Below are positions 1-64,000 of a DNA stretch of 64,000 nt, one piece after another. Made by a program: the position numbers and the translations under genes. The number at the start of each line of letters is the position of its first letter. Positions within the stretch are counted from its first letter, which is position 1. The DNA comes from Alteraurantiacibacter aestuarii (GTDB taxonomy: Bacteria; Pseudomonadota; Alphaproteobacteria; Sphingomonadales; Sphingomonadaceae), in NCBI RefSeq assembly GCF_009827405.1, contig NZ_WTYY01000003.1:248001-312000 (forward strand). The letters are read 5' to 3'. The notes under the pieces are model-generated. The model did not search any database, was not told the DNA's origin, and saw nothing but the letters and a program-made list of their open reading frames with translations.

Positions 1-892
1 GATGATCCTTCGAATAGTCATAGGTCCATTGCCACACCGCCAGCCTGGTGGAGGCGGACTGGTCGCTCTGATAGCCGGTGATCGTGCCCATCCGTTCAAG
101 ATAGCTCTGCGGCAGGAAGGGTATCGCCGCCATCAGCACCAGACCCGCCAGCGCACCATAGACAAAGCGATAGCGCACCGACCGCAGCATCAGCACCCCC
201 AGCACGGCAAGGCACACCAGCCCGGTGCGCGCAGACGTGCCGATCGGGATCAGCAGACAGGAAAAGATCAGCGCGCCGCTGAATGTCCACACCCGCCAGT
301 CCGGCTTGAAGATGGTGCCGTGGCGCGCCAGCCATACGATCAGCGGGATTGTGGCAATCGCCGCGGTGGAGATGATCGAGCCTTCGTACAGCCCGGAATT
401 CTCATCCACCAGCAGCTTGAGCGTGGCATAGCCGCCGCCGCCGAAAACGGTCTTCATCCCGCCGTTGATGATGATCGCGCCGATGGACAGCACCAGGATC
501 AGGACCGCCGCCTCTATCCGCAGCCGCGTGCGCAATGTCAGCGGCAGGAAAGTGGCGAACACCAGCGCCTTCCACACCCAGTCCCACTTCTCCCACGCCG
601 AATCCTGGAACTGCGCCGCCATCGTGGTCAGCCCGCAATAGACCAGCAGCGCCACGATAAGCCCCTGGCGGAAAGTGAAGCGCATGCCCTGCTTGCTGTC
701 GAAGAACAGCCAGCCGCAAAACGCCGCGGCAAAGGCCATCAGCGATAGCGGCAAGGCCTGGATCAGCCCCCAGCCGATCTTCTGCGGGGCCACGACATCG
801 ATATAGATATAGACCAGCACCCAGATGAACGGGCGCTTCAGCCCCATCGCCAGCAGCAGGCCGATAAAGCCGATCAGGACAAGGTCGAGCAC
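1..892 (-). CDS. Exosortase A-associated putative O-glycosylation ligase (partial, C-terminus outside the window)
   Basis: Polytopic membrane protein read from a GTG four bases after the stop of the upstream small gene. The visible 297 residues contain several hydrophobic segments, an early KRPFIWVLVYIYIDVVAPQ stretch and a central INGGMKTVFGGGGYAT motif. This pattern fits the Wzy-like family (DUF5935 N-terminus) annotated as putative O-glycosylation ligase of exosortase A systems. Such proteins are thought to move or polymerise lipid-linked glycans in the inner membrane, alongside XrtA-dependent EPS or PEP-CTERM protein export. The divergent XrtA-type glycosyltransferase nearby supports the call. 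The 3' end is cut by the window edge. Family membership comes from recognised sequence character, not from a search. Confidence 0.75.
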   Translation of the reverse strand, partial: MLDLVLIGFIGLLLAMGLKRPFIWVLVYIYIDVVAPQKIGWGLIQALPLSLMAFAAAFCGWLFFDSKQGMRFTFRQGLIVALLVYCGLTTMAAQFQDSAWEKWDWVWKALVFATFLPLTLRTRLRIEAAVLILVLSIGAIIINGGMKTVFGGGGYATLKLLVDENSGLYEGSIISTAAIATIPLIVWLARHGTIFKPDWRVWTFSGALIFSCLLIPIGTSARTGLVCLAVLGVLMLRSVRYRFVYGALAGLVLMAAIPFLPQSYLERMGTITGYQSDQSASTRLAVWQWTYDYSKDH

Positions 893-896
893 GCGC

Positions 897-1124
897 TCAG
901 CCGTCCTTGTTCGTGCTGCGGCCAGCGTTGGGGCGCGCATAGGGAGAGAACTTGCCCTTTGGGCGCGGCGCCGGGGCGGTATCGGCAGCCGCCGCCTCAT
1001 CCTCGCGATCGAGATCGTCGCGCGTCAGCAGCCGGAAAGCGGCAAGCGCGATCAGGCCGTGTGTCAGCGCGATGGTGAAATAGTCGATCACAGATAGATT
1101 TCCGGCAGCTTCATCGGCAGCCAT
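897..1124 (-). CDS. Small single-pass membrane protein of unknown function (XrtA locus)
   Basis: A 75-residue protein directly upstream of the O-glycosylation ligase gene and probably co-transcribed with it, with only four bases between this stop and the next GTG. One hydrophobic segment (about residues 11-30, IDYFTIALTHGLIALAAFRL) is followed by a charged, Ala/Pro-rich cytoplasmic-type tail (RDDLDREDEAAAADTAPAP). The ATG at 1124 was chosen because the longer reading would overlap the divergent glycosyltransferase gene. I do not recognise a family. Its position suggests an accessory role in the exosortase-linked glycan locus, which is inference only. Confidence 0.55.
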   Translation of the reverse strand: MAADEAAGNLSVIDYFTIALTHGLIALAAFRLLTRDDLDREDEAAAADTAPAPRPKGKFSPYARPNAGRSTNKDG

Positions 1125-1177
1125 AGCCCAGACAAATTGACGCGCCGTTAAGGTTGTCGTGGCAAGGATTTGCGTCA

Positions 1178-2407
1178 ATGACACGCATTCTGCACATCCT
1201 TGACCACTCGCTGCCGATGCACAGCGGCTATACCTTCCGCACGCGGGCGATCATGCGCGCGCAATTGGCGCAGGGCCTGGAAGTGCGCGGCATAACCGGT
1301 CTGCGCCACACCGCCGATGGTCCCGATGTGGAAGCGGCCGAGGGGCTGACCTTTCACCGCACACGCGGAGAAGCCTCCGGCCCGCCCGCTGTGCGTGAAT
1401 GGCGCGAGATTTCCGCCCTGGCAGACGCGATTGTCGATCTGGCGCAGGGCTGGCGGCCCGATATCCTGCATGCCCATTCGCCCGCGCTGGGCGGGATGGC
1501 GGCGGTTCGCGCCGGGCGAAAGCTGGGCATACCGGTGGTGTATGAAATCCGCGCCTTCTGGGAAGATGCCGCCGTGGGCAACGGCGTGGGCAAGGCCGGA
1601 TCGCTCAAATACCGCCTCACCCGCAGCCTGGAAAACCACGTGGTGGCGCAGGCGGGCCGGGTGGTGACCATTTGCGAAGGTCTGCGCGCCGATCTGGTGG
1701 CGCGCGGTGTTGCCGCAAGCAAGATTGCGATCATGCCCAATGGCGTGGATTTGACGCTGTTCGGCAATCCGGTGCCCCGCGATGGCGCGCTGGCGCGCTC
1801 GCTCGGTCTGGGAGATGGCCCGGTGATCGGCTTCATCGGCAGCTTCTATGATTATGAAGGGCTGGACGACCTGATCGATGCCATGCCCGCACTGGTGCAG
1901 CGCCATGGCGATGCGCGGCTGCTGCTGGTGGGCGGCGGACCGATGGAAGATGCGCTCAAGGCGCGCGCCGAAGCCTCCCCCGCCAGCCATGCGATTCGCT
2001 TTGTCGGCCGCGTGCCGCACGATCAGGTGGAACGATATTACGCGCTGGCCGACATCATGGCCTATCCGCGCAAGGCCAGCCGGCTGACGGACCTCGTCAC
2101 CCCGCTCAAGCCGCTGGAAGCGATGGCGCAGGGCAAGTTGGTCGCCGCCAGCGATGTGGGCGGACACCGCGAGCTGATGGAGGACGGGGTCACCGGCACG
2201 CTGTTCACCCCCGACGATCCGCAGTCATGCGCCCGCGCGCTGGCCGATCTGCTGGATGCGCGCGGCAACTGGGACACCATGCGTCAGACCGCTCGCCAGC
2301 ATGTTGCCAGCCATCATGACTGGGCCTGCAACGTTCAACGTTATCAAGCTGTTTACCAAGTGCTGTTAGGCCACGATCCGAACAGCCGGATTTGCGCCGC
2401 AGCCTGA
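1178..2407 (+). CDS. Exosortase A-associated glycosyltransferase (GT4-like)
   Basis: A 409-residue GT-B fold glycosyltransferase. The N-terminus MTRILHILDHSLPMHSGYTF is characteristic of the PEP-CTERM/exosortase A-associated glycosyltransferase family (TIGR04063-like). The C-terminal half has a GVDLTLF donor-site region and the PLKPLEAMAQGKLV segment, the E-x7-E-like donor-binding region of GT4 enzymes. It probably adds a sugar from a nucleotide donor to a lipid-linked glycan on the cytoplasmic face. The ATG at 1178 is preferred over an upstream in-frame TTG because AAGGA lies about ten bases before it and it matches the family N-terminus. It is divergent from the ligase-type gene, and the 53 bases between 1125 and 1177 must hold both promoters. 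Confidence 0.85.
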   Translation: MTRILHILDHSLPMHSGYTFRTRAIMRAQLAQGLEVRGITGLRHTADGPDVEAAEGLTFHRTRGEASGPPAVREWREISALADAIVDLAQGWRPDILHAHSPALGGMAAVRAGRKLGIPVVYEIRAFWEDAAVGNGVGKAGSLKYRLTRSLENHVVAQAGRVVTICEGLRADLVARGVAASKIAIMPNGVDLTLFGNPVPRDGALARSLGLGDGPVIGFIGSFYDYEGLDDLIDAMPALVQRHGDARLLLVGGGPMEDALKARAEASPASHAIRFVGRVPHDQVERYYALADIMAYPRKASRLTDLVTPLKPLEAMAQGKLVAASDVGGHRELMEDGVTGTLFTPDDPQSCARALADLLDARGNWDTMRQTARQHVASHHDWACNVQRYQAVYQVLLGHDPNSRICAAA

Positions 2408-2459
2408 CAGGTGGCGGCAAGATGGACCGGCGCGAAACCTGGGTGATCAATTGGCTAGC

Positions 2460-4460
2460 ATGGCACAAGAAACCGGCATGAAGCGAGGGGGCGCAAAGGC
2501 CCCCATCAGCACGCATCCGGCGTTCCCGTTTATCGTGGCCCTGTGGTTTGCCGCCCTTCTGGGCATGGGCAGTCTGGTGGTCCCTGTCCCGGTGATCGAA
2601 CAGATCGCCGTATCGACCGGCCTTTCCTCCATCGTGCCTGCCACCGCGCCGCCGCTCGGCTTTACCGCCCGCGCGCTGATGGCGCTCGGCTTCACCGTGC
2701 TGGGGGCGATTTCCGGCCTGCTGATCGCGCGCCAGGTGGCCAGGGCCCATTCCCCTGCCGCCCCGCAGCGTTCTCGCGCCGCCAAGAAAGGCTCAGCCAA
2801 GCGCTCACCGATCAATGCGCATGAGGAGCTGGGCGAAAGAGGGTTTGACGATACCGGGCCGCGCCGCCGCGCGCTGGCCATAGATGTGGATGAAGGTCAC
2901 AGCGAATATTTCGATTTCGCCCCGCTGCCCGGCAACCCCGGCGCCAGATTTCTTGCTGCCGCCAAGGCCGCCGACATGCCCGACTTCGATCTGGAAGCAG
3001 CAGTCGAAGAATCAGCAAGAGTCGCCAGCGACGATCATTTTGATGACGTGATGGAACTGTCGGAAATGGCGCCTGCCGCCAGCTTTGGCGAAGACATGGA
3101 CGGGGATGAACCAATGATCGACGGGCCGGAATTCGCAGCCGCCATCGAAGCGCCAGTGCCCGCCGGTCTTGATGCAGAGCCCGATGTACACGAGGCGGAA
3201 GACCAGTTCGACACGGCCTGGTTCGAGGCTGAGGATGACAGCGAAGCCGCTGTGGATGCCCTGGCCTTCTCCCCGCCATCGATGAAGCGCGGCGAGTCCG
3301 CTGAAGGGCCGGTCAAGGGGCCTTCTGACGAACCCTCTGCAGAGCCTGCACCATCGCCTGCACGATTCCTGGCTCCGCTGCCGGAAGATGACATTTACAA
3401 CGAGGACACCATGATCGAGTCCAGTTTCGAGCCTGCCGCCGAGCCTGATCAAGCCGAAGCCGATATCTCAACGGACGCTGCGCCCGCGCAGTGGGACGAG
3501 GCGGAACTGGGCGACCTGGCGCTGGTGCAGCTGGCACAGCGCCTCGGCTCCTCGATCGAGAAACACCGCCAGATGCGCGCCGCCCGGGCCAGGCTGGCCG
3601 CTTCCGCACCGATCCCCGCGCACGCCATGCGCGCCATGCCCAGTGGCTTCGACGTGGCCGAGCCGGACGAGGCCGCCGAGGCGATGAAGGCCTATTTCGG
3701 CCGCACCGAATCCGCCGCAGATCCGATCACGTCTGCTGCCGCAGAACCAGCGCCCTTTGCCGATTTCTCCTCACCTGCGCAGGGCTTGGACGAGCCTGAC
3801 GCCGATCTCGACGATGCTGCCGGTCATGACGATGCCGATTATGAGGACGCGGCCCCTTTTGAAGACGCGGCCCCTTTTGAAGACGCAGGCGAAGAACAGC
3901 CGCCACAAGACAGCGAATTCCGGCTGTTCGCCAATTTCGCCCATCTGAGCGGGCTTGATGCCGAGGATGACACGGATGAGGATGACCTCACCGCGTCTTT
4001 CAATCTTCCGCTTGAGCGCATGCGCACCGAAACGGCCCGGGCCAAGGCACCTGCCGCCCGCAAGCCGCTCGATTTCTCCCGGCCCGCCGATACCGCTCCG
4101 TCAGAGCAAGAAGGCGATGACGCGGAGGACTTCGCCTCGCTGGTCGCGATGAACAATCCCTTCCGGCAGCGGGCGGAGGAATTCGTCCGGATCGAGGATG
4201 AGCCGCAGGCCGCAGACGACCATGTCGAGCCTGCCGTGGTGTTCCCGCACGAGGCTGCAAGCAGCTCCGCACAGGAAGACGCCGCTCTTGCTGCCATTTC
4301 CACCGGCACCCGGCGCCCCTTCGATGCGCCGTCAGACCAGGGCGCAGCACAGGCCAAACCTGCGGCTGCGGAACAGGCCCGGCCGGTCAATGCAGAGGAA
4401 AATGAGCGCGTCCTGCGCGAAGCCCTGCTCAACCTCCAGCGGATGAGCGGCGTCGCCTGA
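2460..4460 (+). CDS. Large acidic membrane-anchored protein of unknown function
   Basis: A 666-residue protein I do not recognise. Two hydrophobic segments lie near the N-terminus (about residues 20-43 and 65-88). A basic patch (RSRAAKKGSAKR) follows, then some 550 residues that are low in complexity and rich in Asp, Glu, Ala and Pro. Short ordered-looking islands occur late (SFNLPLERMRTETARAK, DFASLVAMNNPFRQR), and the C-terminus ERVLREALLNLQRMSGVA looks helical. A run PFEDAAPFEDAAPFEDA is encoded by an 18-bp tandem repeat near 3850. The topology suggests a cytoplasmic acidic tail tethered by a hairpin of two membrane helices. It starts at the ATG 2460, although a TTG at 2451 and an ATG at 2478 are also possible. 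It lies between the XrtA glycosyltransferase and gltB, in the same direction. Confidence 0.75.
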   Translation: MAQETGMKRGGAKAPISTHPAFPFIVALWFAALLGMGSLVVPVPVIEQIAVSTGLSSIVPATAPPLGFTARALMALGFTVLGAISGLLIARQVARAHSPAAPQRSRAAKKGSAKRSPINAHEELGERGFDDTGPRRRALAIDVDEGHSEYFDFAPLPGNPGARFLAAAKAADMPDFDLEAAVEESARVASDDHFDDVMELSEMAPAASFGEDMDGDEPMIDGPEFAAAIEAPVPAGLDAEPDVHEAEDQFDTAWFEAEDDSEAAVDALAFSPPSMKRGESAEGPVKGPSDEPSAEPAPSPARFLAPLPEDDIYNEDTMIESSFEPAAEPDQAEADISTDAAPAQWDEAELGDLALVQLAQRLGSSIEKHRQMRAARARLAASAPIPAHAMRAMPSGFDVAEPDEAAEAMKAYFGRTESAADPITSAAAEPAPFADFSSPAQGLDEPDADLDDAAGHDDADYEDAAPFEDAAPFEDAGEEQPPQDSEFRLFANFAHLSGLDAEDDTDEDDLTASFNLPLERMRTETARAKAPAARKPLDFSRPADTAPSEQEGDDAEDFASLVAMNNPFRQRAEEFVRIEDEPQAADDHVEPAVVFPHEAASSSAQEDAALAAISTGTRRPFDAPSDQGAAQAKPAAAEQARPVNAEENERVLREALLNLQRMSGVA

Positions 4461-4514
4461 TCGCGCACTGGCGCTAAACATCTGGAATCCCGGCACAAGG
4501 CCATGAATTGACCA

Positions 4515-4530
4515 TTGTGCATTGCAGCAA
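4515..4530. promoter_or_regulatory. TGC-rich dyad upstream of gltB (candidate operator)
   Basis: TTGTGCATTGCAGCAA, an imperfect inverted repeat around TGCA-T-TGCA, about 145 bases before the gltB start in the 215-base intergenic region. The same core recurs before EPS genes at 28848, 36738, 42605, 42629 and 50254. It resembles CTGC-N3-GCAG sites described for the PHB-responsive repressor PhaR. The link to that regulator is inference. Confidence 0.45.
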
Positions 4531-4675
4531 ACCTTGCCAAAACACTTTCCTGTCGCCATGGGGTTCCTTCGCGACATTTTCGATAAGCACCCAAGCTGGG
4601 TGAGTCGCGTTTCGCTGCTGGCTTTTGCCGGTGTCGGAGCGTGCAAAACCATCGGCTTGAGACAGGATAGAAGAG

Positions 4676-9331
<4,656 letters not shown>

Positions 9332-9342
9332 GGAACACTACA

Positions 9343-10779
<1,437 letters not shown>

Positions 10780-10804
10780 TCGCCGCACCCCTGTGACATC
10801 GAGC

Positions 10805-10840
10805 AAGGGCGTGCCTGACAGGGCGCGCCCTTCTTGTTTG
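10805..10840 (+). terminator. Probable Rho-independent terminator after gltBD
   Basis: Inverted repeat AAGGGCG (10805-10811) with CGCCCTT (10826-10832), followed by CTTGTTTG. It lies 25 bases after the gltD stop and before the ribosome-binding site of the next gene. The T-run is short, so termination may be partial. Confidence 0.6.
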
Positions 10841-10885
10841 CGCGCACCACCTGGTGCACTCTGAATACAGGTGGAGGGACATGCG

Positions 10886-11590
10886 ATGGACAGGCTGGAC
10901 GAGTTGACGCAGGCGCTGCGCGCGCTGGAGGCGACGGTGGCACAGCAGGCAGACGAGCTTGCCCGCACACGCCACCAGCTGGGCCTGCTGGAAGACCGCG
11001 CCGAAATCGAGCGCCTGCAATATGCCTATGGCTATTTCATCGATAACCGCATGTTTCGCGAAATGGCCGACCTGTTCTGCGATGAAGGCGCGTGGATAGA
11101 GATCGGCCAGCGCGGGCGCTATCTGGGCAAGGAGCGGATACACGCCTTCCTGCTGCGCGTGCTGGGAGATGGCCGCTGGGGGCTGGCGAAGGATGAGGTG
11201 ATCAACCACGTCCAGCAGCAGCCAATCATCACCATCGCCGATGACCGGCAGAGCGCAAAGTCACGCGCGCGGGCGCAGGTGCAGGGAAATTCCCCTCCCG
11301 ATACGCCGCATTTCCTGCTGGCAGACGGCATTTACGAGAACGAATATGTGCGTGAGGACGGCCAATGGAAAATCCGCGGGATCGGCGTGACCATGACCTT
11401 CTATGCCGCGCTGGAACGGGCGAAGATCTGGTTCCCCTCCGCCCCGCCGAGCGAGGATATGCCGCCCGATAGCCCCAGCCTGCCCGTGGTCGAAGCACTG
11501 GGCCGCCAGTTCAACCCCTGGCACTTCACCCATCCGGTAAAGGGTTACAAGCTCGCCATTCCGGCATCGGATCTGGCAACCGGGGGCTGA
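10886..11590 (+). CDS. SnoaL/NTF2-like domain protein with N-terminal coiled coil
   Basis: A 234-residue protein. Residues about 1-40 (LTQALRALEATVAQQADELARTRHQL) form a predicted coiled coil. An SnoaL_4/NTF2-like cone follows, starting at EDRAEIERLQYAYGYFIDNRMFREMADLFCDEGAW, the typical opening of this family, and includes the YVREDGQWKIRGIGVTMTFYA strand. Such domains bind small hydrophobic substrates and can be hydratases, isomerases or simple binding proteins. The substrate cannot be read from the sequence. The ATG at 10886 has GGTGGAGG at good spacing, so the GTG at 10871 is less likely. It stands alone between the gltBD terminator and a convergent transpeptidase-like gene. Confidence 0.75.
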   Translation: MDRLDELTQALRALEATVAQQADELARTRHQLGLLEDRAEIERLQYAYGYFIDNRMFREMADLFCDEGAWIEIGQRGRYLGKERIHAFLLRVLGDGRWGLAKDEVINHVQQQPIITIADDRQSAKSRARAQVQGNSPPDTPHFLLADGIYENEYVREDGQWKIRGIGVTMTFYAALERAKIWFPSAPPSEDMPPDSPSLPVVEALGRQFNPWHFTHPVKGYKLAIPASDLATGG

Positions 11591-11607
11591 TCACACCGCA
11601 GGGGAAC

Positions 11608-12237
11608 CTATTTCGAGGCGAACAGCAGGCAGCCTTCCGGCAGCTTCTCCAGCACCGCTTCGATCTCACGCATTTCGACGGTGAAGCACCCCAGGCTGCG
11701 GCCGATGCGGCCCTGCTGGCGGGCCATGTCCCGGTCCACATAATTTGCGCCGTGGATCACGATTGCCCGGTCAAGCGCGAGGTTGTTCTGCGGCTCCAGA
11801 CCAATCAGGCGCCGCGAACGGCCATGCCTGCCGACATAGGCGTTGGCGATCAGGAAGCTCCCGCGAGAGGAGGCGTTGGAACCCGGCTGGTTGGAAAACT
11901 GGCTGACAAAGCCGCTGTTGGCCCGATCGGACCCGCGGCCATGGGCGACCAGCCATTCCGCCGCAACATCTCCGCTGGCGACATTCACCAGCTGGAAGCG
12001 CAATTCACGCGAATGGGCGGAGAAGTCGACAAGACCGATCACGTCCCGCTGGGTGATCTGGCTGGAATGGGTATCGAGGGCGGTCAGGGCTTGCGGCAAC
12101 AGGCGGGGCCTTGACGTTGTCCACGGCGCGGCAAATGCACGCGGGGCCGCCAGGCAGGAAGTAGCCGCAACCGACGCGCCCAGAAACTGGCGTCGATTGA
12201 ATATCACTGTATGATTCCACTTATCTGATTTGATCAA
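11608..12237 (-). CDS. Secreted L,D-transpeptidase-fold protein (YkuD_2 type)
   Basis: A 209-residue protein with a twin-arginine-like export signal (NRRQFLGASVAATSCLAAPRAFA). The mature part has the order seen in murein L,D-transpeptidase catalytic domain family proteins (PF13645-like): a HGRGS segment, SNQPGSNASSRGSFLIANAYVG, HGRSRRLIGLEPQNN, then RAIVIHGANYVD with His162, and GRSLGCFTV with the candidate nucleophile Cys184. It would act on peptidoglycan in the periplasm. Whether it forms 3-3 cross-links, anchors proteins or has another role cannot be told. It starts at the first ATG, 14 residues before the twin Arg. Confidence 0.85.
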   Translation of the reverse strand: MIKSDKWNHTVIFNRRQFLGASVAATSCLAAPRAFAAPWTTSRPRLLPQALTALDTHSSQITQRDVIGLVDFSAHSRELRFQLVNVASGDVAAEWLVAHGRGSDRANSGFVSQFSNQPGSNASSRGSFLIANAYVGRHGRSRRLIGLEPQNNLALDRAIVIHGANYVDRDMARQQGRIGRSLGCFTVEMREIEAVLEKLPEGCLLFASK

Positions 12238-12335
12238 TATCTGGCGTGAGAGGCCCGATTTTCAAGGTGCAGCAGGGTGTGCCAGCCCTGCTCTGGCGAC
12301 AGATCGGGGCAGAAACCGGACAGGCTGCGCCCATT

Positions 12336-12938
12336 TTACAGATCGATGCGGAACCATTCGATGGTGTCGCCATGCCGATAGGCGGCGGGCTTGGCCGCAG
12401 TGCCGGTGTGATAGCCGCCAGCCCTGGCGATGGTGCGCAGCGATGCCGGATTATCATGATCGGTGGTGATGGTGACCCAGCGCATGCCCAGCGCCCGCGC
12501 CTCTGGCAAAATGTCGCGCACGGCCTGCGCGGCATAGGCTCTGCCCCGCCTCCACGGCACCACGCCATAGCCGATATGGCCCAGCAGATGCGGCGGCAGC
12601 GCTTCAGTCCCTTCCATCCAGCGAAAGCCGATCTGGCCGCAGAATTCACCGCCGCTTTGCCCGCCGCCTTGGCCGCCCGCGCTATCTGCTGAGTCTTCCC
12701 ACATCCATTTGCGGATGCCCGGCAGGCGTTTGACGAAGCTGCCATCGGGCAATTGGACATCGCCCGCCTTCGCCTCCCGGTCGGTCATGCTGGCGAGGAA
12801 GCTGTCCGCATCATCGGCGATCTCGGCCAGTTCGCGCAGGCGGTGGCGCTCTGAATCCATGTTGTTGGGCGACCATCCGCGTTCCAGTGCGGCGATATAG
12901 GATGGCAGATGTGCGCGTGTGGGCGTGACCAGCCTCAT
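12336..12938 (-). CDS. GNAT family N-acetyltransferase
   Basis: A 200-residue protein of the GNAT fold, using acetyl-CoA. The opening MRLVTPTRAHLPSYIAALERGW, then GQIGFRWMEGTEALPPHLLGHIGYGVVPWRRGRAYAAQAV and the later DNPASLRTIARAGGYH, are typical of GNAT motifs A and B. The Q/RxxG/A acetyl-CoA loop is WRRGRAYA. The substrate is unknown. Its ATG overlaps the stop of the upstream DksA/TraR-type gene (ATGA), so the two are translationally coupled and share an operon. A longer reading from 12965 would intrude into that gene and is not preferred. A Gly/Gln/Ser-rich insertion (DSADSAGGQGGGQSGG) sits before the central strand and may be a flexible loop. Confidence 0.85.
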   Translation of the reverse strand: MRLVTPTRAHLPSYIAALERGWSPNNMDSERHRLRELAEIADDADSFLASMTDREAKAGDVQLPDGSFVKRLPGIRKWMWEDSADSAGGQGGGQSGGEFCGQIGFRWMEGTEALPPHLLGHIGYGVVPWRRGRAYAAQAVRDILPEARALGMRWVTITTDHDNPASLRTIARAGGYHTGTAAKPAAYRHGDTIEWFRIDL

Positions 12939-13270
12939 CGCCTGCCGCCCGCGCATTGCACGCATGTCGCCAGCGAGGGATCGCCGCTCAACCGTCCCTC
13001 GGCGATCTGCTCACCGCAGGTGACGCACCAGCCCCATTCGCCCTCATCCAGCCGTGCCAGCGCAGCGGCGATGCGGGTGCGCTCGGCTTCCCGCCGACGC
13101 TGTTCGGCCTGCGCCATCGCCTGTTGCTGCATGGCATCGATGCGGCTGAGGCGGCCCACGCTATCCTGCTGCAAGGTCACCGGCGCGCGGCCTTCCGCGC
13201 TCATCGCCTGTAACTGGTCAAGCTCGGCAAGCCGGGCCTCCAGGGCCTTGCGGGCGGCATCTTCGGTCAT
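12935..13270 (-). CDS. DksA/TraR family zinc-finger protein
   Basis: A 111-residue protein with a predicted coiled coil (about residues 1-72, rich in Ala, Glu, Arg and Gln). A C4 zinc finger follows: Cys82 and Cys85 in CVTC, Cys103 and Cys106 in CVQC. This is the DksA/TraR layout, but it is shorter than classical DksA (about 150 residues). The coiled-coil tip has no clear Asp-x-x-Asp-Ala, so it may be a TraR-like or accessory form binding the RNA polymerase secondary channel. That function is known for the family, not shown here. Its stop overlaps the start of the GNAT gene. Confidence 0.85.
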   Translation of the reverse strand: MTEDAARKALEARLAELDQLQAMSAEGRAPVTLQQDSVGRLSRIDAMQQQAMAQAEQRRREAERTRIAAALARLDEGEWGWCVTCGEQIAEGRLSGDPSLATCVQCAGGRR

Positions 13271-13498
13271 GGAGAGGCGATGCTGTCCTACATGCCTGCC
13301 CTATGTCAAAGGCCTTGCGGCTCTTTCCCATTGTCGGTGCATATTCCAGCCATTTCCGGCGCGGGTATGGCTGCAACCCTCGCGTAATATTATTACGCAG
13401 ATGGATAAGATAATTTTTCCTTCAGCCTGTTTCCGCGTACCCCCGATACAGGCCGCAAAGCCGCAGGAATCCTGGGTTTATGGCAGTGCTACCCGGCT

Positions 13499-14467
13499 TT
13501 ACACCGTGTCACTTGTGTAAACCCCAGCCTCTTCCCCAGCCTCTATCCCAGCCTCTTCTTCGGCCTTGCGTTTGGAGTTGTTGAACATGGTGCTGAAATG
13601 GTCATCCGCCGCTTCCACGCCCGCTTCGCGCACGGTGGTGCGGCGCATGTCGCGTGCCCAGGCGGTATCGTCGAATTCTCCGGCGCGGTGGGCGCCGGCC
13701 AGATTGTCCCAGATCGACATGTCACCGGGCTGGTAATCGACAGAGATCAGATATTTGTCCTGCGTCATCCACGCATTCAGCTCGTCTATCAGCGCGCGGC
13801 CTTCCTCGCGGCTCAGGCCGATGATGTCGCGCGCGTGATTGCCAAGATAGAGCGTGCGGCGGCCGCTGGCCTTGTGCTCCAGAACCACCGGCTGGTGGGC
13901 GTGCGGCATGGCATCCAGCTCCTCCTCCGTGGTCGGGTAACCAGCCTTCATCCGCGAATAGAAATAGCAATGGCGCGCGGTCAGCCCCTCGATCCTGTCC
14001 TTCATGCTTTGCGGCAGGTCGTCCCAGGCGCTGCGCGCATCGGCAAACCATGTCGGCGCGGGCATCGGCGGGGCGGAATGGCACAGCAGCAGGGCCTGCG
14101 CGCTGCGCACCTCCATATATGAGCTGTCGATATGCCACAGCCGGTTGCCGGCATTGATCAGGCGGCGCAGATCATTGTCGATGATATTGCCGTCGGCATC
14201 GACATTGCTGGCATCGAACAGTTCCGGCTCACTGAAACGCGGTGGCTTGCCCTTGTGGCGCGGGGCCAGTTCGACATGGCCGAAGATGCGGCTGAAGGCG
14301 ACATGGCTGGCATCGTCCAGCCCGGTCTGGCGCCACACGGTCACGCCCCATTTGTCCTGCGCCGCGCGGATTTCCGCCTTGGTGGCTTCATCCAGCGGGC
14401 GGCTGATGTCGACGCCGGAAATCTCCGCGCCAAAGCGCTCGCTGATCGGGGTGACGGTGATCGCCAT
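13499..14467 (-). CDS. TauD/TfdA family Fe(II)/2-oxoglutarate dioxygenase
   Basis: A 322-residue cytoplasmic dioxygenase of the TauD/TfdA family. The iron-binding facial triad is visible as His112 and Asp114 (WHIDSSY) and His260 (WDNLAGAHRAGEF). Arg275 or Arg276 (RDMRRTTV) would bind 2-oxoglutarate. The N-terminus ITVTPISERFGAEISGVDIS is the standard family start. Its substrate could be a sulfonate, an aryloxyalkanoate or another small carboxylate, and no neighbour narrows this. The C-terminal tail after the family domain is repetitive (EEEAGIEAGEEAGV), from short duplications in the DNA. It looks monocistronic. Confidence 0.9.
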   Translation of the reverse strand: MAITVTPISERFGAEISGVDISRPLDEATKAEIRAAQDKWGVTVWRQTGLDDASHVAFSRIFGHVELAPRHKGKPPRFSEPELFDASNVDADGNIIDNDLRRLINAGNRLWHIDSSYMEVRSAQALLLCHSAPPMPAPTWFADARSAWDDLPQSMKDRIEGLTARHCYFYSRMKAGYPTTEEELDAMPHAHQPVVLEHKASGRRTLYLGNHARDIIGLSREEGRALIDELNAWMTQDKYLISVDYQPGDMSIWDNLAGAHRAGEFDDTAWARDMRRTTVREAGVEAADDHFSTMFNNSKRKAEEEAGIEAGEEAGVYTSDTV

Positions 14468-14549
14468 GGCAGTCCTCTCTTGTTCTTGCGCGCTTCATAT
14501 CGCCGCTGACCGGACTAGGCCAGCATGCAGGTGCGTGCCTTGATCCAGG

Positions 14550-15230
14550 TCAGAGAGACCAGTCGATCGCGCCGCGGCCGTTTTCCTCCAGGAAGCGATT
14601 GGCCTGGCTGAACGGGCGCGATCCGAAGAAGCCGCGATGGGCAGAAAGCGGGCTGGGGTGCGGGGAAGAGATCACCAGGTGGTGGCCATTTTTCAGCGCG
14701 TCGATTCGCTGCGCCTTCTTCTGTGCATGGCTGCCCCAAAGAATGAATACCGATGGCTGGGGCCGGGCAGCGACGGCGGCGATGGCGGCATCGGTGATTT
14801 CCTCCCACCCGCGCTGCTGGTGCGATCCGGCCTGCCCCGCCTCCACCGTCAGCGCATTGTTGAGCAGCAACACGCCCTGGCTCGCCCAGCTTTCCAGATT
14901 GCCGTGATCGGGCCGCTCTATCCCGCAATCGCTGTGCAGTTCCTTGAGCATATTCATCAGCGACGGCGGCTGGCGCACCCCCGGCGGGACGGAGAAGCTG
15001 AGACCATGCGCCTGCCCCGGCCCGTGATAGGGGTCCTGCCCCAGGATCACCACTTTCACCGTGTCCAGCGGGGTCAGCTCCAGCGCGCGCAGGCGCATCC
15101 CGCGCGGTGGATAAATCGCCTTGCCCGCATCCTCCTGCGCCCGCAGCCAGCCGCCCAGTTGCCGCGCCGCAGGAGTTGCCAGCACGGGGCCAAGCGCATC
15201 GCGCCAGCTATCGGGGATTTGCTCTGCCAT
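14550..15230 (-). CDS. ung: Uracil-DNA glycosylase (family 1)
   Basis: A 226-residue enzyme that removes uracil from DNA in base excision repair. The water-activating motif GQDPYHG has catalytic Asp66. The downstream HPSPLSAHRGFFG leucine-loop motif has His191. The segment LLLNNALTVEAGQAGSHQ is the uracil-recognition strand region. Length and motifs are normal for family 1. It is divergent from rnd, with about 80 bases between the two starts. Confidence 0.97.
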   Translation of the reverse strand: MAEQIPDSWRDALGPVLATPAARQLGGWLRAQEDAGKAIYPPRGMRLRALELTPLDTVKVVILGQDPYHGPGQAHGLSFSVPPGVRQPPSLMNMLKELHSDCGIERPDHGNLESWASQGVLLLNNALTVEAGQAGSHQQRGWEEITDAAIAAVAARPQPSVFILWGSHAQKKAQRIDALKNGHHLVISSPHPSPLSAHRGFFGSRPFSQANRFLEENGRGAIDWSL

Positions 15231-15311
15231 GATGCTTTCCTACTGCCCTGTTCCGTGTGCAGCCAGCACACCCTTTCCCTCTTTCCCCAATCCGCCTAAG
15301 GCAAATTGCAT

Positions 15312-15929
15312 ATGGCTGTATATTATCACGAAGAAGACCTGCCCGCCGATGTGCTGGCTCCCGGACCCGTTGCCGTCGATACGGAAACCATGGGCCTTGT
15401 CACCACGCGCGACAGGCTGTGCGTGGTGCAGATATCCGATGGCAATGGCGACGAGCATCTTGTGCGCTTTGCCAATGGCAGCGCCTATGATGCGCCCAAT
15501 CTGAAGGCGGTGCTGGCCGATCCTGCGCGGATCAAGCTGTATCATTATGCCCGCTTCGATCTGGCCGCCATCCACCATTACCTGGGCGTGATGGCCGCGC
15601 CGGTGTTCTGCACCAAGATCGCCAGCAAGCTGGTCCGCACCTATACGGATCGTCACGGGCTGAAGATGCTGGTGAGTGAACTGCTGGGTGAAGACATGTC
15701 CAAGCAGCAGCAGTCGAGCGACTGGGGCGCGGACGAACTGTCGCAGGCGCAGCGTGAATATGCCGCGTCCGACGTGCGCTTTTTGCACCGCATGCGGGAC
15801 ATTCTGATCGTCAGGCTGGAACGCGAAGGCCGGCTTGAAATTGCCCAGGCCTGTTTCGAATTCCTGCCCACCCGCGCCTTGCTCGATATTGCCGGATGGG
15901 CGGACAAGGACATCTTCAGCCACGAGTAA
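15312..15929 (+). CDS. Ribonuclease D-like 3'-5' exonuclease (short form)
   Basis: A 205-residue protein with only the DEDD exonuclease domain. Asp23 and Glu25 (VAVDTETMGL), the HYARFDLAAI motif and the late YAASDVRFL (Tyr and Asp of the DEDDy type) are all present. The HRDC domains of classical RNase D are absent, as is usual for the short alphaproteobacterial protein located upstream of lptC. It probably trims RNA 3' ends. The start is the ATG at 15312, two codons into a reading that could begin at a TTG at 15306. The order rnd-lptC-lptA here matches other sphingomonads. Confidence 0.9.
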   Translation: MAVYYHEEDLPADVLAPGPVAVDTETMGLVTTRDRLCVVQISDGNGDEHLVRFANGSAYDAPNLKAVLADPARIKLYHYARFDLAAIHHYLGVMAAPVFCTKIASKLVRTYTDRHGLKMLVSELLGEDMSKQQQSSDWGADELSQAQREYAASDVRFLHRMRDILIVRLEREGRLEIAQACFEFLPTRALLDIAGWADKDIFSHE

Positions 15930-15956
15930 GCTCGTAAAGGCGAATTGCACCACCGC

Positions 15957-16613
15957 ATGACTGTTGAAGCTGACAAGATCCGTTCGCGCCGCCAGGCCTT
16001 TGCCGCTCCCGGCAGCAGGCTGGATACCATGGTGCGGGTGCTGGCCATTGGCCTGCCGGCGCTGGTGGGCGTGGTTGCGGCGATGATGCTGATCACCCCG
16101 CTTTCGCCGCGCGGAGAGGTCAGCTTCCTGCTCGATCGCAACAAGGTGGCGATTGCCGAGGACCGCCTGCGGGTGGACAATGCCATGTACCGCGGCGAGG
16201 ATTCCTCTGGCCGCCCTTTCTCGCTCGCCGCCGGTGATGCCGTGCAGACCAGCCGGACGGTTCCGGTGGTGGAAATGCACGATCTGGTGGCGCGGATTAT
16301 CCTGCCTGAAGGCCCCGCCGTACTCACTGCCGACACCGGCACCTATGCCATCGACAAGGAGCAGGTGGGCATTCCCGGCGTGGTCGAATTTACCGCTGCG
16401 GATGGCTATCACATGGTGGCCCGCAACGTGGTGGTGGACCTGCCGACCCGTTCGCTGGTGAGCGATGGGCGGGTGGAAGGTTCCATCCCCGCCGGCACGT
16501 TCGAGGCTGATTCGCTGCGCGCCAATCTGGCGGAGCGGACCCTGTCGCTGATCGGCAATGCGCGGCTGCGCATGGTGCCCAGCCAGCTGCGCCTGCCCAG
16601 GGGCGTGCAATGA
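15957..16613 (+). CDS. lptC: LPS export periplasmic protein LptC
   Basis: A 218-residue bitopic inner-membrane protein. One transmembrane helix lies near residues 26-48 (RVLAIGLPALVGVVAAMML), and a periplasmic beta-jellyroll follows that passes lipopolysaccharide from LptBFG to LptA. The segments YAIDKEQVGIPGVVEFTAADGYHMVARNVVVDL and VSDGRVEGSIPAGTFEADSL fit the repeating strands of the family. The ATG at 15957 is chosen over a TTG at 15945. It lies 27 bases after rnd, and its stop overlaps the first possible lptA start. Confidence 0.88.
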   Translation: MTVEADKIRSRRQAFAAPGSRLDTMVRVLAIGLPALVGVVAAMMLITPLSPRGEVSFLLDRNKVAIAEDRLRVDNAMYRGEDSSGRPFSLAAGDAVQTSRTVPVVEMHDLVARIILPEGPAVLTADTGTYAIDKEQVGIPGVVEFTAADGYHMVARNVVVDLPTRSLVSDGRVEGSIPAGTFEADSLRANLAERTLSLIGNARLRMVPSQLRLPRGVQ

Positions 16614-16654
16614 CCTGCTTGCCTCAGAAGCCTGATCGTTTATCGGAGTCTGCC

Positions 16655-17206
16655 ATGCACGCCCTTCGTCCTTCACTCAGCCAACTGGCCCTGCGCGGGC
16701 TCGCGGGTGGCCTGCTGGCTGGCGGAATTGCGGCCCTGGGCTTTTCCTCACTGGCCGGTGCGCAGGCCTTTGCCAGCTTCAACACCAACCAGCCGGTGAA
16801 TTACGAAGCGGACCGGATCGATCTGCAGGACCGCCAGAACCGCGTTGTCGCCAGCGGCGATGTGGTGATTTCGCAGGGTGACATGCGGTTGACCGCACAG
16901 CGCACCACCATCGCCTATAGCCGCGATGGCGGGCTCACCATTCACCGGCTCGATGCCACCGGCGGCGTCACCGTGACCCGCGGCAATGAGCGGGCCAGCG
17001 GCGCGGCTGCGGTTTATGATGTGGATCGGCGGCTGATCATCATGTCAGGCGGAGTGGCGCTGCGGCGCGGCAATGACACGCTCAACGGTGGCCGGCTGGT
17101 TATCGATCTCAATACCGGCGTATCCAGCGTGGATGGCAATGCGGCAGGCAATACCGGCCGGGGTGGCCGCGTATCGGGAACTTTCGCCGTTCCTGACAAG
17201 AACTAG
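16655..17206 (+). CDS. lptA: LPS transport periplasmic protein LptA
   Basis: A 183-residue periplasmic protein with a signal peptide (LALRGLAGGLLAGGIAALGFSSLAGAQA). A beta-jellyroll of the OstA/LptA type follows (VNYEADRIDLQDRQNRVVASGDVVISQGDMRLTA). LptA units form the bridge that carries LPS to the outer membrane. The ATG at 16655 has CGGAG about nine bases upstream and gives a normal signal peptide. An ATG at 16610, overlapping the lptC stop, would add 15 polar residues. The usual lptB does not follow: the next gene is convergent and only 15 bases away. Confidence 0.88.
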   Translation: MHALRPSLSQLALRGLAGGLLAGGIAALGFSSLAGAQAFASFNTNQPVNYEADRIDLQDRQNRVVASGDVVISQGDMRLTAQRTTIAYSRDGGLTIHRLDATGGVTVTRGNERASGAAAVYDVDRRLIIMSGGVALRRGNDTLNGGRLVIDLNTGVSSVDGNAAGNTGRGGRVSGTFAVPDKN

Positions 17207-17221
17207 GCTTGCGAGCAGGCG

Positions 17222-17935
17222 TCAGCGGGCCGGGCAGGCGCCGGGCCAGAAGCGGGCCACAAGGTCTTCCTCGCCATCTGCCAGACCCCTCTCGGCAACC
17301 GCCTGTAACTGCCCGCAATCCAGCAGCGCGCCCTTTGCCCGTGCCCGTTCGATGGTATCGGCGAATTGTTCCAAAGTGCCCGCCTGCGCAAGTTGCCCGG
17401 CGAAGTACTTGGTCCAGCGGCCACCAAGCGCCATCTGGCTGGCCAGCGCCTCGCGCCCTTCGGCACTATCCAGCATAATGCCCAGCAAGCGATTGGTTTC
17501 TTCCGGATATCCGCCCATCGCGGTCAGCGCCGCGATGCGCTGCGCGGCCGATGGATAATTGCCCGAGATCACTCCGGCCTGCGCCACCGCAAGCTGGGGG
17601 AACGGTTCGCGCCAGCCGCGCAAGGCCGCGCCTTCAAGCGCTCGTATTGCCAGGTCGGTATCCCCGCTCACCTGCGCAGCCTGAGCCAGCAGCACCAGGT
17701 GCCGGGCCGGCAGTGGCCGCCTGCGAAGCAGTTCGCGCGCCATGCCGGCAGATTGTGCAGTCCCGCCAGCGACCAGTTGCGCTTCCAGCAAACGCTCCTG
17801 CGCGACGGCCCGCAGCGGTTCGGGCACCACCAGCCCCAGTTGCGGATCGTCCAGTGCCTGCCGGTCTAGCTGCACGCTGACCACCAGCCCGGCCAAGGCC
17901 AGCAGCAGGCCATAAAACGCAATCCGCCCGATCAT
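17222..17935 (-). CDS. Membrane-anchored helical-repeat protein of unknown function
   Basis: A 237-residue protein. One N-terminal membrane helix (IGRIAFYGLLLALAGLVVSV) is followed by Ala/Leu/Arg-rich helices that resemble degenerate tetratricopeptide repeats (for example ARHLVLLAQAAQVSGDTDLAIRALEGAA). It therefore probably sits in the periplasm, tethered to the inner membrane. Its ATG overlaps the stop of the upstream polymerase/ligase gene (ATGA), so the two are coupled. A longer reading from 17989 lies inside that gene and is rejected. I infer an accessory role in surface glycan assembly because of the coupling. No specific family is recognised. Confidence 0.65.
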   Translation of the reverse strand: MIGRIAFYGLLLALAGLVVSVQLDRQALDDPQLGLVVPEPLRAVAQERLLEAQLVAGGTAQSAGMARELLRRRPLPARHLVLLAQAAQVSGDTDLAIRALEGAALRGWREPFPQLAVAQAGVISGNYPSAAQRIAALTAMGGYPEETNRLLGIMLDSAEGREALASQMALGGRWTKYFAGQLAQAGTLEQFADTIERARAKGALLDCGQLQAVAERGLADGEEDLVARFWPGACPAR

Positions 17936-19320
17936 CGCACGGCCCTTCTTGGCGGGAACAGCAAGACGATCATGATAGCCGCGACGCACAGCATCGCCTC
18001 ATTGCGCAGCGGGTAGTCTATTCCCGATTGCAGCGCGATACACGCCAGCGATGCCGCCGCGCCAAAGGCCAGCCAGCGGTCGCTGTCGCCTGTGCGCCTT
18101 GTCGCCGCCATGCCTATCCAGACGAACCACGCGAGCACAAGCAGCGGGCCGAGCAGTCCAGATTCAATGGCGATTTCAACGTAGTCATTATGTGCCCTGC
18201 CCGCGCGCGCCAGAGAGACATATTCGAGCGATTCGTCGATCTGGAAAACTTCGTCGAACGTGCCTGTACCGCTGCCGACCGGCCAGTAGCGCTGGGCCAC
18301 GTAAATGCCGTCTTCCCACACTTCGGTGCGATCCGTATCGAGGTTGGCGAAGCGCTCGACACTGCTGGATGCCCGCCCGCCAAATGCCAGCGAAGCGGCA
18401 ATGGCGCAGACCATGGCGAGGCCAAGGATGGCAGCAAGATAGACCGCCTTGCGCGAAGCCTGTGCTGCGCCCTTCGGCGTTTGGGCGTCCTTCCGGGCAG
18501 GCGCGCGTGCGGCCCAGAAATGTGCGCCAAGCCGCAGGGTCAGGAAGGCTAGAAAGACCAGCAGCAGCGCCATGCTGGAACGCGACTGCGTCAATATCGT
18601 CGCGATCACCATCAGCGAACCGGCGGCGATCTGGGCAAGCAACAGACCGGAGCGCCCTGCACTGGGCAGCGCCGCCACTATTATCGCGGCGATAACGAAG
18701 AATATGCCGGTCGAGTTGCGGTTGGAGAAGGTGGCGTAAAGGACATTGGTGTCTGGACTGATGGCCTGAAGAATGCCCGAAGTATTCGCCGTCGACAGCT
18801 GATATGCGCCCAGCAGCAGCGCAAGCAGGCTGGCGACGATCAGGGTGAGCGCCAGGCGCAGCCTCATCGGCGAGGACAGGCTCCACCCGATCACAATGAT
18901 CGCAGCGGGCGCGATCGTGCTGCAAAAGGCCACCAGCGTGCGGACAGGGTCCACGCTCCAGGTGAACCAGCTGTCGCCGTCAATTCCGGCGATGTCATAA
19001 GTCTGGCTCACCAGTTCCCGGCCCGGCAAGGCCTGCCAGATGGCTGCGGGCAGCGGCACAATCTGCAACAGCGGCAGGGCCAGCGAGAGCAGCACGATGC
19101 CAACCAGCGCCCGCGGAGCTTCCCTGAAGAACTGGCTCACGGCCTGCCGGTTCAGCGCCATAATAGCCAGGGCCACCAGTTGAATGGCCATGTGGCGCAG
19201 GCCATAGGCGATGCCTCCGCCCCCAAGACCTATCGCAAGAACCAGAAGAATCTGGAGCTGGGTCACAGAAAGCCGGATAATCTGGGCAGGATTCCGCATG
19301 CCGGGCACAGACCTATCCAT
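17932..19320 (-). CDS. O-antigen ligase/polymerase family membrane protein (Wzy_C)
   Basis: A polytopic 462-residue protein with about ten to twelve hydrophobic segments. A large periplasmic loop bears the Wzy_C signature RAHNDYVEIAIESGLLG. Family members join lipid-linked glycans to lipid A core, to protein, or to each other. The exact reaction cannot be read from sequence. A second polymerase candidate lies at 44401, inside the EPS locus, so this one may act on another glycan or be the ligase. The ATG at 19320 follows an in-frame TTG at 19323. It is coupled to the downstream repeat protein. A strong hairpin terminator lies just upstream, ending the gene before it. Confidence 0.85.
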   Translation of the reverse strand: MDRSVPGMRNPAQIIRLSVTQLQILLVLAIGLGGGGIAYGLRHMAIQLVALAIMALNRQAVSQFFREAPRALVGIVLLSLALPLLQIVPLPAAIWQALPGRELVSQTYDIAGIDGDSWFTWSVDPVRTLVAFCSTIAPAAIIVIGWSLSSPMRLRLALTLIVASLLALLLGAYQLSTANTSGILQAISPDTNVLYATFSNRNSTGIFFVIAAIIVAALPSAGRSGLLLAQIAAGSLMVIATILTQSRSSMALLLVFLAFLTLRLGAHFWAARAPARKDAQTPKGAAQASRKAVYLAAILGLAMVCAIAASLAFGGRASSSVERFANLDTDRTEVWEDGIYVAQRYWPVGSGTGTFDEVFQIDESLEYVSLARAGRAHNDYVEIAIESGLLGPLLVLAWFVWIGMAATRRTGDSDRWLAFGAAASLACIALQSGIDYPLRNEAMLCVAAIMIVLLFPPRRAVR

Positions 19321-19370
19321 CAATATCCCAACGCATCACAATGACCGGCCACATTGATGGAGCCACAAAT

Positions 19371-19409
19371 GAAAAAGGGAGCTTGCATACACTGCAAGCT
19401 CCCTTTTTC
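19371..19409 (-). terminator. Strong hairpin terminator
   Basis: A perfect 17-bp inverted repeat (arms 19371-19387 and 19393-19409) with a five-base loop TACAC. The arms end in A and T runs, so it can work in both directions. On the minus strand it lies 27 bases after the stop of the small envelope protein gene, which it presumably terminates. Confidence 0.9.
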
Positions 19410-19436
19410 GAATTCCTTGATGTCCGGAAATCAATC

Positions 19437-19694
19437 TTAGTGAATGATGCCCTTGGACGATGTCAGCTCGATGATGCCCCAGATCACGACAAGACCGCCA
19501 ATAATGAGGAACACAGGCGAAATTTCGCCGTCAAGCGCTTCATTCTGGCCGATAGCCGAAGGAAGGCGAGCCTGCGAGGACGAAAGCGGTGCGAGAGAAA
19601 CCTCGCTTGCATTGGCACGTGTTCCAGCCTGAGCCGCAAGAGGAGCAAGCGCCAGGCCTGCAGCCGCTGCGCATGCAAAAATATTCTTAATCAT
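19437..19694 (-). CDS. Small secreted or membrane protein of unknown function
   Basis: An 85-residue protein with a clear signal peptide (MIKNIFACAAAAGLALAPLAAQA). A short Ser/Ala-rich region comes next, then one C-terminal hydrophobic helix (ISPVFLIIGGLVVIWGIIEL) and the tail TSSKGIIH. It should be anchored in the inner membrane with about 35 residues in the periplasm. The ATG at 19694 has AGGAG at eight bases. The ATG six bases earlier is also possible. It is flanked by the 19371 terminator, so it is probably a separate, well-expressed transcript. I do not recognise it. It lies between the polymerase gene and the lasso B2 gene. Confidence 0.65.
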   Translation of the reverse strand: MIKNIFACAAAAGLALAPLAAQAGTRANASEVSLAPLSSSQARLPSAIGQNEALDGEISPVFLIIGGLVVIWGIIELTSSKGIIH

Positions 19695-19832
19695 GGGCAT
19701 GGCTCCTAAAATTGATTCGCAATTCCGTATTTCCAAGACTGTCGATACCGCAGTGCACAATGAAATGCAATCAAAACTGCGTAAAAATGCTTAATTTCCT
19801 TAAACAACTGACTACCCGGCTTCGCCAACACC

Positions 19833-20450
19833 CTATTCACGGCTTTCCGGCCCGCTTTCTGGCCCACTCTCCGGACTCGTCTCCAGCAGGGTGGTGAAGG
19901 CCGAAACGTCGCCCCCGGTAACGGTTCGATCACCGTATTCCAGCCAGGCGTGGGCGGCAAAGCCGGTCTCGGCAGGCCGGTCGACGCCGATAACGATGGC
20001 GGTGGCGATCCCTCTGGCCGTCAGCAGGCGCTGTGCCGCAATCGCCTGAATCAGACAGTCGGAGCGCCAGGGTATGTGACGCGCAACGCCTGGCACGGCC
20101 CTTGCCACCAGATCAACCTGCGCCGCATCACCCGCCAGCGCCTTACCGGCGGCCCGACCCGATCTGGCGGCAATCCGGTTGTACAGGTGGATATCGCCAG
20201 CCTCGAGCCGCACCAGCCGCAACCGCGCACGCGCCAGTTCCATCAGCGCGCGGATTGCCAGCAAGGGCAGGCCTGTCGCAAGGCCCGGTCCAGACCTATC
20301 CCGCACAGATCCGGATCGCCCCGGGCTTTCGGGAGGAGGCGGGGCCGCAGGAGATGGTGTCTCGTCCACAGGCTCAGAAATGGCAGCTTTGCGGGTTGGT
20401 GCCAAGCTTGCATTCTTCCCGGCCAGACCTATCCTGAGAGCACAGGACAA
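19833..20450 (-). CDS. Lasso peptide leader protease B2 (transglutaminase-like)
   Basis: A protein of up to 205 residues. The C-terminal domain is the lasso B2/Transglut_core3 fold, with catalytic Cys132 (RSDCLIQAIAAQRLL), His167 (GFAAHAWLEYGD) and Asp174. It removes the leader from the precursor before cyclisation, in the cytoplasm. The first about 55 residues are Pro/Ser-rich, unusual for B2 and begin with TTG without a clear ribosome-binding site, so the true start may lie further in. The C-terminus repeats SGPE (SPESGPESGPESRE). It is divergent from the rest of the cluster, with 83 bases between this start and that of the oxygenase gene. Confidence 0.9.
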   Translation of the reverse strand: MSCALRIGLAGKNASLAPTRKAAISEPVDETPSPAAPPPPESPGRSGSVRDRSGPGLATGLPLLAIRALMELARARLRLVRLEAGDIHLYNRIAARSGRAAGKALAGDAAQVDLVARAVPGVARHIPWRSDCLIQAIAAQRLLTARGIATAIVIGVDRPAETGFAAHAWLEYGDRTVTGGDVSAFTTLLETSPESGPESGPESRE

Positions 20451-20533
20451 GGGTTGTTGATGCGTATCTGCCCCGCTGCTTTCGCATCGTGACCCGTTCC
20501 GTGAAGGCTTGCCGTTTGCCGGAGTAAGAGTTG

Positions 20534-21406
20534 ATGGTTCAGTCTTTCAAGGAACGGATGAAGGACCATGACTACGGGCAGATGCACCTGCTCGCCATCT
20601 CTCTGATGCAGAGTAATCGCAAGGTCCCCTGGTACGATGCCCATTTCCTCAGAAGCTTCGAGATCGCCAAGCAATATCTGCAGCTTGTCCGGCCAGACAG
20701 GCTGGACGAATTCATTGCCGGATTTGCTCCGATCAGGACCCCGGCCGATTTCACGGTGAAGAAGGTTCGCGACCTTTTCCCGGGTGAATTGCAGGCGGAA
20801 ATGCGCGCCATAGTCGCCGGACTGAAAGAGCAGCAGCTGGAGAAGCACGAACTGGCAAGCTTCGGCCGCCACGTGGTGCATGACCACCCGTTCTTCCTCG
20901 ATCTGCAACGCCAGATACTGCCACGCGTGAGCGAACTGGCCGGTCAGGAGGTGGAAGCCGGTTACAACTTCCTCAGCCTCTACGGCAATGCCGGCCGGTG
21001 CGAACCGCATATGGACGAGCCTGTCTCCATGTATACGCTGGACTATTGCATCGACCAGGAAGGGGACTGGCCGATATATTTCAGCAGGGTGGTGGATTGG
21101 CCCGGCGCGGCCGAATTGCAGAACTGGAACCCGGAGGAAGTTCTGCGCGATCCTTCGATGGATTTCCGCGCGGAAGTCATCCAGCCCAATGAAGCGATCC
21201 TGTTCGCTGGCAGTTCTCAATGGCACTATCGCAAGGCCATGCCTCCGGGCGGTTATTGCAACCTTCTGTTCTTTCATTACTTTCCGGCAGGTTGCAGCGA
21301 CCTGATCACGCCGACGGGATGGGCGCGCTATTTCGATATCCCGGAGATGGAACCCTTGTGTGACCTGTTCGCCGATTTCTACTCGGTGTCGGCCGGGGAC
21401 CAGTAG
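20534..21406 (+). CDS. Putative 2-oxoglutarate/Fe(II) oxygenase of the lasso cluster
   Basis: A 290-residue protein. The C-terminal half has a plausible facial triad: His159 and Asp161 (CEPHMDEPVSMYTLDY) and His231 (GSSQWHYRKAMPPGG), spaced as in the cupin-type Fe/2-oxoglutarate oxygenases. The N-terminal half is helical and not recognised. It is the first gene of the plus-strand lasso operon, two bases before the cyclase start, so it is very likely a tailoring enzyme. Lasso peptides with beta-hydroxylated Asp made by a cluster-encoded dioxygenase are known (canucin type). Whether this enzyme acts on the ring Asp, on Pro or on another residue is unknown. The ATG at 20534 follows GGAG by nine bases. 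Confidence 0.7.
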   Translation: MVQSFKERMKDHDYGQMHLLAISLMQSNRKVPWYDAHFLRSFEIAKQYLQLVRPDRLDEFIAGFAPIRTPADFTVKKVRDLFPGELQAEMRAIVAGLKEQQLEKHELASFGRHVVHDHPFFLDLQRQILPRVSELAGQEVEAGYNFLSLYGNAGRCEPHMDEPVSMYTLDYCIDQEGDWPIYFSRVVDWPGAAELQNWNPEEVLRDPSMDFRAEVIQPNEAILFAGSSQWHYRKAMPPGGYCNLLFFHYFPAGCSDLITPTGWARYFDIPEMEPLCDLFADFYSVSAGDQ

Positions 21407-21408
21407 GC

Positions 21409-23307
21409 TTGGCGGGCATAGCCGGAATCTTTCATGCCGGCGGCAAGCCGGCCACCCGGCAGGCGATCACCGCGGCGGGCGAGGCCATGCGCTATCGTGG
21501 GCCGGACGGCATAACCCACTGGATTGGCGCACGTGCGGCGCTGGCGCACTGCCGCATGTGCACCACGCCCGAATCGCTGGAGGAGTGCCAGCCCGCTGCC
21601 AATGATGCCAGTGAAGACGCCGCCATTGTTCTGGTGATGGACGGCTTCTTGTCCAACTGGGAAGAGTTGCGGCGCGATTTCACCGCCCGCGGCATCCGTC
21701 TGCGCAATCGATCCGATGCCGAACTGGCGCTGCGGGCATATGAGGTCTGGGGGGAGGATTGCCCGCGCCATCTGGACGGAGAATTTGCCCTCATAGTCTC
21801 TGACGCGCGCAACCACTCGCTGTTCGCCTGCACCGATCATCAGGGGCTGCGCACACTGCACTGGCACTGGGATGGAGCCACGCTGTTTCTGGCCACCGAT
21901 GTCGCGGGCGTTCTGGCCGCGATGGAACAGGCACCGTCGGTTAATCTGGGCTACTTCACCGAAATACTCGCCGATGAGTGGTATTCGCTGGACGAAACCG
22001 TGTGGAAGGGCGTGATGCGCCTGCCTCCGGCCCACTCCTTGCGGCTGGGCCGGGGTGAGCCTCGACTGACCGAATACTGGCAAGTCAGTCCCGAAATAAG
22101 CATCGTTTACGCAGACGAGCGCGACTATGCCGAGCATTACCGCGAGCTGCTGTTCGATTGCGTTCGCAGGACTTCGCGCAGTCACCTGCCTCTGGCCATT
22201 GAAGTCAGCGGCGGGCTCGATTCCTCGGCACTGTATTGCGTAGGGCACGAACTGGACAGACAAGGACGGCTGCTGGCACCGGAAATGCGCGGCTACGCCC
22301 TTGCCGGCATCCCCGGCACGGGTTCGGACGAGCTGGCCTATGTCAACGCGGTGGAGGAGCATGTGGGGCGGGTCATCCAGCGCGAGCCCCTGTTCCTTGC
22401 CGGGCTGGATTGGTACGAACGCCGGTCCCGGCTCGACCGCGACCTTCCGCCGCGACCGAACGCGGCGATGGGACTGAACATGCAGCAAAGGCTGGTCGCG
22501 GACGGATGCCGTGTTTCCATCAACGGTCACGGCGGCGACCAGTGGCTGGACGGAACGCAGAATTACTATTTCGAGATGATGGCGGCCGGCCAGTGGAAAC
22601 AACTGGCCAGTGCCTATGGTGCCGATTGCAGATCCTATGGCTGGAGGCCCGCAACCGGCTTCCTCACCCGCTACGGGATCTGGCAATTTGCTCCGGACGG
22701 CCTGCGACGCCTGCGTAAAGCTCTGGCTCCGCAACAGAATGATGACTGCAATGGCTGGGTGCTTTCCCCGCAGGCCGGCAAGGAACTGGCCGAACGCAAG
22801 GACCGCTATTTTGCGCCGCTGCCAAAACCGGCACGGCTGCGCTACAAGCAGCAAAAGCACCTCTTCCCCTACCTGCCATTGGCCCTGTCTCAGGGCGAGC
22901 GGCAGCTGGCGCATGTTGGCGCCGAACCGCGCAGCCCGATGCTGTCACGGGCTTTCATCGAATTTTCCGCGGCAACGCCGGAACACATCCGCCTTCGCGG
23001 CGGGGAAAGACGCCGGGTCCACCGCACAGGATTGCGTGGAATACTGCCCGAATTGGTTCGGAATCGTGCCGACAAGGCCGAATTCTCCGCATCAATCGAA
23101 CATTCGGCCGCCGAGTTTACCAAATTTGTTACCCAACCGATGCCAACGGCGATTCATCAACTGATTGATTCTGAAGACTTATCGAAAATATTGTCATCGT
23201 ATTGCAACGCACCAATTGACCAGAGGCCCCTTTGGCAAGTATGGAGCCTTTACGAAATTTACTTAATTCTTCGGCTTAACCAGCCGTTAGAAGTACAGAA
23301 CCCTTGA
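21409..23307 (+). CDS. Lasso peptide cyclase C (asparagine synthetase-like)
   Basis: A 632-residue protein related to asparagine synthetase B. It adenylates the side-chain carboxylate of the ring Asp or Glu and closes the isopeptide bond with the N-terminus of the core. The ATP PP-loop SGGLDSS spans residues 267-273. The N-terminus reads MAGIAGIFHAGG, where asparagine synthetase has MCGI. The nucleophile Cys2 is Ala, so the glutaminase half must be inactive, as expected for a cyclase that uses an amine rather than ammonia. The start is TTG, two bases after the oxygenase stop, indicating coupling. The precursor gene follows 17 bases after the stop. Confidence 0.93.
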   Translation: MAGIAGIFHAGGKPATRQAITAAGEAMRYRGPDGITHWIGARAALAHCRMCTTPESLEECQPAANDASEDAAIVLVMDGFLSNWEELRRDFTARGIRLRNRSDAELALRAYEVWGEDCPRHLDGEFALIVSDARNHSLFACTDHQGLRTLHWHWDGATLFLATDVAGVLAAMEQAPSVNLGYFTEILADEWYSLDETVWKGVMRLPPAHSLRLGRGEPRLTEYWQVSPEISIVYADERDYAEHYRELLFDCVRRTSRSHLPLAIEVSGGLDSSALYCVGHELDRQGRLLAPEMRGYALAGIPGTGSDELAYVNAVEEHVGRVIQREPLFLAGLDWYERRSRLDRDLPPRPNAAMGLNMQQRLVADGCRVSINGHGGDQWLDGTQNYYFEMMAAGQWKQLASAYGADCRSYGWRPATGFLTRYGIWQFAPDGLRRLRKALAPQQNDDCNGWVLSPQAGKELAERKDRYFAPLPKPARLRYKQQKHLFPYLPLALSQGERQLAHVGAEPRSPMLSRAFIEFSAATPEHIRLRGGERRRVHRTGLRGILPELVRNRADKAEFSASIEHSAAEFTKFVTQPMPTAIHQLIDSEDLSKILSSYCNAPIDQRPLWQVWSLYEIYLILRLNQPLEVQNP

Positions 23308-23324
23308 AGAACAGGACAGACGTG

Positions 23325-23483
23325 ATGGCTCATAACGGCGTAACCGGTGAATCCATGAAGAAGGCCTACGCGGCCCCGGCGCTGACCGAGTTCGGTTCGG
23401 TGCGCAACCTGACCGGTGGCAGCGGCGGCTCCAATCCCGACTTCGGCGGCATGCGTATGGTGGTATTCGTTCCGCCAATGTGA
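23325..23483 (+). CDS. Lasso peptide precursor A
   Basis: A 52-codon gene starting with ATG eight bases after AGGA. The leader (1-31) contains YAAPALTEFGSVRNLTG. Counting from the proposed cleavage site, Tyr15, Pro18, Leu20 and Thr30 fall at -17, -14, -12 and -2, the positions conserved in lasso leaders for B1 binding and cleavage. The core is residues 32-52. The ring GSGGSNPD closes Gly1 to Asp8. The tail is FGGMRMVVFVPPM. A 9-residue ring would need cleavage after Thr30, which breaks the Thr -2 rule. Bulky plug candidates in the tail are Met12, Arg13, Met14 and Phe17. The tail has no Ser or C-terminal hydroxyl, which matters for the kinase nearby. Confidence 0.9.
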   Translation: MAHNGVTGESMKKAYAAPALTEFGSVRNLTGGSGGSNPDFGGMRMVVFVPPM

Positions 23484-23573
23484 TCAACTCCGGCTTTCTC
23501 TCGAAAGTCATAGGGTGATTTACTGGATTGCGGCGCGTTTCGCGGCTTCCTTTTGCTGAATTGATGCCGGCGA

Positions 23574-24698
23574 ATGAGCGCGATCCTCGAAGAACATCAG
23601 GAATACATGTCCCTCACCGGTCGATATGACCGGTATTCGGCGGCAATCGAAAAAGTGATCAAGTCAGGCGACGTGGTCGCCGATCTGGGCTGCGGTTTTG
23701 GCGTGCTGGGCATTCAGTGTCTGGAAGCCGGCGCCAGCCAGATTTATGGCATCGATCATTCCGATGCGATTGAGATCGCCCGCGAAAGCGTTAAACGCGC
23801 CGGGCTTGCTGATCGTTACACTTGCATCCGTGGCTCTTCCTTCTCCGCAGTGCTGCCGGAAAAGGTCGATGTGCTCATCTGCGACCATGTCGGGTTCTTC
23901 GGCGTGGATTATGGCATCATGGAAATGGTGCTGGATGCCCGGCGCCGCTTCCTGAAACCTGGCGGACGGATCGTGCCGCGCCGGATCACCTTGATGATAT
24001 CGGCAGTTCAGTCTCCCGAATGCCGCGCCAAGGTGGATTTCTGGGATAGCGGAAAGGCCCCCGCCGTCTATCAGTGGCTCAGCGAACAGGGCGTCAACAC
24101 CAAATATCAGTATGATTTCCCGGGCGCCCAACTGTGCGCGCAGCCGGTCACCCTGGGCGATATCGATTTGCATTCCGACATCCCCGAGAACCTGTCATTC
24201 TCGGCCACTTTGCTGGCCACGCGCGATGCGCAGTTTGATGGTCTGGTCGGCTGGTTCAATTGCGAGATTGCCGAAGATGTGTGGATGACCAATTCACCGC
24301 TCGATGAACAGGCGATCGAACGGCCCAACGCCTTCTTTCCCTGCAGCGAGCCATTTCAGGTCCGTGCTGGCGATGAGATCGGTATCTCCATCCGCGTGCG
24401 GCAAGATGCCGAGACCATTGCCTGGACAATCCGCCCGCCCAATGGTGCACCCAGACAGAAGATGTCGACATGGCAGACGCGCATCCTGGCCCCGCAGGAT
24501 CTGGCTGAGAATGCCGACACCCCGCTGCGCCTCAACACGCGCGGTGAAGCACATAAGGCGATACTGGCGCTGATTGATGGCCAGCGCACAATGGCACAAA
24601 TCGAAGACGCCATGCTTGCAAGTCATGCCAACCTCTTTTCAACCGAAACGCTCCTGCGCCGCTTCGTTCGACAGGCAATGGCCAAGGACACGTCTTGA
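23574..24698 (+). CDS. PRMT-like SAM methyltransferase with PqqD-like C-terminal region
   Basis: A 374-residue protein. Residues 35-48 (VADLGCGFGVLGI) form SAM motif I. The layout through LKPGGRIVPRR, followed by a beta-rich domain, resembles protein arginine methyltransferases. However, the double-Glu loop is altered: Asp104 and Asp112 stand near where the two Glu should be (CDHVGFFGVDYG). The last about 55 residues (LNTRGEAHKAILALIDGQRT, then AQIEDAMLASH) resemble a PqqD/RRE fold, which could bind the lasso leader. It lies 90 bases after the precursor, and its stop overlaps the kinase start. The target may be Arg13 of the core, the C-terminal carboxylate or another group; this is inference. 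Confidence 0.75.
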   Translation: MSAILEEHQEYMSLTGRYDRYSAAIEKVIKSGDVVADLGCGFGVLGIQCLEAGASQIYGIDHSDAIEIARESVKRAGLADRYTCIRGSSFSAVLPEKVDVLICDHVGFFGVDYGIMEMVLDARRRFLKPGGRIVPRRITLMISAVQSPECRAKVDFWDSGKAPAVYQWLSEQGVNTKYQYDFPGAQLCAQPVTLGDIDLHSDIPENLSFSATLLATRDAQFDGLVGWFNCEIAEDVWMTNSPLDEQAIERPNAFFPCSEPFQVRAGDEIGISIRVRQDAETIAWTIRPPNGAPRQKMSTWQTRILAPQDLAENADTPLRLNTRGEAHKAILALIDGQRTMAQIEDAMLASHANLFSTETLLRRFVRQAMAKDTS

Positions 24699-25543
24699 CG
24701 TCATTCGCCGAAGCTCCACCGCAGTCCCAGAAGGCCGTCCGCACCAGCCCCTATGACAGTTGGGTAAGCCCCGATGGTTCCACCATTGCGCAGTTTTACC
24801 GCAGGGATGGCGGCTATCTGGTGCGCTTTCCCGACCAGGCCGATTTCGAGATCGCATCGGGCACCTTGAGCACGCGCGCCTGCGCGGTGAGCGAGGACAT
24901 GCGCCCGGTTGCAATAACCCTGTATCACAATGCCATCCTGCCGATGATCGGCAATTATCGCGGTGGGCTGAACCTGCATGGCAGCGCGATTGATCTGGAT
25001 GGCAGGGCAGCGGCATTCCTGGGTGCTTCACGGCGCGGCAAGACAACGCTGGCAGGCGCATTTGCCAAGGCTGGCCATCCCTATCTTTCCGAAGATGTCG
25101 TCGCCATCGAAGCGGATGAAGATGCATTTCTGGTCAATCCGGCGCGCGCGGTTTTGCGGCTGTTTCATGACAGCGCGTCTTTCCTGCTTGGCCATGATCC
25201 GGATTGGACGGATGAAGACGGCAAGCAGGAACTGGCGACAGGAGCATCGCTTCCGTTCAGCCGGGACAGCGTGCCGCTCGCCAGTATCTATCTGCTTGGG
25301 CCGGGCGACGCCACGAAGCCGCAGATTCGCCGGATCGAACCGCAGCGCGCCCTGGCCCAACTGCTGCCCCACGCCTTCATTCTGGACGTGGAAGACAAGG
25401 GTCGATTGCGCGGCCATTTTGAGAGACTCGGCAATCTGTCATTCAAGTTGCCGTGCTACGAACTCGATTACCCGCGTGAATTTGAGATACTTCCACAGGT
25501 TATCGATGCTATTCGCAACCACATGAAAGAATCGGACGCTTAA
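24695..25543 (+). CDS. HPr kinase-like lasso peptide kinase
   Basis: A 282-residue protein of the HprK/P type. Residues 110-118 (GASRRGKTT) form the P-loop with Lys116. LHGSAIDLDGRAAAFLG precedes it, and LSEDVVAIE with Asp134 follows, as in HPr kinases. Relatives in paeninodin-type lasso clusters phosphorylate the C-terminal Ser of the precursor. Here the core ends in Met, so the acceptor is not obvious. The TTG start overlaps the methyltransferase stop (TTGA) and the stop overlaps the B1 start (TAATG), so all three are translated together. Confidence 0.82.
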   Translation: MTSFAEAPPQSQKAVRTSPYDSWVSPDGSTIAQFYRRDGGYLVRFPDQADFEIASGTLSTRACAVSEDMRPVAITLYHNAILPMIGNYRGGLNLHGSAIDLDGRAAAFLGASRRGKTTLAGAFAKAGHPYLSEDVVAIEADEDAFLVNPARAVLRLFHDSASFLLGHDPDWTDEDGKQELATGASLPFSRDSVPLASIYLLGPGDATKPQIRRIEPQRALAQLLPHAFILDVEDKGRLRGHFERLGNLSFKLPCYELDYPREFEILPQVIDAIRNHMKESDA

Positions 25544-25827
25544 TGGACAAGAATGCCAAGGTTGAGACCTCTGACGACGTTGTATCTCGCTCCGTGGGTG
25601 GTGAAGCCGTGTTGCTCAACTTGTCCAGTGGCACCTATTTCGGCCTCAACGAAGTTGGCAGCGCAATCTGGGAATTGCTCGACAAGCAGAGCCTGAACCT
25701 TGCCGGTATCTGCGACCAAATCGAGGAAGAATTCGACGTCACCCGCGACCAGCTTGAAAGCGACGTGGCGGCACTGGTCGAAAAGCTGCTCGAAAACGAT
25801 CTGCTGATAACTTCCAGCGATGCCTGA
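25543..25827 (+). CDS. Lasso peptide leader-binding protein B1 (PqqD/RRE)
   Basis: A 94-residue PqqD-family protein, the RiPP recognition element of lasso systems. It binds the leader Tyr/Pro/Leu motif and presents the precursor to B2. The segments EAVLLNLSSGTYFGLNEVGSAIWELL and ITRDQ-like VTRDQLESDVAALVEKLLENDLL are typical. Its ATG overlaps the kinase stop by one base. It ends the plus-strand lasso operon, 23 bases before the end of the convergent ABC exporter gene. Confidence 0.92.
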   Translation: MDKNAKVETSDDVVSRSVGGEAVLLNLSSGTYFGLNEVGSAIWELLDKQSLNLAGICDQIEEEFDVTRDQLESDVAALVEKLLENDLLITSSDA

Positions 25828-25850
25828 CAGCCCTTTGTCCAAGCGATAAC

Positions 25851-27503
25851 TCAGCCAGGGTCTGAGGTGGTGATCCGCCCGTGATCCAGCCGAATGATGC
25901 GATTGGCCAGCGCCAGGCTGGCGGGCCGATGCGTCACCAGAATTACCGTCCGGCCCGCCAGCGCCGTCTGACACTCCTCCACAAGAGCCAGCTCGGCCTC
26001 CAGATCATACATCGATGTCGCTTCATCCATGATCAGGATGGGCGGGTTGAGCACCAGTGCCCGCGCCAGCGCAATCCGCTGCCTCTGGCCGCCTGACAGG
26101 CGCACGCCGTTGTCACCGATCCAGGTTTCGTATCCATCGGGCAATTCGGCAATGAATTCGTCCGCCTGCGCCAGCTGCACGGCCTGCTCTATCCGCTGGT
26201 CATGGGGATCATCCAGCGCCAGCGCGATATTGTCGCGAACGGTGCCATCGAACAGCAGGGCGCGCTGGGGGACAAGCGCGATCTGCCGCCGCAGCGCCTG
26301 CACCTGAAAGGTGGAAATGTCCTGCCCGTCCAGCAAAATCCGGCCAGCGTCGGGCACGTAGAATTGCTGTAGCAGGCTGATCAAGGTGGATTTGCCCGCG
26401 CCATTCTCACCGGTCAGCGCAACGATTTCACCCGCCTTGATATCAAGATCTATGTTGCTGAGTGTTGCGCGCCGTCCCGGATAGGCGAAGGATACGTCTT
26501 CAAACCGGATCGCGCCCCTGACGGCGCCCGGATCACCCGCCAGCGCATAGCCGGGCTCAGCCTTTTCGCCGAGCAGGGCTTCAAGCCGGGCAAGAGTTCC
26601 CGCCGCCCATTGATAGCGGCCATAGAAATCCGCCAGCGCGCCCACCGGCCGGGTCAACAAGGCGGCGTAGAGCAGGAAGCGGAACATATCCGCTGGCGTG
26701 CGGTTCGCCGTGGTCAGATCGCTCATGCCAAATACGATCAGCGCGATAATTCCCAGCCCGGCCAGCAGCCCCACCGCAGGCCCCAGGATCGAATCCACCC
26801 GCGCCTGATGAAACTGCAACTGGCGCGCCTGTTCCACATGGTCTGCGTAAACGGCATCCTGCCGTTCCTCGATGGCAAAGGACTTGATCGCAGGAAGAAT
26901 GGCCAGCTGGCGCTCGGCCGTCATGAACACGGTGGCTTCGGCGTCCCGGCTCCGCTCTCCCAGCCGCCTTATCCGCCGTCCGCCGATCTTCATCAGCAGG
27001 AAGAACCCCGGAATGATCAGCGGTATGAAAAGCGCCAGCATCGGGTCGATCATGAACAGCAGGATCGTGGCGCCTGCCCCGGTGATGAGCATGGCCGGCG
27101 CCCGCGCCAGCGTGGAGGACAGGAAGGAGCTGAGAAGCGTGACCTCATATGTCATCAGCGCCAGCAGATCGCCTTGGCGGCTGCGATCGTGAAATCCGAT
27201 CGGCAGGCTCTGGACATGGGCATGGGTGCGATTGCGCAGGTCGGCCAGTATCTTGCCCGAGGTGGAGGCCGACAGAATTGCCGCCGCCGAATGCAGCGCG
27301 CTGATGGCGATCAGGCCGATTATCAGCAGCCCCACGCCCATATTGGCAAGCTGCGCCTGCGCCGCCACCACATCGCCCAGCACGTTGCCGGCCAGCCACG
27401 GCAGCGCCAGCATGGCAAGCGATTCCCCGGTCGCCAGCAGGGCGATCAGCACCAGACTGCCGCGGTATTCGCGCGCCTTGGCCAGCATGAAACCCGCCTT
27501 CAT
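25851..27503 (-). CDS. ABC exporter of the lasso peptide (D protein)
   Basis: A 550-residue half-size ABC exporter with an N-terminal six-helix domain and a C-terminal ATPase. The Walker A is GENGAGKST, the signature LSGGQRQR, the Walker B ILIMDEAT and the switch His is in LVTHRP. It lacks a C39 peptidase domain, so it does not cleave leaders, which agrees with cleavage by B2. It probably exports the mature lasso peptide and may give self-immunity. The ATG at 27503 overlaps the stop of the nucleotidyltransferase gene (ATGA). A longer reading from 27578 lies inside that gene. The minus-strand pair converges on B1. Confidence 0.92.
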   Translation of the reverse strand: MKAGFMLAKAREYRGSLVLIALLATGESLAMLALPWLAGNVLGDVVAAQAQLANMGVGLLIIGLIAISALHSAAAILSASTSGKILADLRNRTHAHVQSLPIGFHDRSRQGDLLALMTYEVTLLSSFLSSTLARAPAMLITGAGATILLFMIDPMLALFIPLIIPGFFLLMKIGGRRIRRLGERSRDAEATVFMTAERQLAILPAIKSFAIEERQDAVYADHVEQARQLQFHQARVDSILGPAVGLLAGLGIIALIVFGMSDLTTANRTPADMFRFLLYAALLTRPVGALADFYGRYQWAAGTLARLEALLGEKAEPGYALAGDPGAVRGAIRFEDVSFAYPGRRATLSNIDLDIKAGEIVALTGENGAGKSTLISLLQQFYVPDAGRILLDGQDISTFQVQALRRQIALVPQRALLFDGTVRDNIALALDDPHDQRIEQAVQLAQADEFIAELPDGYETWIGDNGVRLSGGQRQRIALARALVLNPPILIMDEATSMYDLEAELALVEECQTALAGRTVILVTHRPASLALANRIIRLDHGRITTSDPG

Positions 27504-28717
27504 GACCGGCTCCTCCGGGCAAGGAGGCGGAACGGTCCGGCGACCAGCCGCAGCAGATAGAGGATCGGCAGCGGCCAATCCCCCAAATCCGGAAAACGCT
27601 CACGCATCTGGTCACGGCCAGGACACAGGCGCGCTGTCACAAGGTCGAACCTGGACCTCATGTCCGGGCAGCCCTGCAGATCTGACCGGAACCTGGAAAA
27701 CCCGTTTGCCGTGCCGATGTAATGCGTCACCCAATTGGTGGATGGTGCGGCCCGCCACTGTTCCAGCGTGGCCTGCGGAACCTGCGTGCCGAACAGGCTG
27801 ACGGTTTGTTCCAGCATGGCAAGACAAATCGGTGCCAGATGGCGTTGCATCACGCTTCCGGTCAGCTCGCTCCAGTCCTCCTGCGAGAAGGAAGAGGCGA
27901 GCAGGTGGTTATCCAGCAGCCAGATCAGCCGCACGGTGCCTTTCAGCTTTTCCCCGTCGACATAATAGCCGTAATGTTCGTGCAGCGACTGGTTCACGCA
28001 TCCCTGCATGAAAGTTGTGACCGGATCGGTGCCGCGCGCGCTGCCGCACAGCTTGGGCAGCGGCCTGGACCGGGCGAAACACTCCTCCACATCGAAAAGG
28101 CGGCGCAGGGCAGGCATGTTCGTGACCTGCCAATGGAGATCGAAGCTGTGCACGAAGCCGATGCCGGAATCGGCCCACCAGCTTTCCTGAAAGATCCGTC
28201 CCTGAGCCAGGCAATCATACCCGCATTCGCCCAGAATCTCTCTGGCGCGGGCCAGCTGTTCCTTTCTGACCAGCAGATCACTATCGGTGCGCGATCGGGC
28301 GGCAGCGGATGGATAGAGCGAATAGGCCAGCGCCGTGCCCTTCATCACCAGGACATCAATCCCCGCTGCGTGAAACAGCTCCAGCACATGCACCAAGGTT
28401 GCGCGATGCGATTCTTCCCACAGCGCCTGCAAGGCAGCCGCCTTGCGCAGGTCCTGCAAAAGTCCGGCGGGGAAATTCGCCAGTTCGGGCAATCTTGCAT
28501 GCAGCTGGTGAACCACGCCGTGGAAATTCACCCGCTGCATGACGGCGCTTGCCGATACTGGCGCCAGGTCCGTGGGCCACACCATCGGCCCCGGCCGCCC
28601 AAGCCCGGCAAGGAACTCGTCTATCGCCGGAATATCCCCCTCGCCGACAGCCGGATTCGCGATGGAAGGGCCGGCAAATTCGACGTCTGAAGAATTGGCG
28701 ATCGCCCGGTCCTGCAT
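27500..28717 (-). CDS. Nucleotidyltransferase family protein of the lasso cluster
   Basis: A 405-residue protein of the NTP_transf_5 type. The motif LVMKGTALAYSLYPS (Lys126-Gly127) followed by RSRTDSDLLV with Asp145 and Asp147 forms the nucleotidyltransferase metal site. Such genes accompany kinases in paeninodin-like lasso clusters. They could add a nucleotide to a phosphorylated peptide or act in another way; no product is established for this one. It is translationally coupled to the exporter gene. The ATG is at the 5' edge of the divergent region with rfbA. The region 28718-28907 thus drives both the lasso exporter pair and the EPS sugar genes. Confidence 0.82.
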   Translation of the reverse strand: MQDRAIANSSDVEFAGPSIANPAVGEGDIPAIDEFLAGLGRPGPMVWPTDLAPVSASAVMQRVNFHGVVHQLHARLPELANFPAGLLQDLRKAAALQALWEESHRATLVHVLELFHAAGIDVLVMKGTALAYSLYPSAAARSRTDSDLLVRKEQLARAREILGECGYDCLAQGRIFQESWWADSGIGFVHSFDLHWQVTNMPALRRLFDVEECFARSRPLPKLCGSARGTDPVTTFMQGCVNQSLHEHYGYYVDGEKLKGTVRLIWLLDNHLLASSFSQEDWSELTGSVMQRHLAPICLAMLEQTVSLFGTQVPQATLEQWRAAPSTNWVTHYIGTANGFSRFRSDLQGCPDMRSRFDLVTARLCPGRDQMRERFPDLGDWPLPILYLLRLVAGPFRLLARRSRS

Positions 28718-28847
28718 CGTTCAATCTTGCAGGAGTGGGTCGGCGCGGTCAATCGCGCTGACACGATGAGCAGGCGGCCACAGCGTCATAAATTCCACCC
28801 TGAATTACCGCTCGAAACCGCATTACGTGATTGACCGTAGCTGCCAA

Positions 28848-28862
28848 TGCTGCAATGCAGCA
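28848..28862. promoter_or_regulatory. TGC-rich dyad before rfbACDB (candidate operator)
   Basis: TGCTGCAATGCAGCA is a perfect 7-1-7 inverted repeat, 45 bases before the rfbA start. It is the best copy of the dyad found at several EPS promoters in this window. It contains CTGC-AAT-GCAG, the arrangement described for PhaR sites. Confidence 0.7.
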
Positions 28863-28907
28863 CCGTGTCTTCTGAGCGAGTTTCGAATATCAGGAAGGGA
28901 TGCAAAA

Positions 28908-29786
28908 GTGGTGATTGCGCGCAAGGGAATAATACTGGCGGGCGGTTCGGGCACCAGGCTTTTTCCCCTGACCAAAGGCGTGTCTAAGCAGCTCATGCCG
29001 GTCTTCGACAAGCCGATGATCTATTACCCGCTCAGCACGCTGATGTTGGCGGGGATCCGCGATATACTGATCATCACCACGCCAGAGGACGCAGACCAGT
29101 TCCGGCGTGTGCTGGGAGACGGGTCCGCTTTCGGCATCGATCTCTCCTACGCTGTCCAGCCCAACCCTGAAGGTCTGGCGCAGGCCTTCCATATCGGTGC
29201 CGATTTCGTCGGCAACGGGCCGAGCGCGCTCGTGCTGGGTGACAATATCTTTTACGGCCATGGCCTGCCCAACCTGCTCAAGAATGCGACCGACTGCCAG
29301 GATGGCGCCAGCGTGTTCGCCTACCGCGTCAACAATCCCGAAGCCTATGGCGTGGTCGCTTTCGATGCCGATGGCGTCGCGTCCTCGATTGAGGAAAAGC
29401 CCGCCAAGCCCAAATCCAACTACGCCGTCACCGGCCTGTATTTCTATGACGGAACAGTGGTTGATCGCGCGCGCGACCTGAAGCCTTCCCCGCGCGGCGA
29501 GCTGGAGATTACCGATCTCAACCGGCTGTACATGGATGAGGGCAAGCTCAACGTTGAAATCATGGGCCGCGGCTATGCCTGGCTCGATACCGGGACGCAC
29601 GGTTCGCTGATCGATGCCGCGCAATATGTGCGCATTACCGAGGATCGGCAGGGGCTGAAGATCTGCTGTCCTGAAGAAATCGCATGGCGTCAGGGCTTTA
29701 TCGACGATGCCAAATTGCAGGAAATCGCCGAGCCGCTGCGCAAGTCGGGCTATGGCGAATATCTGATGCAGCTGCTGGATAGCTGA
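28908..29786 (+). CDS. rfbA: Glucose-1-phosphate thymidylyltransferase
   Basis: A 292-residue enzyme that makes dTDP-glucose from glucose-1-phosphate and dTTP, the first step to dTDP-L-rhamnose. The pyrophosphorylase signature [18 protein letters not shown] is near the N-terminus, and [12 protein letters not shown] carries the metal-binding Asp. The start is GTG 28908 (or GTG 28911), both after AGGAAGGGA; a reading from 28827 would add 27 atypical Cys-rich residues and overlap the operator. First gene of the tightly packed rfbACDB operon. Confidence 0.95.
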
Positions 29787-29794
29787 GGCGCACC

Positions 29795-30340
29795 ATGAAG
29801 ATCATCCGCACCGCCATCGAAGACCTGCTGATCATCGAGCCTCCGGTCTTCGGCGATGAGCGGGGTTTCTTCCTGGAAAGCTGGAACGCGCAGAAATTTG
29901 CCGATGCCGGGCTGGACCTGACCTTCGTGCAGGACAACCACAGCCGGTCGCAGAAGGGCGTGCTGCGCGGCATGCATTTTCAGAACCCCGGTCCGCAAGG
30001 CAAGCTGGTGCGGGTGGTGGCAGGCGCGGTCTATGATGTGGCGGTCGATCTCAGGCGCTCCTCGCCGACATTCGGCCAGTGGGTGGGCGTGGAACTGTCG
30101 GCCGCCAACAAGCGCATGTTCTGGGTGCCCGAGGGCTTCGGCCATGGTTTCCTGACGCTGGAGGACAACACCGATTTCCTCTACAAATGCACCGCTCCCT
30201 ATGCGCCGCAGAACGAACACAGCCTGGCCTGGGACGATCCTGAAGTGGGCATAGAATGGCCACTGGGCAGCTCCCGGCCGCAGCTTTCCGCCAAGGACCA
30301 GCAAGGCCAGAGCCTGTCGCAGATTGAGGCCTTCGCATGA
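29795..30340 (+). CDS. rfbC: dTDP-4-dehydrorhamnose 3,5-epimerase
   Basis: A 181-residue cupin-fold enzyme, the third step of dTDP-L-rhamnose synthesis. The active-site His61 lies in VLRGMHFQNP. The family motifs DNHSRSQKGVLRG and FWVPEGFGHGFLTLED are intact. It begins eight bases after rfbA, and its stop overlaps the rfbD ATG. Confidence 0.96.
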   Translation: MKIIRTAIEDLLIIEPPVFGDERGFFLESWNAQKFADAGLDLTFVQDNHSRSQKGVLRGMHFQNPGPQGKLVRVVAGAVYDVAVDLRRSSPTFGQWVGVELSAANKRMFWVPEGFGHGFLTLEDNTDFLYKCTAPYAPQNEHSLAWDDPEVGIEWPLGSSRPQLSAKDQQGQSLSQIEAFA

Positions 30341-31197
30341 AGGTTCTGGTGACCGGGGCCGGCGGACAGCTGGGCCGCGCGCTGATCGCCAGCGCGCCCG
30401 AAGGGTGCGAGCTTGAAGCAATCGACATTGCCGATCTCGACCTGACCGACGCCGAGGCCATTCGCGCCAGAATAATGACCGGCAGGCCCGATCTGGTGAT
30501 GAACGCCGCCGCCTATACCGCAGTCGACAAGGCGGAGAGCGAGGAAGATCTGGCGCTGGCCATCAACGGCACCGCCGTGGCGGCGATGGCATCCGCGCTC
30601 GCTGAAACCGGCGGCAGGCTGGTCCACGTCTCGACCGATTTCGTGTTCGACGGAACCTCCTCGCGCGCCTACCGGCCCGAAGACTCGCCCGCGCCGATTT
30701 CCGCCTATGGCCGCACCAAGCTGACCGGCGAGCAGGCTGCCGCAGACAGCGGCGCGCTGATAGTGCGCACCGCATGGGTCTATACCGCTGGCGGCGCCAA
30801 TTTCGTGCGCACGATGATCCGCCTGATGCGCGAGAAGGACGAGCTGCGGGTCGTGGCCGACCAGATTGGCACGCCCACCTGGGCACCGGGTCTGGCAACC
30901 GTGCTGTGGGGGCTGGCCGCACAGGGGGCCAGCGGCATTTATCATCACAGCGATGCCGGCGTGGCCAGCTGGTATGATTTTGCCGTCGCGATCCAGGACG
31001 AGGCGCTTGCGGCCGGGCTGCTGGACAAGGCGATCCCGCTGCACCCGATCACCACTGCGGATTATCCCACACCGGCGGTGCGTCCGGCATTCTCACTGCT
31101 GGATTGCAGTGCCACCCGCGCATTGCTGCAAGATGGCTGGACGCATTGGCGTCACAACCTGCGGACCATGTTGAAAGAGGAAAAGGCTCTTGGCTAA
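30337..31197 (+). CDS. rfbD: dTDP-4-dehydrorhamnose reductase
   Basis: A 286-residue extended short-chain reductase that completes dTDP-L-rhamnose. VTGAGGQLGRAL binds NAD(P)H. The YGRTK motif gives the catalytic Tyr and Lys. STDFVFDG is the usual active-site strand. The ATG overlaps the rfbC stop, and the gene's end overlaps the rfbB TTG start, so the operon is translationally coupled. Confidence 0.95.
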   Translation: MKVLVTGAGGQLGRALIASAPEGCELEAIDIADLDLTDAEAIRARIMTGRPDLVMNAAAYTAVDKAESEEDLALAINGTAVAAMASALAETGGRLVHVSTDFVFDGTSSRAYRPEDSPAPISAYGRTKLTGEQAAADSGALIVRTAWVYTAGGANFVRTMIRLMREKDELRVVADQIGTPTWAPGLATVLWGLAAQGASGIYHHSDAGVASWYDFAVAIQDEALAAGLLDKAIPLHPITTADYPTPAVRPAFSLLDCSATRALLQDGWTHWRHNLRTMLKEEKALG

Positions 31198-32245
31198 CGT
31201 ACTGGTAACCGGCGGTGCCGGTTTCATCGGCGGCAATTTCGTCCATTACTGGGCGGACAAACACCCCGATGACGCCATCATCGTGCTCGATTGTCTGACC
31301 TATGCTGGCAACAGGTCCACCATTGCCGGCGTGGAACAGGCCGAGCTGGTGGTGGGCAATATCCTCGATACCGATCTGGCCGAAAAGCTGCTGCGTGAAC
31401 GCGATATTGCAACCATCGTTCACTTCGCTGCCGAGAGCCATGTCGACCGGTCGATCTCCGGCCCAGATGCCTTTATCGAAACCAATATCCTTGGCACCAA
31501 CAGCCTGCTGAAGGCCGCGCGCAAGGTCTGGCTGGATGTGGACGGCGGCAAGCCGCACCGCTTCCACCATATCTCGACAGACGAGGTGTTCGGCACGCTT
31601 GGCCCGCAGGACCCCGCCTTCAGCGAGACGACGCCCTATGCGCCAAACTCGCCCTATTCGGCGTCAAAGGCATCTTCGGACCATCTGGTGCGCGCCTACC
31701 ACCACACTTATGGGCTGGAAGTGACCACCACCAATTGTTCCAACAATTACGGTCCCTACCAATATCCGGAAAAGCTGATTCCGCTGTTCCTGCTCAACGC
31801 GCTCTCGGGCAAGCCATTGCCGATCTATGGTGATGGCATGAACGTGCGCGACTGGCTGCATGTGGAAGACCATTGCCGCGGGATCGAAGCGTGCCTTTCC
31901 GCGGGCAAGCCGGGTGAGACCTATAATATCGGCGGCGGCGAGGAACTGCAAAACATGGCCGTGATAGACCGCATCTGTGCAGAGGTTGACCGCGCCTTCG
32001 CCGAGATTGACGGGCTTGCCGATCGCTATCCCGATGCGCCGGCCGCAAAGGGCCGCGCCACCAGCGAGCTGAAGCACTTCGTCACCGACCGCGTCGGCCA
32101 TGATCGCCGCTATGCGATTGACGAACGCAAGGCCAAGGCCGAACTTGGCTATATGCCACAGCATGATTTCGAAAGCGGTCTGGCGGGAACACTGCGCTGG
32201 TATCTTGAAAACGAAGCGTGGTGGAGTCCTCTGCTGCGCGGTTGA
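31190..32245 (+). CDS. rfbB: dTDP-glucose 4,6-dehydratase
   Basis: A 351-residue extended short-chain dehydratase, the second step of the dTDP-rhamnose pathway. NAD binding is shown by VTGGAGFIGGNF. The active-site strand is HISTDEVFG, and YSASK gives Tyr and Lys. The start is TTG, overlapping the rfbD stop by eight bases. All four rhamnose genes are therefore present, in the order A-C-D-B. Confidence 0.95.
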   Translation: MANVLVTGGAGFIGGNFVHYWADKHPDDAIIVLDCLTYAGNRSTIAGVEQAELVVGNILDTDLAEKLLRERDIATIVHFAAESHVDRSISGPDAFIETNILGTNSLLKAARKVWLDVDGGKPHRFHHISTDEVFGTLGPQDPAFSETTPYAPNSPYSASKASSDHLVRAYHHTYGLEVTTTNCSNNYGPYQYPEKLIPLFLLNALSGKPLPIYGDGMNVRDWLHVEDHCRGIEACLSAGKPGETYNIGGGEELQNMAVIDRICAEVDRAFAEIDGLADRYPDAPAAKGRATSELKHFVTDRVGHDRRYAIDERKAKAELGYMPQHDFESGLAGTLRWYLENEAWWSPLLRG

Positions 32246-32261
32246 GCGCGCGAGGTGGCTG

Positions 32262-34292
32262 ATGAGCGGAACCGGACATCCTGGCCTGACGTACCGCGCT
32301 GATATCGATGGCCTGCGATCGCTGGCCATCATCCCCGTACTGCTGTTCCACGCCAATCTGGGCGTGCCGGGCGGCTTTGTTGGCGTTGACGTGTTCTTCG
32401 TCATCTCCGGATTCCTGATCACGCGCATCATCTTTGGCGAGATGACGGCGGGCACCTTCAGCTACGCCGATTTCTACGAGCGGCGCATTCGCCGCCTGCT
32501 GCCAGCCGCCTTCGTGGTGTTCCTGGCCTCGGCGATTTACGCGCTGCTGGCCATGGCGTGGTTCGATGTCGCCAGCTTCGGCCGCAGCCTGTTCAGTGCC
32601 GCACTCTATCTGGCCAATTTCAATTTCTACTGGGACACCGGCTACTTCAGCGATGATGCCACCACCATGCTGCTGCTGCACACGTGGTCGCTGGCGGTGG
32701 AAGAGCAGTTCTACATCGTCGTGCCGATCCTGTTCGCACTGCTGATCCGCTGGATACCGCGGCGGCTGATCCTGCCCATTCTCATCGCCATGACTATCGC
32801 GGGCTTCGTGCTGTGCGTCGTGTTGACCAATGTGAGCTTGATGGCGGCCTATTTCCTGCTGCCTGCCAGAGCATGGGAACTGGGCGTGGGCGGGGTGCTG
32901 GCGCTGACGGGAACGGGCTGGGTCAGGTCCCGGCCAGTGGCGGAGGCGATCACGCTCGCCGGTGCAGGTCTGATTCTGGCGTCGTGTTACGTGATTGACG
33001 AGGCCACACCCTTTCCGGGCAGCTATGTCGCCATGCCGGTGCTGGGTGCTGCTGCGCTGCTGGCGGCAGGCCATTATCCCGGCACGATCATGCACCGCGT
33101 GCTGCGGCTCTCGCCCTTGGTGTGGATCGGCAAATTGTCCTATTCGCTGTACCTGTGGCACTGGCCGGTGATCGTCGCGCTCAGCTATGGCCGCGAGGAG
33201 ATAGGGGGATGGCGCGGAGCAATCGCGCTGCTGATCTCGCTGGTGCTGGCCTATGCCTCCTTGCAGCTTGTCGAAACTCCCGTACGCCGCAAGCGTGTGC
33301 TGGCGGGCAGAAAGCCGCTTTTCCTGGCGGCGGCGGGCGGAACGGCATTGTTCGTGGCTGCGGGCTTTGCGATGTATCTGGGCGGCGGCTTCCCGCAACG
33401 ATTTGACAATAGGCAGGAACTCGAAGCGCTGCTGGACACTCAGAGCCGGAGCGACCTGCGCGGTGAATGCTACAATCTGGAAGAAGGCGATATCAGCGCC
33501 GGAGACTTCTGCATCCGGGGGCGCGAAGGCGTGGCCCCGACATTTGCGCTGATCGGTGACAGCCATGCCGGGGCACTCTCCCCGCCAATATTCCAGGCCG
33601 CCGATGCGCTTGGCGTGTCAGGGGCGCAATTGTCCTCTGCCGGCTACGTCCCCATGCCCGGGCGGCGAAACCTGGGTGCCAATTATGCCCCTAACCTGAC
33701 CCCGGAGGTGTTCGGCTGGCTGGATGCCAATCCGCAGATCCACACCGTCGTGATGGCGGGCTATTGGCAATATGAGGCGACCAGCCGGACATATCGCCAC
33801 AATGGCACTATCTTCGCGGATGAGGATTATGACGGATCGGGCACGGACTATAATCCGCGCGCCTTTGCCAACGCTCTGAACCGGCTGGTTGCGCGTTTTC
33901 CCGATCGGCAGTTTGTTTTCCTGGACGATGTGCCCACCGGACGCGAGCTGTACGTGCGCCATTACGTGCGCGGCGTGGTCAGCCATGGAAGCGGGCTGGA
34001 TGCCCTGCCGCGCGCAGCGGCGGAGGAGCAACGGGCGCTCTATGCCCCGATCCTGTCACAGCTGGCCGCGACGCACAGCAATGTCGCCTATGAGCAGTTT
34101 CTGACAGATGCGATTTGTGGCCCGGTGGACTGCCCGCTGTTCGGCCCCGAAGGCCAGCTGCGATATTCGGATGGCGATCACCTTTCGGTGCCGTACTCGC
34201 TGCAACTCTCACCGGTCCTGCAGGCAAGGCTGGCGCCTTATCTGGCAGGCGCGTTATCGCAATCCAATCAGGCCCCGCCAGCCGCAGACTGA
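32262..34292 (+). CDS. OafA-type acyltransferase with C-terminal SGNH domain
   Basis: A 676-residue membrane protein. About ten helices of the acyltransferase-3 domain open with YRADIDGLRSLAIIPVLLFH and continue through VDVFFVISGFLI. A periplasmic SGNH hydrolase-like domain then follows: IGDSHAGALS with the nucleophile Ser, and DGDHLSVPYS with the catalytic Asp and His. Proteins of this build O-acetylate surface polysaccharides using acetyl-CoA through the membrane part. It starts 17 bases after rfbB, so it belongs to the rhamnose operon and probably acetylates the EPS. It converges with a glycosyltransferase gene six bases downstream. Confidence 0.92.
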   Translation: MSGTGHPGLTYRADIDGLRSLAIIPVLLFHANLGVPGGFVGVDVFFVISGFLITRIIFGEMTAGTFSYADFYERRIRRLLPAAFVVFLASAIYALLAMAWFDVASFGRSLFSAALYLANFNFYWDTGYFSDDATTMLLLHTWSLAVEEQFYIVVPILFALLIRWIPRRLILPILIAMTIAGFVLCVVLTNVSLMAAYFLLPARAWELGVGGVLALTGTGWVRSRPVAEAITLAGAGLILASCYVIDEATPFPGSYVAMPVLGAAALLAAGHYPGTIMHRVLRLSPLVWIGKLSYSLYLWHWPVIVALSYGREEIGGWRGAIALLISLVLAYASLQLVETPVRRKRVLAGRKPLFLAAAGGTALFVAAGFAMYLGGGFPQRFDNRQELEALLDTQSRSDLRGECYNLEEGDISAGDFCIRGREGVAPTFALIGDSHAGALSPPIFQAADALGVSGAQLSSAGYVPMPGRRNLGANYAPNLTPEVFGWLDANPQIHTVVMAGYWQYEATSRTYRHNGTIFADEDYDGSGTDYNPRAFANALNRLVARFPDRQFVFLDDVPTGRELYVRHYVRGVVSHGSGLDALPRAAAEEQRALYAPILSQLAATHSNVAYEQFLTDAICGPVDCPLFGPEGQLRYSDGDHLSVPYSLQLSPVLQARLAPYLAGALSQSNQAPPAAD

Positions 34293-34298
34293 CCGGGC

Positions 34299-35576
34299 TC
34301 AGGCCAGTTCGGCGGTGATTTCGGCAACCAGCTGCGCAAGGAAAGGGTAGGAATCCTCGCGCAGATATTCCGCATTGCCTTCATCGCTGACCGGCTGGCC
34401 ATAGCTGGCGCAGGCCTGCGCAATGGCCGCTGCCAACGGTTCCTCGGCGATGGATCGCACCGACACGATATTGCCGTGAAAGCTGGACAGATCTTTGCAG
34501 GCATAGGTGTTGGTGATGGTCCGCAGCCCGAAATGCGCCATTTCCAGCGGCGGATAGCTGGGATGGGGAGACGCCATCAGGCTGACACCGACCGAGCATT
34601 TGAGCAACGTATCGGCGTAATCATCCAGCGAGAGCTTGCCGACCGAGCGGATCTCGCGGTCACCCACCAGCGGCACCGGTGGATGCTCCGTGCCGGCAGA
34701 GATGATCTCCCAATCCGCATATTCCGGGTAATCCCGCGCCCAGCGACGCAGGCCCCTGACCAGCGCCGGAAAACAGTTACGCTCCACCGTCGGGCGGCCA
34801 TAGACGAGGATCTTCTTTTCCCGCTGGCTCGCCGGCACCATGCCAAGATATGGCCGCAGGGACCCGCTGACGACCGGCTCGAACACAAAACTACGCTCCA
34901 TCCGGTGACCGAGAAGATCAACGAAATTCTTGAGATTGGAACTGTTGAGAATGGTCCAGAGCCGAGGCACTGTATCAAGAGCTTCTCTCGCCAGCATATG
35001 GGATGAAGAGAACTCGTGAAACATTGGCTCATAATCTTGCATAAGGTAGATCAACGGGAGCGGAGATCGGCCAAAATGTACCGTCTGCTGATCAATCAGT
35101 TTTTGTATATTTAGTGTTGTCCACCAGTTATAAGTAAAAAAGATATCGTTCTTCCTTACCGTGATGTTGTCGCTGCTCGACCTGACCAGCGAAATATCTT
35201 CAGGCGAAACAGTTTCACCTGCCTTTTCCGCACGCCGCGTGAATATCCCCGGGTCGCTCTGAGTAGTGTAATCGGTGACGATCAGGCGCATGTCGATCTG
35301 GCAAGAGGCACGCAAATCACGCACCAGCCGCAGGAAGAGTTCAATTCCGGTTGAGACACCGCCGAAATCGCTTCCTGCCGTGAGCGCGGGCATTACGAGG
35401 TTAATGCGCGGCATCTCGGAAGCTTCCGGCACCATTTTGAAGTCCATCAACACGACATCGTCAATTGGAGGCCGTCGAAGCTGTGCGCGGGCGAAACGAA
35501 GGGCTCTTACAACAGAATCTGGCGCCCGCTCCTTCAACCGAACTCGAAGCGCTTGTACAAATTGCGTTTTATCCAT
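34299..35576 (-). CDS. WsaF-like glycosyltransferase (probable rhamnosyltransferase)
   Basis: A 425-residue GT-B enzyme. The segments NLVMPALTAGSDFGGVSTGIELFLRLVRDL and YLMQDYEPMF resemble WsaF, the beta-1,2-rhamnosyltransferase of S-layer glycan synthesis. The C-terminal half carries RPTVERNCFPALVRGLR and SLMASPHPSYPPLEMAHFGLRTITN. A role in adding rhamnose fits the rfb genes next door, but the linkage is not predictable. Its base composition is lower in GC than the flanks, particularly in the 5' half, suggesting later acquisition together with the next gene. Confidence 0.8.
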   Translation of the reverse strand: MDKTQFVQALRVRLKERAPDSVVRALRFARAQLRRPPIDDVVLMDFKMVPEASEMPRINLVMPALTAGSDFGGVSTGIELFLRLVRDLRASCQIDMRLIVTDYTTQSDPGIFTRRAEKAGETVSPEDISLVRSSSDNITVRKNDIFFTYNWWTTLNIQKLIDQQTVHFGRSPLPLIYLMQDYEPMFHEFSSSHMLAREALDTVPRLWTILNSSNLKNFVDLLGHRMERSFVFEPVVSGSLRPYLGMVPASQREKKILVYGRPTVERNCFPALVRGLRRWARDYPEYADWEIISAGTEHPPVPLVGDREIRSVGKLSLDDYADTLLKCSVGVSLMASPHPSYPPLEMAHFGLRTITNTYACKDLSSFHGNIVSVRSIAEEPLAAAIAQACASYGQPVSDEGNAEYLREDSYPFLAQLVAEITAELA

Positions 35577-35696
35577 TTTAGAACAGCCCCAAATTAGGAT
35601 ATAAATTTTAAATAGATTACCGATTTCAACATCGGTTTCCTGCAGAAAAAATTCTTGAATATACTGATGCTGAATGAAGTCTCAAACTCCCTCAAA

Positions 35697-36722
35697 TCAC
35701 TTTATTTGAGGCTTCTGCAATGCAAATGCCAAATACTCAGAATTTTCTATATTTTCCTCTTGGGCGTCTCGCCAACGCTCATTAACCTCACCTCGTTCAT
35801 CTTCTTTGATGACAGAAAGTGACCGCTCCCAAACCCATGATCTGACCTGCCTCACAATCGCAGACTGAGGGTTTGCAAATCCAGCATGCTTGAGCGCTGT
35901 CAAAAGTCCGACCCGGCTTGGAATCGCGAGGTGCCGTGGCGCTTCGAGGCCGCGCCAGTACCGACCAAAAACTGCCAGACCTTCTGCATTCGCATGCGGC
36001 GCTTCAACATAGATTATGCCGCCCGGCTTGAGCCAGGAATAAACCTGCTGAAGCAATGCCCGGGGGTCAGGCACATGTTCGATCACATGGCTCAATGTTA
36101 CAGCGTCGAACTTCTCGGACCAGTCCAATTCCGCCGCTTGATCAGGAGTAAAAACAGGGATCTCGCTTTGCGCCGCAACTGCGATTGCAGCGAGGTCAAA
36201 ATCGACGCCGCTAACATCATGCCCCATGCCGCGCATAATTCTGAGCCAGTCACCATTCCCGCATCCATAGTCGAGAATTTTAGCGGGGCCTCTTGGCGTA
36301 TATCTGTACCGGACATCCAATCTGTCCAGTTCACGGGCGACGAGTCGATAGGATATTGCCCCCAGAACGTCGGCCATGCGCGCGCTGTTCGCGAAACGCC
36401 AGCGAACGTAACATTCGCGCAAAGCCTCCTTCAAACCACCAGATTTGACCTGATCCGGCTCAGCCGAGGGAAGTTCATGAGTATAATAATTCTTGTAGGT
36501 CTGGGCCAGCAGGTGCGGCACCAGTCGTTTTTGCTGCCACAGGCTCCCACAATCGGAGCAGCGCGCGAAATCGCTGGTTCCATCGTAAGTGGCGAAGAAA
36601 TAGTCCGCTACATCACTGACATCGGCAGAATGACTTGTGCTGCGACAAAAAGGACAGGCTTCGACACTTTCGAAACTGGCCTCCCTCGCGCCAATTCTTT
36701 CTTCCGATCCAGAAGGCGTCAT
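35697..36722 (-). CDS. SAM methyltransferase with N-terminal zinc ribbon
   Basis: A 341-residue protein. An N-terminal CPFCRST and CSDCGSLW pair suggests a zinc ribbon. A class I methyltransferase domain follows: ILDYGCGNGDWLRIM is motif I, and VTLSHVIEHVPDP is the post-motif acid region. LKPGGIIYVEAPHANAEG is motif III. Such proteins in polysaccharide loci methylate sugars, but the target here is unknown. It is relatively AT-rich, and an AT-rich 120-base spacer separates it from the WsaF-like gene. The start is ATG 36722, in the divergent region with the flippase. Confidence 0.85.
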   Translation of the reverse strand: MTPSGSEERIGAREASFESVEACPFCRSTSHSADVSDVADYFFATYDGTSDFARCSDCGSLWQQKRLVPHLLAQTYKNYYTHELPSAEPDQVKSGGLKEALRECYVRWRFANSARMADVLGAISYRLVARELDRLDVRYRYTPRGPAKILDYGCGNGDWLRIMRGMGHDVSGVDFDLAAIAVAAQSEIPVFTPDQAAELDWSEKFDAVTLSHVIEHVPDPRALLQQVYSWLKPGGIIYVEAPHANAEGLAVFGRYWRGLEAPRHLAIPSRVGLLTALKHAGFANPQSAIVRQVRSWVWERSLSVIKEDERGEVNERWRDAQEENIENSEYLAFALQKPQIK

Positions 36723-36737
36723 TTTATTGGCGTCTCA

Positions 36738-36752
36738 TGTTGCATTGCAGCA
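36738..36752. promoter_or_regulatory. TGC-rich dyad between methyltransferase and flippase genes
   Basis: TGTTGCATTGCAGCA, one mismatch from the perfect dyad at 28848. It lies 15 bases upstream of the minus-strand methyltransferase start and about 135 bases before the flippase start, so it could control both directions. Confidence 0.6.
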
Positions 36753-36886
36753 TCTCTAAAGGCGCGTACTGGAGATGCCAACCAATTTCTGCTTGTCGTT
36801 GGCTGCATCCAAGAGCAGGCAGCGGGCGATGGCCGGAGCCGGAACCGGCTCTTGAACAAGCTGCGGATGCGAAGTCTGGAGATCGA

Positions 36887-38380
36887 ATGAAAATCGCCAC
36901 CAACAGCTTGCTGAGCTTTCTTCCCGCATGTCTGGCCATTGTCATCGGCATTGCGACCGTGCCGATCTACATCAACATGATCGGCAATGATCGATATGGC
37001 GCGCTGATGATCGCCTGGCTGCTGCTGGGATACTTCGGTCAGGCCGATTTCGGGATCGGCCGGGCGATTGCCCAGCGCATCGGCGCCATGGCGAAGGATG
37101 ACCGCAGCGGCATGGCGCGGGCAGTCTGGTCCGCCCTGTTCAGCGTCGCGGCTTTCGGCTTTGTCGGCGCAGCGCTGATCTATGCCATGTCCAGCCTGTT
37201 CTTCAGCGAGTTGTTCAAGGTCGATGAGGTCCTGCGCGCCGAATTGCTGGATTCGCTGTGGTTGCTGGCCTTGTGCGTGCCGTTGATCGCCATTGCCGGG
37301 GTGGTGTCTGGCGCGCTGACCGGTCTGGAGAGGTTCAAGCTCGTCTCGCTTGGCAACACCTTCAGCAATGCCGCTTCACAGATCCTCCCCCTGGTGGTGG
37401 CATGGCAGTTCAGTCACGAGCTCAAATATCTGATCGGCTCCGCGCTCGTCGGGCGACTGCTGGGCCTGGCAATGGTGTCGTTCGGCGTCTGGAAAACCTT
37501 CCTGAAGGGTGAGTCCATCGCGCCTTCAAAAGACGAATTTCGCCGCCTTGCGGGTTTTGGCGCGTGGATCATGGTGACGGCATTCGTTGGCCCGCTGATG
37601 ACGATCTCCGATCGCTTCGTGATTGGCGCGGTCATGGGCGCGGCAGCGGTCGTCGCCTATTCCGTGCCCTTCCAGATTGCCCTTCGCACGATGATCTTCC
37701 CCTATGGCATCATTCAGGCGCTGTTCCCGCGAATGGCCGCCCAGGAACATGGGGAATCAATCGAACTGTCGCGCACTTCGCTGGTTTTCATCGGTCAGCT
37801 TTATGCGCCGATCATCATCGGGCTGATCTGCCTTGCCGGCCCGTTGATGAAGCTGTGGCTGGGCGACAACCTCGATCTGCGATCAATCCTGATCGGCCAG
37901 ATCGTTCTGGTGGGCTTCTGGGTCAACGCGCTGGCGAATGTCCCTTATACTTTCCTTCAGGCGCGCGGAAATCCGCGCTTCACCGCAATCCTGCACGTCT
38001 GCGAATTGCCCGCCTATTTCCTGCTGCTGTATTTCCTGGGAACATCTTTCGGCCTGGCCGGCGCCGCCATTGCGTTCGCGCTGCGCTGCGCCCTCGATTG
38101 CATCGTGCTGTTGTACAAGGCCCGCCTGCTGACCGCCCCGATGTTGCGCAAGCTGGCGGCGCCCGGCGGTCTGGTGGCGATCGCACTGGCACTTTGCGCC
38201 GAAACGCAAGACTGGTTCCCCAACCTGTTCATCGGGGTGGTTCTGGGCAGTCTGGCTGTGCTTGTCACCCTGCTGCAGATGCCCGATGCCATCCGCCAAA
38301 GCATCGCGGCGAGCAAGTTTGCCCGGTACATGCCGCCGTTTGCCAGGAAGGGCGACGCAACGCCTGACGGGGCAGGATAA
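36887..38380 (+). CDS. wzx: Polysaccharide flippase (Wzx family)
   Basis: A 497-residue protein with about 12 to 14 membrane helices. The start MKIATNSLLSFLPACLAIVIG and the motif GNDRYGALMIAWLLLGYFGQADFGIG are typical of the PST/Wzx group. It would flip lipid-linked repeat units to the periplasm. ATG 36887 has GGAG at seven bases. A reading from 36635 would pass through the operator and add unlike sequence. It converges with the spike-fibre-like gene. Confidence 0.9.
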   Translation: MKIATNSLLSFLPACLAIVIGIATVPIYINMIGNDRYGALMIAWLLLGYFGQADFGIGRAIAQRIGAMAKDDRSGMARAVWSALFSVAAFGFVGAALIYAMSSLFFSELFKVDEVLRAELLDSLWLLALCVPLIAIAGVVSGALTGLERFKLVSLGNTFSNAASQILPLVVAWQFSHELKYLIGSALVGRLLGLAMVSFGVWKTFLKGESIAPSKDEFRRLAGFGAWIMVTAFVGPLMTISDRFVIGAVMGAAAVVAYSVPFQIALRTMIFPYGIIQALFPRMAAQEHGESIELSRTSLVFIGQLYAPIIIGLICLAGPLMKLWLGDNLDLRSILIGQIVLVGFWVNALANVPYTFLQARGNPRFTAILHVCELPAYFLLLYFLGTSFGLAGAAIAFALRCALDCIVLLYKARLLTAPMLRKLAAPGGLVAIALALCAETQDWFPNLFIGVVLGSLAVLVTLLQMPDAIRQSIAASKFARYMPPFARKGDATPDGAG

Positions 38381-38433
38381 CACGCCGATTGATCAATCCG
38401 CGCGCCACCCTGCCCGATCCATCTACGTCCTGA

Positions 38434-40488
38434 CTACCTCAACGCTCCGGCTGCTGCCGTTGCGCCGCGGTCACTGCCAACCAGGTCGATTTTCAGGATT
38501 GGCACTTTCAGATTGGTCAGCAACTCGCCCGCCGGGGTGAAGTCGCCATTCGCGGCATCGGCAAACAGGCTGGCAGCGGTGCCGCCAGTAGTCGTCCCTG
38601 TCGCCCCGTCTGGTATGCCTGCCCCGCCATGCATATGGTTATCGGCCATCACCAGATCGGCATCGGGCGTCCCGCTCACCACGAAGCCGGGGAACACGTT
38701 GTTGCTCATCAGGCAATAGCCATCGGGGTTGTATTTGAACGAGCCGGTAATATCGACGCGCAGATACATCGCCTGGTTGGCGCTGGAATTATGCGCCACC
38801 ATGAAGTGGCTCTGTGCGCCGGACAGCTGGTGGAAAATCACCGTCGCTTCGGGGTTTGTCGGGTCAAGGTGGAAGCTGTTGTTGGCCACCAGAACGTCCC
38901 TCATGCCGGATGCGGAACCCATGTAGATGTTCTGCGTTCCCATGTCCCAGCAGCGCAGGCCCCACATTACGATATTGTCCAGCGACGTGCCGCTCTGCCA
39001 AAGATCGGAGTGCTGATCGAACATTGCAATCAGCGTCAACGGCGCGGTTTTCACGTCCGTATCGCCAAAGGCCGCGCCCGCAGATCCAGCCTTGCCCAGC
39101 GCGGTGGCGCGGCGGGTATCGTCCAGCGTGGTGGCGGTCCAGTCAGTCAGGCCGTTCAGCCACGCGACCACGTCAGACACGTCATAATTGCCCGCCGGGT
39201 TGTTGTTGACCACCACATAGGTGCCAACGGACACGCCGCCCACCTTGGCAGTGAAGGTGCGGGAAATTGCGTCATTGGCGCCCGAAAGCGCCAGCGTGGC
39301 GGTGGCTCCTGCGCCGGTATATTGCACACTCAGGGCGGGGACTTCCTCGCGCCATTCCTTGCTGGTCCAGTTGGTGATGGTGTTGTCCACCATGCACGTG
39401 GCATCGCTCATCACATCTCGGCAGCCGTCATGGATATGGCACCCGCGCACCAGCGTTGAACCATTGCAATAATCCTGCACGTTGCTGATGTCGCATTCGG
39501 TGAAAATGCCGCCATAACGAACGCCGGTGGAAATCTTCTGGCCCTTGTTGACGAGGTAGTAATTGCCCGCGCTGTCAGTGATCGTGATCCCGTCCAGCCA
39601 GTGCCTGCGGGCCGAGCCTTCGTGGTAAAGCTGCTGGATATTCACCATGTCGAGCGTGATGTTTTCGCCCTTGAAGTGAATACCGTCCCAGCGTGGGCGC
39701 ATGAGGCCAGATGACGCGCGGCCAATCGTCACAGGCACATCCGCTTCAATCGTCAGATACCCCTGCCCCTGATACGTGCCCATCCAGGTTGGCAGATCAT
39801 AGGTTCCCGCTTCCAGTATCTGGACATGGGGATTCTGCCCCCTCAATGAGGCATTGTTTGCCATGTTGTAGAAGAGCTGGTTGAAATCCATGAAACGGCC
39901 ATTGGGGATGTCATTCGGCAGCGACGGCTGAATGGTGTAATATCTGTCATGCAACGCAGCCTGCGGGCTGAACTGATATGGCCCCATGACGCGGTGCTGC
40001 ATCGTCGCGTCTTTGGGCACAGCCTCGAAATAGAGATTGGCATGGCCTGCCACCCCCACCGGCTTCTTCAGACTTACCCACCAGCCGAAATAGGTAACCG
40101 GCTTGCCATTGGCATCGGCGAAAGTGTGGAAGCTGGGCGCCATAATGTCGACGCTGGCGCCCTCGAAATGGGCGACGACCTTCACCAGGCCGAGATTGGC
40201 GAGCAAAGACCCGTTGTGATTTGCCGCCGCGATCACGCCAACGGTCAACTCGTCGGTGAAATACTGGTTTGGTGGAACCAGCAGGCGGCAGACCGGCTTG
40301 GCCGTGGTGCGCACCGGATCGGCCGGAGCGGCCACAAAGCCGCTGCCCGCCGTGCCGGTCCACGCGCCGGAAGGGGAGATGGTGGAGAGCATGGGCTGCC
40401 CTTCGGGCACTCCCCCTCCGCCAGACCCAGGATGCACGTGCATGCGCACCCGGCCCTGGGAACCGAAGCCAAACCCGAAACCACCCAT
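38434..40488 (-). CDS. Right-handed beta-helix protein resembling a GTA head-spike fibre
   Basis: A 684-residue protein without a signal peptide. The N-terminus is Gly/Phe-rich (MGGFGFGFG). A beta-sandwich-like part is followed by a right-handed parallel beta-helix (repeating segments such as NITLDMVNIQQL, GITITDSAGNYY and DVLVANNSFHL). It overlaps by one base the stop of the 89-residue gene upstream, which matches the Rcc01079 spike-base family. In Rhodobacter capsulatus the pair ghsA/ghsB encodes head spikes and fibres that help gene transfer agents bind capsule. The beta-helix could bind or cleave polysaccharide. An alternative is a pectate-lyase-like enzyme of EPS turnover, but lack of a signal peptide argues against it. 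Confidence 0.7.
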   Translation of the reverse strand: MGGFGFGFGSQGRVRMHVHPGSGGGGVPEGQPMLSTISPSGAWTGTAGSGFVAAPADPVRTTAKPVCRLLVPPNQYFTDELTVGVIAAANHNGSLLANLGLVKVVAHFEGASVDIMAPSFHTFADANGKPVTYFGWWVSLKKPVGVAGHANLYFEAVPKDATMQHRVMGPYQFSPQAALHDRYYTIQPSLPNDIPNGRFMDFNQLFYNMANNASLRGQNPHVQILEAGTYDLPTWMGTYQGQGYLTIEADVPVTIGRASSGLMRPRWDGIHFKGENITLDMVNIQQLYHEGSARRHWLDGITITDSAGNYYLVNKGQKISTGVRYGGIFTECDISNVQDYCNGSTLVRGCHIHDGCRDVMSDATCMVDNTITNWTSKEWREEVPALSVQYTGAGATATLALSGANDAISRTFTAKVGGVSVGTYVVVNNNPAGNYDVSDVVAWLNGLTDWTATTLDDTRRATALGKAGSAGAAFGDTDVKTAPLTLIAMFDQHSDLWQSGTSLDNIVMWGLRCWDMGTQNIYMGSASGMRDVLVANNSFHLDPTNPEATVIFHQLSGAQSHFMVAHNSSANQAMYLRVDITGSFKYNPDGYCLMSNNVFPGFVVSGTPDADLVMADNHMHGGAGIPDGATGTTTGGTAASLFADAANGDFTPAGELLTNLKVPILKIDLVGSDRGATAAAGALR

Positions 40489-40757
40489 CAGGCGAGGCCC
40501 ACGATATCAGCTGCCGTTGTGTCGGTCGCCTTCACCGCACGGACCCGCACGTCCAGGATGGCTCCCGAGGGAAGATTGCGAAATGTCACGGGATTCTCCC
40601 CGCGCACCGGGACCAGAGTTACATCTCCGCCGGTGCCAACATAAAGCGCCTTGGTCGCAAAATCGATGTCGACGTTGTCATCGGGGGTGATCGGAAAGCA
40701 CCTTTCGGCTGGCGCCATCGGAGAATCGACCGAGTTGCGGAAAGTGTCTTTGAACAT
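40488..40757 (-). CDS. Spike base protein, RCAP_Rcc01079 family (GTA head spike)
   Basis: An 89-residue protein with the pattern of the Rcc01079 spike base family: AERCFPITPDDNVDIDFATKALYVGTGGDVTLVPVRG, then the ending DVRVRAVKATDTTAADIVGLA. The start ATG 40757 has AAGGAG at seven bases. The stop overlaps the ATG of the beta-helix gene (TGATG), so the two products are made together. In known systems this small protein joins the capsid and carries the fibre. No capsid, portal or other gene transfer agent gene lies in this window. Confidence 0.82.
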   Translation of the reverse strand: MFKDTFRNSVDSPMAPAERCFPITPDDNVDIDFATKALYVGTGGDVTLVPVRGENPVTFRNLPSGAILDVRVRAVKATDTTAADIVGLA

Positions 40758-40976
40758 GTCCTGCTCCTTCTTGTGAATCAGATAGGACATGGCGCTTATG
40801 AGTGGTCTCTGACTGTAGGAAAGAACAAAATATGAACAATTTGTGACATGAAGCCAGTCCCGCCCGCCATCCGCTATTTGCCATATTGGCGATTGTTGGC
40901 CGCGGAGTATGGACGCTTGACCGGCGAATGCATTACCCGTGTAGCACGTCCCCCAGCTAGCACCGAAGGTAACGCG

Positions 40977-41546
40977 ATGGATGCGCCGGTTCAAAAGGTA
41001 AATCTCTCCAGGCGGCAGCGGCTGTGGCAACTGGTAGAATCCGTTATCGATCCGCGCGCATGGCTGCACCTGTTCAAATTTGTGAATTATTACAATTATA
41101 TGCACGTCCGCCCTTTGCGCGTCATGCAGCTTGGCAGCACACCGCGCATCAGCCCCGACGCGGTATTCTCCCATGCCGAACGGATAGAAATCGGAGACCG
41201 CGTCAGAATCGGATCGCGTTGTCATCTTTGGGCGGGGCCGGGGTCTGGCCGGATCATCATCGGCAATGATGTGCTGTTCGGTCCCGAAGTCATGCTGACC
41301 GCCGCAACGTATAATTACAACGATGGCGCGCCGATTACAGATCAGCCGATGACCGAAGGTGATGTGATCATCGGCAATGATGTCTGGCTGGCCACGCGCG
41401 CGGTTGTGCTTCCGGGTACGCGGATCGGTGACGGGGCGATTATCGCGGCCGGGGCCGTTGTGAAGGGCGATATTCCGCCGATGGCCATCGTCGCGGGATC
41501 ACCTGGCCGGATCGTCAGCCAGCGCCAGCTTGCGCAGCCTGAATAG
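40977..41546 (+). CDS. Hexapeptide-repeat acyltransferase (LbH fold)
   Basis: A 189-residue protein with left-handed beta-helix repeats (VIIGNDVWLATRAVVLPGTRIGDGAIIAAGAVV). The helix ends with AIVAGSPGRIVS, typical of sugar O-acetyltransferases such as WbbJ/CysE relatives. The likely catalytic His is in the YNYNDG-to-DVIIG region, but I cannot fix it. It probably acetylates an EPS sugar precursor. The ATG 40977 with AAGG upstream is preferred over a reading from 40848. It is divergent from the spike genes, leaving 219 bases without a gene. Confidence 0.87.
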   Translation: MDAPVQKVNLSRRQRLWQLVESVIDPRAWLHLFKFVNYYNYMHVRPLRVMQLGSTPRISPDAVFSHAERIEIGDRVRIGSRCHLWAGPGSGRIIIGNDVLFGPEVMLTAATYNYNDGAPITDQPMTEGDVIIGNDVWLATRAVVLPGTRIGDGAIIAAGAVVKGDIPPMAIVAGSPGRIVSQRQLAQPE

Positions 41547-41610
41547 ACCGATCTTCGAAGCACGCCTGCCAGTCCCATGCGCGGGTTCCCCCGGCGCAAG
41601 GGCACACCGC

Positions 41611-42552
41611 CTATGAACTGGTCCTGCGCGGATCAGCCGAGGTGACATAGCCGCGCATCCAGATCCATGGCTGCAGGCCGACTTGCCTGAAGCCGCGCGC
41701 CATCCGGGCATATTTCGGCTTGCGCCAGGACATCAACACACCGCCGGCCAGGCGCGTAAGAGCGACCAGCCACAAGGTGGCCAGGCAGGCAAAGGCATAG
41801 GCGCCCGAATAATGCTTGCGATAGAAGTGCGCGTTGCCGGTGAACTGGAAGACCATCCGCAATGCGGAGAAACTCTCCCCGCTCCCCACATCGTGGTAGA
41901 TGCAGCTGCCCGGAACGAAGCCGACCTTGCCGCCCCCCGATTTGACGCGCCAGCAGAAGTCCATCTCTTCCGCGTAAAGGAAGAAGGCGTTGTCCATCCC
42001 GCCAAGCTGTTGCCAAAGTGCGGAGCGGACGAGCAGGAATTCGCCGCTCACTGCGTCGACCTCGGCGATTTCGTCTTTGGTCATACCCATTCGTGCCGAT
42101 GACGCGCGGCCGATCACGCCTTGCCAAAGACTGCCGATGGTCGGGAATTCCAGCGCGGTCAGCGTCTGCGGCTGGCCGTCATCGGTCAGACGCATGCCGC
42201 CGAACACAGCATAATCACTGTGCCGCTCCGCCGTTTGGAGGAGGGTGTCGATCGCGCCTTCGCACAGGCGTGTATCGGGGTTGAGCAGCAGCAGCCATTG
42301 TCCACGGGCCTGCGCTGCCAGATAATTGTTGGCCTGCGCGAAGCCGACGTTCCCACGGCTTTGCAAGACGCGCACATCGGGGAAGCGGCGGGCAATAAAT
42401 GCTTCGGAATTGTCCGTACCATTGTTTACGAACAGAACTTCGCAAGAATAGCTGGCGGCTGCTTGCGGTATCGATCCAAGGCACTCCTCAAGATGCTTGA
42501 GGGAGTTGTAGCCTACAATCAGGATGCTGACATCGATACCGGCTTCGGTCAT
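41611..42552 (-). CDS. GT2 family glycosyltransferase
   Basis: A 313-residue GT-A enzyme. DVSILIVGYNSLKHLEECLGSI is the N-terminal nucleotide strand. LLLLNPDTRL contains the Asp-x-Asp-like metal site. GEFLLVRSALWQQLGGMDNAFFLYAEEMDFCWRVK is the acceptor region with the ED of family 2. It resembles rhamnosyltransferases. A C-terminal membrane-like segment (FACLATLWLVALTRLAGGVLM) may anchor it. ATG 42552 was chosen over a reading from 42651, which would cross the operator pair. Confidence 0.88.
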   Translation of the reverse strand: MTEAGIDVSILIVGYNSLKHLEECLGSIPQAAASYSCEVLFVNNGTDNSEAFIARRFPDVRVLQSRGNVGFAQANNYLAAQARGQWLLLLNPDTRLCEGAIDTLLQTAERHSDYAVFGGMRLTDDGQPQTLTALEFPTIGSLWQGVIGRASSARMGMTKDEIAEVDAVSGEFLLVRSALWQQLGGMDNAFFLYAEEMDFCWRVKSGGGKVGFVPGSCIYHDVGSGESFSALRMVFQFTGNAHFYRKHYSGAYAFACLATLWLVALTRLAGGVLMSWRKPKYARMARGFRQVGLQPWIWMRGYVTSADPRRTSS

Positions 42553-42604
42553 TCCTTGTGGAACCTCTAATGCGGCTGCACGATGGACGCGCTCGTAGGA
42601 TTTA

Positions 42605-42645
42605 TTTTGCAGTGCAGCAACTGAAGAGTTTTGTGCAGTGCAAAA
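42605..42645. promoter_or_regulatory. Pair of TGC-rich dyads in a divergent promoter
   Basis: TTTTGCAGTGCAGCAA (42605-42620) and TTTTGTGCAGTGCAAAA (42629-42645), both centred on TGCAGTGCA and 24 to 25 bases apart centre to centre. They lie in the 125-base region between the divergent GT2 and methyltransferase genes. Two sites spaced near two helical turns suggest cooperative binding by one regulator. Confidence 0.65.
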
Positions 42646-42677
42646 ACACACTATGGTGACCGGTAACGATCGGAGTA

Positions 42678-43427
42678 GTGGATTTGTTCAGGAAACCTAA
42701 CGAAACCTACGGCAATCATCGCGTGGCGGCGGCGCCTGGAACGCATCAGAAAATTGCCGAGCTGATGCTCCAGCACGTTCCGCTGGACGCCAAGATTCTG
42801 GATCTGGGGGCTTACACAGGGGCGTTGATTTCCCGGCTGAGGGCCAACGGATATACCCGCCTTCTGGCTGCCGATCTGGCCAATCACCTGACTGAAAAGG
42901 TCGACGACCACTGGGCCTGCGATTTCAATGAGGATTTTTCCGAGGCAATCTCCGAACGCAATTTCGATGCAATTGTCGCCTGCGAGGTGATCGAGCATCT
43001 CGACGATCCGCGGGCTTTCCTGAAGCAATGCCGCAAGTTGCTGAAGGATGGCGGCCACGTGGTGATCTCCACACCCAACATCGCCTTCTTCGAAGGTCGC
43101 ATAAAGTTTGCGCTGACCGGCAATCTGTGGGGCTTCGGAGAGCGTAACTATCGCAGCCAGCGGCATATTTCGCCGATCCAGGAAGGGCAGCTTCCGCTGA
43201 TGACTGCCGAGTGCGGCTTCGACTGTATTGAAACCACCACGGCAGGCTCGTTCGCCACCCCCATGCGCCGGATGCTGACTGCCCCGATCTGGTTGCCGAT
43301 GCGAGCAGCTTTCGGCCCCAGGACGCTTGGTGAATCGTTGTTCTGCGTTGCCAGGGCTTCGGCTTCTGCAGATGAGACCGGTTCATCCGGTTCCACCCCC
43401 TGGCGGGTTTCAGTTCCGGCGGAGTGA
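42678..43427 (+). CDS. Class I SAM methyltransferase
   Basis: A 249-residue protein of the Methyltransf_11/25 type. ILDLGAYTGALISRL is the SAM loop. FDAIVACEVIEHLDDPRAFL and LLKDGGHVVISTPN are the following motifs. It is likely to methylate an EPS sugar, lipid or glycan-linked compound, since it is in the EPS locus. The start is uncertain: GTG 42678, or TTG 42684, which has better spacing from GGAG. Confidence 0.82.
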   Translation: MDLFRKPNETYGNHRVAAAPGTHQKIAELMLQHVPLDAKILDLGAYTGALISRLRANGYTRLLAADLANHLTEKVDDHWACDFNEDFSEAISERNFDAIVACEVIEHLDDPRAFLKQCRKLLKDGGHVVISTPNIAFFEGRIKFALTGNLWGFGERNYRSQRHISPIQEGQLPLMTAECGFDCIETTTAGSFATPMRRMLTAPIWLPMRAAFGPRTLGESLFCVARASASADETGSSGSTPWRVSVPAE

Positions 43428-43475
43428 TCGTCCTTGCAGTGATGCCTACTGTGGCAGGCCAGAGCTTCCGGGTTC

Positions 43476-43518
43476 GCCTGACGTTATCTCTGCCTGACGC
43501 CAACTCTGCCTGACGTTA
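43476..43518. repeat. Short tandem repeat between convergent genes
   Basis: Three copies of GCCTGACG separated by about 16 and 11 bases (CGCCTGACGTTATCT, then TGCCTGACGCCAACT, then TGCCTGACGTTA). The last overlaps the stop codon of the DUF6492 gene. It probably arose by slippage and no function is evident. Confidence 0.6.
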
Positions 43519-44397
43519 GCCTTGAGCCGATTCGTTAGCGGAAAAGCGTTCAAAAATCCGGTCACGCTCCGCCGCAGGCATATGCAGGTTGGACTGGATC
43601 AATATCGCCACATGGTGATCGCTGAACCCGGCGATGAAGTCCTCCACACCGGCTGGTGTTGAGAGATCGTGATGCCAGGAACAATGGCAAATCTCGCGAT
43701 CGGTTGGCGCCACCATGGCCTGATGCGGACCGGGAACCTGCTCGCAGAACACACCGTAAAGAACATATTCGGAGAACCGAAACCGCCCGATCAGCGCCTT
43801 GACCCATTGCGAACCGCTGACGTTTTCAATGCGCCTGATCATCGCCCGGACAATTTCCGGCGACCACACCACCGCCTGCGAGATATAGTCAAAGCCCGTG
43901 TAGCCGGTTTCCGGCAGCCCGAATGAGCGCAGGCCGATATTGTGCCACTTGTCCGATTGCGCCACGCCGCCCGAAGGATTGTCCGGATTGTGGAACAGGA
44001 TCACCCGGTCACCGTCAAACACATGCCGGTCTTCTACCGGACGCAGGAACTGGGCGTCACTGTCGACCAGCACGATGGCATCTTCCGTGCACCGGGCGAC
44101 GAACTGTATCTTCGCCAACTGCTGATAGATCCATCCGCGGACGAGTTTGGCAGGCGGAGCCCACCACAGCCTCCTGCCCATGAATTCGAACTCATGGAAT
44201 CCCGGCAGAAGTTCGCTGCAATCGACGATGATCCGGCGCTCGGACTTGAAGCGGCTGAACAGTTCCAGATCGCTGTGGTCGATGAGGACATAATGCCGGC
44301 GATCGGGCATGTGCTCATCTATCGTTGCACATAGTTTCTCGAATTCGGGAAGATCATTCCGGAAGGTCTTGGTGAGCAGGGAAAAGTCCTTGGCCAT
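43516..44397 (-). CDS. DUF6492 family protein (glycosyltransferase-like)
   Basis: A 293-residue protein that resembles the DUF6492 family, found in polysaccharide loci and probably a GT-A-like transferase. It has FSLLTKTFRNDLPEFEKLCATI at the start and AIVLVDSDAQFLRPV, which contains an Asp-x-Asp candidate. No signal peptide is seen. It sits three bases after the stop of the polymerase gene on the same strand, so it is probably co-transcribed and may add a sugar. The function is inferred from fold-like motifs and neighbours. Confidence 0.72.
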   Translation of the reverse strand: MAKDFSLLTKTFRNDLPEFEKLCATIDEHMPDRRHYVLIDHSDLELFSRFKSERRIIVDCSELLPGFHEFEFMGRRLWWAPPAKLVRGWIYQQLAKIQFVARCTEDAIVLVDSDAQFLRPVEDRHVFDGDRVILFHNPDNPSGGVAQSDKWHNIGLRSFGLPETGYTGFDYISQAVVWSPEIVRAMIRRIENVSGSQWVKALIGRFRFSEYVLYGVFCEQVPGPHQAMVAPTDREICHCSWHHDLSTPAGVEDFIAGFSDHHVAILIQSNLHMPAAERDRIFERFSANESAQG

Positions 44398-44400
44398 CTG

Positions 44401-45789
44401 CTAAACCCTGCCAGCAATTCGGGTGCTGGCATATGCTGGCGAAGCCCCCGAAGGCTCCGCGCCGTTTCTGATTGGCAGTGACCGAACCCGCTGGGTCCCC
44501 AGACTCACTGACAGGCCTGCAAGAAGGTACATCCAGCTGACGACGCCTTCCCAGATGTGCACAGTGACCCCGCAAAAGGCGAAGGCTGTCAAAGCGATTG
44601 CGGTTGCATATCCGGTGTTGCGATCCTCACTGGATACGTTGGAATTGTTCTTCACAGCCTCGAAGATGCCGCCGAATACCACCATCAGCACCGCAAAGCC
44701 GAGAGGAAAGCCATGACGCATCGTGATGGCGAGCCAGAATGCGTCAATGGTCGGATCGAACATCCAGTCCGGTCGATGCCAGTCACGCACGCCTATTCCA
44801 AAGATTGGATTGTTCAAGGCTTCCGCGCCAGCATAATTCCAGATCAGCAGTCGGTAATAGCCGCTGCCGGGGTCAAGCGTCAGATAGCGGATAGCGACCG
44901 ACAGAATACCACTCTCGGATACAACACTGGTCAGCAAGAGCATCAGCATGATGTAAAACGCCGCAATCGTCAGGGCAGGAATCTGAAAATGACGACGGAT
45001 GAGCAGTAGCGAAATCAACCCCACGCCCAGGATGGCAGCCAAAACCGCTGCGGAACTGAAGGTGAAGATACCACATGCGGCCGCTATCAAACCGAGCACT
45101 CGAACCCGATTGTTGCGCGCGCCAAACCATGCCAGCGGTATCAACGAAGACATGATGACGCCTGCCACGATCGGGTGTGCGAAGGGCCCCATGGCGCGCG
45201 TCAATCCGAAACGCGGCTTGCTGTAGAAATATGCCGGGAGGTTGCCGAACAATTCCCCCACAAATGGCCGTAACAAGGTGCGATTGGCTATGCTCTCTGC
45301 CGCAAGAATAGCCGCGACCGCCAGAAGTCCTGGTATAAGACAGGCGAAAAATGTCCGGAAATCGTGGTAGCTGCGGATCGCTGCACGGCCGGCTATATAG
45401 GCGAAGGCAAGGTCGATCAGCTGGGACACCCCGACGATCAGCGCGTCTTCCACGGTATCCATGACAAGCAGCGACAGCACGAACCACAGGCTTGCGAGAC
45501 CCGCAAACAGATCGACGATCGAGAAGCGGACCGGGTCCTTGATAAGGGAGCGAATGACCCAGGGCAGGACGAGTATCATCATGACCCGCCATGGGAACAG
45601 GTTTGCGCCGACAACATCGACACTCATTTCCTTGGGCAACAGGCAGCTGTAACCAACAAGAATTGCCGGCCACAGGCGTGCCGGAATCCGCTCCCTGATT
45701 TTCCTGCCAATGGCGGGCCTGGCTGCCACTGCTCCGTTGTTGCTCGCCCCGCCGCTCATTGGCCTGCTGTTCATTGCCCCGTTGCTCAT
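44401..45789 (-). CDS. Putative polysaccharide polymerase (Wzy-like)
   Basis: A 462-residue polytopic protein with about ten helices and a large periplasmic loop. The loop holds GSGYYRLLIWNYAGAEALNNPIFGIGVRDWHRP, which fits O-antigen polymerase families. It is the best Wzy for the EPS made by this locus. The N-terminus (MSNGAMNSRPMSGGASNNGAV) is low in complexity, encoded by short direct repeats. The ATG 45789 is chosen; an in-frame TTG at 45804 exists. It lies between the DUF6492 and a GT4 gene, all on the minus strand. Confidence 0.8.
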   Translation of the reverse strand: MSNGAMNSRPMSGGASNNGAVAARPAIGRKIRERIPARLWPAILVGYSCLLPKEMSVDVVGANLFPWRVMMILVLPWVIRSLIKDPVRFSIVDLFAGLASLWFVLSLLVMDTVEDALIVGVSQLIDLAFAYIAGRAAIRSYHDFRTFFACLIPGLLAVAAILAAESIANRTLLRPFVGELFGNLPAYFYSKPRFGLTRAMGPFAHPIVAGVIMSSLIPLAWFGARNNRVRVLGLIAAACGIFTFSSAAVLAAILGVGLISLLLIRRHFQIPALTIAAFYIMLMLLLTSVVSESGILSVAIRYLTLDPGSGYYRLLIWNYAGAEALNNPIFGIGVRDWHRPDWMFDPTIDAFWLAITMRHGFPLGFAVLMVVFGGIFEAVKNNSNVSSEDRNTGYATAIALTAFAFCGVTVHIWEGVVSWMYLLAGLSVSLGTQRVRSLPIRNGAEPSGASPAYASTRIAGRV

Positions 45790-45844
45790 TGCGCCGCCTG
45801 CCAAGCCTGATGCCCGGAAGGCGAGGGGAGGTCTCGAAGCCTGC

Positions 45845-47077
45845 TCATCGTGCCATCACTGCCTGAGTGACCGCAGCGGCGAAGGACTGGCCGATCTGCG
45901 CACGGGTAAATCGGCGCGCTGCTGGCGATTGCTGCCATTGTGCCAATTCCCCTTTGAGTTCAGCCTGGTGGTCAATAATGGTGCGCATAGCCGCGGCGAT
46001 CGACGCAGGATCGCCTGCATCTGCTGCAATAGCGAAATTGCAGCCTTCAAAATAGCCGTCAATCGCGGCCCCGCGCGGATAAATCACCGGCAGGCCGGCG
46101 AAAAGCGCCTCCACAAACACCATTCCGAAGCTCTCTCGCAACGAGGGCAGGAGAAAACCCGCAAACCCGTTGAGAAAAGGCCCGAGTTCCTCGCGCCCTA
46201 TCGGCCCATCGAAGGTGATATTGGGCAGGTTCTTCGCGGCCTTGCGGCACAGCTCAACCTGACGCGGGCTACCGCCGCCTCGCACGGAAAGACGGGTTTT
46301 CGGCCCCACGTCCGACAGCAATTGCATGGCTGCGACCATGCCTTTGAGGTTCTTGCGGACGTGGCTTCTGAGATGGAAGACCGAAACGAAGCCATCGCCG
46401 CCCAATTGCGGGTCCATCGGGCGGTCAATGTCGGTTGCGCAGGGCAACATCTGGACCGGGCCGTGACGCTTGCCGAACTGCTGTTCGAATGCGGTAAGCG
46501 TCCACGGGGCCAGCGGAAAGACCACAGCGGCTTCATGGAAAATGCGCGCAAACGTCCCGGCAAGGTCCGGGCGCGCCTTGAGGATCTTGAGGTCCGTGTC
46601 GCCCATGATCCCCACTGCGAACGGCCGCCCGAGACGTTCTGCAACGTGCCGGGCAACGATGCCTTCCACGGTCAGCTTGTGACCTATCACCAGGTCCGGG
46701 ACCGGACCGGCCTGCTGTTGTGCGCAAATCCTCTCGGCGAGGTCCAGCAGGCATGTCTGGTGGTAGATACCGCGCGCGGGCGCCTGATATCTCAGGCACT
46801 TGCCGTAGGGAAAGTCATGCTGTTCGACCCGGCAGGGCGGGCGGCCCCAATGGGCCAGCGTGCGGGCAGCGAAAGGGAGAAGAGCTGGGCTGACCCTGTT
46901 CAGAGAGATCACCTCGTGCTGAAACTGGTGTTGTGTCAGATCAACCAGCCATCGCACCGCTTTGGTCTTGGATTCCTCGATCGGATCCGGAAAATCGGCC
47001 GAAATATGAAGGATTCTGGAGCCTGACGGCCGGTCATCAGCGGGCTTGAGGACGCTGAACGCATCCAGGGCGTTCAT
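45845..47077 (-). CDS. GT4 family glycosyltransferase
   Basis: A 410-residue GT-B enzyme. The N-terminal SRILHISADFPDPIEESKTKAV is a family-type acceptor-domain start. LPCATDIDRPM and the donor-site ESFGMVFVEALFAGLPVIY (the E-x7-E motif) are in the C-terminal half. It transfers a sugar from a nucleotide donor with retention of configuration, in the cytoplasm. It is the first of a minus-strand group with the polymerase and DUF6492 genes. The 165-base gap upstream, before the end of the tyrosine kinase gene, holds no gene I can see. Confidence 0.88.
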   Translation of the reverse strand: MNALDAFSVLKPADDRPSGSRILHISADFPDPIEESKTKAVRWLVDLTQHQFQHEVISLNRVSPALLPFAARTLAHWGRPPCRVEQHDFPYGKCLRYQAPARGIYHQTCLLDLAERICAQQQAGPVPDLVIGHKLTVEGIVARHVAERLGRPFAVGIMGDTDLKILKARPDLAGTFARIFHEAAVVFPLAPWTLTAFEQQFGKRHGPVQMLPCATDIDRPMDPQLGGDGFVSVFHLRSHVRKNLKGMVAAMQLLSDVGPKTRLSVRGGGSPRQVELCRKAAKNLPNITFDGPIGREELGPFLNGFAGFLLPSLRESFGMVFVEALFAGLPVIYPRGAAIDGYFEGCNFAIAADAGDPASIAAAMRTIIDHQAELKGELAQWQQSPAARRFTRAQIGQSFAAAVTQAVMAR

Positions 47078-47242
47078 CTTGAACCCCCGTGAGCATGGAG
47101 AGCGTCGATCTGCGGCGGCTGGGATCCGGCATCAGTGCCCTCCCCGCGCAGTATCGAACAGGCTCTCGCCTTCACCTCGTGGAGCATGGCCGCCCGTCCC
47201 GATCGGATATCCCGAGGATGACTTGCGGCAGCCAGCTGCACG

Positions 47243-49414
47243 CTAGTCGCCAGCCTTGCCGTAGCTGTAATATTCGTACTGGTACGCGTAATTATCGCCA
47301 GCATCCAGCGCCCGATATTTGGTCAGCAATGCACCAAGAATGGGTGCCCTGGCGTCATTCAGGCGGCGGATAGCGGCGCGCGCCTGCCTGCTGTGAATGT
47401 TGTTGGCCTCCACGACAACGACAACGCCATCGACATAACGCGACAGCAAGGGTGCATCGGCGATCCCCAGGATCGGCGAGCCGTCGAGAATGATGACATC
47501 ATAGGCCTGCCGACATTTATCCAGGAATTCGCCAGTCAGACCCGACGAAAGTATCTCGATCGGATTGGACGGAAGAGTGCCGATTGGCAGGATATCAAGG
47601 TTCTTGACGACGTCCTTCACCACGGTCTGGTCGAGCGAAGCGTTGCCGTAGATCACTTCGACCACGCCAGCGTCACGGCGTGGCAGATCAAACACCTTGG
47701 CCACAGCGGGACGCCGCAAATCCATATCGACCAGCAACACCCGCTTGCCGATACCGGCATATTTGCGGGCGAGCGCGGTTGAGCTGGTGGTCTTGCCTTC
47801 AACCGCCTGCCCGCTGGTGACCAGGATAACAGGATGGGGAATGTCCCTGATCGCATAATCCAGCGTCGCCCGGAGCGAGGCATAAGACTCGCTGAGCGGG
47901 CTGAATGTATCCGTGACCGCCTCCTGCACGTCGCCGGAAACGTCCGGGGTAGTGCCCAGCGGGCGCAGACCCAGCTTGCGCTCGACATCCTCGATGTTGC
48001 GCAGTCGGTCATCGAGGAATTCGCGCAGGATTGCGACAACCACGGCAAGACCAATTCCCAGGATCAGGGCCACCAGCAGATTCTGGCTCAGGTTCGGTGC
48101 CGAAGGTGCCCCAGGCACCATTGCCCGATCGAGGATTGTCGCCTCGCGCGCCTGAATGTTTGACGCGGCGGAGATATCGTTGAAACGATCCAGCAGTGCC
48201 GCCATTTGATCGCGATAGGACTGCACCTCGCGTTCGATGACGTTATAGGCAACGCGGCTATCCTGCTCATCGAGCGTCAGACCGGCAACCCGCTCCAGCT
48301 CGCCCCCAAGCGCGGACTCTTGCCGCTGGGCGATTTCGTACTGCCGACGGATACCGGCCTTGATGTCAGCCGCGGCACTGTCGATCTGTTGCTGGAGAAC
48401 TTCGGTCCGTACAATAAGCTCCCGCACCTCGGGATAGTCATCGCGATAGCGCTCACGCAGAGTTGTAAGCTGGCTGAGCAGCTCTGCCCGCTGCGCCTGC
48501 AGGGACAAAACGGTGGCGTTCTGCTGAATCTCGGGAAGCTGCCCGGCAGGGACATTGGCAATTGCCAGCCAGCGCTGTTGCGCGGCGATCCGGGCAGACC
48601 GGGTCTGGGCATATACCGTATTGGCTGCGGACAGGTTGGAGGCGGAGACGGTCGACGCGGCGGGGCCTTCCCCATCATCGGATGCTGGCGAGCCAAATAT
48701 ACGGTTGTTGCGCGCATAATTATTGGCGCGCTGCTCGGCATCCTGCAGCTGCTCGCGCACACTTACGATCTGTTCCTGAAGATATTCGCGGGCGTACTGG
48801 TTGGCCGCCATCGACCGGGTGAGATCGTAAGCGAGGAACGCGTCGGCATAACCATTGGCGATCTGCGCCGCGATTGCGGGATCGCGCGAGGTGTAACTGA
48901 TCGTCATCACCCGGTTTTCAAGCGGCACAGCGACCTCGACTTCGGACATTATCGTCTCGACAGCCGCGTCCTTCGCCATATCGCCGGAGGCTACTGTGAC
49001 ACCCTCGTCCAGCACAGATTCCATGAAGCTCTGGTTGCTGGTCAGCCCCAGTTCGTCGACAACCGCCATGCCGACATTCCGGCTGCGAATAACCGCCGCC
49101 ATCGTCTCCATGTACCGGGTGATATCGTTCGACGCGATGCTCGTTCCAGTCAGCTCCTGCCCTTCAATGATGGCCTGCTGATTGGGTTCGATCTGCATGG
49201 TGACAGATGCGCGGTAGGTCGCCGGTGTGAGCAGGGTGTAGACAAAGGCCCCCAGCATAACGAGGGCGACGACCCCGATGAGCACATAGCGCTGGCGCCA
49301 GAATATTCCGCGAATGTCCGCGAGATTGATTTGAGCCAGCGCCGGCTGTGCCGCAGCAAACTCTTCAGATCGACCCGCATTGGCATGGCCTTGGCCGGGA
49401 GCATATTCCTGCAT
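47243..49414 (-). CDS. wzc: Polysaccharide co-polymerase and tyrosine autokinase (Wzc/BY-kinase)
   Basis: A 723-residue inner-membrane protein. A Wzz domain has two membrane helices with a long periplasmic coiled coil between them. A cytoplasmic bacterial tyrosine kinase follows: Walker A SGQAVEGKTTSS, Walker A' LLVDMDLRRP and Walker B DVIILDGSPIL. The C-terminal tail YAYQYEYYSYGKAGD holds the Tyr cluster that is autophosphorylated. It controls EPS chain length together with Wza. No Wzb-type phosphatase is seen nearby. ATG 49414 is preferred because AAGGAG lies just upstream. Confidence 0.95.
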   Translation of the reverse strand: MQEYAPGQGHANAGRSEEFAAAQPALAQINLADIRGIFWRQRYVLIGVVALVMLGAFVYTLLTPATYRASVTMQIEPNQQAIIEGQELTGTSIASNDITRYMETMAAVIRSRNVGMAVVDELGLTSNQSFMESVLDEGVTVASGDMAKDAAVETIMSEVEVAVPLENRVMTISYTSRDPAIAAQIANGYADAFLAYDLTRSMAANQYAREYLQEQIVSVREQLQDAEQRANNYARNNRIFGSPASDDGEGPAASTVSASNLSAANTVYAQTRSARIAAQQRWLAIANVPAGQLPEIQQNATVLSLQAQRAELLSQLTTLRERYRDDYPEVRELIVRTEVLQQQIDSAAADIKAGIRRQYEIAQRQESALGGELERVAGLTLDEQDSRVAYNVIEREVQSYRDQMAALLDRFNDISAASNIQAREATILDRAMVPGAPSAPNLSQNLLVALILGIGLAVVVAILREFLDDRLRNIEDVERKLGLRPLGTTPDVSGDVQEAVTDTFSPLSESYASLRATLDYAIRDIPHPVILVTSGQAVEGKTTSSTALARKYAGIGKRVLLVDMDLRRPAVAKVFDLPRRDAGVVEVIYGNASLDQTVVKDVVKNLDILPIGTLPSNPIEILSSGLTGEFLDKCRQAYDVIILDGSPILGIADAPLLSRYVDGVVVVVEANNIHSRQARAAIRRLNDARAPILGALLTKYRALDAGDNYAYQYEYYSYGKAGD

Positions 49415-49431
49415 CATGGCTCCTTGGTGCC

Positions 49432-50166
49432 TCAAATATTCATGTTGGTGAAAATGGCGAACACCGGAAGCGCGCGCAGCGCATCCTGCCAGAGTTGCGA
49501 GAGCCCGTCCGTGCCCACCACTATTCGGTCACCAGGCTGCAAGACCGGGTCAAGCATGGTGCCCGATTGCACCGCAGCATAATCGAACTTGGCGACCATC
49601 AGGCCTTCGGGCGTGCGCCGGAATACCGCCAGATTATTGGCATCGGCCACGCGCGATGTGCCCGCGGCCAGCGCAATGGCGCCAGACAGGCGAGTGCCGG
49701 GCTGGAATTCGAACAACCCGGCCCGCGTTACCGCGCCCTCCACCGTGACCATGTGCGAGCCATATTTCAGCACGTTGACCGAAACGTTGGGATCGCGAAG
49801 GAAACGTGCACCCAGAAGCTGTTCCACCCGCTGTTCCAGCTGGTGCGCCGTCAGCCCCGCCGCATCAACGGCACCTACAAGTGGCAGTGAGACTTTTCCG
49901 TCAGCCGAAAGCGGCATGGAATCGAGTGACAAATCTTCCTCACGGAAGACAGTAATGCTGATGACGTCCGCCGGCCTGAGAATATAGTCTGATGCAACAT
50001 CGGCCGAATAGCCCGTCTGCCCCAAAGCAGTCACAGGGGTGGTGGATGCGATGCCAGGGGAGATTTGCGGGCCCCCGCCGCAGCCGCCAATCAACAGGAT
50101 TGCGCCGAGCCCGGCCATCATGGAACCCAGTCGTTTCGAAAGCCTAATCTGCGGTAATTCGATCAC
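49432..50166 (-). CDS. wza: Polysaccharide export lipoprotein (Wza-like)
   Basis: A 244-residue outer-membrane protein. The lipobox LIGGC puts lipidated Cys at residue 29. DYILRPADVISITVFREEDLS starts the polysaccharide export domain. The SLBB-like VTVEGAVTRAGLFEFQPGTRLSGAIALAAG follows. It forms the export channel with Wzc, and the two genes are 17 bases apart. GTG 50166 gives a normal lipoprotein signal, whereas a reading from 50265 would add 33 polar residues and overlap the operator. Confidence 0.9.
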   Translation of the reverse strand: MIELPQIRLSKRLGSMMAGLGAILLIGGCGGGPQISPGIASTTPVTALGQTGYSADVASDYILRPADVISITVFREEDLSLDSMPLSADGKVSLPLVGAVDAAGLTAHQLEQRVEQLLGARFLRDPNVSVNVLKYGSHMVTVEGAVTRAGLFEFQPGTRLSGAIALAAGTSRVADANNLAVFRRTPEGLMVAKFDYAAVQSGTMLDPVLQPGDRIVVGTDGLSQLWQDALRALPVFAIFTNMNI

Positions 50167-50253
50167 GCTCTGCCCCGTATCAAACTGGTTTGAACTGCCT
50201 TGGCTTAGCGGTAGAGTTCCTGGGCAACAACCCGTATTGTGCGATTGCGGCCT

Positions 50254-50276
50254 ATTTTGGTGCATTGCAGCAAAAT
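50254..50276. promoter_or_regulatory. Extended TGC-rich dyad before wza/wzc
   Basis: The core TGCATTGCA is flanked by outer arms ATTTTG (50254-50259) and CAAAAT (50271-50276), giving one of the longest palindromes of the set. It lies 88 bases before the wza start and 128 bases before the divergent membrane protein gene. A weaker TTGTGCGATTGCGG lies at 50238. Confidence 0.65.
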
Positions 50277-50403
50277 GTCATCAGTTCTATCCTTCGATCC
50301 GACATTGGATCGACGATATTGTGCATTTGAGTACCGTATCTCACCCGGATGTCAGTTTGGGCTGATGGCATGATGGCCGGATTTTTGAAGGAGTGCGAAC
50401 GCC

Positions 50404-50982
50404 ATGTTAGGTCTGATCGCCGTGGGGCTGTACGCAGCAGTGGCCCTGGCGGCCATGGGCGCGGCGCTCGCCGGGCATTTTGGCAAGCGCCCCTGGAAAG
50501 ACGGTGCCGCGTGGATTTTTGCCTCAATTTTCATGCTTTTGCTGGCAGCGATGAGGCTGACCAATGCCGAGGATCGCATTCGGCAGTTCCTGCGCGTAAT
50601 GATCAAGGCAAATGGCGAGTATGGCCATCGCTGGGAATATCAGGCGCCATTGACGGCAATTGTGGTCGTCCTTGCGGCGGCAGGACTTGTGGCGGCTTTC
50701 TATCTGGTAAAGCGATGGCAACGGCAGGGGAAAGAGCTGAGCCAAACGGTCATCGCGCAGCTGGCAATGCTTGGATTTGTTCCGCTGTTCGGCCTGCGGA
50801 TCGTGTCGCTACACCTTACCGACCGCCTGCTTTACGCAGGACCGCTGCGCCTCAACTGGCTAATCGATATCGGACTTACGCTGACCATCGGTGGCGCCGC
50901 CATCCTGTACATATTGCACTGCAAAAGAGGCGCGCACGCTGACGCGAGGCGCACTCAGGGGCGGCGAAGGGCGCGGCGATAG
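50404..50982 (+). CDS. Four-helix membrane protein of unknown function
   Basis: A 192-residue protein with about five hydrophobic segments (for example LIAVGLYAAVALAAMGAALAG, WIFASIFMLLLAAM and LTAIVVVLAAAGLVAAFYLV) and a basic C-terminus (RRTQGRRRARR). I do not recognise a family. It is divergent from wza and shares its control region with the dyad at 50254, so it may be expressed with the EPS export genes. Its 3' end overlaps the end of the convergent glycosyltransferase gene by 28 bases. Confidence 0.6.
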   Translation: MLGLIAVGLYAAVALAAMGAALAGHFGKRPWKDGAAWIFASIFMLLLAAMRLTNAEDRIRQFLRVMIKANGEYGHRWEYQAPLTAIVVVLAAAGLVAAFYLVKRWQRQGKELSQTVIAQLAMLGFVPLFGLRIVSLHLTDRLLYAGPLRLNWLIDIGLTLTIGGAAILYILHCKRGAHADARRTQGRRRARR

Positions 50983-52208
50983 GCTGCGATCAGCGGATCG
51001 ACCTGATGCAGCCAGCTGAGTTCTTCCTGCACGCGCTTGCGGCCAAAACTGCCCATCGCGTCGCGCTGCGCGGGATCATCCAGCAATTGGACGATTTTTT
51101 CGGCCATATCGACCGGATCGTTCGCCCTGGCATAGAGTGATGCGTCCTGGGCGGAAAAGCGCCCCTCGGTCACGTCGAACTGAACCATGGCTTTGCCCAG
51201 AGACATGTATTCCATGATCTTGTTCATGGTCGACTTGTCATTCATCGCATTGACGCGGTCCGGGTTGACGCCGATGTCCATTGTGGAGAGCACTTCGAAC
51301 AGGTCCTGATCGGGCGCGCGGCCGGTGAAATGGACCCATTCCTCCAGCTGCTTTTCACGCACCAGGGCCTTGAGTTTCTCCAGGCTGGGACCGCCGCCCA
51401 CAAGCGTAAACTGGATGTCCGTGCGGCCCTTTTCGCGCACCAGCCACTCGGCACAATCGATCAGCAGGTCGATGCCTTCCTGATCCCCCATCACGCCGAC
51501 ATAGCCCACCATGAAGCGCTTGCCGCGCTTCCAGCTATCGACCGGCTCAACGCGCTTGAGACGGGACAGATCGGGACCTGAACGCACCACAAAGACCTTG
51601 TCCGGGTCCATTCCGCCGCGCTCTATCGCAATCTTGCGATAGGACTGGTTGGTGGCCATCGAGACATCCGCCGATTTGAAGTTCAGCTTTTCGAACAGCA
51701 CCATCAGTTTCCAGAAAAAGCCGCGCCTGCCAAACTTCGCTTCGTAAAGCTCTGGATTGATATCGTGGTGATCGAAGATGTATTTCACGCCCAGCAGCTT
51801 GAACGGCAGCGCCACCAGAAAGATCAGGTCGGGCGGATTGCAGCCCTGGATCACATCGATCCCGCGCTTGAAGTAGATTGTCCACGCCAGCACCGTTTCC
51901 CAGAACAGCGCCGCGCCATATTCCAGCAGGAAACCCAGCGCCCCTTCAGCCTCTATCGGCAGCGGATGGCGGTGGATGTGGACGCCTTCGATTTCCTCGT
52001 AGCGCTTTTCATAGCCCTTGCCGGTGGGGCAGATGACCGACACCGTCGCCCCGGCCGCTTTCAGCGTGCGCGCTTCCTGCCACACGCGGCGATCAAACGG
52101 CAGGGGCAGGTTCTCCACCACGATCAGGACACTTTTGCCGGCCAGCGGCTGCCCCTCAATATGCGTGGGGAATTCAAAATCGTCGCCAGTCACAGCCCCA
52201 CCGGTCAA
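50955..52208 (-). CDS. GT4 family glycosyltransferase (WbuB-like)
   Basis: A 417-residue GT-B enzyme. SVLIVVENLPLPFDRRVWQEARTL is the typical opening of WbuB/WcaC-like transferases. DHHDINPELYEAKFGRRG and MNKIMEYMSLGKAMVQFDVTEGR (donor region) follow. Neighbouring GDP-sugar genes suggest fucose, mannose or a uronic acid as donor, which is only inference. The TTG start overlaps the stop of the dehydrogenase gene (TTGA), so they are coupled. Confidence 0.9.
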   Translation of the reverse strand: MTGGAVTGDDFEFPTHIEGQPLAGKSVLIVVENLPLPFDRRVWQEARTLKAAGATVSVICPTGKGYEKRYEEIEGVHIHRHPLPIEAEGALGFLLEYGAALFWETVLAWTIYFKRGIDVIQGCNPPDLIFLVALPFKLLGVKYIFDHHDINPELYEAKFGRRGFFWKLMVLFEKLNFKSADVSMATNQSYRKIAIERGGMDPDKVFVVRSGPDLSRLKRVEPVDSWKRGKRFMVGYVGVMGDQEGIDLLIDCAEWLVREKGRTDIQFTLVGGGPSLEKLKALVREKQLEEWVHFTGRAPDQDLFEVLSTMDIGVNPDRVNAMNDKSTMNKIMEYMSLGKAMVQFDVTEGRFSAQDASLYARANDPVDMAEKIVQLLDDPAQRDAMGSFGRKRVQEELSWLHQVDPLIAAYRRALRRP

Positions 52209-53470
52209 GCGATGACACTCAGATTGATGACCGGCGTTGCGCCTGTATCCAGCGTATCGATCAGCCGGTTGGTGGCGATGATGCGCGCATAGGCGCCGCT
52301 CTCTGCCTGCGCCTTGTCCACCAGCAGGTTCTCTATCGAGGGCAGGAAGGCAAAGGCATAGCCAAGGTTCTGCCCCACCAGCATTTCCGGCTTCAGCCCC
52401 GGATCATACACATCGAGGTCGAAGCCTGCATCGATCAGCTTGCGCGCCATGTCCACCGCCGGACTTTCGCGCAGATCATCCGTCTCGGCCTTGAACGACA
52501 GGCCGGCCAGCAGCACTTTTGCGCCCGGTTCAAGACCCTGCGTCGCCTTCTGGAACTGATGGTGCTTATGCGCTTCATTACTGCGCAGCAGCGAATCCAC
52601 CAGATGCGTGTTGGCGCCGATGTCAGCGGCGATATATTGCAGGGCGCGCACGTCCTTTGGCAGGCACGATCCGCCAAATGCCCCGCCCGGACGCGTGTAA
52701 TAGGGCGAGATGTTGAGCTTGGTATCGCTGACGAAAATCTGGTGCACCTGCTGCGCCGAGATATCGAGGTTCTGGCACACGCGGCCGATCTCATTGGCGA
52801 AGGCGACCTTCACCGCATGCCAGGTGTTATCGACGAACTTGGTCACTTCGGCTTCGCGAATGCCAACATGGAAGACCGGCGCATCGATCCCTTCATGGAG
52901 CTTTTCCATGTTTGCAGAAGGGGTCCCGTCCAGCGTGCCGAGCACGATCTTGGGCGGATCGAAATAATCGGCGATGGCGGTCGCTTCGCGCAGGAATTCG
53001 GGATTGTAGACCAGTTCCACCACCTGCCCCACCGCATCGCCGAACCGGGCCTGAAAGATCGGCAGAATGATCTGCTCCATCGTGCCCGGCCGCATGGTGG
53101 AGCGATAGGCCACCGTCAGCGGAGTGGCACGGTCAGCCTTGAGCGCGGCGGCGATCGAGCGGGTGACCTGCGCGATATAGCTCATGTTGTGTGCGCCATC
53201 CACACCGCTGGGCGTGCCCACGCAAATGATCGCAATATCGCAGTCATCCAGCTCTGCCCCGGCATCGCGCAGGGCGTAAAGCCGTCCTTCGCGCCGGGCC
53301 TTGGCCATCAGCTCGTCCAGGCCCGGTTCGCGGACGGGCGATTGCCCGGCATTGATCGCGGCGACCTTGCCCTCGCTCACGTCGATTCCAACGACGGTAT
53401 GCCCCTGGCTGGTGATGCAGCCGGCCGCTGTGCAGCCAACGTAACCCATTCCGAAAATTGCTATTTTCAA
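52205..53470 (-). CDS. Nucleotide-sugar 6-dehydrogenase (AlgD/UDP-glucose dehydrogenase family)
   Basis: A 421-residue NAD-dependent enzyme that oxidises C6 of a nucleotide sugar to a carboxylate. NAD binding is in MKIAIFGMGYVGCTAAGC. The catalytic Cys269 lies in FGGSCLPKDVRAL with Lys272 nearby. The N-terminus and the AFANEIGR and KLNISPYYTRPG segments are closer to GDP-mannose dehydrogenase (AlgD) than to UDP-glucose dehydrogenase, in my reading. The product would be GDP-mannuronate or UDP-glucuronate for the EPS. It is coupled to the downstream GT4 gene. Confidence 0.88.
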   Translation of the reverse strand: MKIAIFGMGYVGCTAAGCITSQGHTVVGIDVSEGKVAAINAGQSPVREPGLDELMAKARREGRLYALRDAGAELDDCDIAIICVGTPSGVDGAHNMSYIAQVTRSIAAALKADRATPLTVAYRSTMRPGTMEQIILPIFQARFGDAVGQVVELVYNPEFLREATAIADYFDPPKIVLGTLDGTPSANMEKLHEGIDAPVFHVGIREAEVTKFVDNTWHAVKVAFANEIGRVCQNLDISAQQVHQIFVSDTKLNISPYYTRPGGAFGGSCLPKDVRALQYIAADIGANTHLVDSLLRSNEAHKHHQFQKATQGLEPGAKVLLAGLSFKAETDDLRESPAVDMARKLIDAGFDLDVYDPGLKPEMLVGQNLGYAFAFLPSIENLLVDKAQAESGAYARIIATNRLIDTLDTGATPVINLSVIA

Positions 53471-53567
53471 GATATCTCCGCGCCCGGATAATCCGGCATA
53501 GCGCGCGGCCTGAAACGCCCCGCAGGCGATCTTCTACGGTCTTGTACGTAGGTTCCGCAAGGTTTTA

Positions 53568-53580
53568 TTGCACCGCACAA
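53568..53580. promoter_or_regulatory. Weak TGC-type dyad upstream of the dehydrogenase gene
   Basis: TTGCACCGCACAA, a degenerate copy of the EPS dyad, 98 bases before the dehydrogenase start in the 153-base gap. It lacks the exact TGCANTGCA core, so this is tentative. Confidence 0.3.
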
Positions 53581-53623
53581 TAATGCCGGGTCGCCCGGCA
53601 AGGACTGGCCCCGGAAAGGACTG

Positions 53624-54496
53624 TCAAAGCACTCTTTGCGCCGGGCGAATGTACTTGCGCGCAAACCACACCCCGGCGAGCGATGCCAGAAACGTGGCAC
53701 ATACGGTCAGCAGCTGATGCTCCCCCAGAATGCGGTTGAAGACGGCGAGCGCGAGCAGGTGGACCAGATAGACCCCGTACATGCAATCCGAGATCGGGCG
53801 AACGTTCAGGCGCAGCTGCGGCAACACCAGCGCCGCGATCAGCGACCCGCCGCCAACCAGATAGACAGTGCTGACGCCGGGGACCTGCCACAAGGCGCTC
53901 AGCAACAGGGCCAGTGCCAGAACCAGATAGGTCGGGCGCGTCCTGCCTGCCGCCATCGCGGACCCGAGCGCCAGACCGATGAACACCGCCGGCATGGCGT
54001 GAATCCACTGGGGCACAGGTGCATCGAAGCCGTTCATCGCCGATCGCCACCAGGGAACCGTGGCCAGCGAAACCAGCGCCAGCAGCACGGAGGCCAGCAA
54101 CATGGTCCGCGCGCTGATGGCTCGTTTTATCGATCCCACCAGCACAAGCACGGTGAAGATAAACGGCAGGAACCACAGATGAGCTCCTGTACCCATGAGA
54201 ACCGCGTTCAGCGGTGGAAGATCGGGATCGAGGGCACGGCCCTTCACAACCAGATTCAGCACGCCATAAATCACCAGCCAGAACGCCCAGGGCACCAGCA
54301 GCTTCTGGGCAAGAGTGCCCGCACCGGACTTCCGATCCCCGCTTGACGCTTCAAACAGGCAGGACATCGCGACGAATACGATCAGTCCGGCATAGCCAAC
54401 CTCCGCACCTGGCGCGCCTGCATGAAACTGGACGATGCCGAAGGCAGCAGCGATGCGGAGCAGTTCGACATTCTGATTGCGTGTCTTCGCGGCCAT
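53624..54496 (-). CDS. Acyltransferase-3 family membrane protein
   Basis: A 290-residue protein with about ten membrane helices, opening with NVELLRIAAAFGIVQFHAG, the standard start of acyltransferase-3 proteins (with the conserved R and H). GTGAHLWFLPFIFTVLVLVG and the ending YGVYLVHLLALAVFNRIL are also typical. It probably acylates an EPS sugar. It lacks the SGNH domain of the homologue at 32262. The ATG at 54496 with AAAGGA upstream is preferred over a reading from 54649. It is divergent from gmd. Confidence 0.85.
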   Translation of the reverse strand: MAAKTRNQNVELLRIAAAFGIVQFHAGAPGAEVGYAGLIVFVAMSCLFEASSGDRKSGAGTLAQKLLVPWAFWLVIYGVLNLVVKGRALDPDLPPLNAVLMGTGAHLWFLPFIFTVLVLVGSIKRAISARTMLLASVLLALVSLATVPWWRSAMNGFDAPVPQWIHAMPAVFIGLALGSAMAAGRTRPTYLVLALALLLSALWQVPGVSTVYLVGGGSLIAALVLPQLRLNVRPISDCMYGVYLVHLLALAVFNRILGEHQLLTVCATFLASLAGVWFARKYIRPAQRVL

Positions 54497-54611
54497 GGAC
54501 TGGTCCTTTCGAAATTCAGCGAATCGAGCAGCTTCGCGTTTACATTGAGTAACATCTTGCCACCATGCAGCCCGCTGGCTTAGGCGCGGTGCGGGTTTTG
54601 TGGAGTATGGA

Positions 54612-55688
54612 ATGAGCAACAGTGGAAATGGCAAGCGCGCGCTGATCACGGGCGTGACCGGTCAGGACGGTGCCTATCTTGCGCATCTGCTGCTTGAAAA
54701 GGGTTATGAGGTGCACGGCCTCAAGCGCCGGTCTTCCTCTTTCAACACCGGCCGGATCGAGGATATCTATCAGGACCCCCATGTCGATAACCAGCGCTTC
54801 CACCTGCATTATGGCGACCTGACCGATTCCACCAATCTGATCCGCATCGTGCAGGAAGTGCAGCCGACCGAGATCTATAACCTAGCCGCGCAGAGCCATG
54901 TGGCAGTCAGCTTCGAAACCCCCGAATACACTGCCAACGCCGATGCCATCGGCACTCTGCGGCTGCTGGAGGCCATGCGTATTCTGGGGTTGGAAAAGAG
55001 CTGCCGCTTCTATCAGGCATCGACATCGGAGCTGTACGGGCTGGTGCAGGAAGTGCCGCAGCGAGAGACCACGCCGTTCTATCCGCGCTCACCCTATGGG
55101 GCGGCCAAGCTTTATGCCTACTGGATCACGGTGAATTACCGCGAGGCCTATGGCATGCATGCCAGCAACGGCATCCTGTTCAACCATGAAAGCCCGCTGC
55201 GCGGAGAGACATTCGTGACCCGCAAGATCACCCGCGCGGCGGCGGCAATCAGTCTCGGGCGGCAGGAAAAGCTCTACCTCGGCAATCTCGATGCCCGGCG
55301 CGACTGGGGACATGCCAGGGAATATGTCCGCGGCATGTGGATGATGATGCAGCAGGATGAGCCGGACGACTTTGTGCTGGCAACCGGAGAGACCACCTAT
55401 GTGCGCGATTTCGTGCGCTGGGCGTTCGAGGACGCGGGCATTCCCATCGAATTTCGCGGGGAGGGCGTGGACGAGAAGGGCTATGCGCTGGGCGATGGCC
55501 GACTGCTGATAGAGATCGATCCGCGCTATTTCCGCCCGACCGAGGTTGAACTGCTGATCGGCGATCCGTCCAAGGCGCACCAGAAGCTCGGCTGGCGGCA
55601 TGAGACTTCGGTCAGGGAACTGGCCCGCGAAATGGTCGAGGCAGATCTGCAGATCATGCGTGAGGCCCCCATTGCCGAGTATGACTGA
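54612..55688 (+). CDS. gmd: GDP-mannose 4,6-dehydratase
   Basis: A 358-residue short-chain dehydratase that converts GDP-mannose to GDP-4-keto-6-deoxymannose. [18 protein letters not shown] binds NADP. The active-site Ser/Thr and Glu are in [15 protein letters not shown] supplies Tyr and Lys. [17 protein letters not shown] is a family hallmark. ATG 54612 is preceded by GGAG. The stop overlaps the start of fcl (TGATG). Confidence 0.96.
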
Positions 55689-56617
55689 TGTATCAGCTGG
55701 CCGGTAAGCGCGTCTATGTCGCCGGGCATCGCGGGATGGTGGGATCGGCCATCGTGCGGCGGCTGGCACAGGAAAACTGCGAGCTGCTGACATCTCCGCG
55801 CGAGGTCGACCTGCGCGAGCAGGCGGCGGTGCGCGAATGGTTTGCCGCCAACCGGCCCGATACGGTGGTGGTCGCTGCGGCAAAGGTCGGCGGCATTCTG
55901 GCCAATGACAGCTATCCGGCGCAGTTCCTCTATGACAACCTGATGATAGAGGCGAATGTCATCGATGCCGCCCATCGCAGCGGCGCGCAGAAACTGCTCT
56001 TCCTCGGCTCATCCTGCATCTATCCCCGCATGGCGCCGCAGCCGATCCCGGAAGAGGCCTTGCTGACCGGCCCGCTGGAACCGACCAATGAATGGTATGC
56101 GATCGCCAAGATCGCCGGGATCAAGCTGTGTCAGGCCTACCGGCGGGAATATGGCTGCGATTTCATCAGCGCCATGCCCACCAACCTGTATGGCCCGGGC
56201 GATAATTTCGACCTCACCTCCAGCCATGTGCTGCCCGCCCTGATCCGCAAGGCGCATGAGGCAAAGGTGGCGGGCGCACCTTCAATCGAGATCTGGGGCA
56301 GCGGAACGCCGCGGCGCGAATTCCTGCATGTGGACGATCTGGCCGATGGCTGCATCTTCCTGCTGAAGAATTATTCCGGCGAGGAGCACATCAACCTGGG
56401 ATCGGGCAAGGACCTGCCGATCATCGAACTGGCGCAGCTGGTGTGTGACGTGGTCGGATTTGAAGGCCAGATCACCAAGGATACCAGCAAGCCCGATGGC
56501 ACACCGCGCAAATTGATGAGCGGTGACAGGATCGCAAAGATGGGCTGGGCTCCGCGCATTTCCCTGCGCGCCGGGATCGAGGATGCCTATCGCGCCTTTC
56601 TGGAGCAGCAGGCCTGA
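55688..56617 (+). CDS. fcl: GDP-L-fucose synthase
   Basis: A 309-residue epimerase/reductase that turns the Gmd product into GDP-L-fucose. [18 protein letters not shown] binds [24 protein letters not shown] and YAIAK give the catalytic Ser, Tyr and Lys. [11 protein letters not shown] is also diagnostic. Coupled to gmd by a one-base overlap; it converges with the sugar transferase gene 11 bases later. Confidence 0.95.
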
Positions 56618-56628
56618 GGGGTCGGGTC

Positions 56629-58092
56629 CTAGAAAGCGCGGTGGTGCACCAGCACGCTGAGGGTGGAGAGGACGATCTTCACATCGCCCCACAGGCTCCA
56701 GCTGTTCATATATTCAAGGTCGGCCTGCAGGCGGTTGGCCAGGTCGACTTCGCGATCCGTCGCGCCGCGAAAGCCGCGAACCTGCGCCAGGCCGGTGATA
56801 CCGGGGCGCAGCGAATGGCGCTGCCAGTACTTGCGATCGACCTGCCAGAACATCTTCTTGCCGGCCAGCGATCCCAGCGCATGCGGACGAGGGCCGACTA
56901 TGCTCATGTCTCCGCGCAGGACGTTGATCAGCTGTGGCAGCTCATCCAGGCTGGTGCGCCGCATGATGCGGCCGATGCGGGTGACCCGGTCATCATCCCT
57001 GGAGGCTGAGAGCGCGCCATCGGCATCGGCCTTTGCCTCGCGCATGCTGCGAAATTTGAAGATGTCGAAAAACTGGTTGCCGCGCCCCATGCGCCTCTGC
57101 ATGAAGAACACAGGGCCGCCATCTTCCAGCTTGATGGCCAGCGCGCACAGCAGCATCAGCGGCGACAGGAGAATCAGGCCAAGCAGGGAAGAGATCACGT
57201 CGAATGCACGCTTGGTTGCGCGCGAACGCAAGCCCAGATGTCCGGACGAGACCAGCAAGGCGGAAACCTGCGCCTGATCGTGATGGATCACCCCGAGTGC
57301 GCCAATTTCCCGCGCGAATTCGCTGATCACCTCGCCATGGATGCCCGACCCCTTGAGCACCTCGGCCCAGCCAAGCCGCTCCGAAATCTTGCAGCTGACG
57401 ATCACCTCGTCCATGTTTTGCAGATATTTCGCCAGGCGATCCAGCGCGACCGGATCGGTAATATCGGGGCTGAGGCCATGCTCATCGGCCCGCACGCGGT
57501 AAAGGTGCGGGATGTTGACCTGCGGCCCGCCCGCTTCGATCAGCAGGCGGTTGGTGGCGCTGGGCCCCCAGCGGCTGGTGATCCAGCGCGACACGCCATA
57601 GCGGAACGCCGTCATGCCAATCGCGGTCAGCATCATCCCTGCGGCAAATACGACGCGGGAAAACTCGGCATTCATCTTGGCAAAGAATGCGAAGAAATTG
57701 AGCAGCAATGCCGATATCAGCATGGCGCCAATCGCCCGCGCGCTCGATTTGCGCCACTCCGTCAGGCCGCCGCGCGAATAGGTTGCGTTGTAGAATGCAA
57801 TCGTCTGGAACAGCGGCAGAAGCAGATATGCGGCGAGCATCGCATCGTTGTTCAGCCCGTTGGTTTCGTAAATCTCCACCGCCAGCGCAAAGCAGCCCAG
57901 CATGATGAAAACATCGGCCAGAAGCTGGACCATATAGACCTGCAGCCGTCGACGTTCCAGCGAGGAGGCAAGGCCGTTTTTGGGTGGGCGCGGCAGGCGC
58001 CTCTCATCCGACGGGACAAAAGCGGATATATCCTCTGCCGTCAGCGCAGCATCGGCTTGTGTAGCCTGGGTCTGTGCGGCTGAAATATCCAT
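56629..58092 (-). CDS. Undecaprenyl-phosphate sugar phosphotransferase (WcaJ/CpsE type)
   Basis: A 487-residue polyisoprenyl-phosphate hexose-1-phosphate transferase that starts the EPS repeat unit. It has four N-terminal helices, then a Rossmann-like middle part. The conserved catalytic C-terminal domain follows: TKRAFDVISSLLGLILLSPLML, DIFKFRSMRE, RRTSLDELPQLINVLRGDMSIVGPRP and RPGITGLAQVRGFRG. The N-terminal 45 residues are Ala/Thr-rich and polar. It is likely to transfer glucose- or galactose-1-phosphate; the sugar is not predictable. TGC-rich palindromes lie in its promoter region. Confidence 0.93.
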   Translation of the reverse strand: MDISAAQTQATQADAALTAEDISAFVPSDERRLPRPPKNGLASSLERRRLQVYMVQLLADVFIMLGCFALAVEIYETNGLNNDAMLAAYLLLPLFQTIAFYNATYSRGGLTEWRKSSARAIGAMLISALLLNFFAFFAKMNAEFSRVVFAAGMMLTAIGMTAFRYGVSRWITSRWGPSATNRLLIEAGGPQVNIPHLYRVRADEHGLSPDITDPVALDRLAKYLQNMDEVIVSCKISERLGWAEVLKGSGIHGEVISEFAREIGALGVIHHDQAQVSALLVSSGHLGLRSRATKRAFDVISSLLGLILLSPLMLLCALAIKLEDGGPVFFMQRRMGRGNQFFDIFKFRSMREAKADADGALSASRDDDRVTRIGRIMRRTSLDELPQLINVLRGDMSIVGPRPHALGSLAGKKMFWQVDRKYWQRHSLRPGITGLAQVRGFRGATDREVDLANRLQADLEYMNSWSLWGDVKIVLSTLSVLVHHRAF

Positions 58093-58170
58093 TACTTCCG
58101 TCGATACCCCCAGAGCAGTATGGCTACGGAGTAATACCTATACCAGCGACAACTATTGCAGACCAGCCGA

Positions 58171-58191
58171 TATTGCATCTGCAATATTGCA
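58171..58191. promoter_or_regulatory. TGC-rich overlapping palindromes before the sugar transferase gene
   Basis: TATTGCATCTGCAATA (58171-58186, one mismatch) overlaps TGCAATATTGCA (58180-58191, perfect 12-bp palindrome), about 79 bases before the sugar transferase start. It is related to the EPS dyad by the TTGCA/TGCAA half-sites but has different spacing. Confidence 0.45.
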
Positions 58192-58206
58192 AATGCGAAA
58201 GAATGA

Positions 58207-59241
58207 TCAGCGGTGTGGCGCGGCGAACCTGGCGATCTGGGTAAGTGACTGACGAAGGATCAGATCCGCGTTCTGGCTGTTGCCAAGCAATGCAGCATGC
58301 ATATCCGCCAGTCGCGGCACCAGTCGTTCCAGCTTCTTACTGGGCCAGCGCCGCAGCTGAACACTCAAATCCCGCTTGTCCCGAAAGAACACACGCTGAC
58401 GGTCAAGCACTGCGCCGATATCGCTGCCCGGCTCCAGCTTGGCGGCCAGCGACGCCAGCTGCGCCGCGCGCCGTTCCAGCGCCAGCGCCACGCCCACGGG
58501 ATTGAGCCCGACGTGCTGCATTCGCTCAAGTTCGGCCGGCAGCTTGCGCACTTCGCCGGAAAGGACGGCGTTGACCAGCGGCATGAAGCCGTCTTCCTCG
58601 GTCCTGGCGCCAATCAGCTCAAAAGCTTCACCATCGGCCAGCTTGGGCGACTGCGGCGATGCGTCAAGAAACAGCGCCAGCTTGTCGACTTCCGATTGCG
58701 CCAGCCGCACATCCAGCCCGGCGGCGCGGGCAATCTGTTCGGCCAGATCGCCGCCCAGCCGCAGGCCTGCCGCATCGGCCATGGTGCGCACCTCTGCCGT
58801 AACGGTGCGAAGATCGGGCGCATAGAACATCGCCACCAGCCCATCATCGCGGCCGATCAGGAGCTTGGCGGAACGCGATTTGTCGGTTGCCGATGTGGCG
58901 ACGATGAAGATCGGGCAGGCGCCGCTGGTCTCTCCCAGATCGGCCATTTCGAGGAAGGACTTGATCGCATCATGCGTCTCCTCCCCCGCTGCGCGCACCA
59001 TGATGTGGCGCGTTGTGCCGAACAGCGATGTTGACCTCGCCTCGTCCACCAGGCGCACCGGATCGGACCGCAGATCCCCCCCGCTCAGCTCGATTCGTTC
59101 TCCGGGATCGGGCAGCATGGCGACCATTCTGGCCGCGGCGGCAGAGGCCCCGGCTTCATCCGGGCCACAGAAGAAGGCAATCGCGCAATTCCCGGCTGCG
59201 CGCTGCGCCACTGCCAGGAAATCACGCTGGGTTGCCTTCAT
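58207..59241 (-). CDS. holA: DNA polymerase III subunit delta
   Basis: A 344-residue clamp-loader subunit that opens the beta sliding clamp. It resembles HolA in the N-terminal FFCGPDEAGASAAAARMV, the RSTSLFGTTRHIMVRAAGEE segment and the C-terminal RRWPSKKLERLVPRLADMHAALL. Delta lacks a Walker motif, as here. It is downstream of lptE, which is the common alphaproteobacterial order leuS-lptE-holA. Confidence 0.93.
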   Translation of the reverse strand: MKATQRDFLAVAQRAAGNCAIAFFCGPDEAGASAAAARMVAMLPDPGERIELSGGDLRSDPVRLVDEARSTSLFGTTRHIMVRAAGEETHDAIKSFLEMADLGETSGACPIFIVATSATDKSRSAKLLIGRDDGLVAMFYAPDLRTVTAEVRTMADAAGLRLGGDLAEQIARAAGLDVRLAQSEVDKLALFLDASPQSPKLADGEAFELIGARTEEDGFMPLVNAVLSGEVRKLPAELERMQHVGLNPVGVALALERRAAQLASLAAKLEPGSDIGAVLDRQRVFFRDKRDLSVQLRRWPSKKLERLVPRLADMHAALLGNSQNADLILRQSLTQIARFAAPHR

Positions 59242-59286
59242 GCCTGAAACACCTTCACAGCTGAAACACCTTCACGCCCATCAACC

Positions 59287-59787
59287 TTACGATTGCGCGC
59301 TGAGCGCCAGCGTCAGGCGCGTCACGATCCTGTCCGCTACCTGCTGGGCGAGATTTTCGAGCGCGCGCTCTTCCGCCGCAATGGTGGCATATTCGGACGA
59401 GACGACATCGATGCCTGCGTCCGAGCCCGCTGTGGCGTCCACCATCACCACGCCGCTGGCAAGATCGACCAGCTGATAGCGGGCACGCAGGGTGCGCCGC
59501 TCCCGCCCGATGGTATCATCAGTCAGCAGCCCCAGCCCTTCAAGCTGGTCATCCAGCAATATATCAAGACGATAGCGCGGCGCGGTATTGGCTCCGCCCT
59601 GGCCCAGCCGGTCAATCAGCGCATTGCGCACCAGCCAGCCTTCGCGGCCCGCAACCGGAGACACCTCGACCGCAGCCAGTCCCTGCGCAACCGCGCCCTG
59701 TGCGCCGCCGGCATAGATCGGGCGCAGGCCGCACGCAGACAGCGCCGGAAGCAGGGCCACAGCCAGGGCAAGGCGCAGCGCATGCAT
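59287..59787 (-). CDS. lptE: LPS assembly lipoprotein LptE
   Basis: A 166-residue outer-membrane lipoprotein. The lipobox LSAC puts the lipidated Cys at residue 19 (ATG start 59787). RPIYAGGAQGAVAQGLAAVEVSPVAGREGWLVRNALIDRLG and the later RARYQLVDLASGVVMVDAT fit LptE, which plugs LptD. The ATG overlaps the leuS stop by one base (TGATG). Confidence 0.9.
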   Translation of the reverse strand: MHALRLALAVALLPALSACGLRPIYAGGAQGAVAQGLAAVEVSPVAGREGWLVRNALIDRLGQGGANTAPRYRLDILLDDQLEGLGLLTDDTIGRERRTLRARYQLVDLASGVVMVDATAGSDAGIDVVSSEYATIAAEERALENLAQQVADRIVTRLTLALSAQS

Positions 59788-62324
59788 CACGTGACGATAT
59801 TCACCAGCCTGTCGGGCACCACGATCACCTTTCGCACTTGCGCTCCATCGATCGAACGCTGGACCTTCTCGCTCGCCAGTGCAAGCGCCTCCAGCTCTTC
59901 CCTGGGCAGGCCCTTGGCGGCGGTGATCGTATCGCGCAGCTTGCCCATGTGCTGGATGGCGATGGTAACCTCGTCCTCCACCAGCAGAGCCTCGTCCACC
60001 TGCGGCCAGTCTGCCTCGGCAGCCAGACCGTTGCCTCCCAGCGCTTCCCAGCCCTCTTCGGCAAGATGCGGCATCATCGGGGACACCAGCAGCAGGATCG
60101 TGCGAATCGCCTCATTCCGCGATGCCGAGTCTGCAGCCTTTTCGGCAGCGGAAGTCAGCTCATAAATGCGCGCCACGGCCTTGTTGAAGGCCAGGGCTTC
60201 AATATCCTGCGCCACGGCGGCAATGGTCTGGTGCGTCTTTTGCGCCAGCTTCCTGTCCTCACCCGTCGCGCCATCCTGATACTGGCCGAACAGCCGCCAC
60301 AGGCGCTGGACGAAGCGGCCACAGCCTTCGATCCCGCTTTCGGACCACGGCAGGTCGCGCTCTGGCGGGCTGTCGGACAGCATGAACCAGCGCACGGCAT
60401 CGGCACCGTACTGGGCGATGATATCCTCCGGATCGACGACGTTCTTCTTCGACTTGGACATCTTGATGACCTTGCCGATTTCCACCGGCTGGCCATCGGC
60501 CTTGAGGATCGCGCCATCGCTGCTGCGGTCAACTTCGGCGGGGCTGAAATAGAGTTCTCGCGGCCCGTCCCTGCGGGAATAAGTCTCATGCGTGACCATG
60601 CCCTGCGTGAACAGCGAAGCGAACGGCTCGGTCACGTCGATCAGGCCGACATGCGCCAGCGCGCGGGTCCAGAAGCGGGCATAGAGCAGGTGCAGGATCG
60701 CATGTTCGATCCCGCCGATATATTGCTCAACCGGCATCCACTTGGCGACTTCGGCCGCATCGAAGGGCTTGTCCGCCGGCTGGCTGGCGAAGCGCAGGAA
60801 ATACCAGCTGGAATTGACGAACGTGTCGAGCGTATCGGTCTCCCGCTCTGCCTTGCCGCCACATATGGGGCACTCCACGTGCTTCCATGTGGCATGGCGC
60901 TGCAACGGATTGCCGGGGACGGAAAAGTCGACATCCTCGGGCAGTTTCACCGGCAGCTGGTCCTTGGGCACGGGCACCACGCCGCAGGCATCGCAATGGA
61001 TGAAGGGAATAGGCGTGCCCCAGTAACGCTGGCGGGAAACGCCCCAGTCGCGCAGGCGGTACTGCGTCTCACCCTGCCCCCAGCCATCGTGCTGGGCCTT
61101 GGCGATCACCGCAGCCTTGGCCTCGTCCACGCTCATGCCGCTGAGCCATTCCGAATTCACGATTCGGCCCGGACCGGTATAGGCCTCATCGCCGCGGAAT
61201 TCGGCTTCGGTCTGGTCGCCATCGGCCACCACGCGGGTAACCGGCAATTCGTACTTGCGCGCGAAATCGAGATCGCGCTGATCGTGTGCCGGACAGCCGA
61301 ATACGGCCCCGGTGCCATAGTCCATCAGCACGAAATTGGCGACATAGACGGGCAGGTGCCAGTTCTTCGACAGCGGGTGCTCCACCGAATAACCGGTGAA
61401 AAAGCCCATTTTTTCAGCCGTTTCCAGTTCCGCCGCAGTGGTGCCGCCGCGCTTGCACTCGGCAATGAATTCCGCCAGCCGGGGAACGTGCCTGGCCTGT
61501 TCCTGCGCGAAGGGATGATCGGCAGCAATGGCCACGAAACTGGCGCCGAACATCGTATCAGGCCGGGTGGTGAACACCTCGATCCCTTGCGTGCTGTCAA
61601 CGAAATGGAAGGTGCAGCGCAGGCCCTTGCTCTTGCCGATCCAGTTTTCCTGCATCAGCCGGACCTTGTCGGGCCAGTTCTTCAGCGTGCCCAGACCGTC
61701 GAGCAGTTCGTCAGCGAACTGGGTGATCTTGAGGAACCACTGGTTCAGCTTGCGCTTCTCAACTTCCGCACCCGAACGCCAGCCGCGCCCGTCGATCACC
61801 TGTTCGTTGGCCAGCACGGTCATGTCGACCGGGTCCCAGTTGACCGCGCTTTCACGGCGATAGACCAGCCCCGCCTCGTACAGATCGATGAACAGCGATT
61901 GCTCATGCCCGTAATATTCGGGATCGCATGTCGCCAGCTCGCGGCTCCAGTCCAGCGCAAAGCCCAGCTGCTTGAGCTGGGCCTTCATCGCGGCGATATT
62001 GTCATAGGTCCAGCCGGCCGGGTGAACGCCCTTTTCCATCGCGGCGTTTTCCGCCGGCATGCCGAATGCGTCCCAGCCCATCGGGTGCAGCACTTCGAAC
62101 CCGCGCATCGCCTTGTAGCGCGCCAGCACGTCACCCATGGTGTAATTGCGCACATGGCCGATGTGGATGCGGCCGCTGGGATAGGGAAACATCTCCAGCA
62201 CATAGCTCTTGGGCCTGGCGGAGTTGCTGTCAGCTTCGAAACAGCGCGCCTCGTCCCACGCCTTTTGCCAGCGAGAGTCAGCCTGCCCGGCATCAAACCG
62301 GACATCGAAACGCGTTGTAGTCAT
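59787..62324 (-). CDS. leuS: Leucyl-tRNA synthetase
   Basis: An 845-residue class I synthetase that charges tRNA-Leu. The HIGH motif is in [11 protein letters not shown] and the KMSKS motif in [16 protein letters not shown]. The CP1 editing domain is present ([17 protein letters not shown], with [17 protein letters not shown]). Full length. It is the second gene of the DUF3576-leuS-lptE-holA order and overlaps lptE by one base. Confidence 0.98.
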
Positions 62325-62347
62325 GTAAAAATCCTGCGGGTTGCGGA

Positions 62348-62824
62348 TCAGCCGATAGCGGAACGGCGCAAGTCGCGCGCCTTGGTGAGGATGATGTCCT
62401 CCAGCCGCTGCACCGTGGCTGCCTGAACCGTGGCTTCCACCCAGACACCGTTCTGCAGCACCTGGCGGCTGGCGGCGACGCGCAAGGCATCGGCGCGCAG
62501 ATCCTGATCGAGGATGGAGACAGAAACCTTCACCCGCTCTTCCGGACTATCGGGATTGGCATACCAGTCGGTGACGATAACGCCGCCAGCACTATCCGCC
62601 TGCGTCAGCGGCATGAACGACAAGGTCTCCAGACTGGCGCGCCACAGATAGGAATTCACGCCGATCTGCGTCACCTGCGATGCGGCAAGGTCGGCGCGCG
62701 GACGTTCATCGCCCCCGCCGCAGCCGGCTACGCCGAGCGCAAGCCCGCCAAGCACCATTGCGCGCAGGGCGCGAGACAACAGCGGATTGCCGGATGAAGC
62801 CATGCGGATATTGGAAAAAGCCAT
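62348..62824 (-). CDS. DUF3576 domain lipoprotein
   Basis: A 158-residue lipoprotein. LALGVAGC puts the lipidated Cys at residue 35. The mature part ([32 protein letters not shown]) is the DUF3576 core. Its exact function is unknown, though it is conserved upstream of leuS in alphaproteobacteria, suggesting an envelope role. The start is ATG 62824, with AGGA upstream. Confidence 0.9.
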
Positions 62825-63175
62825 TCTTGGTCCTGTACTCAAAGCCTGCAAGACGCAGCACGGATAAAGCGCCTCTATAAACAGCCAGCCGCCTGCGGCA
62901 AGGCGAAGCGAAATCTCACCCACGATTGCAGTGGCGTATAACGGACTTCGACAGTGAACCCCTGCTTAATGTGAACGCGGGTCCGGCGCGAGTCTGTGGA
63001 CCGGCTGCAACACTCTGAAAAAACAGCATGGCTTTCGTGCGATGCGCTGGTCAAAGCCCGGCGGCAGGATTACATATCCGAATCGGAGAAGAGACTCGGC
63101 GGGCATGCGCTAAGGAACCATTCAGTTTCCTGCGTGTCTATGGACAGGGTCTATTGGGGAAAAGAGGCTGATCGC
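62825..63175. other. Divergent intergenic region without a recognised gene
   Basis: About 350 bases between the DUF3576 lipoprotein and the final gene. It must hold promoters for both. I see no RNA gene, no TGC dyad core and no convincing coding frame. An in-frame extension of the final gene through this region has unlike composition. Confidence 0.6.
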
Positions 63176-63934
63176 GTGAGCAAGATTGCTTCATCTGGCT
63201 TCAGGAGCCGACTGGCTGCCGGCATTGCCGGGGCAGCCCTTGCGCTTGCCATTCCCAGTGCCGTCTTCGCCGTGAACCTGCTCAACGATGGGTCTGATGA
63301 CGTATCGATGAAGAGTTTTGCGTCCTTCACGCCCGCCATTTCCGACCCGCGCCTGATCGAAATGATCGAATCGCGCAGCGGCGGCAAGGCCCGCATGAAG
63401 CGCTTCACCCCCGCAGGCGTGACCGGCAACAGCGATCGCGCCATCACCGTGGCAGTACGCGTCGATGAAGAATCGGCGAAGGCGATTTCCGTCCGCTCGG
63501 CAATCGCTTCCGTGCGTGAACAGGCGGTGGCAGAAGCCACCCCGCGTGTTGCCCAGACGCGTTACAATCTGGGCCTTGCCCGCGGCTATCACAGCTTCGC
63601 GCAGGCTCCGGTCCTTGCGCCCGCGCTGACCGATGCCGCCATCCCGGATCTTTCGCAGTTTGAACCGTCACCCGGTGTTCGCGAAACGCCTAGCCGGTTT
63701 GCCGCACGCATCGCCCTGGCCGAAGAACAGCGCGCATCGCGCCCCGCACCGCAGACATTTGATGCGCTGACGGACCAGTCGCTCGATGTGGCAGGCAGCT
63801 ACCGCCTGACCCGCAACATCGATGTTACCGCTGGCGTGCGTTACCAGCAGGAGCGTGACCGCCTGTCATCGCTTCCCAGCATTGATCAGCAGGATAGCCA
63901 GGCAGTCTATATCGGAACGCAGTTCCGCTTCTGA
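63176..63934 (+). CDS. Secreted protein of unknown function with outer-membrane-type C-terminus
   Basis: A 252-residue protein. A GTG start at 63176, eight bases after GAGG, gives a clean signal peptide (RLAAGIAGAALALAIPSAVFA). The middle is mixed. The last about 60 residues (SLDVAGSYRLTRNIDVTAGVRYQQERDRL, ending QAVYIGTQFRF) look like beta strands ending in Phe, as in outer-membrane barrels. I do not recognise a family. A hairpin terminator with a TTCG loop follows. Confidence 0.7.
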   Translation: MSKIASSGFRSRLAAGIAGAALALAIPSAVFAVNLLNDGSDDVSMKSFASFTPAISDPRLIEMIESRSGGKARMKRFTPAGVTGNSDRAITVAVRVDEESAKAISVRSAIASVREQAVAEATPRVAQTRYNLGLARGYHSFAQAPVLAPALTDAAIPDLSQFEPSPGVRETPSRFAARIALAEEQRASRPAPQTFDALTDQSLDVAGSYRLTRNIDVTAGVRYQQERDRLSSLPSIDQQDSQAVYIGTQFRF

Positions 63935-63974
63935 TCGCACCTGTTCCGGAACGGCGCGGCTGTTCTGGACTGGC

Positions 63975-63998
63975 AAAGCCCCGCTTCGGCGGGGTTTT
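63975..63998 (+). terminator. Rho-independent terminator
   Basis: AAAGCCCCGC (63975-63984), a TTCG loop, then GCGGGGTTTT (63989-63998). The stable tetraloop, GC-rich stem and T-run are a textbook terminator, 40 bases after the preceding stop. Confidence 0.93.
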
Positions 63999-64000
63999 TC

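Follow-up and report, generated by a model that had tools for sequence, protein, structure and literature searches.

A short gene in the DNA analysed here (the window, a stretch of 64,000 nucleotides) very probably encodes the precursor of a lasso peptide with a predicted Gly1-Asp8 ring, as judged from its sequence and its neighbours. The cluster around it also codes for a methyltransferase (MT) of the PRMT family. The new part of the analysis is a covariation: in related clusters, methionine-rich cores tend to go with a linked MT and arginine-rich cores with its absence, which hints at the enzyme's target.

The precursor and its cluster

Precursor A has the sequence MAHNGVTGESMKKAYAAPALTEFGSVRNLTGGSGGSNPDFGGMRMVVFVPPM, as translated from 23325-23483 on the plus strand. 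Counted from Gly32, Tyr15 stands at -17, Pro18 at -14, Leu20 at -12 and Thr30 at -2, and Asp39 is core residue 8. The first-pass annotation had placed the four leader residues in this way, and the translation bears it out. The protein has the features of a lasso precursor: YxxPxL in register, Thr at -2, a small residue 1 and an acid at 7-9. The proposal that the core begins at Gly32 with GSGGSNPD, and that Asp8 closes the ring, is supported by the complete lasso cluster and by the position of the acid in relatives. The start codon of the precursor is uncertain, and Met11 (23355) is a possible alternative.

The leader and core were described by a regular expression, Y..P.L.{9}T.G.{6,7}[DE], confined to short frames that have a Met upstream. 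The 64-kb window contains a single match, and 200 versions of it shuffled by triplets contain none. The curated NCBIfam model lasso_leader_L3 (NF033521) scores the precursor at 25.2 bits, above its cut-off of 19, so a current pipeline should label the gene; the earlier expectation that annotation would easily miss it is not supported. The precursor lies under the cut-offs of lasso_cyano (29.9 versus 33) and of Pfam DUF5972 (15.5 versus 22.6). Within the precursor family a Gly/Ser ring is usual, and the distinctive trait is the Met-rich tail. The precursor has Arg residues in the core (Arg44) and in the leader (Arg27).

Table 1. Features of the lasso cluster in the window.
Feature	Position	Strand	Basis or remark
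B2 leader peptidase	19833..20450	-	NF033537 lasso_biosyn_B2, 79.8 bits (cut-off 33)
Protein of unknown family with HxD...H motif	20531..21406	+	Only some relatives have it
Lasso cyclase C (Asn synthase fold)	21409..23307	+	Asn_synthase, 1.5e-29; NF033535, 281 bits, below cut-off of 525
Lasso precursor A, 52 aa (leader 1-31, core 32-52)	23325..23483	+	Translation; NF033521 above cut-off; same-place precursors in relatives
Ring part of core, GSGGSNPD, predicted Gly1-Asp8 isopeptide	23418..23441	+	Inferred from register rule; acid at 8/9 in relatives
Tail of core, FGGMRMVVFVPPM, 3 Met and 1 Arg	23442..23480	+	Sequence; Met-rich cores in relatives with linked MT
PRMT-family methyltransferase (MT) with C-terminal extra domain	23574..24698	+	Profile, AlphaFold, Foldseek
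HPr-kinase-like lasso kinase K	24695..25543	+	Hpr_kinase_C, E 0.03; HprK_rel_A, 1.5e-5; both below cut-off
B1, PqqD-type leader-binding protein	25543..25827	+	PqqD, 3.4e-21; lasso_PqqD_Bac, 58.6 bits (cut-off 80)
ABC exporter D	25851..27578	-	ABC_tran, 2.5e-35; ABC_membrane, 5.1e-29
NTP_transf_5 nucleotidyltransferase-like protein (NT)	27500..28717	-	PF14907, 1.9e-30; in 6/6 close relatives

The neighbouring genes are those of a lasso cluster (Table 1). B2 scores above its cut-off, and B1 and C are recognised through Pfam, with their NCBIfam lasso models below cut-off. The kinase K has a P-loop, FLGASRRGKTT, and is syntenic in relatives. In the six close relatives (L033-L038), A, C, MT, K, B1 and NT are present in all, B2 in five and D in four; a wzy-like flank is found in all six and rfbA in five. 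The NTP_transf_5 protein may possibly have a PsmN-like role.

The HxD...H protein has no Pfam or NCBIfam match, and a search against PDB profiles gave nothing convincing (best E 0.13). His160, Asp162 and His232 are invariant in all four aligned sequences, and we take the motif to be perhaps that of an Fe/2-oxoglutarate oxygenase. The full-length protein is found in three of the six close relatives; L033, L034 and L035 are without it, and L033 retains a 47-residue frame that looks like a remnant. In several Novosphingobium-type loci the gene lies 3' of B1 on the opposite strand.

By analogy with known lasso pathways, B1 would bind the YxxPxL leader, B2 would cleave after Gly31, C would close the Gly1-Asp8 ring around the tail, and D would export the product. 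The precursor is probably modified before the leader is removed. The putative target of kinase K is Ser2; the second core position is occupied by Ser in 47 of 48 cluster cores and by Thr in the other. The MT would act on the core, with the Met residues as its most likely site judging by the covariation.

The ring in related precursors

A comparison with precursors of related clusters, suggested earlier as a check, finds the ring acid at 8 or 9 throughout. In cluster cores with a linked MT, it is at position 8 in 22/27 and at position 9 in 5/27; in those without a linked MT, it is at position 8 in 20/20. All 47 scored cluster cores therefore have it at one of the two positions, and the core of G300, which lies outside the 27 MT-linked cores scored, also has Asp8. 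The same holds for 20/20 further cores, hand-picked from 19 loci outside the Erythrobacter-type groups.

These relatives bear on where the mature peptide begins. Gly31 is a possible N-terminus, and lasso rings of nine residues are known. A start there would place Thr at -1, however, and in the more distant relatives the Gly31 position is often filled by another residue (Gln, Arg, Met or Ala), evidence against a ring formed from Gly31. At the Gly32 position these relatives can have Ser, Ala, Asn or Thr, and numbering from there leaves the acid at 8 or 9. A mature peptide with a nine-residue ring from Gly31 is for these reasons rejected as most improbable. The small frame is also very unlikely to be a precursor gene that has decayed or is not expressed. 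The genome is an incomplete assembly (2.24 Mb, 69.7% complete), and the precursor is known here from its DNA; on the other side, the biosynthetic genes are open frames that resemble their syntenic relatives, and precursor A has kept the conserved leader residues.

The methyltransferase

The MT has the SAM fold and the barrel of the PRMTs by profile, model and fold search. A profile built from 34 homologs finds PRMT1 (8dur) at 1.2e-45, plus other PRMTs. The AlphaFold model of the window MT has a mean pLDDT of 90.3, and its top Foldseek matches are PRMT6, PRMT3 and PRMT1 chains.

The hallmarks of PRMTs are a double-E loop with two Glu and a THW loop. The window MT has neither. In an alignment to PRMT1, Asp104 takes the place of the first double-E Glu and Tyr113 that of the second, and the His and Trp of the THW loop are replaced by Glu249 and Arg250. 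The latter is nearly invariant among the MTs. The enzyme thus shares a SAM-binding core and a barrel with PRMT1, PRMT3 and PRMT6, but differs from them in these two loops and in having an extra C-terminal domain. A PqqD-like identity for this domain was rejected: hhalign of 14 C-termini against seven B1 proteins gave a probability of 0.2%, though a distant likeness may exist.

A scan of genome contigs for the MT gave 76 loci, of which 47 (L043-L089; E 8e-36 or lower) were taken as members. They span Erythrobacter and Novosphingobium to Burkholderiales, Contendobacter and Cyanobium. The loci named with L overlap with the genomes numbered with G, and some are the same genomes. A cyclase-like match is present in 39/47 loci; in L074, L075 and L078, the stretch begins too near the precursor to reveal a cyclase. 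Five of the 47 (L063, L084, L085, L087 and L089) have no recognisable precursor.

MT-like matches occur in 160 of 298 family genomes, only seven of them strong (E 1e-114 or lower); the next is G197, at 1.5e-29. Among the weak matches, only the loci behind L039-L042 were inspected. The MT of L039 (26% identical) lies in another lasso-type cluster, with a core without Met. In G315, G319, G325, G395 and G415 the MT match stops at positions 314-328 of the 375 in the profile. Four of these five MTs adjoin Met-rich cores, so the short C-terminus was not taken as a loss.

Methionine and arginine in the cores

Precursors were gathered with DNA patterns that cover the GSVRNLTG stretch. The search matched 15 of the 298 family genomes (10 of the 15 with a leader), 17/40 genomes of the window's genus and 35/114 of the genus of G041. 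A check of 52 precursor genomes found the MT in 34. Five loci without a YxxP leader (L119, L125, L130, L132 and L133) were dropped, L186 yielded no row, and the duplicates L215, L230 and L231 were taken out. The resulting table has 66 rows: 48 cluster precursors, 15 "orphans" with no visible C, and three "C-only" precursors.

At least two Met are found in 25/28 cluster cores with a linked MT versus 1/20 without (Fisher 2.4e-9, a value that ignores relatedness). Arg or Lys shows the reverse pattern, with 10/28 versus 20/20. In a scan of all 20 amino acids, counted from core residue 3, Met is present in 27/27 MT-linked cores versus 3/20 others and Arg in 7/27 versus 20/20. These are the strongest differences between the groups. 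Phe comes next, far behind at p 0.009, and heads a set of weak differences that also takes in Leu, Ser and Pro (p 0.009-0.03, uncorrected). An example pair is GSGTMMMDGTITMVQVP, with the MT present, and GSGTRFRDGAVTNSRF, with the MT absent.

One genome, G300, has a broken enzyme. Its MT frame is 281 residues long and is missing profile positions 101-192, including the CDHxG loop. The core beside it, GSGGTRGDGQLGQTRL, has no Met and two Arg. Because its MT is without the catalytic loop, G300 was left out of the 27-core scan; it is included as MT-linked in the 28-core counts and in the cyclase tree.

There are exceptions: G304 has two Met without an MT, and G303 and G325 have one Met with a linked MT. 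The three C-only precursors, which lie near C with no linked K or MT and have an MT elsewhere in the genome, contain 0, 1 and 2 Met. In the MT-bearing loci of other groups, a set that has no MT-less counterpart for comparison, at least one Met is found in 20/20 cores and at least two in 16/20. Arg or Lys is kept in 11 of these 20, so Met is no simple replacement for Arg there.

Relatedness limits how far these counts can be taken. In a cyclase tree, built from partial sequences by a quick method, the MT state changes five times, with two independent pairs on starred branches. This is too few for a sign test, so the link with Met is not significant after relatedness is considered and the Fisher values overstate the Met and Arg link.

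What the methyltransferase may act on

That core Met is the target of the MT in some form is, given this covariation, a nearly evenly balanced proposition. S-methylation of the Met to a sulfonium is a more tentative suggestion. Such a step would place a fixed cation where MT-less sister cores have Arg; the nearly invariant Arg250 of the MT would be unexpected beside a cationic product, and counts against the sulfonium. The fullest version of this account we regard as unlikely: a PRMT-fold enzyme would S-methylate lasso Met to a permanent sulfonium in the place of the Arg of MT-less sisters, loss or breakage of the enzyme would go with Arg cores, and in one branch a self-cleaving S74 fusion, described below, would free the core. 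Alternatively, the Met tail may be retained for a different purpose, metal binding for example, and methylation may occur elsewhere.

A plausible reading, though somewhat short of an even prospect, is that the MT methylates another group, be it the C-terminal carboxylate, the ring Asp, the backbone or the N-terminal amine, and that Met and Arg mark tails of two chemical kinds, each with its own target. Methylation at the C-terminus of a lasso peptide has a precedent in StspM (PMC9266682), an acid at 8/9 and a C-terminus are found in every scored cluster core, and Arg250 could bind a carboxylate. However, clusters without an MT have Asp8 and a C-terminus just as regularly, which leaves unexplained why Met tracks the enzyme, the deletion in G300 included. 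Clear membership of the PRMTs by profile and fold, together with the Arg in the window core, would suit an ordinary arginine methyltransferase acting on Arg44 or on Arg27 of the leader. This is improbable, and core Arg was rejected as the target, since it is more frequent in cores that have no linked MT (20/20 versus the 7/27 above); the Tyr at the second double-E position and the loss of the THW loop also speak against it. The leader Arg (SVRN) is found with and without the MT and does not discriminate.

If Met is the target, the related clusters would provide a natural series of matched peptides: with the MT, without it, or with an MT that has lost its catalytic loop. A charge added after translation would then replace an encoded one, and a PRMT scaffold would have been turned to a thioether.

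Comparison with known systems

The bsf cluster of Bradymonas (PMC10368454) resembles that of the window. Both have B1, B2, C, an HPr-like kinase and N genes, and in both the YxxPxL register gives a Gly1-Asp8 ring, a predicted one in the window. BsfK phosphorylates Ser3 in the ring of BsfA, which has Ile at -2; the window precursor has Thr at -2 and its Ser at position 2. The parts of the bsf description used here (PMC10368454) mention no PRMT-family MT, whereas the window has one.

Paeninodin and pseudomycoidin clusters also have a kinase beside the lasso genes, and that of pseudomycoidin a nucleotidyltransferase as well (PMC9266682). Their kinases are described as modifying a C-terminal Ser (PMC9266682), whereas the window core ends in Met (PPM) and offers no such target.

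Methyltransferases have been reported in other RiPP pathways. StspM belongs to a lasso cluster, as does the window MT, but was modelled on mitomycin-7-O-methyltransferase (PMC9266682), whereas the window MT is of the PRMT family. The aspartimide (PIMT-type) methyltransferases likewise act in RiPP pathways; these enzymes act on Asp and are PIMT-related, unlike the PRMT-family MT of the window (PMC13001092). The chemistry proposed here is found in longipeptin A, a RiPP that carries an S-methylated Met sulfonium. LopH is the proposed enzyme, an assignment described as unproved, and longipeptin A is not termed a lasso peptide in the passage on it (PMC11285071). Among the matches listed in the open-licence literature, as far as these sources describe their systems, no lasso pathway includes an enzyme of the PRMT family.

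Precursors away from the main clusters

The 15 orphan precursors follow the MT in a similar way. At least two Met are found in 4/4 that adjoin an MT, in 5/5 with an MT elsewhere in the genome and in 0/6 without an MT. For two orphans, L199 (1581 bases) and L201 (1813 bases), the loci are short, so the absent C may be an edge effect.

In ten of 15 loci examined (L168, L205, L207, L214, L216, L221, L222, L234, L235 and L236), an orphan precursor lies at one conserved site between SSF symporter and TauD genes, apart from the C clusters. The stretch fetched around these precursors contains no cyclase match; presumably they are matured in trans. At this site, the four precursors from MT-bearing genomes carry 3-6 Met, no Arg or Lys, and an S74 fusion, whereas the six in MT-less genomes have no Met, 2-4 Arg, and are unfused. 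This contrast represents a single change.

In G419 (L203) and G435 (L228), an orphan precursor and the MT form a two-gene cassette between SSB and YceD genes, and the main lasso cluster has no linked MT. There is no cyclase match near either cassette. The main cores of the two genomes have one Met each and are the only Met-bearing members of a 15-member MT-less clade; the genomes are sisters, so their Met counts as one event. L056 and L061 show the same SSB/YceD layout and probably come from the genomes G419 and G435.

Another variant has two Cys in the core. It is found in L193/L215 (G374) and L217 (G393), beside a C-like gene with no linked K or MT. An example is the tandem pair GSCAFLADSFVGAPGDGGVFINCP and GSCGFDADTLFGVSPAGNDMGFGC. 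These are possibly disulfide lasso peptides of the same leader family.

Precursors fused to a Peptidase_S74 domain

Some relatives of the window precursor carry a Peptidase_S74-like domain after the core. It is present in 11/47 named loci, 7/48 cluster precursors and 4/15 orphans. An MT need not accompany the fusion: G251 is fused without one.

Pfam S74 was found in 10/10 fused precursors scanned, and their profile matches MyRF (7dc3) at 3.3e-6 and a phage long tail fibre at 2.8e-5. A monomer model (mean pLDDT 64) gave no Foldseek match under E 1, so the support for the S74 identity comes from sequence profiles.

S74 domains of endoNF and MyRF cleave themselves with a Ser/Lys pair, S911/K916 and S587/K592 respectively (PMC8326128). 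The fused precursors keep this spacing of five, for instance as SDPRAK: the first residue is Ser in 9/10 and Cys in 1/10 (L071), and Lys stands at +5 in 10/10. The fused domain differs from endoNF and MyRF in being about 75 residues long and joined to a lasso leader and core, and it has no evident coiled coil of the kind that drives the trimers of MyRF (PMC8326128).

The conserved pair suggests that the fused precursors may cleave themselves before the Ser or Cys. If a cut is assumed there, the six MT-linked fused cluster cores are 15-17 residues long, as are 15 of the 22 unfused ones. The assumed cut gives longer cores in G251 (23), in four orphans (23-30) and in L069, L071, L079 and L080 (19-24). 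A lasso precursor of this kind would free its own C-terminus. None is among the matches listed in the open-licence literature.

One cluster, in Methylocystaceae (L081), has two precursors, one unfused and one S74-fused, marked by a leader motif at 9405 and the frame 9562-9978.
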